Below are positions 1 to 64,000 of a DNA stretch of 64,000 bases, piece by piece. The DNA is taken from contig JACDQD010000102.1 of assembly GCA_019843655.1 (NCBI GenBank), positions 8,875,501-8,939,500 on the forward strand, given 5' to 3'. This stretch comes from Lethocerus indicus (taxonomy: Eukaryota > Arthropoda > Insecta > Hemiptera > Belostomatidae). The notes beneath the pieces were generated by a model. It did not search any database, was not told the DNA's origin, and was given only the letters and a program-made list of their open reading frames with translations. The first letter of the stretch is position 1; every line of letters begins with the position of its first letter. Both the position numbers and the translations under genes were made by a program.

Positions 1-1027
1 GATATATATTGCATTTGTAAACTTTACATCGTTTCGGGAGGGGAGCGAATCCTTTGCCAATATATTTTGCGAAAACAAATCCCCACTCCGTTTAACATTA
101 GTAACCGAAAATATGACTGTACTTATAGTAATATTAATCATCCCACTTCCTCCCCACAAAATCCCACACTCCCCCCCTTTTTGCGCATTTTCGTGGTTTC
201 TTCTCCACGAATTGGAGCGGGCGGGGGTGAGTAAGAGCGAGAGGGAAAATAGCCCTGGTGAGGGAGAAGTGCTGGCATCTGGCGCCGTTTCAATGCGATA
301 ATTCACTTGTGCGTCCGTCGGTCGTGCAACAAAAGAAGTGGCGAATACCCTTAAAACACAAAGGCGTGATGTTCCACAATGGAAATAGGTTTCTTAGACT
401 GTTAAAAGAATTGTTTAGAAAGGTTTTAATTAGTTTATACAATTTTAAATGCCCCGTCATTTACATATTAATATGAATTTTTTAGCAATCGATAGCAAGC
501 AGTACAGTGGATAGAACACTCTCAGATCGTTCAGAACGAAATGTTATTACATTGAAGATTTCTTTACATATGGGCGTCATTTTGATAACTCTTCCGAAAA
601 ATATGTAGTTTCTGAACGAAGTTGAATAATATTACCGCAGAATTGTGTCCGTATTTTAAAACGAATCATATCATGTACTATATCTTTAACCCTATAAATT
701 AAAATATATTTTTGTGTAATAACATTATCAAATTAAATGACATTAGATTGCTGAATGTATAAATTGTACCATAACCCTTCTGTTCTTGAAAATGTTCTGT
801 ATTTTTAAGAGTACACACACACACTCAAACATATAAATGTGAACATAGTAGTATGAACATCGAGCCACAAACAACTGCATTCAGAGTAGTAGTACTAGAA
901 AATAACGCGGGAATTCTTTCCTCTATCTACTCACCCTTGCATCCACTTGTGCTGCGCATCGGAGTTACTTAAATTATCAGAGAGATTGTTGAGAATTCTG
1001 GTATAGGGAGAGAGAGATAGAGTGATG

Positions 1028-1029
<2 letters not shown>

Positions 1030-1060
<31 letters not shown>
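1030..1060. repeat. (GA)n microsatellite
   Basis: AG dinucleotide run of about 30 bases, following several shorter GAGA runs. Such runs can bind GAGA-type factors, but no target gene is visible. Confidence 0.9.
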
Positions 1061-1062
<2 letters not shown>

Positions 1063-3101
1063 CGAGGCCTCCTGTACAGGCCGTTGTACATCGGCCGCTC
1101 GATTCGCTCATATACTTTGACTGGTTCTGGCTCTATGTCTCTACTCTCTTATTCCCTCTAGTCTTATCCATTAGTTTCTCGTCTCCCTTCGTCCTTCTCC
1201 CCGGGACGCGCTCGCCCCTTTCATCAGCCCGTCGGAGTAACGGTGCGGGGAAGGGGAGAGGAACGTTAATAATGTATAAAGTAAAGAAAAACCTCACCCG
1301 TCTCCACCACCCCCCCTTTCCCCCAAAAGTCCCTTTATCACTCTCTTTCACTCTCACTCTCTCTCTTTCTCGCTTTTAGCTCGCTATTTGTCCTCCATTT
1401 CCCTCTCACTTACTCTCCCGCTCTCATAATTAACTATTCTCTGTAATTTGTTCAGCCCCGGGCTAGACCCTCGTGGTTCCAGGGGTTACAGAGTGCTAGG
1501 GGGAGGTTTGTATCGGACATTAGTCTACTTAATATGGAGAAAAATCTGAGGAATGTGGACAAATCGATTCTTTCCTTCCTGGTAATTCATTCACGCCCGT
1601 TTATAATTCACAGGCAACCGTGGACCATCGCGCGCACTACTTGGTGCCGCTAGTTCTACAAACTTAGTATAGATTGGATACACAGAAGGTTTCATTTGTT
1701 ACGACTTATGTTAGAGAATCAGAATTAATTTTGAAGTAACACGATTACGTATAATTTTCCGGCTTCTTCACGGTCCGATTTCAAAAGTGAATATCAGACA
1801 AAAATCATGATTGTCTCTAATGTAGGACAGATTTTTCGCATAGCCTGCGTTTCCAGTCTTGTTCACTTTGTGACGAAAGGCAGTTCGCAACAGTGAAAGA
1901 ACTGCCCCGAGGTTCTCGGCAATTACTTTCCCACACAAATGTCACTCTTTCTAATTTATTGGAGTCGTAAATTGAACTGCGCCAGTAATTAAATCGTAGA
2001 CCGAAACGGGGCGCTTGTAGACCAGAAACAAAATATAATTAACGCCCTTAATATGTACATAAATAAATTATTTTCTCGGTTTGATTTTATTTATCTTCTT
2101 ATTTTTTTTGAGAAGCTGGACAATTACCCATGCAAATTCTTTCCATTCTTGCGCAGCGGAAATGAAGGCATGACCCGATAAAGCCCGTGGATTTATGACC
2201 GAGCAAATTCTATTCGATACGTTCGCATTGTTGATTTCCAGGTGAATTTTTAATGCGGGGCCTAATCAAGAAAGTAATTCTCGGGCACATTCATTCCCTT
2301 CTGTATAAAAAGAATGCGAGAATTTAAAATTTTAATCGAATGTAAATTTATGCTGTTCTTAACCCCGCCCGGTCACATTTTTAATGAATTCGCCCTCAGG
2401 CCGACGTCAACTTTGGCGAGACGAGAAAGATATGTAAAAAGAAATATATAGTATGTATTTTCTCAATGATTAATTGTCGCTATACTTTGCACTGGGATTA
2501 TTATTCAGTGACCCCGATATATGCCCTTCATGAATTCAGAACAAACCATAAACTTTTTTAAAATGCTAAATCGTTCATATAACAGGGGTTCTTAATCTTT
2601 TCCTTGAAAAAAATACGCGGAATTTTACTTTCGATTCATACAGTATTGGCACGGGTTATTGGATATTAAGAAAATGGCTCCTAATTAATTACGACTAATT
2701 GAATTAATTGAATAATTAATATTGAATTATATTTCGTCACTATTATATTGTAAAGTAATACATAATTGGAATATGTATTACAAATGCGGAAATAAAAGTA
2801 GTATTAAATTATTCAGTACAAAATATTCGAATAATAAATAAAAATTCGAATAAAATATTTAGTGTTAGAAACTGTCATCAATGGATGTTGATCGATTATG
2901 AAGTGCCTCATAATTTTCGCTTTGTATAACGCCAAATTCATTAGGATCTTGTCGTCCTCTCTCCCGTGCTTGCTTAATAAATTTAATAGATAACACATTT
3001 TCTGTTCGTATCCCCATGAATAATGGACATTAACCCACCGAGTCGTTTGGGCAGGAAAGGAGAACGGAGGGGACGGGGATGATGGTGGGGCGTGGGGCAG
3101 G

Positions 3102-3120
3102 GTGTGTGTGTGTGTGTGTA
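3102..3120. repeat. (GT)n microsatellite
   Basis: Short GT dinucleotide run. Confidence 0.85.
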
Positions 3121-4220
3121 TGTGGAATTCATCGGTAGCCTAATAAAACCAGGCCTCTGCAATAGGTTGGCGCCGAAATATTGCCCGCTGGCATCGTAAC
3201 TATTATACACCGGTTAACGGCCCTAGATAAAATTAATTTGTCAACGACTCGCAGGCCCCACAAGTTTGGAGCGGAACATACATTCATTCCCACCGATGGG
3301 TGAAATTTCCGTGAACTTAGCAAATAGTTTTAACTGAATGGGATATTGTTAATAAGGTTTTAGTGCCCAGCGTTTTTATTATATCGCAATTGCCCTCTCT
3401 AATTTACATTTAGGCAGATACCAACTGGTCACAGTCATACCACGACCGACTGGTACTCAGTCTTGGTCACTTGCCAAAAGATCTTAAAGCAATATTATAA
3501 ATATCGAAAAAATATGTTTTTAGTTCCAGTTAAATAATTTAATTGATTTTCAGTAGGCTGTTCGATAAGAACAAGATGCAAGTAGTGGATATGACTACGA
3601 TTTTTGTTAGTATGCCCATTCAGGCGTACCTAAAAATTCGAATGGAGACTCAGAAATCGCTGCCGACTTCAGTATCATCGATAATTCATAACCGGAATCA
3701 CAAAGCGTTCGTATCAATAACCGCGACTTATTTCTATACAGCTGTTGTACGGAATGGTGCCGGAGTGCACCCCTCCCGCGGAGGGTGGCACTAACTTTTA
3801 TATTAAATTAAATAGTTCAGCGTGGGAAAGGGACAAAGGGCAAACTTTGTCACACGCGCACCCACACTGCAACACGCTGGCACAGGCGCGCTCGCACACC
3901 AAGTCGCAACTTCGATAATAGACCCAACCCACGTAAACTGTTCCTTACTCAAACAAACCCCCAACTCTTTTACAAAGCACGGAAATGTTAGTCACCCTTC
4001 TTTCACCTGTATATCCCCCCCACCTTCTATTCCCTCACAAACATAAACTTATGTCTGATTTCCTAACCGAAACACTCTTTGACAAGATACTCGTGGCCGC
4101 TTATCGTTAACTATAACTAATTATCTTCAGGAATCACCGCGTTCCAATGTGCCCCATCGTCCATTCGGTGCAGTTTAGAATAACTTTGCTTACCGTTCTG
4201 TGGTCAACAATTTCTAGTTT

Positions 4221-4475
4221 AGAATACCTGTTTTGTGGCCTGCGAGGGGTTGGAATACCATAGATTTCGTGTGTTTCTGTCTCCTCTCGCTGGTTTGGTC
4301 TTTTGCTAGACCGGTTTCGGCTGCTCCCCATCTTCAGTAGCGGTGTTAGTCGCTTTTGGCACTTTGGATGTATTTTGGGCATCCTCACTGCACTGTCACC
4401 TAATACTAGCCCGCAACAAAGGTCTGTCTTACGTTTTAGTATTAGAGCCCTACATATAGCACCTCACAGTGCCAG
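4221..4475 (+). mobile_element. Foldback/MITE-like element, copy 1, with inverted centre and missing right arm
   Basis: It begins near ATACCTGTTTTGTGG and runs through GTTTCTGTCTCCTCTCGCTGG and AGACCGGTTTCGGCTGCTCC, the same arm as in copies 2 and 3. The central block (from about 4400, containing CTAGCCCGCAACAAAGG) is the reverse complement of the centre of the other two copies. No second arm follows. It has no coding capacity, so it is non-autonomous. Confidence 0.75.
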
Positions 4476-4531
4476 CTCAGTGTTACAGTTCTAAAGGGGT
4501 AAACGACTGGTTTAGCCGAGATATATCTAGG

Positions 4532-4592
4532 GGATTTTTTGGGCATTCTTGTCTTTTGGATATCTTCACTGAACTTTCACTTGTACTGTGGT
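4532..4592 (+). repeat. Partial degenerate foldback-arm fragment
   Basis: TTTTTTGGGCATTCTTG and, further on, TTTCACTTGTACTGTGG match the inner part of the foldback arm in order, with insertions and substitutions. It lies just after copy 1. Confidence 0.4.
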
Positions 4593-7500
4593 TGTTTGCC
4601 GTGTGTATATATGTCTTGTTTTTCGGGACATTTTGGTCTTCTTTGGGTTGGGAGGGATTATGTTAATCGGTTTAAGTCTTTGTCGGATTATCGGTCGGAG
4701 GTTATTTCGGGACGAATATTCACTTTGGGAATTTATTTTTTCTGCTTCCTATATTTGTTCTTGAAAATTTCCATATTCTCTATTACATCCATCTCTTTGC
4801 CTTTCTTGCCTGAGTGTATTAATTTTAAAGATTCGTTAATGCCCATTGTCTCGTGTCCGGAGTGTATAATGTGGTTGGCGAAGTTGGACAAAAGGCATAA
4901 AAACACCTTAATACAGGCTTGAAAATACTGAAATGGGGAAACGCGTTTTATACGCTTAAAAATGAAAACAAAGACGAATAAAATGGTTTATAAATCATTG
5001 AAAACGCCAAAAACAAGGTTATAAACGCCAGAAAATGATAAGAGGCCAAAAATGGCGTTCCAAAAAATAAAAAAACTGAATCAAGGCAGCAGAAATATTT
5101 TGAAATAAATTAGTATAATTACCTCATTTGCATGTAAATTGTTTTGTGTTTTGTTCAATAACAAATGAATTTCTTGTTTTCAAAAATTCTCAAAAATGAT
5201 TTTCTACCTTGCTAAGGTGGAGATCAGACATAAATAAAACACAACACTTGGACTTAATAATAATAAACACTGACAATATTCAATAATAAAATACTTCTAA
5301 AAAAGGCCGCCTATTTGGACAATATATATACGACCCTAAGTAAACTGAATTAACAGACAAACAGGTGGAGTACAGTGGGGTAGAGAGTAAGTTACGCAAA
5401 GCGTGAACTATTTGAAACACGATTAGGCGTACAAACAGAGATGCGGCGGGCCTCGAAACACAGTGGTCAGTTGAGTGTGTGAACCGCTCGGATTCACCCC
5501 CCCCCTCCCCGGGGGCGGATCTCCCAATCTAGGAAACGTCTAATGGAATCTAGGAACCGGCACAAAGCGCCAAATTGGTCGGCCTTAATTCCCTTGACCC
5601 AATTGTACGTCTGATCTCTATGTAAGTTAAGGACTTCTCATTATGCATTAGTTTATGTCTGTTTGGCAGGTGGGTTTAGATTAAAGGCCCTTTCTTTCAG
5701 TCGGGGGTTGCAAATTAAGGGGGAATTTTCGCTGTTCAGATTTCCCGGTCTGAACTGAAAACAACGTTCGTGTCGGTGCTATATAAAGCACATTTACAAA
5801 ATTCGTTTCGAGAATCTATTTATTGTTCAAATGACATTGAGTCTATTGCCTTTCATATCATCCCCTTCATTACATATACAAAAGTTAATTACAAATTAAC
5901 ATTGAATACATTATTATGAGATACAGTTTAATAGTCCTACACAGATACGTCAAATTAAATGTTATTATAAAGAAACATAACCATCTTAGTGGTGCGAATG
6001 AATTATTATTTATTATTATTATTTATTATTTTTTATTAAAGCGTAGAACACTGCACGTTGTCAGCTGCACATACTTTAGGAATCTCATACAGTTTTATTT
6101 AACTTTCTTGAAATTTCCAAATCCGCAAGACTTCGTGAAAGTAAAACAAAAGTGAGCATTTTAACCGCCTAGAGTTAATAAGGAAAGGACTTTAAAAATG
6201 GGAAGGAACAAGACAACTAGTTAGGTATGTATGAGGATGAGGAGGCGCGAGTTTAATTTGGGCTGGAGCCACCAATCTCAGAGGGAAGGATCCGCGCGCT
6301 GTGCCCTGATTGAAGCAAGCCGCGGAGGAATTTACCCACTTTCCAGAAGAAGTACCGGGACTAGGAGGGCGGTGGGGGCGGGTGTGGGGTCGGCTGAGTT
6401 GATTTGTTCAAACGCCACCTGTCTCGGGTCTCTTCCCAAATTGAAACTATTATTTGCGACCTCTCACAGAATTCGGTTAGATTTACAAGCGAATCATGTG
6501 GCAGAATTGGGGCCCGCCACAGTCAACCGCCCTTCCTGGCGCTTGAATAATTCCTCCAGCCCTTTTCTTGAAGGAGTAGAAGTCGGTGAAATAAAAATAA
6601 ATTACAGTACCAGAATCATTATACTTTATTGGCAACCCGATCGGCGATGCGTGCACTCGCAATTGTGCTATTTAAATTTTATAACAACCAGTTTAATTTG
6701 TTAGTTATTACCATTATTAGTTCAGCAGACAACTTCATACAATAGACTATCTCAGAATTACCAAAGAATATCCCTACAACTGTCCCAGTGGCCACGAATA
6801 ATTTCCGTTTATGTTTATGGCACGTCCCGACGAAGAGACGTCGCAGATTATTTCGTCACGCTTGACTACTCCCCAAGGGTAATGTTGGCCCATCATATAT
6901 CGGACCCGGAATGAACAAGACATGGAATTTAAAGTAGGATAAGGACGCACCCCTAAGAGTAAAGTCTTGTATCAAACAGGAAAATGTAGACCTGCTACTG
7001 TGAAAAACTAAGACCCCGGTGAGTAGATCCAGTTTACTTATCTAGAAGGGAACCTCCCGGTAGATACCCTGAAGAGATTGATAGAGCCCCAACAGGGCTT
7101 CCCACTTTCGAATCACAAGGCTTCTAAACCAGATATGGAGAACACGCAAGGGGCTAAAAACGAGATCATATTTTTCATATAGCATTCGAAAAGTGTCAAA
7201 CGTTGCTTACGGTTTAATACAATTAATAGAACAAAAATAAAATAAATTCTATCTAAAAATAGACCACTCGTAGTTGTGGTAAAATCATTCGAAAGGAGCT
7301 GTTCACTAGTACCAAAAGAATTAATAATTAAAAAATATTTACACGTACAGAATGAAACTAGTGGGCTCTTAATGATCTGTTTTTTTGGTTGCTTTTTACG
7401 TTCTGTGATAAGAATATTTAAGAAAGGTACTAAGTAGGGATATAGGTTCCTTTTAAAATACGTTAAGTGGGCCGCAATGGTTTGAATAAATATCTACATT

Positions 7501-10500
7501 ATTGCAGTCTTCTGTTTTCACTCTCATTTGATTTTATCATAGACCGGTTTCGTCTTCTCGCTTCTGGACGAGGCTGGCCGCGGATAGGACATATTTATTA
7601 TTATAAGTAATGAAATATATTACCAATTATAATATATTTATTTATTCACGGAGACATGGTCATACACCGTAGTGTCATCACATGATAAAAATTGATTATC
7701 CCCCGAGGGAGGGAATCTTCATTTGTGGAACCGAAGACGTCAAAAGCGTAACCGGGGACGTGGGGGTAACGCGTCGAGGCCTCATCATCGGCCACCTGTG
7801 AGCATCTAGCTCGGCTTTATTGTGAAATAGTAACGCCGTTACGGCTCCCTCCGCCCGTTATTTACGGTACGGTCTCAGCAACAACGGTAAAGGACGACCG
7901 CCATCCCCGTAATTTACAGAGGGGTTGGGCCAGGAATCGAGAATTGATACGCATCGATGCCCGGGCGGGCGGGGGAGGGGGAGAAAAAAAACGGCCGCCG
8001 CGAAAGAGAGACGGCCCGGCCGGCTTTGATATGTGTGCCATGTGACTCCCAACGAAGTGATATAGGTTTTCGGCCCGTCCGCCCCCTTACATTCTGGCCG
8101 CATAAATACATTTCCAATAGATTCGGGACATTTATCGTAAATAAATATGAACAATGGAGTGTGCTGCACGCTCTTTGATCGTGGCCGGCACTATCAATAA
8201 ATAAAATTCCTTGATTGTATGACGCCCAACCGATATGTGAAGCCTCCATACGAAAAAAACCCGTCCCGAATCACTAGGTTTGACAGCAACGGTCTGTAAA
8301 ATCTGCAAAAAATATAAATTTATCGAATATCGGAGAGTATTCAATATACTGTTTGCAATAGCTGTTTCGTGAACTGCCCAGTGACTGAGGTTTCACCGAT
8401 GCCAAACGGATGGTAGAATGAATTTAAAAAGTATCGAAAGGCTATTTAGCAGTAGGAGATTAATAAATATGAGACATTATTTTTTCACTACGCACAAATG
8501 CGGCGAAGAAAAAATGAAAGATTAGTTCGTTTAAAGGCAACGTTAAATTATTTAGCGCGATACGGTTCGAAACTGTCCAGCCGCTCGAGCGTAAACTCTG
8601 CGTCCTCGAATAACCGTGTCGTCCACACGGTAACGACAAATGATGACAATTTCCTAATTACTATGGGCCGGGAAAACAGGATTTAATTAAATTTCATCCG
8701 GTGTTTAAGATACTCCCCTAGCCACCGACAGCCGAGAATTCGCACGTCCTCCTCTTCGCTACCAGGACGAAACCCCACTGGAAAATGATTGCGTGATATC
8801 TCCCCTCCCTTCACCACACACATTGGGATACGAAATAAGACAAGGCATGGGGAAAACCGCTGGCCGTATAAGACACCGGCGTTGTATTAAATTCTTATGT
8901 AAATATATTGCTCCTATTTGAGACCGCAGGATAGAAATGGGTCTCAATTTCTGATATTGGTCGCTTGTTTTCACCTTCCCCGCCTGTCTGTCTGCGGTTT
9001 GGCTCCCGGACTGAAAATGAATTCCGCTCTCCTGAAAAGTTACCCCGAGGGACAGTTTACTGGCCCTGAGGTAATCCCATATACGTACGTCCCTTAGTAC
9101 TTCCTGTAAAAGAAACGGTCGTTAAGAAATGGTCCCGTGTGGAAAAATGATATAAAAACGCTATAATAGACCGATAGTAGTCTGTCGACAACACTGTACA
9201 TCTAAATATTGGTTGAATATCTAAAATCTTATTCCCGATAAATCAATTTTCAGTTTGTAATTGATGGAGGTTTTGATAGGACGTAAAATATAAACTCCTG
9301 AAATTCGAAACAGATGAATGCAATATCTAGTCCTATTCGTTAGAATTCTTTCACAAATTGAGTTGAAATAAAGCAAAACAAATATGGGATAACAAGAAGA
9401 ATGTATACTTCTGTACGCTATATTAATATATCTGTACAAGTTATGTTAATGATTGGAAAGAAATATTTTCTAGTTTAATATGCTAAACGGGAATTGATTA
9501 GGGGCAGAGTCCATCAGTTCTTTACATTCGGACTGTAATGAACACGATATTGGGGACGTCGTCCCTAGCAGTGGATCAGTGGACTGTCAATTTGCGGTGG
9601 TCCGGCCGCATGGGCCCACCACTGCTGCTTTATTCATAAAAGGCTCGGTGAGAGATAAGCCCCGGACAGAATGTGTTTAAACGACGATATGAGGTTTGTG
9701 GCTGGAGCCCGGACGGTTAATTCGAATCGTATTGCTACCGGAAAGCCAACCGCCAACTAATGGTTGCAACCGGCCAGCTAGTATTATTAGTAATATTCCC
9801 TTTGATGTTTACACTTTCAACTATATGCCCGCATGACTGAAAACTACGGTTTTGTTTAAATTTCCAAAAGCCCAGATTCGTATTTGAAATTAACCTCAAA
9901 ATAATGAGCGATGGGCACGTTAATATTTTTATGTATTTGCTGAATATAATTTATTAATTTATTTTCACCTACCTAGAGGAATTATTTAAATATTTAAGTT
10001 TTCCAACAAAAAAGATTGAAACAAAAAATTTTGCCAATTTGGCTTATAATTTTGCCCAAAATGTAGCGTAAGACTTTGGTGGGCATCGGGCGTCGAGCGT
10101 GAGCGAATAGCTCACGTTCGTCATGTTACTTAATAAGATCAATATCAAGCAATTTAACGTATTTTTATTTATTCGTTTTATTTTATTTACTCACATTGCA
10201 CGACTACAAAAACGTTTCAATCCAGGTTAAAGTCTCCATTTAGTCGAATAACTAATTATTTTATACATTTCAAGTAGGTCTGTAAAATTAACATTTCTAT
10301 TGATAAAAAATGCAATCAACTTGAAGCGCTACACCAGTCTCATACACCTGCAAGATTATTGTCAATCCATTCTGAAAATAAAACGCACAGAAACGAACGT
10401 CATTCATCCGACGCTACTCGGCAACATTTACGTCGGGTAGAAATACGCCGGCACTCATTTTACAACCGATGGGGAGGAGGGCGAAAATTGTTGAGATCTA

Positions 10501-13500
10501 TCCGCGAGCACAGAAAAAAGTGGTCGTCACAAAGAGAGGTCGACGGAAATTGAAATTGAATCGGACGACACGCGGGCATTCCTTTTTTTATTCGGATCGC
10601 GCAATTTGAGCTCCGATTGCGGGAGTTGACAATAAAAACGGTGGAACGACGTTAACGGTGGAGGGAGCAGTTGGAGGGCGGTGGGCGTTGTGAGGGTGGG
10701 GGCAGGGGTTCAAAAAGAATTAAACATCCCGGCAACGTTTTCAGAGACGCGGCAATAGGGGTGGAGAAGGACGGACAATAGTTGAGCCAGATAACAAAAG
10801 TGATACAGTGAAAACCTCCGCTGGACAATGGGCTTACGCCCGGGCCGCAATTAGCCTAACCCCGCCCGGTGTTTCCCCGGCAGCTCTTCCCTAAAAATAA
10901 TGGAATAATCCTTGGATTGACCTCGCCCGAGAGAAGGGACAAAAGGATTATTAATTAAATGGAGTGCGAGGGAGGCTGGCTCAACGGACAAATCGTGTCA
11001 CAATTGAAACCCTGTCGGCCGCCCCCCATTCATTGTCCGCTCTACTAAACGAATTTAAATTTCCGGCTATTGAATTCCCATCCCCGATCCTGTGGCGGGA
11101 AAGGGTTAATCACTTTCTCACTCTTCTGTTGTATTGGACACACCGGCCCATTGACTGGAAAAATTCCCGCCCGCAGAAATTATTATTAACTTCCGATTCT
11201 AATTAATCTAATTGGTGGCCCGAAATTAATGTCTTATCGATGGTGTATTCGACCATTGCTTTCTCTTATGATGTATTAATTTTTCGATAAAGATATCATT
11301 GATCTCCAATTTTTCCAGGTTTTAAATGATTACAATACAGGCCAATAGGGGCCATGCCCATCATATTGGGAACGTTGAAATTAAACTCTCGTGGTTTCCC
11401 TTTAAAAAGAAATTTTCGCTGATTTAACACCTGAAAAATTCCTATGATATGCGATTCGAAATTTAACACAGAATCGTGTCCTACAAAAATTTGGAGACTA
11501 ATTTTGATTATTTGATGTTACTATTTATCATTATATCGAGGACTAAAGTCAGGAATGAAAAAACCTGGGCCTGGAAATACCGTCAGATTTGTTTCATTGC
11601 TACAAACATTTAGAACGTTTGGGGACATGAGAGTGTCTTATTTAAAGCGCCAAATATACCCATGCGATGCCTTGAATCTCTAGTGGCAAAATTTAGTTAA
11701 GATTTAATAAAAATCCCGTGTCACTTTCGCCCTTATATATTACTCATTAGAGCTAGCAGGCTCGGCCTCCGCACCTGGCTTCATCTTTCCTGTGGGGGAA
11801 ATTATAAACATCCTCCTGCAAAACTTTTCTATGAGGTAATCCCTAAAACGCCAAACTCTCCTTATTAAATAACAAACTAAGTTTGGTTCAGAAAAAAAAT
11901 TAAAAACTTACACTCCCATATATATTAATTATCAAAAATGTTTCGTTTTACACGGAACAGTCTGAAAAACCACAATATTACTGATTGGCAATTTACACCC
12001 CCCGGGTTCTAAAAAGATTATTAAAAAATCATTACAAATTCTTGTCCATGTAATATGAGACATATGGTATATAAAACATTATCATTTAAAAATTTGATTT
12101 TATATTGATTTCAGGACATTTTCCACATAGGCTGAAATGAATTAGCACAAGTGGTGAAATCAAAAATACCAAATTATAGGCGGATCCCAATGTGCCACAA
12201 TGTCGTTTTCAGAATTCAAACTCATTTGAGCAAGCTTAAAAGCTAGCATAGAGAATCCATTTAAGCTATAGAACAGGAAATGAGAAATTGATGGCTCATG
12301 ACATTACTGTTAATATTCCATCCTATTAGAAGGAAATCCTCCTGGTATTATTATTATTTTTAGTTTATGAGAATGTGTATACGCTTGGAAAGTAAGTAGA
12401 TCAACTTCAGTTTACACGCTTCATTTAGAAACACGTCTGGTTTCAAACTTGCAGGCCAAGTTTGAGTTGAAGTTGCCTCCCTGAGGATGGCTTCAAGATT
12501 TACCTCTTCCCTCTTCTAAAAGGCCTCATACTTGAGGCAAGTACAAAATTCTGATGGATTTTAGCGCGGTAAAGGTACTGCGCGGAAAGGTACCTTTCCT
12601 GGTACCTCCATTCCGTTATATCCTAATGGTTAATACGGACAATGAAAGTATTAAAATAAATATATTTTCATTTTTCGAGACAAATTATCTCGGTGAGTTA
12701 AAGAAATAATTTTAAGTGTTGAACGCATTTTCCATTTACTAGGAGAGCCAATTTTAAGTACTAATTTAAAACATGTTAACATCTAAGCAAGCTAAAAAAA
12801 ACAACTGAAAAATAAAATTCTATATCGACTGACTAGGACTCAATTAAAATATTTAGGATCTGCTCACTAAAATATTCCATCAGCCTTTTATATAATCCTT
12901 CCTTTTATAGAATATCCTTTTATATTCAGTATTTTTCAAGAGAGAAACATAGTATGTTTTCCCAGCCCTATGACCGGCCTAAAGTACTGGGATTGATGGC
13001 GAACTTTCCACAACCGATGAACGCCCGCGTACTAGTACATAAAGAGAGACCTCCCCCCTTTTCATATATTATTCTTGAGCAATTTGCTTCGCAATTTCTG
13101 AAACATGTTTGCATGAGTGCTTCCCTCATGGATTAGATTGAACCAATTCATTTTATTCGTATCCTATCCCACAGTTTACCTACCTCCGTTAGCATTCATA
13201 TGGTTTCCATTATCTGGAACATTTCCCCCTCCGGCGAGTCGGGAGGAAAAAGAATTTTTAGAGAATATGTTTTTATATCGAGCGCGGTCGTAAAATTACG
13301 CGCTGCAGTAACCTATCGGAAACGCACAGCGTTTTATCAAGAATAAATAAGGGAGGGTATAGCAAAAAGTATCAAATATTTTATACAGAAAAGCTAATCA
13401 GCCCAATGGCAATATTTGCCAATTAAAGCGTCCTTATATGTTGAGCCTTACACGTCGCAATGAGGATTGAAATCGATTACCGCGTCTATTTGAATATCAC

Positions 13501-14722
13501 AAACGCATATTTCAAGTCCGGGATTTGTCGATAAACAGACGAGCATGGACTCTGCCAGGCCAATTCAAAGGTGGAGGCGGACATTAGCGTTCGCCCTGGA
13601 TCTGATTTGCGGCTTGCTTAGGGGAGCATTATCCCGAACCAATGCTTTAGGCATAAAAGAATGCTTAGGGACGTCATAACGCGGTACCACCGCTTTTAAT
13701 ATTCACTTTTACTACCCGCCCCAGCCCTCCCTATCTAACCCCGACATCAACCCTGCCTCGCCATACTTTTGGCACTGATTCCTCGATTTTTCCTTTATTC
13801 GTATGAAATTCACGGTCCAGTTCGCAGACAATATATTTGAAGCGTTTACCTTATCACCAAATTAGTTTTAAAAGAAACTTATTTATTAAAAACTGCATAC
13901 CAAACCGGAATATTATAGTGCTCGTAATTCTTAGTATTAATAAAATATACAGCTTGAAATGTTCGGGATAAGATAATCGCGATTAAAGTTTCTCTAATTC
14001 GGTCGTAGGTAGCGTTGAGAGTGACTTTGAAACATGATAGTGAGGGGTGGTAAGCGGACCCAGTCCCAGAGGTACACAGCTCCCTCTCGGCCGCGTACCT
14101 CTCTGCTCTGTTCCTCGTCTGTTCTCCGCTACCTCTGAACCTTAAATCAACACAAATTCAGACAAATACGCCGACCGTCGACGCTACTACCCACCTACCT
14201 ACCCCTTGAGGACGACCCGCGCACTACCGCCGAGCAAGTTAGTTATCTCTGCCATCCCAAACCTGAGTGTCATAGTTTTCTTGTCATAATAACGAATGCT
14301 CTTACCGAGGTGTATTTATACTGATTTTTTTTTATCATACACCATTTTAAGAAATGCGCGCGTCTTCATTATTTGATTTATAATTCACTAAATCATCAAG
14401 CCCATTCATAAATAAATACCTAAACTATGTAATATACCCATAATTTACCTGACTATTTTAAGTATTATTCCGATACAAGGATTAAGTTCCGATTATTTCG
14501 AGTTCTGGTCGGATTACACCGAGAATCTGATCGCCTAATTTTGTATATCTTAGCTGATAACTGAAAAGACGTCGCTTAATAAATCACACGTAAGATCGAA
14601 GTATTGCATTGAATAACGACATTCGCAACTTGGTGCCCTATTCCCCCAAGATTCCGCCCTTCAGTGCTCGCCACCCTCTATCGGTTTGTTCGGGTAAATT
14701 TGTGACATTCTCTTCGGCTCCT

Positions 14723-14745
14723 CTGTGTGTGTGTGTGTGTGTGTA
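14723..14745. repeat. (GT)n microsatellite
   Basis: Short GT dinucleotide run. Confidence 0.85.
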
Positions 14746-15848
14746 TGGATGGGAGGGTGACGGCTGTGTGGCTCGCTCGGTCGATGCTTTCACGCTGATT
14801 GCTATCGCCCCAGCGGCTCAAGGCTCATATGAGCCGCCCTTATACAGCAATTTAGAAATTAAACCGCGACTCAACGCCCCGCGGCACGACTTAGGCCTCT
14901 TTCGGTAGACGCCGGGCAGTGAGCTGTACGGACCCCGTCACTGTCGCGATGGCCACTCCCACGATTTCAGATAATCCTTCGGCCGACAAACTCCATCAAG
15001 CCAGTTACTTCTTTCCACTAAACAACCATTCTGCCCGGTTAACACTTATCAGGAGTTATTTCTGCCGATCGGGAACGATCCATTGACGGTACGTCTAATC
15101 TTAACCATCGTGTTAAGTAAATGAAAATTCTAGACGTTTTATTTTTATTAAAAAATAAATGTTAAAAATTCGACACCTATGTCCCGCTATATCAATAGCC
15201 TTGATGGCCACAACACCGATAACAGGAGACAGGAGAGGAATAATAAAAAACCTCTGAAATAAGGAATCCGTTTCCTAACCATACAGTTTAACATTACATT
15301 TAAATTAGATAAGTAGAAGCTGGTTATAAGCAAAAAAACTTCGGATTTAAATAAAATAATTAAAATTATTTAATTATTACTAAGATCCAAATAATTAAAT
15401 AGAACGATTTTTTCTTCTGTTTTAGATCATTGGTTGTCTGTAAACATTTTTTGTCGCCATCCTATTGGATAACTTTTTGAAAGGTTTTTTATATCCCCGG
15501 CTCATTGTATTTTGTCAAATTTTTCCAGCGGATGCTTCGCTTCGTATATATTTCAGCTTTAAGCAGATGAGACGCCGAGTGGTGATTAGAGTTGACCGAT
15601 CGTTACACGATTTTTTCTTACGTGACTTACCCGATGAGCGGGCATCAACTTTTTTCAGTTTATTAAAAAAAAATTCAATATTCGTCAGTGGTGTCGGCTT
15701 TTTAAAAGGCTGTCTTTCAATGGCTCGCGTATGATTCGTTCTGAACGCTTTAATGTTATTATATTTAGAAGAAGCCTACAACTTATATAGCATTCCAATA
15801 CCAAATATTAATACTTACATTATACGCTGTTAATAGAGAGTACAACAC

Positions 15849-15877
15849 ATTATTATCATTATTATTATTATTATTAC
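15849..15877. repeat. (ATT)n microsatellite
   Basis: TTA/ATT trinucleotide run with one interruption. Confidence 0.8.
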
Positions 15878-18800
15878 ATTAATGTCCATGTCGGGTAGGG
15901 AACAACAACTAGTTTGCTTTTGTTTCTTATCGCGATATTACATTTCTAACTATCGTGTACGCACAGATACTATCTGGGTGCCAAACAGAGAATGCCGGAG
16001 AATAAAGGTACATTGTTTGTAATTTTCGATTTAATTGTGACATTAAATTTTCAAACGTTACTGTCTTCAAATGTCAGTTTTGCAATCATTAGGATAAGAA
16101 ACGGATTATCACGAGCTCTTCGTTTCAGATCCATCTTTTAAACCGTGTTGGTTTTGACATTTCCAAAGTCATAATTTTTTGTTAAAACCGGTAAACTATT
16201 ACATCACTCTGGATGATCCATGTAAAGGATGGCAATAGCATAATTTTATCTGATTCATTGACAGTGAAAGTGAGATAGAAAAGAATAAGCGAGGTATAGA
16301 GAGGAAGATATACAAGTGCATATACCTGTGCATGATCATTTGCTCTAAAACATAGTAGTAAATAGGTCGGGTAAAGGGCAGTCCGGGAGTTGGGTCCGGG
16401 CGCAATAATAGGGCTTGGGAAATGTTGTGCTTTTCCAGGACGTCATTTTGATTCTATTAACATGTTAATTGCGTTGGGCGGCCATTAGCCCGCGGCCCGC
16501 CGCGCGCCTCATACCCGGCGGGGCTCTACCCCACTCCCATCGACCCCGAAAAACCCCCAACGTCCCCACTGCATGTGTGCATCTGGTTCTCCCCAGCAGC
16601 GGAGTATTTGCGTGGATAAACACCAATTAGAGTCGAATGAAAATTCATCGATTGTTTGGCTAATCGAATGTCTGAACCAGCTTCACCGCTCTTCGAAGTA
16701 CGGGGGTCGAGGCCGGGACGATGCAAAATTTCCGTTTAATTTATAGAAGAGCGCTATCTTATTATTTTTAATATAGCGAATAGAAATATGTTACTCTTAA
16801 AAATATTTGATTGTTTATCAAATATTTATATATATCAGACCACGCAATCTGTTAAACAAATAGGGTGCTAGACAATACGAATTTTTGAAAACTCTTTCTA
16901 AGTAAGCGAGCAAATAAGCAACGAATAAACGAGTGTACTCGAACGTTAACCGATGGCGGTATTTCTTTCGTTTCCAAGTTTCTGACGACAGGTAGTTTTG
17001 TAACTGTGATCCCCCTCGGGATCCTCATAGCTCCCGACGGTCGGTCTATCTTCGAAACTCCCCTCTGGCTATACTTTTTGCCATCCTTCCGTTGAACCGG
17101 AAAATTTGATCTTCTTGCATGTCCTGTTTAATTGCACCTTAGAGTGTCGTAGACAAGTAACGTTAACTTTGAAGCCCGTTTCAGTATAGGCTGTAATCAA
17201 ACTGATATCGGACTGTCGGAAGAAAAATGTACAAAATAATAATCTATATATATACAACCGCGTCAAACATCTGGCCAAAGAAAATAATGGACTTATTAAA
17301 ACGGGCTTATTAAAAAGTTGAAGTGGTCAATATTCGGTCGGGATTATTTTTCATATCGAAGCCTTATTTTTTCAAGACCTTTAACTCAGTCGCGACCATT
17401 TCACTCTAGCAGAAATCTTAAGTTTAAACGTCTCTTTGGGAGGTGGTTTTCTTTTATAACAATGGCAAAAACCGACATAAAGCTGCGGGGGCACTGTATT
17501 AGCGGGGTCCGTAAACATTGTGGCCCTAGGTCCACCTCTGTCCGGTAAATACTTAATTTGAGGTTGGCGGTCCCCCTTCCATCACCGTCAATAAATCACT
17601 TCCAATGTGCTTTAAGTGTAAACAATTTACCTCTGGCCCAATCAGTGTTTATTATTGGGCCCGTTCCGGATTTGGTTGTTTCCTGCTTTACGTTCGGACA
17701 ATGTGTTTGGCCTCCCCACACCCCACACACTCACCTGCCCTCGTAACTACAAATAGTTACCATTTTACCGAATCCCCATTTCCCTAATGGCGAGTCACAG
17801 TCCACGCTCCTTTCTTATACACAATTCGCGTTAAAACAATGAAGTATTGTTCTTATTATTTCATGCGAATTAGGCTTCTTATATAGTGATATATATAGTA
17901 CATCGGGAGTTCCCTCAAATGTAATATCCAATGCGTGATTTCATTTGCACGATATTATCTCGTTTTTTAAATTATCGGAATTTCAATACTGTCGCGATGA
18001 CCATTACTACATAACTAGAAAACCAAAGAACCATTTAAACAAAACTGTATAAATATCTTTGCCGCTAGAACAAATATGCTGGGATATATATCCGGATATT
18101 AAAATTGCATTGGTTAAAAATAATTACCACATTCCCGAATTATTCTATTCCCCCGAAGAACCGATTCGTGAAAGGAGAAAATCGGAATAGACGTGTTGGT
18201 ACTGTACAGTCAGTGCCTCTATTCCCTTACTAATAAAAATTGTACATCGACTAATTGAATTCGAGGGGCGTAGATCACTCAAGGAACACGTATACATACT
18301 AAAATTTAATTTCCCCTCACGCTCACAACCGAGGGCTACAAATGGGGCTCGAGTCTCCGGTGCAATCTCTTCCGTATTTCTAATGGTTTCTTAATAACCG
18401 TCGGAGAATGAGAAGAACATCTACCTGTAATTGCCTTATAGATTATACCGATTAACTATTCAATTACTTAAGCTCTGTGCTGCGGTCTAATCTCGGTGTT
18501 CAGGTAGAGGCGGGTTTATTCGGGCGGAGTGCGGGTTTACTGCGGCAAATGGCCGGGGCATACATTAATTTCGTATTACTGAAATATTCAAAATCCGACC
18601 CCCTCCTGCCACCATCACCCACCGGCCGTTCCTAAAAAGCCGGCGCAGAAATGTATTTTCAGAGAGGGATATTTACAAAAAATTGCGTAATTTTTAATCC
18701 AGTCTATAGGACGCGAATGTAAAGTTGAACATATTGATAAAGCTCCACCGTCCCGAATTAATTTGCGCACTGATGGCATAGTCCAGCCGACCGATTCTTT

Positions 18801-20034
18801 AAAATTAAGGTCTAAACCTATTTATTTTCTCTTTAATTTCTCGTTATGATCGAGTCCTGATGAATATCGTTGCGCTCTCATTGATACTATATATTTGTTG
18901 ATCTGTACTAAAAACTTCAGGCCATCGTCTCGAGCGTAGCCCACCGACGCGATGTCTCCCCTTATTCCCTTGTTTTTTCCCGAGGGAGTCGACAGGATAA
19001 CAAAAAAACGTCGATGACAGGAAAACCTCGCTCGCTTCACTGTCACAGCCAAAACAGTGTTTTCCTTTAGCCCCTCCCGGCAAAACCAATTTAAATTCTA
19101 TTTAAAAAACAGACACACGAAACACACAAAAGGGTTAAGTCGTATAAAAAAAAGCCTTCGAAACATAAAAGTAAAAAGATAGACTTCGCTCACGACCAAT
19201 TTCTGTTGCCGAGTTTATTTTGTCTATACCCCTTTCTCTCCCTTTTATTCTGCCCTCTGCTTTTGGTATTTTTGTTTCCACCTCGAATGCCAAATTCAAA
19301 CTAAATATCTTTGAATTTAAATTTACACTGAAAATAAAAGTGTTTGAGCCTCCAGCCCTATCGAATAACAATTGGGACACAGTTTGGTTTAAACGAGGAT
19401 AAATTGATGACGACTAGTGGCGGTGGAATTTTTTATTTGCGGGACTCGGATGTTTTCATAAAAACCCGTTCGGTTCACAAAGTTGGAGACTAAACGAATG
19501 AAAATACATTGTTTTAATAGCTAGTGTACCGCTGATCGTACCGCGGGAACCTCCTTGACCCGTAATGCACCTTGACATTTGTGACCAAATAAATATTCGG
19601 CCTTTTCAGTGTATTTATTTATTTATAATTGTCAGTATTTCACCTAGAGTAATATGAAATATGTAGAACAAACAATTACCTGAGAATATACATAGGCAGG
19701 GTGGACTAGAATGGAACTCAATAAATGGACACTAAGTTGGATTGTATTGCATAATTAAAGTTTAGATAAAACCGGACTTAGTAAATTAGATTATATTGAC
19801 CAGTAGTTCCGCACGTATATTTCGCCCATCGTCCTGTTGTTATTTTAATATACAGGCCTCGGACCAGGGCTAATTAACATCCCTATATTACAACCTAAAT
19901 TAAATTTACTTAAATTTAGTAGATTATTATAAACCTAGAATTAAAACGAGAGATAGTTCGTGATCATGATGTGTAAAAGGTAATATGTCAAATAATCGCT
20001 TCTAGTAACTTCGCAATATAATGAATTAGCTAGG

Positions 20035-20038
<4 letters not shown>

Positions 20039-20089
<51 letters not shown>
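20039..20089. repeat. (AT)n microsatellite
   Basis: Uninterrupted TA run of about 50 bases. The Tyr-Ile reading frame through it is an artefact. Confidence 0.9.
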
Positions 20090-20093
<4 letters not shown>

Positions 20094-20910
20094 CACACAG
20101 TTTATCATCTATTAATTTAGATGCAGTAGAATTAAATTTCAAACGGCCAATTGGAAGGGCCAATATTTTAGCATATGTTGCCATGACGAACAAACCGATT
20201 TCACTGAAAGATATTCATTGTAGATTTTCCTATCCGCGATAGGAATGAAACCGATCAACCGAATACGGCCCCATGCACGTTTTGGCATATATGAAGGGGG
20301 GACAATTTGAATCGCCGTTTGCTGCTTAATTAAAACCGGCCGTGGGGGTGGGGGGAGGGGGTCGGTTATGGGGTGGTTGTTGTTGGGGTGGTCGTGGGAA
20401 TTAAATTTAAACAGTGCAGTGCGGAATATGAAATCCTTTCCCGGGTCGCGGTCTCATGCGGTTTACTTGTGCAAATGTTTAACGGGGCGTGTCCGATTAA
20501 TCCAATTTACAGATTCTAAACCCGGTCTCGCCCGTCGGCGATTTCGATTGAGTCCTCGCGCCGAGAACGACGCGGAGTAAACATTTCCGCAGGCAGGCCG
20601 CCTGTTTTGTGACGCGCCCCCGAAACAGTCTACCAAGCCCACGCTGATCCGGCAACTATTGTCTGGTGAAAGTGGAGATTAATTGTTGAAACGCTCTGTG
20701 AAGATAGAACATTTTAAATCCAAATAATTAGACATGTACTGTAATTTATGCTATATTTATATTAAATATGTGCGAAATTCTTATTGCACTGAGTGGCAGA
20801 AATACATATACCGTTCAATAACCTTCAACTTACCAAAAATAGAACTGGTTCGAAACTAATCTGTGAGGCCTGCAAAGAATCATTTCCTGAATAGATAAAA
20901 AATTTGGAAC

Positions 20911-21340
20911 AACCGTAGATTCCGTGTGTTTCTGTCTCCTCTCGCTGGTTTGGTCCTTTGTTGGACCGCTTTCGGTGTTAGTCACTTTTGGCACTTTGGA
21001 TGTTTTTTGGGCATCCTCACTGCCTCACTTGTACTGTGAGGCGCTACATGTAGGGCGCTAATACTAAAACGTAAGACAGACCTTTGTTGCGGGCTAGTAT
21101 CAGGTGCGCCGTACCATTGAAACTAGTAGCGCATTAAACTGAATACAGTACAAGTGGCAGTGACAGTGCAGTGAGGATGCCTAAAATACGTCCAAAGTGC
21201 CAAAAGTGACTAACACCGCTACCGAAGATGGGGAGCAGCCGAAACCGGTCTAGCAAAAGACCGAGCCAGCGAGAGGAGTCAGAAACACACGAAATTTACG
21301 GTATTCCAACCCCTCGCAGACCACAAAACAGGTATGTTAA
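20911..21340. mobile_element. Foldback/MITE-like element, copy 2, both arms present
   Basis: Left arm about 20911-21033 and right arm about 21145-21340 are long imperfect inverted repeats. GTTTCTGTCTCCTCTCGCTGG on the left pairs with CCAGCGAGAGGAGTCAGAAAC on the right, and GGCATCCTCACTGC pairs with GCAGTGAGGATGCC. The loop of about 110 bases contains CTTTGTTGCGGGCTAG. The right end reads CCACAAAACAGGTATGTTAA, the reverse complement of the left ends of copies 1 and 3. The outer part of the left arm is missing. There is no reading frame of note. Confidence 0.85.
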
Positions 21341-24300
21341 ACTAATTTGGGATAAATTTGAATATACTATGTACATATCATCTAATGGTAAATAGCAGAT
21401 GAAGCACTTCGTGTTAATAGGCATTAGTTCAGTGAAACGGGAATAAAGCCAACATAAATCCAACAAAAAGCAAACTCATAGATTTTTAAAATAATAAAGT
21501 AGTATATATGTTTGACTTTCTTCTCCGGGTAATTTTTAATTCAATTTCTTAGGATAAATATGTTATGGAATTTTGATCTCTTAATAGAGCTTACGAGTGT
21601 AGTTTAAATGGAAAGTGTTTTCATTATTCCATTGAAGATTCGAATATTGCAGTTAGAGAATACTTCTCAGTTTAGAAGAAACTGCTATATGGATAAAACA
21701 TTTGCCCGCTATTTCCATCTCGTTTACTTTATACGGAAGGGAAAATGAATAGAAAACAGAAGTGAGTAGTGGTTTCATTTAAGAAATTATAAACAGGATT
21801 CAGTTTGAGCAGGCACACAGGAGAGTTTACATTAGTTGTCGGGGGAAACGCCGGGGGTAAACAGGTGAATTTAACTTTTTTTTACTGTTATCTTTCATCT
21901 CGGTTTTCGGTAATTATACACATCCCAGTAACTTCCGACGGAAGTAGAAAATGTTGCTTTTTGCCCCTCTCCGTATCAAAATAAAGAAAAAATATAGAAG
22001 GGATAACAAATCGGTGTTGAACCTCCTGCAGGAAAATAACCGGTGGAAATGTACGGCTTTGAAATATTGCGTTTAAAAATATATAACCAGTGTACATGCT
22101 AGCATACATTTGAAAAAAAAGATAAACATACACAGTCTCCGTATATGTAATTGGTCGTGTAAAAAAGGGGACGGGCGTAAATGGACAGGACGCGACCTTC
22201 CCATTCAGACGTTAAAGTATTCACAAAGTCATACATTCAATCCAGGGTTTTATTTTTAATACCTCATTCATATACTTTTTTATATTTTTATAATAAAACC
22301 ATCACACGTCAGAATCGGATTTAAATTGTACAGTTAGAAATAAGATATCATCCAGCCATATACCGTTTAGATACTCGAACTTCAGTACTGACCAGAATAC
22401 CCGATCAGATTTACTTATAATGAATCAATATATATAAATTGTAATGACATAAGGTGGCATTATGTAAAAATAATATAAATATTAATGGTATAAAATCGTT
22501 TACTAAAATTACATAACAAATAAGCACTATCATCATTTAGCCCGATATCGCCACAACACTGCACAATCGGCGAGAGCCTCCGTAATGCTTTAGATAGTAA
22601 CGTTAGTAAAACTTCTAGTAAAAGAAACACGAACGTCTTTGAAATATTTTTGAACAGCAATATATAGGTTTCGACATGTAAAAGAGGCCAATTATCTTTT
22701 GTATTATAGGCTAGTTCAACCAGAACGAAGGGACACCCGATTGTATGTAATACAGAGGTACGTTAGAAGAGGACTCCGAACCATCACCGATAAGCTCAAC
22801 ACCCCGTGAAATATTTAACGTCATGGTTACGAGCTACGACGATGTCTTCCGTCACAGCCCGAGTAACTTAGAGGGGTGGCTTAAATATCACTTTTATATT
22901 TCTCGCAGTCCCTTTCTGAATACGGGACCGACAGACGGACGGATCGCGTACACGAGCGAGAAAAGAAGATTGTGAGAAGTAGAGAGCGAGAGAGAAGCAA
23001 TGATCCCGGGCCCTCCCTCGAGTTATTTTCTCGGCTCAATTTCCTCAGATTTGCCGGCACAACAGAACCCAACTTCCAAGTTTCCGTTATTATTTTTCAA
23101 GGGAGGCGGAATGGCGACGGGGGTGGGCACTCACTTCCTTCAATCCCGCAGGAAACCCTGCCCGGAGGGTTAACGGAAAGAATACGGGGGCGCATAAAAA
23201 TATCGGCCCAAATAACGAGGCTTGCTGAAGGAAAGCCTCGGATAATTACCTCCCATTTGATTTATTTATTGATCCCCCTCGTGTCGGTATAAAGCGGCCA
23301 ACTTTATATCTCTACAGTAAAGCTTCTATTGAAAGTGACAATATAGATTCATGCCGCCTACAAGCGTAAATATATTCCGTGCCAGTAATTATGCCTGTGG
23401 TAACAAAAATAGCATACACCGTGAGCTAAGGATCTATATACAATCAGTAAACATAAACCTTTGGATGAGCACGTTAATGCGCTATTAATTGTTATTTCGC
23501 TGTTCATCTATCGTTTCGTTAGAACACTGCTGATCTACAGCTGTTAGAATCCAAGGAAAACATAGTATGTTTCATTATCCGCAATACATTAATGTCGTAC
23601 ATCGGTGTACATTTCTTTCTTCCACTCTTTTTTAATAGTACCATGTCTCCCTATTTTGATTCTTTACATTCTGTATGGCGTGTCCTAGGCTTTCTCCTAC
23701 GTACAGACAGGAGAAATCTATGCACTCCTATGCATAGATCTCACTAAATGCAGCCTTCAATCCATAATAAACGTGTCTAACACTCATGTTTTGTAAGTAT
23801 GAGGAAGGAAGATCTGAAGAAAACTGGTGACTGGGGGATGCGACGGCCGAAGCCCCAGTAACCACACCGGAATAGGAGACAAGAGTAATGCCTCGTTGTG
23901 CTTGTCTAACTCTAGTAGAAATACATGTAAAGAGTAGGAAGGTCGGTGATGTTATATCGATACGAGGTATATATGTGATACGAGTCCACCATTCAAGAAA
24001 CTGATCGATTACATTAGTGCATTGGAGTGAACATGTTGCTTAAGTATTCCAGACGAATAAACGTCAAAACATTTGGTGCGACATCAGTGGAGACTGCGAT
24101 AACTCTGCGAGGGCGGAGTCTGAAAAGTCGAGTCTCAATTCAATTTAGGACTGAGAGTAGGGGCCTAGCTAGCTGGTGGCTGGTGGCTGGGCTGAGGGGG
24201 CCCACCTCTGAATATCTTTAAACAGTTAATAAAGCAAGTTTGCCTAACCCCCGTCCGTCCATCCCCCGGGTTATGGCGCCCGTCCCCCCTTCCTTCCCAC

Positions 24301-27300
24301 AGGTTATACCGGTAGTGGAAAATAGGTCGAGAGGGAGCCGAGAAAGAGGGAGAGGGGGAGTGTTGATATTGCTCCATGGGTCCCCCTCTCGGCCCCCTCC
24401 TTGTTTACAGAGGGCCTAGATTTCTCGTGGGACAACCCCCGCCACTCTTAAACCCGCTTCCACCCCTCACACTGAAATATTACCCCGGCCACCTAATAGA
24501 CGGTCTCCTGATGAATTATTTTCCACGACGAAACTCCCACTCACTCTCTTTCCTTTGTGTGCGAGTATGTATTTATATGTTTGGGACCCTCGGTGTGCGT
24601 AAATTCACCGACATCAAAATGAGGGAGAAAATTTAACAAATTTTCTCCTTTTCTTCGAAATAATAAATTATCTTGGGAGCCTAAACTGTCTGAGAGGGTG
24701 GGGTGCGGGTTTTCTGAAATTTAAAAATATTCTCGGTACTTCGATAAGTACGTATTACCGGTTTATGGTAATAAAGTATGGTGTGAGGATTTTTCCTCGG
24801 AAGGGAGAAATATACAATAAAAAAAGTTGGTATATTGAAATGCTTAACCCTCAATGCAGCTCTTTTCTAACTTTTCTAGCCGGGATTTCCCTACATAGGC
24901 AACTTGGCGCATTGTTGGAGGTAGGAAACAGTGGGAAATTCGACTACAGATTACTTCTGCATTTTACCGTGAATAAATACATACTTTGTACGAAATCGTT
25001 TCTAATATATTTGGGGCTATTAAAATATTCCTTCTTGAAAAATATTCCCGCGTTAAATATTTAAATTTATTGCTGATATTCACATTTTATATCCAAAGTC
25101 GAAACTTGTACTGTTTCCAAATTAAATTGCGATATATATTTATATAATTTACATCAAGATTTAGTTATATTTTATATAGTTCTGCCGCCCCTATAAATGG
25201 GCGAGAAACTCAAAATATTGACACAAAAAGCTGTATAACACAACTTAATTAATCTACCAGACGAATGGGCCGGGAATCCTCTCTCCATTTTAGTGCGTTT
25301 TAACCTGTCTCGAAAATCTGAAGCGAGAAATGATAGACACAGGAAAACGGTAGATTAAACCACGCGCCAACCGCAATACACACACGGACACACACGATTA
25401 ATTTATTTTTCGACTCTGCAGAAAAAATAAAAAGGCCTTTATGATTTCAAACTGTCCGACGTTTTTCAAGGGTAAAGGATAGGAGGTAAAAAAGGATTGC
25501 TTCCGAGCATTCAAAGGAGAACTCTATACTATATAAAAGGGCTCGTTTCGTGTTCAACGCCCCGTTATACGGGATGCTATAATCGCTAACATCTAAGGGA
25601 GGAAATTAAAGGAAAGAAAAAAATCAACGGATAGGAATCATGAGAATACGTGTGTGCTTTATATGGGCCGAAACCGCTTCCCCACCCTAAAAGGATGTAC
25701 GCAGTCGAGCAGAATTAAGCTACCTCTAAAAGTGTTGATTTTTCTCCGCAAGGACTTTTAACACTGCTGTTTACTTAATTTACAGAAAAGATATCTTAGA
25801 ACCGTATTGAAAGACCCACGATTATAACTGTATGGTAAGCTACATGCCTTGCAGCCTCTGAGAATGGCGTAATAATAGGTCGCGTAAAATAATGTAAAAA
25901 ACCCCTTGCGGAAGAACGAAACCCAACATATTTTTAGAACGGTTGTTTTCCATAGTGTTACTCGTGAATAAACTGCGCTATACTTTTTGTTTTCATTTAT
26001 TATTATTTACATATTATCGTTTATAACTAAATTAATATTAATAAAATGTGGAATATTTATTTAAATAGAGGATTCCCGATATTTTCAACAGTATATTAAT
26101 AGGAGTGTAGGCAGGCCAAGAGCTTAAGGATGCCCTGTGTAATATTTGTAGCCCTCTTTCTAGTATGTATTTATATATTTTAAGCTTCTGGCAAACTTAT
26201 ATTAATCCTCACTAGATAATACTGTAATTTTTTTAGCCCGGAGAAATGAGTACGTGGAATGTATTCCCATCTGGGGAATAGATTTTCCAGTAGAGGATTT
26301 TTGTGGACTATGGAGGTGGGAATGTCCCAACTTACGGGCCCCAATAACGCTATGTCTTGTTTAATAATTGAGATCGCATTGGCATCGGCTCCCTCCTTTG
26401 TCCGTGTTTTTATGCCGGCCATATTCCCCGGTAATGTGAACCGTGAGAGACCCAATCTATCTGCTGATCAGTGACCATTCTTCTGAAGTATAGTAATAAA
26501 CCAGATGCAGTCTGTGACTATATATTTGCCACTTCATAAGACAAGAGGGAATGTACGATGCGAGTGTATAAAATGTGTACCCTAAATGAATGGATATTGA
26601 CATGTCATCAAAATCATGGTGTAAATCTTTTTTTATTTACCTACACCGGTTTTTTGCCAGGCTATGAGGACGCAGGACGGCCAGAGGTCACGGAGATAGT
26701 TAATTAATTAAATTGCATAATTTGAACGTACCTGCAGAACAATGCTTCGAAATCTGGTGAGACCTCTTATTTCCAGTGGGTTTCATTTTTTCGACAGAGG
26801 TAGCCAGCCTCCTGTGGCGTTGTACGAAGTTTACTGGGGCGGTCGCCAGGCAACCTGAAGGCGACAATGGGTATACCGGATTTGGGCTCACGTTCTGCGT
26901 CCCTTTATTACTTGACGGGCAGTGGGCCTTTATTGAATGGGCGAGAGCCCAGAGATTGAACCTGCGGGTGGGTCGAAAAAATCTTCTTCCCTCCCGGTCG
27001 CAGATTATACAGTTCCTGTTTTTCCGCGTTTCCCGAAGCTAGCATGGGCGCTCGGCAAATATCCCACAGTGTGAACAGAAAACGCCACAGAGAATACAGA
27101 AGTGGCCAATTGAGCAGGTTTCATGTTAATATTCAATTCCGCCGGCATTTCTAATGATAAAGAACAAATAAAGTATTGATTATAATGTGGCAACAATTGA
27201 CGAAATATTGTGTATAATTATTCTGTATTCTAAAGCTAATATGTGGGAGGGAATGATAGATTATAGAAACCTTTCATAGAGTGGAATTTGCCGCTACATT

Positions 27301-27466
27301 TCCCTGTTTTGTAATCCGCTGCGAGCGGAAAGAAACGCCTGAGATGGGGTCTCGCGTTTAAATTTTCATGGGGCGCGCTCGTTCCCTAACCGCTATCGAC
27401 CACTGCCCACTTCAGATCTTATCACAATTCTTTAGATTAATTAGATAAATAAATGATGGGGTTTAC
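21341..27466. other. Non-coding stretch, no gene recognised
   Basis: High-complexity sequence without supported genes. Two adjacent short hairpins lie at 23691-23739. Confidence 0.55.
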
Positions 27467-27658
27467 TCAGGTCGGGTTATAATATTCAGATCTCTGTCTG
27501 CGGATGCAGGATAAACGACAGATGAAGTGGTGTTGTCCACCCCAAGGATCCGTTTTGACCCATTCTTCGAACATTCTCCTCGATCACTATCTTCAGCAAA
27601 ACGAACCTGATGTGCACCGCTAAACAGCTTGGGCGGATGACCTAGCCCTTGATCGTCT
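27467..27658 (-). other. Exon-like open frame of unknown gene
   Basis: A very good acceptor (long pyrimidine tract ending CTCTACCAG) precedes a 192-nt stretch that stays open in one frame and closes at a possible donor (GA followed by GTAAAC). Only in the putative intron does a stop appear. The frame encodes 63 residues, including GHPPKLFSGAHQVRFAEDSD and KRILGVDNTTSSVVYP, with a strong purine-N-pyrimidine codon pattern typical of coding DNA. I do not recognise the protein. A matching neighbouring exon was not found, the donor is imperfect, and chance or a transposon fragment remains possible. Confidence 0.35.
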
Positions 27659-27737
27659 CTGGTAGAGGTAGAAAGACAGAAGAAGAGTGAAAGGAGCGAC
27701 CGACCATCTTCAAAACTGGGCACAGGACAGGAATGTT

Positions 27738-27914
27738 CTTTAGTTCAGTACATTTCCGCACCACACTCACGCGCTAGTTAATCGAACGATTTTTGTGAAA
27801 CTAGCGCCCCCTGAGTGTGGTGCGGAAATGTATTTAACTAAAGTTCGTTGGGTGCACTTGCACCGATAAACTAGCGCCCCCCTGAGTGTGGTACGGAAAT
27901 GTACTTAACTAAAG
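27738..27914. repeat. Three-unit repeat of about 45 bp: one inverted, two direct
   Basis: Unit A (27738-27779) is the near-perfect reverse complement of unit B (about 27798-27842), and unit C (about 27868-27914) is a direct copy of B. Each B/C unit reads CTAGCGCCCCCTGAGTGTGG and ends AACTAAAG. A and B could form a hairpin with a loop of about 20 bases. The array abuts foldback copy 3. Confidence 0.85.
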
Positions 27915-27915
27915 T

Positions 27916-28280
27916 TTAACATACCTGTTTTGTGGTCTGCGAGCGGTTGGTCGATTTTTGTGCCGTCGATTTCTTGTGTTTCTGTCTCCTCTCGCTGGTT
28001 TTGTCTTTTGTTAGACCGGTTTCGGCTGCTCGCTATCTTCAGTAGAGTGTTAGTCACTTTTGGCACTTCGGATGTTTTTTGGGCACCCTCACTGCCGCAC
28101 TTGTACTGTGAGGCGCTATATGTAGGGCGCTAATACTAAAACGTATGACAGAGCTTTGTTGCGGGCTAGTATTAGATGCGCCGTACCATTGTAACTAATA
28201 GCGCATTAAACTGAATACACTACAAGTGACAGTGACAGTGCAGAGCAGAGAAGACAGAAACACTCAAAATCTACAGTATT
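27916..28280. mobile_element. Foldback/MITE-like element, copy 3, right arm internally deleted
   Basis: It starts TTTAACATACCTGTTTTGTGG, carries the full left arm and the central loop in the same orientation as copy 2, then jumps from GACAGTGCAG almost directly to AGAAGACAGAAACAC. This drops most of the inner right arm. It directly follows the 27.7-kb inverted/tandem unit. Confidence 0.8.
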
Positions 28281-28332
28281 CATATTTTTGCATTACGGAG
28301 TTTATTCCCTTACGTATGTATGTGTATACGAA

Positions 28333-28335
<3 letters not shown>

Positions 28336-28389
<54 letters not shown>
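28336..28389. repeat. (AT)n microsatellite
   Basis: Uninterrupted AT run of about 54 bases, just after foldback copy 3. Confidence 0.9.
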
Positions 28390-28391
<2 letters not shown>

Positions 28392-30449
28392 CATCGATAA
28401 CAAATTAGCGATGGTAATAATCCTTTGGACAAAGGGTGTGAACCATTCAAACGTGAAACAGCGATAATTGTAATTAAACAATTAAAATTGAATTTTCTTC
28501 ACTTGTTTGCCGATTGGCCCCCAAAACAAGCACAACTGCAAAATTCAAATTAATTCTAATTAAGCAATTCTAATTACTTAAACAAAACCCACTCAATTTA
28601 TACAAAGTTAATTTACACGCTCGAGCATCTCAATACATTTGCGCCATCCGTTGGTCATAAATAAATAAATACCGGGTTTAAATTGTTTTACGCAGCCTGT
28701 GGTTCACAGTGGAACATCGGTTGTCAGTGGTGTAACACGTTTCGAACGGAAAATGGATTCAGTTGCAAAACTTTACAGTTAAAAAAATCCCCACTCAACA
28801 AGTGCACTTGTTTACAGTGCACAAGTGCATTGTAGAAACACCGCGTGGAATACCCCGTATATTGACGACCAGTGGAGGCATTGTTTATCGAACCAAATGG
28901 GATGTTTAATTGCTACACTTCCATTATGACCTTTCATACAACTCCAAGGTGTAGGCACAGTACTGAATGTAAATCTACAAGCTTTACGTCAAATGTTGAA
29001 TAATTAGCCCGCGTTTAACCTCTAAAACGTTTAAACAAAAAAAATATAATTCGATATTTTTGCCTGTGAGTGATCTCCTGTGCCTATTACGCGAATGGTG
29101 TAATTTTCTTCCATCAGTAAAATGCCATAATTGCTATATGAAGCTCAAAAGAGTATATTTTAAGAAGTGGAGCGGTGATGAATGTTGGAGGATGGTGCGG
29201 GTTCAACCGGCAACGTGGAACGTTGCAATTGCGACGGCCCTTCTCTGCCAACCTTTATTAATGGCTTATCGATAATAGGGGGTTGGGGCGGTAGTGTAGA
29301 ATATATATGAGGAAGTCCTCTGGATTCGCCTAATAACACTAATCGAACCTTCGTGCCCTGAACCCAACCAGCCCCGTAAATTTCCACCATTCTCCAATTA
29401 GAGTCGGACGTCGCCCACTTTTGGATACCCCGTCGCGACAATTAACCTACCTCATAGGCAACCTGCACCCGGCATATCTGTTTCTAATTAACTCGAATAA
29501 ATAGACCACCGTTCACCTTTCTATAAGACATATTTGATCTTGCTGAAATGTATTAAAATACAACAAACGATAGATACATCAAAATCAAAATAGATTAAAC
29601 ATTAACTAAAATAATATGCTTAAAGGAATATAACAGTAGGTAATCTCGATCGAAAATTTCCAATATCACAAACTAAATTTATCAGAGAAAAATCAAATTG
29701 GTAATGTTTTAATTATTAAAATATTATTATAGTAAAACGACTCTATGACTCTGCATATGTCACATAAAGGAATCGATTACCGCCTACTGTAATACTGCGG
29801 AATGTTTTTTGGAATGCGAAGACACAAGATAAACCGAATACTCTGTTATTTCTACTGTATAACACTGTTATTTCTGTGTTTCTACCTCAAATTAGTATCG
29901 AATGTCCAATTACTGGTATTCAAGCAAGATCATGCATTTTTTGAAAAATGTAAACCTGACGTCCATTACGTTCCATTATGTCCATTTAGAATAATGTTAA
30001 TGCGAATTCCCATGAAAAATGTTAACTCAAAAACAACAGTAATATGGGGGCTATAGTGAAATGGACGTTCGTCACTACGGAGGGGCGTACGGATCAGGAA
30101 TAAAAGGGAAGTTTTTATACGGTCGGGTACTTTGCGTAGGGCGAAGCACCTACTTGAAGCGTAATAAACCACCAAATGGAGGTTCATGACCCTAATGCTC
30201 TTAGATGGGACCCTCATAAAAAACCCAATATATTTAATAATAATAATATTCTAATATTATGTACGATATAATAGATAATATATTATCGACGTTGTGGATT
30301 TGTATAAATTTATAATTCGAAGGTGTTAATGTTACCTTATTCCATTACCAATTTATTTTCTATTTCTAATTTTTCTATCATTCATAACTGATTAATATCC
30401 ATCTATTAATTTTGTATAAGACTTTATTTATTATTATTTTTTTTTAATT
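28390..30449. other. Non-coding stretch, no gene recognised
   Basis: Nothing recognisable beyond the A/T-rich flank that forms the 3' tail side of the LINE remnant. Confidence 0.55.
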
Positions 30450-31075
30450 TTATTTATTTAAACATTTCCTTTTCATCCTAAACATCCTTTTCAGGCGTCT
30501 GCAAGGAACGTTTGGGATGTCGGGAGATAGTAGGGTTTGGACTAGTGGATTAGGGTGATGATGGAGTCGTGAGTGGAAATTGCTGTATCGTTGTATGGCG
30601 AGGTCACGGACAAACGGGACATTAAGATCTGTGCGTAGGGTAAGGTTGGAGACATAATAGGGTGCATCGATTATTCTCCTTAATATTTTTGACTGTAAGG
30701 TTTGGATTTTGTGGATATTTCTCGGTTTGGCCAAACCCCACAGTTCGAGTCCGTATGTCCAGATCGGTTTAAGTATAGTGTTGTACAATAATAATTTGTT
30801 GTTTAAGCTTAATTTTGATCTATTGTCTAGTATTCTATGTAGTAACTTGTATCGTCTGTTAAATTCCAGTCTTTTTAGTTTTATGTGTGGATTCCATGTC
30901 CGTCTTTTGTCTATATAGAGGCCCAGGTATTTTACCTTATCCGCCGTGGGTAGGGGTGTTTCGAAATAGTTTTCTAATTTTCGGACTGGAATTTCATTCG
31001 TATTTTATGTCGTGTGTCTCTACTAAATAGAAAATGTCGACAATTCAGTCTTTTTTAAAATGGAGCTGGTTTTCT
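30450..31075 (-). pseudogene. Decayed jockey-like non-LTR retrotransposon, C-terminal reverse transcriptase fragment
   Basis: The frame reads through DKVKYLGLYIDKRRTWNPHI, then LLYNTILKPIWTYGLELWG and IDAPYYVSNLTLRTDL, ending at a stop near 30450. These are hallmark strings of the reverse-transcriptase C-terminal region of jockey-clade LINEs. Further upstream the same frame (KKTELSTFSI, RHTT) is broken by three in-frame stops. An A-rich stretch follows the stop on the minus strand, consistent with a LINE 3' end. The 5' part, including the catalytic core, is absent, so it is a dead 5'-truncated copy. Confidence 0.8.
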
Positions 31076-34000
31076 TCTCAATTGCTCAATCGCTTTTCCC
31101 ATTTTCAGTGTATCTTCCCCCGTGGAAAATAGCATTTAGGCGGGCGCCGCGGGACGATTGCCAAAGATGCCGGGAGGCCGCGTCCGGCCCGCGGTTATCC
31201 CGCAGGATCTACCACCCGCCCGTCCCCACAGATATTTAGTGCCGGCTTCGATAACGTATAATTTGCGAGAACCTTCCAGCCCAGAGATTCGAAACTGAGA
31301 TATTTTAAATTGCCCTTCCAGCCCAGCCTTTGGTCCGCAGACCTCTCATCGCCCAGGGAATGAGATATTAATTTCCTAATTTAAAAATATAGGACGGAAT
31401 AATGCAACCGTACTAGTGCGCGGTTATTAATTTATAGATATACGAAGACAGCGAGTTGTTAAGTTATCCGGCTAAAAGTTTATTTTCGCAACATTGTCTC
31501 GTAACTACGATAGTCGGTTCCGTTATCACAAAACTGTAATACCTTCTTTGTGCGTAATACGAGTCTTTTAGTTTCGCCGAATGGAAAATATTTCTTTCCG
31601 ACAAAAAACAGCATCTCCCTGTGAACATAATCGCAGAAAATCGTTGTGTCGCAAGCTCCTCCGGCCCCCGACATTCGGACAACTCGAACGCAGAGCGTGT
31701 GTAGCCATGGCCACACCGCACTACCGTATCGATTTTATTTATTACAAAATATTCCAGAAGCCGAACCACCAAATATTTTCCTATATCCAGGATCTCGTAT
31801 TATCATCGATCAACTGATTACTCCGACGAGTACCGATAATTACCGGGACAATATACGAATCCTCATCGACCAAATAATTTATTGTATTACTTGTTATCAA
31901 TATTGCCCGATACTATGGGCGGAAAAAATTGAAAGTAAAGAGACGTAGGCGGTTAAAAGCCAGACTAAATTCAGGACTAAAACTCTTTCTTAACGCCGAT
32001 ATAAGCTGACTCCTTCCTGTCAGAAGAAGGCTGGAAAAAAGTAATAACACTTAAGTCGGCGTTTAATCGGTGTGAGTGAACCCGACCGAGGGGGTTTCTA
32101 ATGAAACCAGCGTCATCCCCCCCGCCCCGCTCCCCAACTAACCGACCGCCCCTTCATCCCCTCGGAAGAGGAAGACAAAAATTAAGACCACCAAAGTGAT
32201 TACATCGTTCGGTTTCTGCCAACCCCACCACCGCCTAAATATTGGTGTTACATTTTTCAAGTATCCCCCCAACGAAGACATCGACCGCCGCGTAATTCAG
32301 CTATTTTCTTCCGCGACCGTAAGAACGAATTTGTACAATATTTTTTGTATTTTGTCGCCCTTGTCCCCAAGTGGCTTGCCTTCCCCGACACGGTTCTCCC
32401 GATGCGAGCGACAGGGACAGGCTGTGGTTCATTCGCAACCGATCAAAAGTACCGCTAACGAAAATTATCGGGGAGGATGAGCCCACAACGAGAAAAACGT
32501 AAATTAGTTCGGACGTTGGTTAATAAAGAAAAATTATGTTTAAAAATAAGTATATCTACTTTTATTTTTGTAAAGATAAATTGAAATTCCTTCCGCGGAT
32601 CCACCAGTCGGATAATTAATGAGTGTACTTAAGTCTCGCTTAAAGGAGTCCGCCCGCGGAAAATTAAATCCTTAACCCATGTCGAGATTCGTACGATTGT
32701 TGATTTGCAGAGGGTCGCGTTTTCACGTAATGACATTTGCGATTCAATTTGTAAATAATAATATTGTCGACACGCGTCGCGATGAAATCCACAAATTACA
32801 CCTTGCCCCGCCGGCCGTCATCTGCGCACAATCAATACCAGAAAATTTCAACATTCTGAGCGTACAAATCCGGTTCGGTTACTCAAAAACTGTAACGTTG
32901 AACAACTTCGTTAACGGGGATTATAGATAAGTGCCGGTTGAATCCAGCTGTAGAACATATATAATATTCGGGACTATAGAACGGGAGATTGGGTCGTGAG
33001 TTCAGACATACATACATATATGGGCGCGTATAGTTGTTCTGACATCAAAGCCTGTCACATGCCTAACTGTCTTCTCCTCCTCCCCCTGACTAACATGCTT
33101 TATGTCCACGCCACATACCACGCAGCTAATATGTCACCATATCGCCCAGTAAACTATACAAAATTGCCATAATCAATTATTGCAATAAATATTATTGTAA
33201 CCCCAGGAAACGTTCTACTAAGGATGATTCGTGGGGAGGAGCCAGCCTGAGGAAGAGCTAGCGATGAAGAACTTGTCAAGTCTTAGAATCGGTTTTCAGG
33301 AAGTTCTCAAAGAAATCATCGGAACTTGAACACCGTTAGCTCGCCCTCGCCGTTTTGCGTTAATCCAACTGCGGATTCCTAGTTTTAAAATCTGTACGAA
33401 AATCGTAGATCGTGTTCATTTTTTACAATTGATTACAACCGGGTGCAAGGAGGAATCAAGAGAACTAGCCTTATGGGGAAGTTCGCGTGAAACAAATTCC
33501 ACTCGCCCTAAAATCTCCCATTCCCCAGGCACCAGTCCAATAAACAACGAATTTATTGTCGCCCGGGATTATTCCTCGACAGCCCGAAAGGGAGGCGTCT
33601 TTTATCGTACACCGTAGCGGGAAATGGAAACGGGCGCAGCTGTCCTCTGGAGGCGATAATAAAGTTTAAAATCCACCAAAGAAAGAACTGTGTGTGCCTT
33701 TTATGACGCCATTTCAGCAAAAAAAAATAAGAACGGAAGCATTTGCTACACGCGAATTTTCCAACTTCATAAATAGGAAGGATCTCTTTGTCGCACATGG
33801 GAGCTCTCAGCATATTTGCAGCAACAATTTTTTTCCAGCGATCCAGGATAAATAGATTGAAGGGTTCACCCTCGTTAGGGCTCCCGTCACTGTAAATGGA
33901 CAAGCGCTGCAAGATTTCTATTGTCACTATCGACCATACTCGGAAGAAGAATGAGCCAACAATTAATAAACAGTTGAATTCAAGAATCGATTGCTTCTTA

Positions 34001-35419
34001 CAAATTACACAAATAAGCAAAATTCCTTTCGAAATAACGATTATTTTCGTAACTATATTGTTGCTCTGTGTCAATTAACACAATACAGTAGTAAAATTAG
34101 TGGTTGGTAAAGGTTGGTGTTGGTAATAAGTGGGCAGGAATTGAGCATGCCTTCCAATAGATTTTCGCACAGTTCTCATTCTTCTTATCAGATTGTTACT
34201 CCAGTTCACGACCTCTGGTAGACCTGCGTTATTAATAGTTACACGGAATATACCTAGATTTAAATGACGATCAAAATAGAGGCAACTTGGAAAAACATTG
34301 CGACAGGTGTACTTCTCCATGTATACCGATTCGGCATTTACACATTAATGCTCGGATCGTTCAATTTATCGTCGTTTTCTCCCGTCACGCGTTCAGTAGT
34401 CGCTGGGGGGGGGTTCACTTTCGGCACTGGAAACCTGCCCAGAACGCCGAGCGAAAGACAAAAAAAAAGGAAAAACTTCTGGTCAAAGAGCGTGCCTAAC
34501 TTTTTACCCTGGACATCGGCTTTTGAACTTTTCGGGGGGAGCGTTTTTGGCCTCGGCGACCCGAGAAAAAAAAACGGAAAAACGAGAAACGCCATTGTTT
34601 TCCGATTACGGTTTCCTCCCTCCGCGCATTGTTTAATAAAGAGGCACTAAAACACGTGAACAAAAGGAAATAAATAAAGGAGGAAGGTAAAAAAAATTGC
34701 GAACGCTCGGATCTTTTTCTCTGTCGAACATCATTGTCGGGGGCTGAAATATTAAAGCGCGGACCCCACCGCTCTGTTTGGTCGAAAAGCGTCGTCGGAA
34801 CGCGGTGAGCGCCCGATAGAATAAGTACTCGCGAGTTGAGCCATTCGCAAAAAGAACGGACGGTGGTAAAATATTTGAAGGGAAGAACAGGAAAACGTTT
34901 TACCAAGGCTCTTCTATATCTTCCGTACTGGGTATTGTATAACATTAGACACCACTACCCCACTTATGTATGACGATAATGATTGGAAGTGTGGAGCGAA
35001 GGGCAGTAGAAACTTGGGTGATCAATCGAATGCCTCTAGGAGTAGAATTGCCGGACAGAACCACATACGATTCACCTAAAGAGATAATAGACAAAGCTCA
35101 GACCCTCCTAACTTAGTCCCTAGCAAGAGACCCTAACTGAAAGATTCACACGATTGAAGCGAGTACGATAGGTGATGGAAATTAGCCAAGCTGAGAACAT
35201 GAGATAACTGAACTTGAAGTTGTCTACCCAGCGTGCAAAAGACCCGGTGGTACTCTGTTGTCTTGGCATCTTCGCCAAGGTATATGGGTCACACTGAGTT
35301 TGGTAAGCCAATTCCCAAGCTACGAACTTCTCATCAGAGGCGAAAAGAGGTCTATTGGCCATGGACTTTGTTCATGTGGTAAGGAGAAGAGGTACCGCAC
35401 TTGGTTTATAACAAGCGAT
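31076..35419. other. Non-coding stretch up to the composition boundary
   Basis: GC-richer sequence with a CpG-rich patch at 31130-31240. Several overlapping reading frames of 80-173 codons occur on both strands, none with recognisable domains. Base composition changes to AT-rich at about 35.4 kb. Confidence 0.5.
35120..35362 (-). other. Unidentified short open frame at the composition boundary
   Basis: An 80-codon frame whose end (SFARWVDNFKFSY, then ITYRTRFNRVN) loosely recalls the RNase H to integrase linker of Ty3/gypsy elements, but no diagnostic motif is present. Flanking frames are broken. It may be an eroded retroelement or chance. Confidence 0.15.
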
Positions 35420-36221
35420 GATACAGGAATGTTTTAATAGAAAATGAAGGAAAACATGTCTCTGAGATAGAAAGAACTACAATAGTTAGGGATGGAACCA
35501 CTACTTATCAGTCCATTCAAGATCTTTTCCTACAATAATCTTTTGAATTAACATGCATAAATTCAAGCATGAAACTGATTCAGATGTTTATAAATATGAG
35601 TATATTTTTGAATTTATGGTTTCAATTTATGGAAACATTTTCAGTTTTATTCTCTCCTATTAATTGACGAATCCAATTACATATCCATCTTCACCTTGGA
35701 CACCAATACCAATTTGTTATCCAGGATTTAAACATTATAAGTTGAGTGCAGTAACATTGATTTACAGGTCTTAATCTAACAGCCTAATTACCCAGAAGTA
35801 CACTAAAATTGAAATCCACCCCCTAGGAACAGTTTCAAGATAAATGCTCCAAGAGTGCCCCCAAATACAAATATTGTTATAAATATACTTTAGTAGTGTT
35901 GTGCAACACGTGTTTATCACAGCTCTTAAAAACAGTACAAAAATTAGTTTGGTTAAAAAAAAAATCAAATTTTGTTTAAGAAAATCTCAAATATTAAAAC
36001 ATGAATGTATGCTGTAACACATTGAACCTAAAGTGGGGGGAATTAATGGAAAAGAATAAGCAACATTAATTCTGCAATTTATTCAGACAAACCAATAACA
36101 CGTATATCACAGTGATTTATAAAATATACATTACATAGTAGATACTAACAGGAACTATTTTGACGGTAAAATTAAGTACATATTTACAACTTAATAGTCA
36201 TTTGATAACAATGTTTATGTT

Positions 36222-36278
<57 letters not shown>

Positions 36279-39200
36279 ATAAAATGTTGAATAAGTTCCT
36301 ATTGACTAAAGAGTACAACATTAAATATTGACAATAAAAAAGTTACATTTGGCATATTTATAAATTTTTCACTTTTTGAGGAGCTTATTTTAAAGGCACA
36401 TATATGATGTTTGATTTAACACTCTAATATTTTAAAAATAAAAACTTAAACACCAGTCTTGAGAAGAAATCATTTAAATGAAGATCTAATGAAAAATATG
36501 TTAAACTTTTCAAAAAATTAAATTAAACTTTAAAGAATCAATCAAGTATACATCATTTAAAATATTAGATAAATTTTGAAGCAATAGTTGCAATGAGATG
36601 GATTATTTCCCATCTAGTAAATATAGATAATAGTTCCTACAATTGTATAACATAAATACTTGAGAAAAACATAATATAAAATCCACAGGAAATTAAAAAA
36701 ATTAATAATTGTTTTCAGAGGTTACTTATACACCCTTTAAAAGAAACCAGTCATCTTTAACATCATCTTGACATGACATTAAGTAAATTCATATGGTAAA
36801 AATCATCAAACCTAGGATAAAACGAATAAAAGTGCTTGCAATAAAAGTTGTTGCAGCGTTAATATTAAAATACAATATTATTTAAAATAACAACACTTAC
36901 TTCATTGGGTCAAGAAAGGTTCAGTTACAAGTTTGTTCTGAAAATATCGATAATATATAAAAGTAAAATGAAAACTAAAAAAACCCACCACATGACAATA
37001 GCCACCACATAGTTTGTTTCTTTCAACTAAAAAACAGAAACAAAATAAATCACAAAACAAGTATTACTTTGATGACTGGATCCTTAATCTTCCTATTTCA
37101 AATATTCCTCTGGTTTAATATAATGAAATATTGATTTATATTTTCATTAGGACTAAATACAAATATTGCTCAATCAAAATATTACCCCATGAATATTATG
37201 TTTAAAAACTGTTATTACAGTATTACTTTCCATTTATAATATAAATCTGTGCATTCATTAATCCACTGATACTACCATTTATCATTGCTATGGCTTGATA
37301 CGAAGGAAAATTATTAATTCAATTCAAAATAAATGATTAACAATGCATAATTAAACCTTATGAGTGTTAGAAGAAAAAATATAATACATACAAACAAAAT
37401 CACACCAGTTAAACAAAAAACTTTGTTAAATCTATCAAAAATAATGAAAAGCTAATTAATAATAAATGCAACACTAGTTTCTACAAATTCCTTTTAGACA
37501 TTTTATGTTGTTACGGCACAAAGTGACTGAAGACCTATATTTTAATTTGCAATGAAACTCAAAATAATTATAAGAAATAAACCTTAATGGAACAGGGAGT
37601 ACATTTTAGTTTTTTGTATTTTTAGAAACAATGTGTCATGAACTTGATATATGTGGAGAAAATACTACACTAGTAAAGAAAAGAAATTAGTCATCACAAT
37701 AATAGGCTGTTACTAAAATGTTAGTTGTATGCCTAAAATTAGTTCATTTTTATCTATTCATCAATCATTAGAAGTCAGGAAAAGCTGATGTGATCTGGTC
37801 TCCACTAATTGTTAGCTCCTATTAAATATTTTATTGCCCCTCAGAGAAAGAATCAAAATTTTTATACCCCACTTTATAATTACTGTATTTTATGATGAAA
37901 ACATGAACATACAAAGTTTAATATCAATTTTCAATACTCTGATCCTTTTGTGAACGCAATTAAATTTGTAGATATTACACTGAATCATTTGTCAAATATA
38001 TAATGTCAACATCAATAATACATGGATGTGATGTTTTAAAATATGGAAATAATTTTTTCATTTTTATCCATCTTTTTTATCCTGCCTACTTCAGCAAATA
38101 TATACTCTTCAATATTACCAAAATAAAACTAAGTAACTGGCATTTTTTTACAATTTTAACTCTATTACTTGAAGTGACAGTACAATATTAACCAAACGAT
38201 ACATTCAACAAATTATTGAAAATATACAACATAACTAATGACATACAGTAAATATGAATTTTTTGAACATGTTATAATCATATGTAGAAATTAAATATTT
38301 CTAATACTAAGTAAATTACAATCCCCACAGTTTAGAAATATTTTGTTTGTTTGTATGTTACATTAATCTTTATAAGTTTACAACAGTAAATATTCTTTCC
38401 TGTCAAAACGTTGCTTAGAGAGTTTAATATGAGAGATAAAATGAGATTATTTTAATAAAATAATTAATATAATATAGCCATACTACCAAAAGTGAAATCT
38501 TATAATAATAAAGGGAGAAACTAAAGTCACATACTAACAAAGAATGCAAATGATTATTCTACAGTACAATTACTTTTAACTGTTGTATTGAAATTCTTAA
38601 AGATATATGTTTGTTCAATTTCTTGGAACAAATAAATATTCAATTCTGTACATGTTATGGGAAATGCCAGAAGCAAAGGATTTAAGGAATAATTTTCAAT
38701 GCTAAAGGAATTATCAGAAATTATCAAATTATTAATTTTTTACAAAAAACTGATGAAAATAAACATTTAAGTTATATATTTAAATATGAATTCATTAGTT
38801 CACTGAATTGTGTTTATACAGTTTTCAATTAACACAGTGTAAGGTTTTCTTAAATAGTCTTAAATTACTTTGTACATTCTGAGTTTTATCAAATTTTCCA
38901 TTACAATTTTGGATATGTGTCAACTTTGGGACAAAACTATACTTTAAAAAATAAAAAAAATCCATTTAAAATGTACAGAACAATAAGATACCATAGGTAA
39001 ATGGTTGTACAGATAACTGCACTGTTTAAAATCAGGTGTAATAATGTAACTGATTTTTTTGGGCCATTCTTCAAATTCAAAATTATAATTCCTTTCTATA
39101 AAATTATTCAATAAATGAAACAATACGTTGATCATTTTAATCATAAATGGTAATATGAAAACAACTGAAACAATATGAAAGCAATTACATCATCAGCACC

Positions 39201-39345
39201 CATTTCCAAATTAGTGTACGTAAAGAAATTGGGATATCAACACACTTACTAGAAATAACAAGAAACAAATATTGAATTCAACAAAAATAAAATGATGTTC
39301 ATTGTTTCAGATGATATGCACAACTGTACAGTTAGAAATCTGCCA
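35420..39345. other. AT-rich intergenic stretch downstream of EDRF1
   Basis: Strongly AT-rich, low-complexity sequence with only short chance reading frames. It may include an extended EDRF1 3' UTR. Apart from the microsatellite at 36.2 kb, nothing recognisable was seen. Confidence 0.6.
36225..36275. repeat. (AT)n microsatellite
   Basis: Uninterrupted TA dinucleotide run of about 50 bases in the AT-rich sequence downstream of EDRF1. Confidence 0.9.
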
Positions 39346-39351
39346 TTTATT
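39346..39351 (-). terminator. Candidate polyadenylation signal of EDRF1
   Basis: AATAAA on the minus strand about 160 nt past the EDRF1 stop. Other copies of the hexamer occur further downstream, so a longer 3' UTR is possible. Confidence 0.3.
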
Positions 39352-39510
39352 AACTAGTGGATATTTATGCCGCAATATAAATCTTACTCTTGTCCAGTAA
39401 ACATGAGTAATATAAGTTGTATTTAAGTAATAGTACCTATCAAACAATATCTTAAAAAATTAATAGCAACACTGATCCTAAAAAGCAATCAACCAATTGT
39501 GCAAACCAAC

Positions 39511-42500
39511 TCATATTTTCTTCAAATCTTTCGTTTTGTCAATTACCAATATCAGATGTGGAACCAAATCACGGTTGCCTTTTTTGAGGAGCAAACTGTA
39601 CACATCTTTGTACTGTGATGCCAAAGCAACTTTTTCACATGGTGTTGTACTCCTGTAAGAAAAATATATTTTTATTAATATAGTCAAATTTACCGTTATA
39701 TGAATATAATGTGGAGGACATTTAACAAGAGATAATGAAGCACAAATGGCAATTGATATGTCCAAACATAAAATTAAAAGTTAAAGATGTGTTGTATTAG
39801 TTAGTATCCAGGCAGTTGAAATTAATTTAAATTTTAAATAAATTTAATTAATGTTAAAGCATGTTCATAAGATCTGCTTATGAAACAATTTTTAAATAGT
39901 ATTTGGAATATCAATTTTAATTATTAAACATGAATTCATTTCTTCATTTATAATATTTAATTTTTAAGAAGTATACTTTTGATTAGATCCGGTCAGAAGT
40001 AGTTTGATAAGCGTGCGAAGTAAGAATTGAAATCTTTGCTCTAAAAGGAGCATCAGTTTATCCTCTTCTTGCCTTTCTGCAATTTCCATATCATCAATTC
40101 TATTGTATTCACGGCCTGAAAAACAATATTTAATTCAAAATTTTAAATAAAGATATTTTGCTAACTGGCTAAAAATATTGTCTAATTAACATAAAATGCT
40201 GAAAATCCATACTTCAATAATTACTGCTTTATGTCTATAACCTTTTTAAAAAGTGTATTTATGAACACTACCAGAGGAATATATCTCTTGTGTACTGTTG
40301 TATATATTGACAAAACTGGTTTAAAATGTCATGAAATTGAAATAATACACTTACAAAAATTAATTTTATGGATATACTCATTGCCTTAACTTAACAACAA
40401 AAATGATTTAAATACTTACTAATCTTTGATGGCAACACTCTATTTCTTTCTTCCATAATAACGAGTATAGGTCTACATTCATAAATTATGTCTAAAGCAT
40501 TTTGAAGAGACTTTAACTTCAAATTACTGCTTGAGGACACTATAAAAAATATGTACAGTTAATCCTAGTTTAGAAGTAAACAAAATAATCTAAATATAAA
40601 TTTGATTAAAATTACATAAAAAAGATTAGCTAATGCAAAAATATAAGTTGCTATTCTTTTAGTCTTAGTCATGTATATTAAAACAAGTATTAGGATTAAG
40701 AAGTTCCCATGATTATTTATGATCTAAGGCAACACCAAAATATAAGAGCTAAATGCTTCGTCTTTTTGTTCAGTTCTATAATTCTAATGACAATCATAAC
40801 ACGTTTCCATGAAAATTGTATGTGCTATAACATATAATGTACTCCAATGAAAAATGTACATATAATAGATGCAAGAATAGTTTATAATACAGATGTTACA
40901 GTAACTCACATTCGCAGATGAATTCTGCCAAAGATACCCTTTCTAATTGGACTGTAAGTAGGTCAGAGGGATGTTCCAGATGAAACAACAATTTACTTGC
41001 TTTCATATAATGCATTTGACATAACTGCAACAAATTTTTCTTCTTTGCTTCATCACCTAATTGTTCCCTGAGAATAGACAAATGAAGGTATAATTATAAT
41101 TTATTTACTCTTAATAAATTATCCAAGGTAACTTATTACAATCCGATCTCCTGTTGCAAAGGATCTGAATTATTGGGGATCATGCTCCCACTTGCTTCTT
41201 TGGTCTTATGCTAGACTGGTTTCACATTTTCTCCATCACATCTAGCATTCTTCTAATAGTAACTAGTATACAATGAAATTCTTATGCATGCCAGATTTTG
41301 ATCATCCTGTCAAAACATTTGTTACTTGCTATTTCTGGATTTATGGAGCTATAATATTGCTAATAGTACTTTTAATATTATTTTATTGAGAAATTAAATA
41401 TATACTTAAATATCAATGGAGTTAAATGTTAATGAAATTTAATGCATTAGGTTGAAACACCAGCATTTATAAAAACAGATTCTACCTGTAAGAGTTGTGA
41501 TAAAGAGATGCAAGACGATGATGAATTTTGGCACCACGGAATTGATAAACTGGCAATCTAGGTCCTGGAGTTTCAAGATCGCAGTATTTTAATGCCTTCA
41601 GCAGTAGGTCTGCAACATCACGTTCTATCTCTTCTTGCGTCTAACACCCACCATTAAAAATTAATAATAAACTATTTCAATTATTGCCAATAATAATGCC
41701 TTCAAAAAACATTTTTAAAACAAGATTTCTACCCAGGACACAATATTTAACCAATAGAGTATTATTTTCAATGGTTATAAATATTTGTTAATACAACCAT
41801 GTTTGTAAATAAATTGGAACATATTAAAAAACCCACTTATTACCTCTATATAAAATCCACTTATTAAAAAATTGCATGAAGATCCCAAAAGAAATGTCTA
41901 TCATAAACAAAGTTAAGATGATATTTTTAATAGCCTTTCAAATATTACCTTATTTATAAAGAATGGATGATCCTGTGTTAAAGTGGCAATCGTAAATAAA
42001 GTTGTTGAAAGTTCCCATGTCACACTATCCCAGACCATAGGGTTGGTTTTCCTTGTTTTCAATACACTTAATGCAGCAAGGTAACTATTTTGTGCCTACA
42101 CACAAAGTACACAATTTGTAGTCAAGTAGCAAATTCTCCACATGTGTATTTCCTACAGTAGCAAATTAAAAATTTAATAGAATATAAACTTATTATTATT
42201 CGTTACATACACTGAATTTGCAGGTCAAGACTTAGGGGTTGGAGATCAAAAAATTAAACAAAAAATCCTTTTGAGACTTCCTTGAGTTGGCTTTGTTTTG
42301 GAGTGCATCACAAGAAACTCACCCAATAAGAGTAAGTAATCGTAATCAGAAACCTGTAGTTTACTTGAAGGCTTCCGATGAATAAGGGGTGAATTCATAG
42401 CAGAGCGGTAGGTTTCACTTGTTTATGTTTACATCCTATTTTTTTGCTGTTATTATTAATGCAACAAAGCTGAAGTTTTAATTTTTAATATTTAAAGGAT

Positions 42501-43720
42501 GGTTCATAAGTTATATATTGTGACAGTTCGGACATTAGCTGCTATTAAACATTATTTGTATGTAAGATATGAAATTTATTATTTGGTATTAACAAATTTA
42601 TTAATAACAATGCAGACAGGATAGTCAAAACAATTTGTTTGATCATGTCTAAATGTTTTAAAATGAGGTCTTTCTTATGCAAAACATACATAAATCTAAT
42701 AGACATGTATTTAATAGATAATGAGAAGATATTCACATGCTCAAATTGAATGATACAACACTATAAAAAAATACCTTTCATTTATAATTACAACTTCATT
42801 ATTTTTTATTTATTGGGCCCTATTGTTTTGAAAATGATATGTAACATAAAAGTGAACATATTTTATAATGTGGATCAATAATTTAAAACAGTTATAAATA
42901 ATATATAAAAAAGAAAACCTGTATATTTAAAACTATTCAAGATTAAAAAATTAACACCAGTTATATAGTAGAATATTTCAAAATAAAAAATAAACAAATA
43001 AAATTATATGATGACACATAACTGACTTGTTGCAACTGCCCACAAACATAATATTATGCAATTAGCTCAAATTTAATGGACCAATATTTCTCCAATTTAT
43101 TATCAATATCAATAGATTGTCAATTAGAATTAGTCATAATATCTGAAGAGGTATACTCACTTTGTTATAAAATTCTCTCTGTATATTTGTCAGATGAGTA
43201 GAACTGGAACTGCTATGTGCTTTAAGACGCATCAGCCTCCCAGTATTGGAATGTATTAATGCAACATTGGCATTATCTGAAATGCTCTCAAACGCTCTTA
43301 AACTCTGCACCAAATGTTTTTCAGAATCCTTCAATAGCATCTGAAACTGTGCATATTTCAAAATCAGATTTAAGAGTTATAGAAGTGAATTTTGTTAGCT
43401 CAGGTTTTATTCTTAAAGTAAACAGAACTCAACCAAAACATCTACGACAAAATAAACCATAAATACACTAGTAGTTCACATACTACTAGTCTCTAGCCAA
43501 TGACTATGCAGAAAGAACATGAATATATGATACTTAAAATAATAAACAGTGATGCACTAGGCATTCTAATATTCACAATTCAAAGACATCTGTATTAAAA
43601 ATATTAACTGCTCCACTACTCTTATTTTAACCTACCTCCTCAGTGCCAATACACTTTTGAGAACTCTGGAACATTGCTGAAAACAAAATTAAAGTTACCA
43701 AATTTTTAATAATACAAATG

Positions 43721-43769
<49 letters not shown>

Positions 43770-46700
43770 GTTTTATTTATCTGAACTTTTATATCTATCA
43801 TTTTACAACAAAATTAAAAAGTTTATTATCTATTTTATAGCTGAAATTTTCACAGTTGTGTATTAAACATTGAGTATTACTATAAGTAACGTAATTTGTT
43901 AATTTTAACATAACTTCTTAATGAAGAGTATTATTAGCTTTTGAAAAATAAAACTACAAATTAAGTGATCATGAGTTTTTGAATTACTCATTTATTTTGG
44001 TTGGACTGGAAATTACAGATAACATTTTTTCTACAATTTACCTGCTGCCTGGTTCATGTACATTGATCCAAGCTCATTGTGAGCATTTCCAAGTTTACAA
44101 GTGAAATTTTCATTTGGATGATACTTTGATGCTTTCTCATAACATCGTAAACTCGCCACAAGAAGCTGTTTAACACTTTCAATTTGGGTTGGTATATCAG
44201 GACAAGAATCTATGAAAGAGGACATAAATCAGGACCAAATTCTATGTACATACATAGACACAGATTAGATTATTGTATTTATACTTATTGTCCTTTATAG
44301 ATAAATTATTTTTGTTCAATTAAACAACATTTATTTTTTGTAATAAAAGAAAGTAACATATGCAAAAACTGAAAAATACTAATGTATGGTAAAAACTGCA
44401 TATCTGTTTCTTTCCTTTTTAAATTCAAAATTGTTATTAATTGTTAAAATTGTAGAAAACAAATTTATTAATTAAAAATACTAATGTTTTTCTAAGGTCT
44501 TTATGAATGAACCACAGCAGTTCATAAGACTTCCAAGTCTTATTGCATTTAAAAAAAAAATTAATGTATGCTATAATCAATGATAGTTTAATAATAATAG
44601 TAACTTTCAAAGAAGTACAAAATAAATTTATATAGACATTTATATAGAATGCAGTTCTATTACATAGGAGCACAGAAATGTTATCGCTATTATTATTATT
44701 AAATAGTTACTGGTCCATATTTTGTAAAACCTGATCCAACAAATACCATGTAGAAAAATTATGAAATTTGCTTCTATGATAAAAACAGAATACAACCTGA
44801 AATTTCAGAATGTAATAATATAGATTGCAATGAGAAATACCCAATTTCTTATCAGAGAGCTTTATTATAGTTTCATTGAGGGCAAGATCGGCTCTATGTG
44901 TTTCAATGTTATCCCAGTCTTTGACAATCCTCAGGCAGCAATCTCCTGCCCTGGCCAGCATCAGACTACCTAACATTCTTCCATCTTCACTGCAGCTCAG
45001 CACACCAGACAAATATTTCAATGAAAGGCCAAATCTGAAAAAAAAATTAATAATGATAACCCATTCGAAATATTACATGTTAGCCAGCATCTATTAATTT
45101 ACAGTAATCTGTAATAAGCATGATACCAAATTTATAATGTTTTAAAATTTGCAGAATGAAAAATTTATATCACCAGATATTTGTATAGTTTATCCAAAGT
45201 AAAGGAAGTTCATTAGTGAACAATCAATTAAATTCAATCCTTCTGGTCAAATTATAGAATTCTTAGAACCAACGTATTTGTTAGACAAAGGATTGTAGTA
45301 ACTTGGCTACATAAACCATAAAACTAAAAAATTGTTTTTAATTTATCCTATTAATATAAGTGGTGCTACATAACATTTTTCAGGAAATCTATACTTTTTT
45401 GTATTAGAGAAAACATAATTTAAAGTTCAACCTATTTCCTTGATAATGCTGTTCAGCAAGTGTTGTATAGACAAGGCGAGCTTTCACTAGGAGCAAATGT
45501 TGAAGATGCTTTTTCCAAGACGCATTGTCCATTTTATCAGGTTGTTGCCAAGTTGGCATGGCTTCCCCTTGACTCTTACAAAGCAGAGCCTTCAGTGAAC
45601 TTGTATCCCCACTGTTTAACAACAAATTTGTTCATTTATTATTCATTAAAGCATAATTGAGTATTAACATCAGCATTTAAATCATACTACATACAAAATA
45701 AAATATTTAAATGAAGTTCTAATTAATTGCTGGAGCTCATTATGCAGCGGGAATGCCATAGTTCTTTAAACCCTAAAAATAAATTATTTGCCACCCTCCA
45801 AAAAAATATGTTTTAGAATGTATTAAGTAAATACATTTGCATACTAGTACTAACTAAAAAGCAGTATCTCCCCAAGGTATATAAAAGATGAATCAATTCT
45901 ATAAAGTAAGTCTTATCAGTAAGCTGGTAATGACTAAAGCACATTTGGTTTTTAAATTCTAGCCATATGCTTACATATAAAAGAATGAGTAGTGACAGAT
46001 TAATGATCCAGGTGATAAACCTAACTTTTTAAATATAATTCTTCTAAATGAAAAAAAATAAATCAATACATTACATTGTTTCAGAAGAGTCATTCTGATG
46101 ATTCTCTTTTTTCAGAGTTTTTCCCTCAGACTTCTTCTTCTTTTTATTTTTCCCATCTTTACCTTTTGACTGTCCTTCTTTAGTATTCTCACTCCAACTA
46201 TTATTTATCTTTTCATAAGGCATTGGTATAGCTTGGAAAGGTTTAGCCATTTGTGGCTCTTCTTCTTGAGATTTGTTATCTCTTGCCTGTAAATATAGCT
46301 AATGTTATATTAAAGGAACAACTTCTAGAAAAAAAACTAAGAAATAACATTCTCTTAAAGAATTTATTTGTGGCTCTTTTATTATTTGGAATTTTATAAT
46401 TGTTCTGGCCATTGTTTATTGACAATAGGCAATGTTAGTTACAATGAGAAACTTAAACATGTCAGCTACTGATTTAGAATCTTATCAGCAATGCCACTGC
46501 ACTGTTACTGTGGTATTATTTTTGTTACTGAGGTTATAACTGATTTTCTTTTTTTTTGTCTTATTTATTATAAACGTACAATAAAGCAACAGAACTAGCA
46601 TAATTGGCAAATGAACGACTGATGATAGCAGGTAGCCAAATCAAGTCTACATTAAGACCATAATGGTGAGTGTTTCTTTATTTATAGGATACTTACATTA

Positions 46701-49700
46701 CTGTTGTTATCTGTACTATCAAAATACTGTAAGCAATCCAATCCTTCTGTCACATGATGCAATGCCATTTTGCACCTTTCTTCCAAAGTACCAACTAAAG
46801 GAGGTGGATGAATGTATTTATCTGTTTAAAAAATTGAAAGTTAATTGACAATAAACTCAATTATACTTAACGAAATTAATTCAAACTTTAATTCAAAGTT
46901 AACTTGGATTTAACTGAAATCCAATATAAATGTTGTTAATTTATTATCAAAAGATGGGGAAATTGTTGTAGGACAGCAAAACCAGTAAGTAGAAGGTATT
47001 TTAGTTTCAGTTAAAAACTATGGTTTAAAATACTAGACTCAGATACATCTAAAATGCAGCAGTGAAAACCTCAAACACCTGTGACAGACTGGTGTGTAGA
47101 AATACACAGATCTGTAACCGGAACAGAATGGCTCATCATTGACTCCTCTTCTTCTTCATCTTCCGTAGAATCTTCTGTCAGAGGTTCATCCAGCAGTTGT
47201 GGAGACAGAGGATCAGTATCCAAAGGGACATAGAGGTCAGAAAGCATGTAATGGGCAGATGTCACTATCTGAAACAATGACACAATTATTTTTTGGTATA
47301 GATTTCAGGAGAGGTAAATTACAGTTCCAAAACCATCCTACAGAGTGAGGTGCAGTCTCGCCTTACCTTACTTATACCTCCTCACTTTTGAACTGAAACA
47401 AAACCCAAACTGATCAAATTATAAGGTAATATAACAAATAAGGAGGGAGGATTACAACAAATTTATATAGACTGATATAGTCTCTCCTTACTTGTACACA
47501 TGAAGCATTTTAATAAAAATATTCGTAATCACAGTTTCCCCCAATATATTAAATATTATAATATAATAAATTTCAACCTATTAATTAGTGTAATTTTTTT
47601 AACTAGGTATAAAAACCCACTGGGTATCAAGCGTAAGGGCTGAAGCCACCAACTTCCACCAAATATTTTACTTCAAAACAAATAAATATAGCCATTCTAT
47701 GGTTGATTTCCCCACAATTAAACAGATTATATCAATCAGAATATTATCCATCTAAATAAATGAGCAACTTCAATGTTCTCTTGATAGTCTAAAAGAAAAT
47801 TTAATTTTTGAGAAATGTACTAAAATTGTTATGTGTGAACATTCAATAGATATTTCAAAGGCAATCTTCTCTTCCAGAACTGATTTATACAGTAAATTTT
47901 GCTTACTTGTGATATTTATACTTGACAATAACTTTTATGTTAGCCATAAATGCTTGTCACTGCATAAATACAAAGAGAACATTGTTCATAAATCAAAAAG
48001 TAGGTTAGTAGATTAAGTAGTTAGATGATAAGATACCTGAGGATACTTCTCTTTTGGCAATAGTGATAGAGAATTTTTTAGCAGCATTCGAATGGTTCCT
48101 GGCTGTGTATTGGATCCATTTTTTGATTGTTTCATATTCCTTGCCACCCTATAGAGAAGCATACCAACTGGAACTGTAAATGGATTTTGTCCTTTATCAA
48201 CCAAAGTGTCCGAGCATAAAGAACTGAGATCATAAAGTTTTACTACATCATCATCTCTGCCTGAAAATAAAGGAATTATATAATTAATTTATCTCAAGTT
48301 AATCTCAAGGAATATTTTCTTTTTTTCATAAAATAACATGTTAATTAAAATTTATAACAAAAACATTCAGTCCCCCACAAAGATTTGAACTCAGGTTGAC
48401 ACATTGGCATCCCTCTTAAACTACAAACTACAACCAGAATTCAAATCTGAGTCATAAGCTACCAGAAATTGGGATGCAGAATAGCTTATTGGTTATAGAC
48501 GGTGTTCACCTATCGACCCACATTCAAATCACAGGGTCAAACTGAACTTTCCTGCATATTTTGATGAATTAAATGAGACTGAAACTAATATACTGACTAG
48601 AAAACATCTTAGTTTTATAATTCAATCTGGTAAGATATTTTCCACTGCAGATATTTTAATTTATAAAGAAATTAACAACTCAAGATGCATTTAACTCAAT
48701 TATTAACTGGTGAAATACAAAATTAATCCCAATTCCAATAATTTGCACTTACATATAATGCATTATAGGAAACAAATTTAAAGCTAAATACCTTTAAAAA
48801 GCCAATAAGTGTGACCAGCTTTGGTAGCATTAGATTTTAAGAAAGACAATATATTCTGTGCCACATCACGTATTAGTTTTGGTGAAAACTTTGCATCAGG
48901 TAGATGTGGTAGGTCTTCTGTTTTGATGAGTTCATACTTCTGAACTATGCCATCCAAGTGGTAGCACATCACCACCTCAGGAACATTAGACATTAGATTG
49001 TCCAACCAATAGTCAATTCCAGTTAGAACACTTATTGGTTTAGCAACATCCCTTAAGAATAAATGCAAAATAAGAAATGGAAAGGAAGCAAACTTAATAG
49101 CAGCAATAACAACATAAAAATTCAAGATTCATAGTAAACCCAATAAAAGTGAATGCTCAGTCGCCTCTTAAAGTGGGAAGTAAACAATATATCACCAAAT
49201 AACATATTAAATTATGTTAATAGCCAAAGAAGCTCATATGCTAATAAAAATATAGAATATCAATAGTAACATATACATTGAAATGTTAGTAATCCATAAT
49301 AAAATCTTAGCTTAATACCTTAGTCTCAAACTGATGCAGGGGTGTGTTGAACCACCAAAAATTGGCATATCGGTTCCTAGAAGCATTTGTATATCTTCAA
49401 ATGTCCAGACAACATTTCTTGTAAATTTGTGGTCATGTGAAGAGTCTGGTATGCCCTCTTCAAATCTTGGTTCTGGCAGTGGATGTTCACACTAGCCAAA
49501 AAAACTTAATGATAATTATTACCAGTAGTAATAGTTGTAGAAACCTTACTATAATACGTATAATTAAAACATTTAAAAAACAAAACACATAACAAGCATA
49601 TACAAAGCAATGCACTTTGCAATGTTTTTTAATCTTCATTTATACAGCACAATGAGTCACAAAGGCTGTTATGCACTGACATTTGAAATGTCCTGTGAAA

Positions 49701-52698
49701 ATTCATACATACTGGGACTAAATAAGTAAGTGAAAGAAATGTTATCATTCCATTTTTCACTCATAAATATCAATTGATAATACACAAAAAATTTTGATTT
49801 TAATAATGAGAAGGTTAAACCAAAAAAACACCAAATGAAATTATAAAATACATTTTTATGTAAATATTGTAACTCTACTTTCCATAGATGAGGCACAAAT
49901 AGGACAACTGAGTTAACACTTAGCCATAAAAAATAAATTAGTTAATAAATAATAATTACTCTGCTTTAAGTTAAATAACTATACAGTTCATAACTTACAG
50001 TTCTCAATGGCATTGGCAAAGAAAATTGGTTCACTCCTTCCTGGCTCCGTTCAGGTTCAACCAGACTATAATGTAGAAATTTTGAAACTAATGACTTTTG
50101 CTGTAGGGCATGTCTGGTATTATTTCTGTATGACAGCAGAGCCTTGTCCTATTCAAACATTTATTATATTATCATTAAAAATGCCAAAAACAAATAATAA
50201 CATTCATTCATTAATTAATAATCAATGATTAATAGGTATTTTTCTGTCTGCTGCAAGACTCACACCACTATCAGACTTATGAATAACACCTTCAGCCACC
50301 ACTCCATATTAATTTTTAACAAATAAATTATATATATGTATGTATGTATATGTGTATGTATATGACTTCCAAAAAACAGATGAAACACATACCATTCTAG
50401 CAAATGAGAGACTTAAATTTATTTCAGTTTAGGAAAAATAATAAAAATGAAATATTTGGTTATAATGAACAAATTGCCACCTTTTCACTGAGTGAATGGA
50501 AAACTTGTTCAAAGAAAAATTTCCTCAGCCATTCCCAATCACTCTCAGCTTGCCGAAGTAAATGTTTGTGTATGTCAAATTCATCAATCAACAATGTATT
50601 TTCAACACGATGCACCATCATGCTTACCTGAAAAAACATGTGTTCACATTTGGAAATATATTTTACTTTTTAACTACATCTACATATTGTCTAATAGGTT
50701 TTTGAAGTGTCCTTTAATGAACATTGTCCTACACAATTATGAAAGGAACTCTTCTTCAATATTCATTCTGTAACTTTTCCAGTTTACGGTATGTAACAAT
50801 GCTTGTTCCTTGCTTAATTTCATTTTCCTTATCGATATTCTTCATTCTTCTTCATTATCATTCCCCTTCTAAACTATTTTTCATGTTATCTATAAAAAAT
50901 ATTCCCAGAAAAATATAACTATTGGTCTAACGGAACTTACCACCTAATGTTATTTATTTTATTTGATTCTTCATAGTTGGATTAGAATTGAAATATGAAA
51001 GTTGATAAATATTATAGTCAGAAATAAATGACATTTTTACTATTTTATTTTTTAGTTTAAAAAAAACAACTTAATGGGCTGAATTCTTTCAAGCCAAGCC
51101 AAATCAAGCAAGCCAACTGAAATTATCAACCAATGTGAACTGAATCGGGACACTTTTAATAGATTAATTTAAGTACATTAAGATATAGGTGTAGACTTAT
51201 TTATGTAATAACTGCATTCATACTAAATCAAATTCCAATGTCTCAATAATCATTCAAACAATTTCAGCCACTGTTAGAGTTGTGTGCAGATAATAAATTT
51301 TAACCATTTTTGTGGAGACTGAATTTATTTATCCATATCAATCACCAAATAGCATGTGGCTATTTCCTTCCTTTACAAATCCCCCTATTGCTCATCAGCA
51401 AAATCAGACATACAAAATTATCAAAGGTAAGCTTAATTTATTTGTCACAAAATTGTCACTACGATTTCATTAGTAAACCAGTCATAAAATTTATACATCA
51501 AATTGCAGTTAAAAAATTGTTCTTAACATTTTTCTCTTCGTAAGTATTATTGTATGAAAAATATCATTGCATGTATGATTCTCCAAGTAATAAATAAAAT
51601 AAACACAAACAAAGACTTACTGGACCTCTGCTGTATGGAATTTTTAGGAGCTTTTTTATGTTCTCTGCATCTGACACAACGTCCACCTCTCCAACACAAT
51701 CAGGAAACATATGGGCAATGCGGAAGCTATGCATAATTCAGAAATAAATATAAAGTATGAGTACTACTTATTTACTCATTTTTAGCTATTCCATTACACC
51801 TATTTTTATTTGATCATTTTCATTACTACTTCTATGTTAAAGCAGTAACAGAAACTCTTCCTTTAACATTCCTTTAAAGGAAGTTTATACAATTGTTGAT
51901 AAATCAGTTTCTGTTTTTTTTTTACCTTGAAAAACCAGATGAATGCGTAAGGACATGATGAAGACCGTAAGATTCAGTTGAACTTTTCAACCAATTTGAT
52001 GGTGGCAAATTTAAATCGGTATTGAATTTAAGCCTTTCAAAATGAACCGGTGTATTGACAGCAGAATATTTAACTATAGCAGTGGATTTTACTGGCTGGC
52101 GTGGTGAAGATCCACCTTTTCTTGAATTGCTTGGTGACTGTAAAACATTTTGAATTACTGATTTTACACAGATTAATGTTATGAACTACAAAAGTATACA
52201 AACATTACAGACTGATTTAAAAACAGAACTATGAATGAAAATTGTAAACATATCTCAAACAAATATATATAAAAACGTGTCATTCAGTGTATGTTCCAAA
52301 AATAAATCAAATACAAGTTGTATGACAACATATAACTGTATTATTTATTGAATATTAATATATTTGTGTTATATTACAAAGTTGATACCTACAATAAATT
52401 ATTAAAATGCATTTGCAATATATATGTGTGTTTATATGTATCAATAAATGTATCAACCACATAAACAACCTTAGGTATCTCGTATTCATTAATCCCTTTA
52501 TAAAAAGATCTGTATGATGTATCAAAGAATCTATTCGACGATCTGAATAGATCTAATACTTCAATGCCACATAGGTCAATTTGAAACCAACAAAACGTTT
52601 TCGGCAAACTGTAAAGTGTCAAGCAATAGTCGTAAATGCATCAGGACAGGAACAATGCAAAAATAATCTACCTCTTCAACGCACGATGTATTCTCCAT
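39511..52698 (-). CDS. EDRF1: EDRF1 orthologue, complete, 22 coding exons
   Basis: Orthologue of erythroid differentiation-related factor 1, a large intracellular protein with TPR-like helical repeats; its molecular role is poorly defined (the human protein is linked to globin expression). Coding exons in order: 52698-52672, 52137-51926, 51726-51621, 50627-50481, 50100-49999, 49491-49319, 49051-48792, 48260-48037, 47268-47079, 46821-46697, 46286-46075, 45611-45432, 45034-44841, 44209-44042, 43676-43636, 43340-43161, 42095-41949, 41640-41486, 41067-40910, 40539-40420, 40115-39977, 39652-39511. They sum to 3,402 nt (1,133 aa plus stop) and all phases agree. Human EDRF1 is about 100 residues longer. 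Family blocks seen include NIKKLLKIPYS, GIDYWLDNLMSNVPE, FLKSNATKAGHTYWLFK and KIHHRLASLYH. Exon 9 carries an acidic run and exon 11 a lysine-rich run. An in-frame stop lies just upstream of the start. The exon 9 donor (GTGTTT), exon 13 donor (GTATTT, chosen by phase) and exon 4 donor (GTGGCA) are the least certain joins. Introns are AT-rich and contain a SINE-like repeat, an (AT)n run and a decayed foldback fragment. Confidence 0.93.
41190..41240 (+). repeat. Decayed foldback-element fragment in EDRF1 intron 18
   Basis: A stretch containing TTGGTCTTATGCTAGACTGG matches the arm of the foldback family at 4.3 and 21.2 kb with a few differences. It shows the same family once inserted in the gene-bearing half. 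Confidence 0.4.
43725..43766. repeat. (AT)n microsatellite in EDRF1 intron 14
   Basis: Uninterrupted TA dinucleotide run of about 40 bases. Confidence 0.9.
48361..48545. repeat. Possible tRNA-derived SINE in EDRF1 intron 7
   Basis: On the plus strand, TAGCTTATTGG near 48483 resembles a pol III A box. About 29 bases after it, ATTCAAATC resembles a B box (one mismatch each). On the minus strand, at about 48380-48400, GAGTTCAAATC is another B-box-like string, so two opposed tRNA-like modules may be joined. Composition differs from the flanking intron. No tail or target-site duplication was identified. Confidence 0.35.
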
Positions 52699-54294
52699 GA
52701 CTTTGATGGCAAACAACACTTTGGATGCTAGGAACGGTACACTATATTAGAGATAATCCCCTGCGCATTCAACAACAGAAAATTATCCATAGAGCAATAA
52801 AATACAATAATAGGACTATAATCATAACCTTCTTCTATCATTATTAGATGCAATGTACGGACAAAGTCTGCCAACTTGACAAAGCAGATTCGTAGAGAAC
52901 AAAAATGATGAGATGAAATTTGTATAATTAAAGATTAAGCTAAAATAAGTACAAATCGTATGTGTGTTGCATTTATAGCCATTATTTTGGCTTAATGTGG
53001 GTTAAAGCAGATTACAAGGCTTGTCGTATTCATAAGAAGGGTAAGGCCACTATATGTACTATATGAAAATTAAATTCTCCTAAAATGAAGATTTTCGACA
53101 ACAAACTAGGGACAACTTATTAAAAAGTGTCTAACATTATTTTAAATGTAATATTTTTTAAAGGCATATTACAATTTTTCTTAAAAACGCCTAAGATGTA
53201 TGATGCATTTAAAACCTTTATAAGAATATTTCTCGGATATAATAAGTAAAATTACTATTGGGTCATATTGATCTCAGAAGTATTTCGTTGAACTTAAGTC
53301 CATGTGATTAATTGCCATGATCTCAAATAAACAAGAGAAAATCGTTTTAAGTAGGAGAAGTGTTCTACATGAGAACATTAAATTTTCTACATTTAATTTA
53401 CCATTGGTAAAATGTAGTAGAATGTACCAAATCATTAAATCGGTTATTTATTTTAATCCACAACATATATTCTTCCCGAATATCTGTCAACTCAGATCTT
53501 TTGACTATATACGTGTAACAAAACAGTTCTTGAATTGAAGGTAATATATAAAATCCTGACCTTTCTAAGAGAAATGTGATCTTGAAATAGCGCAAAATAT
53601 ATTTCAAGTTCATAAACATTAGGAATTATATTCAGAGGATATAATTTATCATACTATATGGAATCATATAGTATGGAATCTATCATTTTATATGGAACGT
53701 TTTGAAATCCTAGCTAAACTTCACTTATTGGTGACAATAATAGTTATATTTGATTAGTCATAAGCCACATTTAGAAACTCGATTACACAAGTGAAAAGAG
53801 GTAATATTTTAAAAGTCGGCGCTCTTTTGAATTAGGCATCAATATTTTCTCAATCGACCTGTAACCTACACCCATGCTGTTACAACTAATCTGATGGGTG
53901 GTCCAAGGCCTTTTTAAGTCAAATATAACATGCTGCCTCATTTTAGGCGGTTATTCCTCCTATTTCTAATATAATATAACAATTTCCCAATTATGTCTTG
54001 AGTTCCGATATTCTAGTTACAATATTCGAATATATTGTACAACCTTATTTTTTAGACATCTTTCTTTGTTTTACAACGCACAGATTCTTGCATTTAATTA
54101 GGTAAGATTCTTACTTGTTCATTTTATGATTCTCTCTCTCTGTCTTTCTGTATTTAGTTTCAAGGTTTTGCATATCTTATCTTATCCCACATTTATGTAC
54201 ATCAAATTAATGAATATGTTTGAAGTTTCTTCAGCCTCAGTTTAGTTTGAAGTTTACCTTTTATTATTTGCAGGTTAGTCCACTTGCACAGAAA
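52699..54294. promoter_or_regulatory. Divergent intergenic interval between EDRF1 and polyamine oxidase
   Basis: About 1.6 kb separates the two start codons, which point away from each other. It should hold the EDRF1 promoter and probably the oxidase promoter. A pyrimidine-rich acceptor ending in CAG at 54271-54273 suggests a non-coding 5' exon of the oxidase somewhere upstream, spliced 21 nt before its ATG. A perfect 11-bp hairpin lies at 53650-53675. No other coding potential was seen. Confidence 0.5.
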
Positions 54295-57200
54295 ATGAGC
54301 AGTCGTGTGATAGTGGTTGGTGCTGGAATAGCTGGGATAGCTGCAGCTGCTCGCCTTATTGAAAATGGCATAACCAACATCACCATCCTGGAGGCTGAAA
54401 ACCGGTTGGGAGGCCGTGTCCATACAGTGCCTTTTGGTAATTAATGTTTTTGACCACAGACTCTAATGTCTACTCGTATTCTAAATGTAATGCTAAAAGA
54501 AATTGTTTTCACGTTCGAATAATGAAAATGTTCCTGTGTAAAAACTCAGTGTGGCATAAACATTGATCAATGTTACTTGCCTTAATGGGCATTATTTGTA
54601 TTTTTTAAGTGTTTCATCATTTGGGTAAAGTGAAATCATGAAAAAAACTTATTTTTTGTAGCAGGTATGTTCCGTAACTTATCAACTCAATGCTAGAGGC
54701 TTTTTTCCTCAAAACAAATGAAATTGGTTTGTTAAAAACTAATATAATGCTCAGGAACTTTTGCAAAAATTCCTTAAAATTATTTTGAGATATATGAGAA
54801 TTTTAATATCTGTGGCAGCTGTAAAAATCAAAATTAAAAAAGATTGTTCAGTTTTATTTGCCACATGAAGTGAGGTCTATAAATATTGTGTCCAGGTGAG
54901 ACTTGTGTTGACTTGGGAGCACACTGGGTACATGGAGAGAAAGGCAACAGAGTATTTGAAATGGCCAATCCAATGGGGCTTGTGGAGGCATCACGTGACT
55001 TGGAGAATATTCAGTTTGTGATGTCCGATCACTCAAGTGTGGCAACAGATGTTGGGCTTCGCCTATTTGAAAGGTGTGCCATGGTTTTAGATGATGAATC
55101 ATCCCTAAGAAGTTTTGAAGGCTCTGTTGCTGATTATCTCAAAGTGAGGTGAGTTTTCCACAACCTATCTGTTTATAATCATTGTTCACTCATCCCTGTT
55201 TATTTATAACAATGTTATTTTTGAAAACTATTTTATTGCCAGTACTGGAAAATATTCATATCTATTCTCTAGTAATCTAAGAGTTCAGAGCTTATCTTAG
55301 GAATATCCTTGCAAATGACCTTATTTGTCATATTTCTTTAAAACATATTTTTCATGCATTCCATAAATCAGTAAAATTCGCAGTATTTTTATTGTTGTGC
55401 TTATGTCTATTATGAACATTGAAGACACAGGTTTCTCGTCACTAGTCTGAGCAGACAATATATTGGCTTTTGAGGTATCTGGAGTAGGTTGGAGTTTGTA
55501 AAATCAACCACTGGTAATCTTGGCTTGAATGTGCAAAACCCAAGTTGCTACTAAAAGTTAGGATTTCATTTCTTTGTCTAACTTAGAGATAGCTTACTTA
55601 ATATGTAACAACACAAAAGAAATAATAAGCACATCGCGAGATGTTGCATCTCATTGAGCTATACAAATGAAGAGAACAGTAATAAGGACATTTCACATAA
55701 CTTCAAAATGGAAAAATCTTATTTTCTTCACAGGAACAAATTTTTGTAAGAAATTGTTCATTCTAATATTATTTAATAGTATTTATATAATATGTAATAA
55801 TAATACAATAATTTGTAAATATCCACCTTGAATAAATCATTATGATTTTAGTGTTATATTTATCATTGACATTAATATAATTAAATTATATTATTATTTT
55901 ATATTAATTGAGATTAAACATTCTAATAAAGGACTGTTATATCCAAGAAATAAAATAAACAATACAATTTCATTGCTGTATGTAGATATGTAATTTATAT
56001 TTGGACAAAGAGACAGGTTGTGCTGAAAAGCTGTTGTTTCTCTTTTTTCTTTTGAATTGTCAGTGTTCTCTTTGGTCATGAGGCCACCTTTTTTCCTTAT
56101 ATTAGCTCAGAGATGAAATCCCATGAAATGTGCTATGTTCCTCAGTTCCCCTTGACTCATTAAGTTCATTTTTAGGGATATAATTAAGTACATCAAACTT
56201 CACAGTATTAGTTCAGACTAGAGTTTACACATTACTTCTCTATGTCGATAGGTCAGTTATGCAATGAATAATATTTTTTTATTTATTCTGAAGATTAATT
56301 TTTCACCATAAACATTTTATTTAATTTGTGCGATAAATTTATTTAAAAAATATGATTTATCATAATATTTATGTTTTCTAATTATGTACATTTATATATA
56401 ATTAATTTAAAAAATTATAGAAAATTTGAAGACAGAAACAAAATTATATGTTTTTGACACAATCACACTGACATAATTGACACCACTTAATTTGTACATA
56501 ACAGAAATGAAAGAACAAAATGAATAACTATGAAACAAATCAGAAAGGGGAAAAGGGTTAAAAAATAACACAAATTATTTTAAAAAATGACAATAAAATA
56601 GGGAAAAATTAAATAGTACAAACTATCTATCACATAGTTTATCCGTATACAAACTTTATGCATAACAATGAAATATTTACTTGTAACCAGTGCTGATTAT
56701 AACATACTTTAAATAAATATATCAAGGCAATGAGAAAAAATTAATAACATGCATCTTGTGACCCAGAGGAAGATATAGATACTATCGGTCAAGAGTTAGA
56801 ATGCAATACTTTCTGAAAGTATTTATTGTTCAACATGATGTTTCATTTTTAGTTCTGGTTATCAGCAATTACTGGTTATTTCTGGTTACTCATGTAATAC
56901 TTTGTTGGACAGTTGTCAATTCAACATAGAACAGTTTTTAGTGATACAATAAATTGACCAATATTTAATAAACAATGTTGTTCTAAGAAGAATTTAAAGG
57001 CCATATTAAAAAATTGTCTCTATTAGCACTCCTCAAAGATGTGTACGTTTACGGCTCGATATTATCCTCTGGGCCAAATCTTCAATTTCACTGGCCTTAA
57101 AGAATATCGAAAGAACAAGATCTATTTTCATGTGCCGATGAGATAATACGGTCTTGTACTGTTCATCAGGGATGACACATCTGATTTTGTCATTACGACA

Positions 57201-60200
57201 ACTATTGGAAACATAATATTTGGTCATAAGATTGTGTATGAGTTGCACATACATTGAATCTACACAAGTGAAACTCTGTTCAAGCATATTTGGCCGATCC
57301 CTAAGACTGTCCAAATACCCTGGCGTCACAATTGGTACAATGAAATCCATCTGTGGGCAAAAAAATAGGAAAAAACATTAATATAATGGAAAAATACATA
57401 ATGCGAAGTAATGCATGAATAGGCAGTATGAATTTGATGTCAACATTAGAAAATATTTAAGTAGCAAATACAAAATTGTTTGTCTTAACACACATTTAAA
57501 AATTAAATTGCATAAATTATTGAATTATAGCATAGGGTTTGAAGACAGACTGGTTTTAATTTGAATACCCTTACTATAATATTATATTTAACATTTTGTA
57601 TTTAAACAAATTATTGGTCGCTCTCTAGATATAGATGGTGCATTAAAGTGAATTAAAATTACCATATATGGATTAAACCTCTGAAAGATAACAGCTGTAA
57701 CTGTTGATTGCAACACATAATTCTAAAGGTTTAAAAATCATTAACTTTTAGTATCATAACAAACAACTCACTTTATGAAAAGCATGCATGATAAATTTTT
57801 CTGGATTGCTATTGACTTTGCTCTCAAGATCATCAAGGATGAGAACTCCGATGGGGAGATGATTACCTCTATGTTTCCTAAATACTTTAGCCACATGCCT
57901 TGCTGTAGATTCACCATCTTTTGCAAATGTGACCATCACCCTTTTGCTGCAGACACTGCTCTGAAATTGTATTTTGTATAATTAAATTTGGATGTAAAAG
58001 TAAATGATTAATTATAACCATAACATGTATAGATTTTGCAAATTTAATAACATTTTCACTGTACTTTCAAGCTTTCAGCTAAATGAGGTAAATTTGAACA
58101 ATGATGACGTATCAAAGAGAAAAGTTTGATAGAAAAATTTGTTATTAAGTATATAAAAATATCACTATAATTAAACAGGCTTAACAGGCCTTACTAAAAC
58201 ATTTTAAACTCTATTAGTTTAACATGGCTACAAAATGAATACACTTAAATTATAGTGTCTTGTAAACAAACAAATAATTAAGTTAAAATAGACCCTGTGA
58301 AATATTAGTTCAACAATCTTCAGTTCTTAATTGTTTACAATTTATTTACTTTGATTAATAAAAGTTTAACTTATTTCATATTTCAAGAATTGCACATTAT
58401 TGATTACTAGGATTATAATACGTAAGCAGAAATTTGGAAGTGCTTATAATATAATAATGAAACAAATAAAGTGTCCTTTAACATTATTATGTAATATTTG
58501 GCACTCAATCAGGTGGATTGAAAATGTTTGCATTTTCTCTGTAATCTAAATGTAATCTTAAAATGTTAATATTAACATTTTAAATAAAAATTACACCTAC
58601 CAAATATTTAAATCATCTAGTAAAATGAGACCCCTCTGCTATATAATGCAAAACAAACCAAATACAATGTCAGAATAAAGGAATTTAAATCCATACTTTT
58701 AAAAATTCCAAACAACAGGTAGAACATAATTAAAAATATGCATGTATTAAATTAAATGGAACATTAAGGACGGCCATATGCCAAAGTCAGTCAATTCCCT
58801 ACCATATTGTACACACTGCCCCCTAACATGCAAACCTGTGCACATTATTTTATTAGATTTACACAGTTTCAAATTTCAATATTATTGAATGTAGTATTGA
58901 ATGTAATTTCAAATGATTGAAACTTATCTAGTTAATTAGTTTTCTCTTGACAGAATGAAATTTAGGTTATACCATTTGGTTTATTTACCTTTCTACTTCG
59001 ATTGGGTGCTACAATGCAACTACTTCTTTGTAATTCTGATTCTTCCCGTCTGTTTTCTTCACCCTGCAAGTTATTTGTGTGAGTCTCAGTCGGTGGTGCC
59101 AAGACAACTTCAATGCCCCCACCACTCATTTTCCTCCTATCAGTCATCAATTCTTGTAGGGTTATAGGCAACTGATACCTTAGGTGGTGGTGACCTTCTG
59201 GTCTCATAATTATGGAGTCCTCAATGTAGCTAGATTGTTGTTGGTTTCCTTCACAAAATATTAGTGAAAATATTATACAATCAGAGTATTTCAGAGGATG
59301 TGTTAAATATATATTTCAGTAATATTGTCCTGTTTACAGAATAAATTCAGTTCATTGAATGAATATACCATCTGAAAAATTATAATTCTTTCTAGTTTTG
59401 CTTAAACCAATGCTTGCTATCACTTTTTTATAGTAATAAAAATGAAATGAATGTATTACAGATTCAATATTATTTATAAATCAACGTAATTAACCATTAA
59501 ATCTCAGTATTAATTACAAAAGAACACAGAAAATATAATCGGTTTATATATCATAGGTGATCTCAGCATATATTCTTTAATAGGACTGAATTATTGTATA
59601 CTATATAATAACTAAACAGTAATAAAAATAGCTGCATGTCTATGATGTTTGAATAGTATTTTACTAAAACATAATATATTATCAGATTTATTGATCCATA
59701 GAGTTTGAAATGATAATAAATTTCATAATCACATTAGAACCACAGATTAAAAACAATCAATTCAAAAAGTGTAGAGTGCTGATTAAAATACAAGAATGAT
59801 TGTTTTGTTTTTAAGAATTATTATTTCAATTAGAAATATCTGATCAAAATCAGCTGTTAAATTTAAACACACAATGGCAAAAGTTACCAGTGGGTTGTAT
59901 AAGCAATGTAAAAAAAAATTAAATTTTTAAAAAACCTAACTTCATCTGCAGTTTCTTTAAGACAGAACTATTATCATTACATTATAAAAACAAATTCAAC
60001 CAACCATCTGATAAGGAACTATATCCACTGTCAATGTTTTCTGATCTCCTTGCATTTTCTCTCTTTGCGACTTCCACCAAACCTTAAGGCAAAAACAATA
60101 ATAAAAAAATTTCTTATTTTATTACAAACAATGCAATATACTATTATAAGAATATAACTTACTGAGTACAGGAGTTTTAATTGAAGTCAAAATATCATAT

Positions 60201-63200
60201 CTCTTCATGTCATAAACAACTTGGACTAGTGTATCCAGCGTTGATTCCCGTTTTTGAGCAAATGTTTTGAGGGTTATTTCTGTACTGTCCTCATGCTTGT
60301 AGTTTTCTATACACTGTAAATGCATAATAATTCTAATATTTATAATTAAAAATGCCCAAGGTTGTTTTTATTTTTCAATGGAAATATTAATAAGGTGCAC
60401 CCATTATCAAAGTTACAGTAAAAATGTTTTTAAAACAAAGTTGAAATCAACTGGCTACTTTAACATTATATATCATTACAATGATATATTTCAGCACAAA
60501 AATAAAACTACATTTTCTTAAAATTTAAGCATGACATGCTCTAAATTACATCCTGCATAACTGCATTATCGCCAATACCAGTCCACTTGAAAAGTTCCAA
60601 AGGTCACAAATACATTTAAAGTAACCTCCTTAGATAACTTTCAATAGCATAGTTACTTCAAATTTTCTATAAGGAAAATAGGGATTTTCTATGTATAAGG
60701 AATTTTTGGGTAACTAGTGAACAAGCAGATCTATATTAAATGTATTAATTCATGAACTAAGGCAGTATGCATATACAAATCAAAACTAACATTGGAGATT
60801 GTGTTATGTAAATATGAAATCAAGGCAAAATTGAAAACGCAAAACTAACTGAATTGTATACAAAACTGACCCCTCTCTGGTGAAAAGTGAGTCCCAGGGA
60901 ATCGGCGAGATCTTTCCAGGAGACATATTGGATACCCTCGGGAGTGGATGACATGATCGTGCAAAAGGCCTTAAGGGCAGTCCTCCCTTCGGGATGGAAT
61001 AAATAGGAGGCGTGAACTCCCTTGGTGGCGGACACCAGTTGCTGGTATAGAAGTGGGTAATCACCCTTTTCTGAGAGTACCGTATTCCGGATCAGTTCCA
61101 GTTCCGGGTTTCTGGTCGGCTTCATTTTAGAGGCCTAAGTCACCAGAGGTTCTTCTCTGAGACCACAGAAACAGCACAGTCGTTCTGACAAACTCGCGCA
61201 CTTTCCTCCCGTCGATTCTCCGAATACTGAGTTACGTCACTCCTATTGTTCGTATTGTCGGCCTTTATCTAGTTGAGCACTCGACAACGCGCAAATCTCA
61301 CTCAGTGTGGACGCCTTGAGAACTAACACTCGGTAGCTAGCACTGCCAACTAGTTCTAGCGCTATCTCAGAAGTTATATTTTCGAATTTCCATGTTACAA
61401 CAAATTGAATCGCTTTCAAGTGCATATCGGACAGCAAAATTGAGCTATAAAAATGAAGAGAAAAAATACTTTTTATATCGCTGTAATACTTGCCATATTT
61501 AATAAGTATGACACGCCAGATGGGAATATTTCAGACAATTAGTGAAGAAGTCCCAGAAGCATACTGGGTATGTTTTATTAATCTTTTGACTAGGGAAACA
61601 TATTTCAAATACCTCTGGCAGAGAAAAACTGAATGAAGTAGATAATATATTACATGATAAGGCGATTAAGAAACTTTCATACAGGTGTTCATGTTTCCTA
61701 AAAGCATTTAGCAAACTTTTAGTTCACAAATTGGCCATCATACATTTACCCCTTAATAACACTTTAAAATAAGGAAAAAACGTACATTATTTTTATGTTA
61801 TGGTAAATTTTTCAGATATGATGAATTGGTTCAAGATTTGGGACTGTCTAGTGAGCAAAGTGAGGCTTATTTTGAATGGCTTTCAAGGTTTGAGTGTTCA
61901 ATTGAAGGCTGCAATACACTCAAAGATGCCTCCGCATCTGGATTATCGCATTATAAAAAGTGTGAAGGGGATCCTATACTTTGTTGGAAAAAAGGAGGCT
62001 ACAGTACTCTTATTGATGTGCTTTTGGTAATTTTGTTATTCATGAGTATAGCTCTGTCAAGAGAAACAGGTTCTAAAAGCGCAAATAATGATGAAAATAA
62101 ACTTATTTTGGTATATGTATTTTTTAATAAGTTCCTGTACAGTCATATGACAGGGAAAATTATACTCGCAAATAACTGACACCGTAGCATTTTATTTTTA
62201 GAAAGAATATTGAGTTTTATTGGTATAAATAAGATGCGGCAAATAAGAGGTAAAAAATCCAAGATTAGAGTTGTTTAATAGGATTTTTGGTGCTTTTTGC
62301 AATGGTTTTATTGGCAACACTCTTGCATGAAAAGTTCAGGGATTGATTTTGTGATTCAATACAGCATTTAACCTCTGTGTTTTGAGCTTTAATTCATAGG
62401 TGTTTTGCTTTACCACTTGGTTAAGCTCTCAGACCATCAAATACTGTAGCTTACTTCTGGAACACCCTAGTATCAATTCATATGGTACTTATTATGTTAT
62501 TAATCATGTGATCGTCTTAATTTTTACTGCCCTGATGTTTTAGAAAAAACTCCCCAATTCAAAAGGGCCAGAAATTTTTCTGAATGAAAAAACCCTGTTT
62601 GGTAAAGAAGTCGTGGAAATCGATTGGATGACTATTGATGGTGCCTTGGATGATGAAGGAGGAGTCAAAGTGAGATGTGCTGATGGCACAGAGTACAAAG
62701 CAGCTCATGTGATTGTAACAGTATCCCTTGGAGTTTTGAAAGAGAGATATACATCTCTGTTTAAACCATCATTACCACCACTTAAAATAGACGCAATAAG
62801 GGTAAAAACTATTCCCCAATAACATTGCTTTGCACTATGTTTTGATGGAAATTTTTGATTTTTTATTGTAAAATTTATGCAAATTAATTTATGTAAAGTT
62901 TTATGGTAAAATTATATAAATTGTTTTCAGAGATGTAGTTATAAAAGTATTACAAATAATCTCACTGAACCACAGTGCTTAGCTGCACTTAAGTATAACA
63001 ATCTAAATTGTCCATTGACATTGTTTACCAAAGTGTTTTCCAAAATAATTTCTGTTTAACATTTGAAACACTTACTTCAAATACTTAACATTTCTGTTCT
63101 GATTTGTTAATTTTATTTAAATTAATTTACTTGAATAATGTTATTTCCAAATTATTTATTTCAATATCTAATACATTTCTATATCCAAATTTAATTTTTT

Positions 63201-63978
63201 AATTGGATAAATTTACTTAAAAATATAGTTACTAACAGGATTGGTAGATTAACTGCAACATTGGTAATTATTAGTACCACATGAATGTTTTTATAGCTCA
63301 AATGGCTTTGAAATGTGATATTTTGTGTGTAAATTCAATGGAGTATACTTTTATTTGAAAATCAAGGCTACTACTACCTTGTAATTCATTGTAACAGCAG
63401 GCTATTACTAATAGTTTGCTTTTTGTTTATATGCTTATTTTATACTTAGTATTTAATATCTCTGTTTATTTTACAGGGCTTGGATATTGGTATTGTTAAC
63501 AAGATTTACTTGCACTTCAGTAGTCAGTGGTGGCCTGAAGAATGTTCAGGTTTCAGCTTGTTATACAAAACAAAATATACATCAGAAGCAACTGTAAGTT
63601 TTTATGATTGTAGGTATACTAACTTTATATAGTTAAGTTTATTGAAATATGGGAATACTATTTGTATTTGTTGTATTCATTTTATTTGGGTTGGGGGCAT
63701 TAAATACACAAGTGTTTTTATGTATTATTACTCTACTCTGCATATAATTTTCTAATAAAATATATTTCTTTTGAGGATGAACCAAGTTGGGCAGATGAGG
63801 TGATTGGTTTTTATTCAGAAAAGAATTCTCCCAACGTTCTTTGTGGGTGGCTCATTGGTTCAGCTGCCAGGGATGTCGAGAACTATTCTGACAGTGATGT
63901 GAAGAAAACATGCACTAACTTGCTCAGGAAATTTGTTGGTCACTGTTATAAAGTATCTGAACCTGATTCAATAATGAG
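54295..63978 (+). CDS. FAD-dependent polyamine oxidase (PAOX/SMOX-like), 3' end beyond window
   Basis: Flavin amine oxidase that should oxidise N1-acetylated polyamines or spermine, releasing hydrogen peroxide and an aminoaldehyde. Exons: 54295-54436, 54896-55148, 61816-62026, 62544-62801, 63477-63593, 63776-63978; phases agree and give about 394 residues of an expected 480-550. The start is in good context (AAAATGA). A Rossmann GxGxxG lies at residues 9-14 (GAGIAG), followed by LEAENRLGGRV, which holds the glutamate and GGR of the FAD site. DLGAHWVHGEKGN (about 53-65) is the polyamine-oxidase substrate/FAD motif. VIVTVSLGVLKERY is a family hallmark. K297 in IVNKIYLHF matches the lysine near flavin N5 in this family. 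LCGWLIGSAA follows in exon 6. Missing are the C-terminal FAD-binding segment and any peroxisomal targeting signal, so peroxisomal versus cytosolic location, and PAOX versus SMOX, cannot be decided. Intron 2 (about 6.7 kb) hosts an antisense gene. The last donor (GTAGTC at 63979) is weaker than the others. Confidence 0.93.
55149..57032. other. AT-rich part of polyamine oxidase intron 2 downstream of the nested gene
   Basis: Intronic sequence that also covers the 3' UTR of the antisense CIKS-like gene at its right end. It has low complexity and no supported reading frame. Confidence 0.6.
56822..56827 (-). terminator. Candidate polyadenylation signal of the CIKS-like gene
   Basis: AATAAA on the minus strand about 205 nt past the stop codon. 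It is a plausible cleavage signal, but AT-rich sequence yields this hexamer often by chance. Confidence 0.3.
57033..61125 (-). CDS. CIKS/Act1-like adaptor with death domain and SEFIR domain, complete
   Basis: Predicted cytosolic signalling adaptor related to CIKS/Act1 (TRAF3IP2), which couples IL-17 receptors to TRAFs through SEFIR-SEFIR contacts. Exons: 61125-60871, 60313-60163, 60082-60005, 59248-58989, 57960-57772, 57350-57033, with good splice sites and consistent phases; 1,251 nt, 416 aa. The start is supported by an in-frame TAG four codons upstream. Residues about 60-133 form a death domain (VSWKDLADSLGL, then FAQKRESTLDTLVQVVYDM). Residues about 136-248 look like a disordered linker with DSGYSS at 153-158. 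Residues about 250-405 form the SEFIR domain: RVMVTFAKD, VLILDD, DFIVPIVTPGYLDSL, then MYVQLIHNLM. These align with the human Act1 motifs for the first strand, the ISPKY region and the YIHRMM helix. No PxExx(acidic/aromatic) TRAF6 motif was seen. It lies antisense within intron 2 of the polyamine oxidase. A TIR-containing MyD88 is the main alternative, but the C-terminal pattern fits SEFIR better. Confidence 0.85.
61126..61815. other. Upstream region of the CIKS-like gene inside oxidase intron 2
   Basis: The left 250 bases are GC- and CpG-richer and probably contain the promoter of the nested gene. The remainder is AT-rich intron ending in the TTTTTCAG acceptor of oxidase exon 3. Confidence 0.5.
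61226..61239 (-). promoter_or_regulatory. Candidate CRE-like site plus initiator for the CIKS-like gene
   Basis: On the minus strand TGACGTAA (61239-61232), a CRE/ATF-type site, is followed two bases later by TCAGT (61230-61226), the arthropod initiator pentamer. If transcription starts there, the 5' UTR would be about 100 nt. The surrounding 61,130-61,380 is noticeably richer in G+C and CpG than its neighbourhood, as expected for a promoter. This rests on motif matches only. Confidence 0.35.
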
Positions 63979-64000
63979 GTAGTCAACTTAGATAAATATA

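What the first reader, a model, noticed from the sequence alone, without database searches (positions are those of the whole stretch)
57033..61125. Arthropod death-domain plus SEFIR adaptor: a CIKS/Act1-like protein
Seen: six exons join in phase into 416 residues with a death-domain-like N-terminus and a C-terminal block matching the SEFIR pattern of Act1. Known: SEFIR domains mediate IL-17 receptor to Act1 signalling, and Drosophila is generally described as lacking a canonical IL-17 pathway. Inferred: this animal keeps an IL-17-like or divergent innate pathway whose adaptor recruits death-domain partners (as MyD88 does with IRAK/Pelle) rather than, or besides, TRAFs.
Basis: partly seen in the sequence, partly recalled or inferred. 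Interest (0 to 1): 0.75.

Follow-up and report, generated by a model that had tools for sequence, protein, structure and literature searches.

The report
Insect death-domain/SEFIR (Act1-like) adaptor gene
A true-bug-like insect genome carries an intact gene for a soluble adaptor protein built like the ancient form of the IL-17 signalling adaptor Act1, which matters because insects are usually said to lack IL-17 signalling, although the protein design itself is already known from other animals.

Summary
Six GT-AG exons on the minus strand (61125 to 57033) join in phase into 416 residues. An HMM of true-bug-side relatives, window protein left out, finds five exons at E 3.5e-5 or better and the short exon 3 only at 0.77. 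The N-terminal half is a death domain (Pfam E 1.3e-5). The C-terminal half gave no Pfam SEFIR match that I saw, yet human Act1 SEFIR leads by Z in two AlphaFold models of relatives (16.8 and 15.8, best TIR 13.7 and 13.3), and a C-domain profile ranks Act1 first among PDB sequences, weakly (E 0.02). It reads as a soluble DD-SEFIR adaptor. That architecture is in print, with C. elegans ACTL-1 recruiting IRAK and MALT1 (PMC7190641 passages). New here: 51 relatives, none labelled Act1, true bugs and moths where a species is shown, in a class reported to lack IL-17; a degron-like DSGxxS in 41 of 52, mostly moths. IL-17, its receptor and MALT1 were not found in this genome, but those searches are inconclusive. 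New member of a known kind.

The parts
60871..61125 (-). exon 1, ATG start at 61125, residues 1-85 (N-terminal helices, start of death domain)
60163..60313 (-). exon 2, residues 86 to the start of 136 (rest of the Pfam death-domain match 69-132)
60005..60082 (-). exon 3, about residues 136-162, with DSGYSS at residues 153-158 (degron-like DSGxxS); weakest exon by homology
   Evidence: E only 0.77
58989..59248 (-). exon 4, linker to residue 248; the corresponding linker is partly low-confidence in the model of the relative P0001
57772..57960 (-). exon 5, residues 249-311, first half of the SEFIR-like domain (VMVTFAKDG ... NPEKFI)
57033..57350 (-). exon 6, residues 312-416 and stop, second half of the SEFIR-like domain
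55149..61815 (+). intron of a plus-strand polyamine-oxidase-like gene that wholly contains the adaptor gene (nested, opposite strand)

Best explanation
The gene encodes a soluble Act1/CIKS-type adaptor in the ancestral death-domain plus SEFIR form. Shown: one intact six-exon gene model; a death domain; a C-terminal domain whose nearest known fold, by Z in models of relatives, is the Act1 SEFIR; no transmembrane-like stretch; conservation in true bugs and moths. Inferred: the SEFIR docks on a SEFIR-bearing receptor (an IL-17R relative), receptor clustering oligomerises the adaptor, and its death domain recruits death-domain kinases of the Pelle/IRAK type (and MALT1 if present), much as MyD88 does. 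No match to a simple TRAF6-binding motif was seen. Where the DSGxxS motif is kept, phosphorylation followed by SCF-betaTrCP/Slimb destruction could switch the signal off.
Confidence: 0.75

Rival explanations
1. A diverged MyD88-like TIR adaptor of the Toll pathway: death domain plus an unusual TIR domain.
Against: No TIR hit in the full-length window protein at E up to 10 or in 9 relatives, nor among the 25 of 28 families shown for 44 relatives; Act1 outranks TIR by 3.1 and 2.5 Z units in two models; the profile's top PDB match is Act1 and no TIR chain appears to E 10. Triatomines, which hold this gene (P0003, P0004), are reported to have MyD88 and Tube homologues (PMC5778769 passage); that this MyD88 is a different gene is inference.
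Confidence: 0.1
2. The same adaptor, but rewired in insects: the IL-17 ligand is lost and the SEFIR domain serves another receptor or only self-assembles. (Shares the protein identity with the best explanation, so the odds are not exclusive.)
For: IL-17 is reported absent from the three insects surveyed in PMC4517768 (passages); no IL17, Ig_ILCR1 or SEFIR family match in this genome.
Against: Those genome searches cannot show absence (no control rang). PMC8353272 reports one IL-17-domain sequence in Drosophila, none in Apis (passages). Decapod crustaceans keep an IL-17-domain hormone and a SEFIR receptor (PMC10604874 passages).
Confidence: 0.2
3. The six exons are a chance join of separate frames or a decayed pseudogene.
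For: Exon 3 is short, weakly conserved and has an unusual donor (GTTGGT); no RNA-seq was available.
Against: Unbroken GT-AG frame; 39-45% identity to P0001-P0006 in the whole-length alignment; ordered exon recovery; three unnamed relatives (P0002, P0007, P0010) on contigs of only 2.2-2.5 kb carry the whole protein, as expected of transcripts (inference).
Confidence: 0.02

Closest known systems
C. elegans ACTL-1 and other non-amniote Act1 (DD-SEFIR)
   Same: Domain order death domain then SEFIR; inferred role as cytosolic adaptor upstream of IRAK/Pelle-type death-domain partners (PMC7190641, passages)
   Different: Direct sequence comparison with ACTL-1 not made; partners and receptor of the insect protein unknown; C-domain falls below Pfam SEFIR detection
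Human Act1/CIKS (TRAF3IP2)
   Same: C-terminal SEFIR fold, best match by Z and best PDB-profile match
   Different: Amniote Act1 lacks the death domain and has TRAF-binding sites (PMC7190641; PMC6610456, passages); PxExx[FYWDE] was found in 0 of 52 proteins of the insect family
MyD88
   Different: C-domain is nearer to SEFIR than to TIR; no Pfam TIR hit in the window protein
Placozoan DD-SEFIR protein
   Same: Same two-domain composition, described as resembling both CIKS and MyD88 (PMC6321704, passages)
   Different: Not compared by sequence here

Membership tests
Act1/CIKS, DD-SEFIR form | C-terminal SEFIR domain by fold and nearest relative | tested here: met
   Act1 chains rank first by Z in two models of relatives and TRAF3IP2 first in the PDB profile search; sequence support alone is weak (E 0.02), and Foldseek's top rows in the moth-led model are other chains of the assembly
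Act1/CIKS, DD-SEFIR form | Recognised by the Pfam SEFIR model PF08357 (a diagnostic, not a definition) | tested here: not met
   No hit at E up to 10 in the window protein, 9 relatives or 14 C-domains; not among the 25 of 28 families shown for 44 relatives
Act1/CIKS, DD-SEFIR form | N-terminal death domain in non-amniote members | tested here: met
   PF00531 E 1.3e-5, 25.6 bits against cut-off 22.6; 44 of 44 relatives match at E up to 10, P0007 below the cut-off (20.5 bits)
Act1/CIKS, DD-SEFIR form | Soluble, no transmembrane segment | tested here: met
   Maximum 19-residue Kyte-Doolittle mean 0.94 in the window protein; 1 of 52 rows exceeds 1.6 (P0044, 301 aa)
Act1/CIKS, DD-SEFIR form | SEFIR binding to an IL-17 receptor | not testable with these tools
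   No receptor found; SEFIR and Ig_ILCR1 searches inconclusive
Vertebrate Act1 | TRAF-binding motifs | tested here: inconclusive
   PxExx[FYWDE], a TRAF6 consensus recalled from memory, is in 0 of 52 rows; the loose TRAF2-type pattern [PSAT]x[QE]E is in 41 of 52 but is too short to inform
MyD88 | TIR domain | tested here: not met
   No TIR hit in the window protein to E 10; TIR_2 weak in 2 of 14 C-domains; Act1 outranks TIR by Z in both models
MyD88 | Death domain | tested here: met

The most novel reading that the evidence does not exclude
True bugs and moths keep a working IL-17-type pathway, hidden because its parts have diverged below standard domain models: a SEFIR receptor signals through this DD-SEFIR adaptor straight to Pelle by death-domain assembly, without TRAF6 docking, and is switched off in moths (and in some bugs, including this animal) by a conserved Slimb-type phosphodegron between the two domains.
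Probability: 0.3. Interest if true: 0.65.

Novelty: new member of a known kind. Interest (0 to 1): 0.42.

Why it matters
Surveys describe IL-17 as absent or nearly absent from insects (PMC4517768 and PMC8353272, passages). A conserved Act1-type adaptor in two insect orders, carried in the databases under names such as 'uncharacterized' or 'death domain-containing', gives a concrete handle for asking whether insects keep an IL-17-like pathway and whether the ancestral Act1 signalled by death-domain assembly, as proposed for C. elegans. If so, a second MyD88-like route into Pelle would exist in insects, including blood-feeding bugs such as Rhodnius and Cimex.

Tried and rejected
MyD88/TIR reading: tested by Pfam and fold, not favoured.

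Pfam SEFIR by single-sequence scans: no hit in the window protein, 9 relatives or 14 C-domains; one search scanned 44 relatives but shows only 25 of 28 families. NCBIfam: no hit in 4 of 4 relatives scanned. phmmer of the whole protein against PDB: nothing at E up to 10. The profiles A1 and A3 of the whole protein find death domains; A1 found no Act1 chain, A3 found it at E 0.27.

Iterated protein search: a third round added seven rows, four moths or butterflies by name and three unnamed. The tool needs shared 5-residue words and limits length, so absence from other orders is not shown.

Own-genome searches: IL17 PF06083, SEFIR PF08357 and Ig_ILCR1 PF23608 gave nothing and rang in no control, so they are inconclusive. 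MALT1_Ig PF18703 gave two sub-threshold matches; flanking frames of 50 codons or more on the matching strand showed no paracaspase by eye, and the match on C4 sits among frames that look, by recall, like UBR4. Death PF00531: 14 matches; I looked at five of the eight loci, whose flanks look by recall like ankyrin, UNC5 and another ankyrin-repeat-type gene; Pelle and MyD88 were not picked out. TIR (PF01582) and caspase (PF00656) searches did not complete.

Apparent second gene copy: contig C99 holds the same sequence, 100% identical and inverted relative to C4, at every place sampled across a 1.08 Mb span. It is read as the same DNA listed twice in the assembly, not a paralogue. The search with P0005 showed no third place, among 8 candidates scored.

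Literature: SEFIR, CIKS, Act1 and IL-17 crossed with insect, arthropod, Hemiptera or Lepidoptera. In the listings (titles and starts of abstracts) I saw no paper on an insect Act1/CIKS. Searches showed 15 of 25 and 10 of 24 papers; two searches were too broad to be informative (10 of 7,584 and 15 of 5,749). The library holds open-licence PMC papers only. The 2011 Act1 evolution paper cited by PMC7190641 is not held.

Full report
Observation. The gene lies on the minus strand from the ATG at 61125 to the end of the stop codon at 57033. Its six exons all have GT-AG intron borders and join without frame break into 416 residues. The 44-member profile finds exons 6, 5, 2 and 1 (E 4.6e-30, 5.9e-20, 4.5e-17, 2.5e-13), in order; its next hit, at 0.07, lies elsewhere, and exons 3 and 4 are not reached. 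The profile of 8 true-bug-side rows adds exon 4 (3.5e-5); exon 3 appears at 0.77, right place and order, but behind a chance hit at 0.38. Exon-by-exon identities agree.

Family. Three protein searches gave 51 distinct relatives. By the names shown, 5 are true bugs (Nezara, Rhodnius, Triatoma, Cimex, Rhynocoris) and 38 are moths or butterflies (orders assigned from recall); 8 have no name. Names, where shown, are 'uncharacterized', 'hypothetical', 'unnamed' or 'death domain-containing', plus two that look wrong ('40s ribosomal protein s12', 'Tumor necrosis factor receptor su...'); none says SEFIR, Act1 or CIKS in the part shown. In a tree of 18 rows (17 of the 51 relatives plus the window protein) the window protein falls with P0001-P0007 and P0010 (100/100), apart from the moth side; the order within that group is unresolved and P0007 is a long branch. 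The animal is therefore probably a true bug; its name is not known to me.

Linker. DSGxxS occurs in 41 of 52 proteins (51 relatives plus the window protein) against 0.0037 per shuffled sequence, and it falls in one alignment column in the window protein, Triatoma and the two moths of alignment A1. It is present in 39 of the other 43 rows but in only 2 of 9 true-bug-side rows (window and Triatoma; Rhodnius reads DGGYHS). The rows are related, so they are not independent. PMC11047997 (passages) describes DSGxxST as the FBXW1A/FBXW11 (beta-TrCP) phosphodegron and cites Act1 as a target of that ligase. The degron reading is inference. PxExx[FYWDE], a TRAF6 consensus recalled from memory, is in 0 of 52; a loose TRAF2-type pattern is in 41 of 52 but is uninformative.

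Mechanism. The most likely working is receptor SEFIR to adaptor SEFIR, then death-domain recruitment of Pelle/IRAK-type partners. The architecture, and a complex of ACTL-1 with IRAK, MALT-1 and NFKI-1, are published for C. elegans. The same paper states that amniote Act1 lost a death domain present in most other lineages and likens DD-SEFIR to MyD88 (PMC7190641, passages). A placozoan DD-SEFIR protein is described too (PMC6321704, passages).

Pathway in this animal. Searches of the own genome for IL17, SEFIR and Ig_ILCR1 families gave nothing, but no control rang, and MALT1_Ig gave two sub-threshold matches. None of this shows presence or absence. PMC4517768 reports no IL-17 in the insects it surveyed; PMC8353272 reports one candidate in Drosophila and none in Apis; decapod crustaceans have an IL-17-domain hormone with a SEFIR receptor (PMC10604874); PMC5978004 treats arthropods as having type 1 paracaspases without known activators. 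All were read as passages.

Setting. The gene sits inside an intron (55149-61815) of a plus-strand polyamine-oxidase-like gene whose flanking exons join in phase (Pfam Amino_oxidase E 1.9e-19). Own-genome search with P0005 finds it on C4, and again on C99 in DNA that is identical at every place sampled, which I read as an assembly duplicate.

Verdict. It is a new member of a known kind, with moderate interest because it lies in a class said to lack IL-17 and is missed by standard annotation.

Noticed in passing
window 54295-62026 (+), adaptor gene 57033-61125 (-): The adaptor gene is nested on the opposite strand in a 6.7-kb intron of a polyamine-oxidase-like gene (exons 54295-54436, 54896-55148, 61816-62026 join in phase); by eye, more coding stretches follow from about 62545 on.
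   Followed up: partly
window 48785-49128 (-): Exon of an EDRF1 gene (Pfam EDRF1_N E 1.7e-48); by eye, further minus-strand frames between about 40.9 and 50.1 kb look like the same gene.
   Followed up: partly
window 30450-31004 (-): A 184-codon frame that looks like a non-LTR retrotransposon reverse-transcriptase end, by eye only; no Pfam hit at E up to 1.
   Followed up: no
G000 contigs C4 and C99: C99 (14.85 Mb) carries an inverted, 100% identical copy of C4 at all places sampled over a 1.08 Mb span, so the assembly seems to list the same DNA twice.
   Followed up: partly
residues 153-158 of the product, in window 60005-60082 (-): DSGYSS, aligned with DSGYHS in Triatoma and two moths: a candidate beta-TrCP/Slimb phosphodegron between the two domains.
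   Followed up: partly
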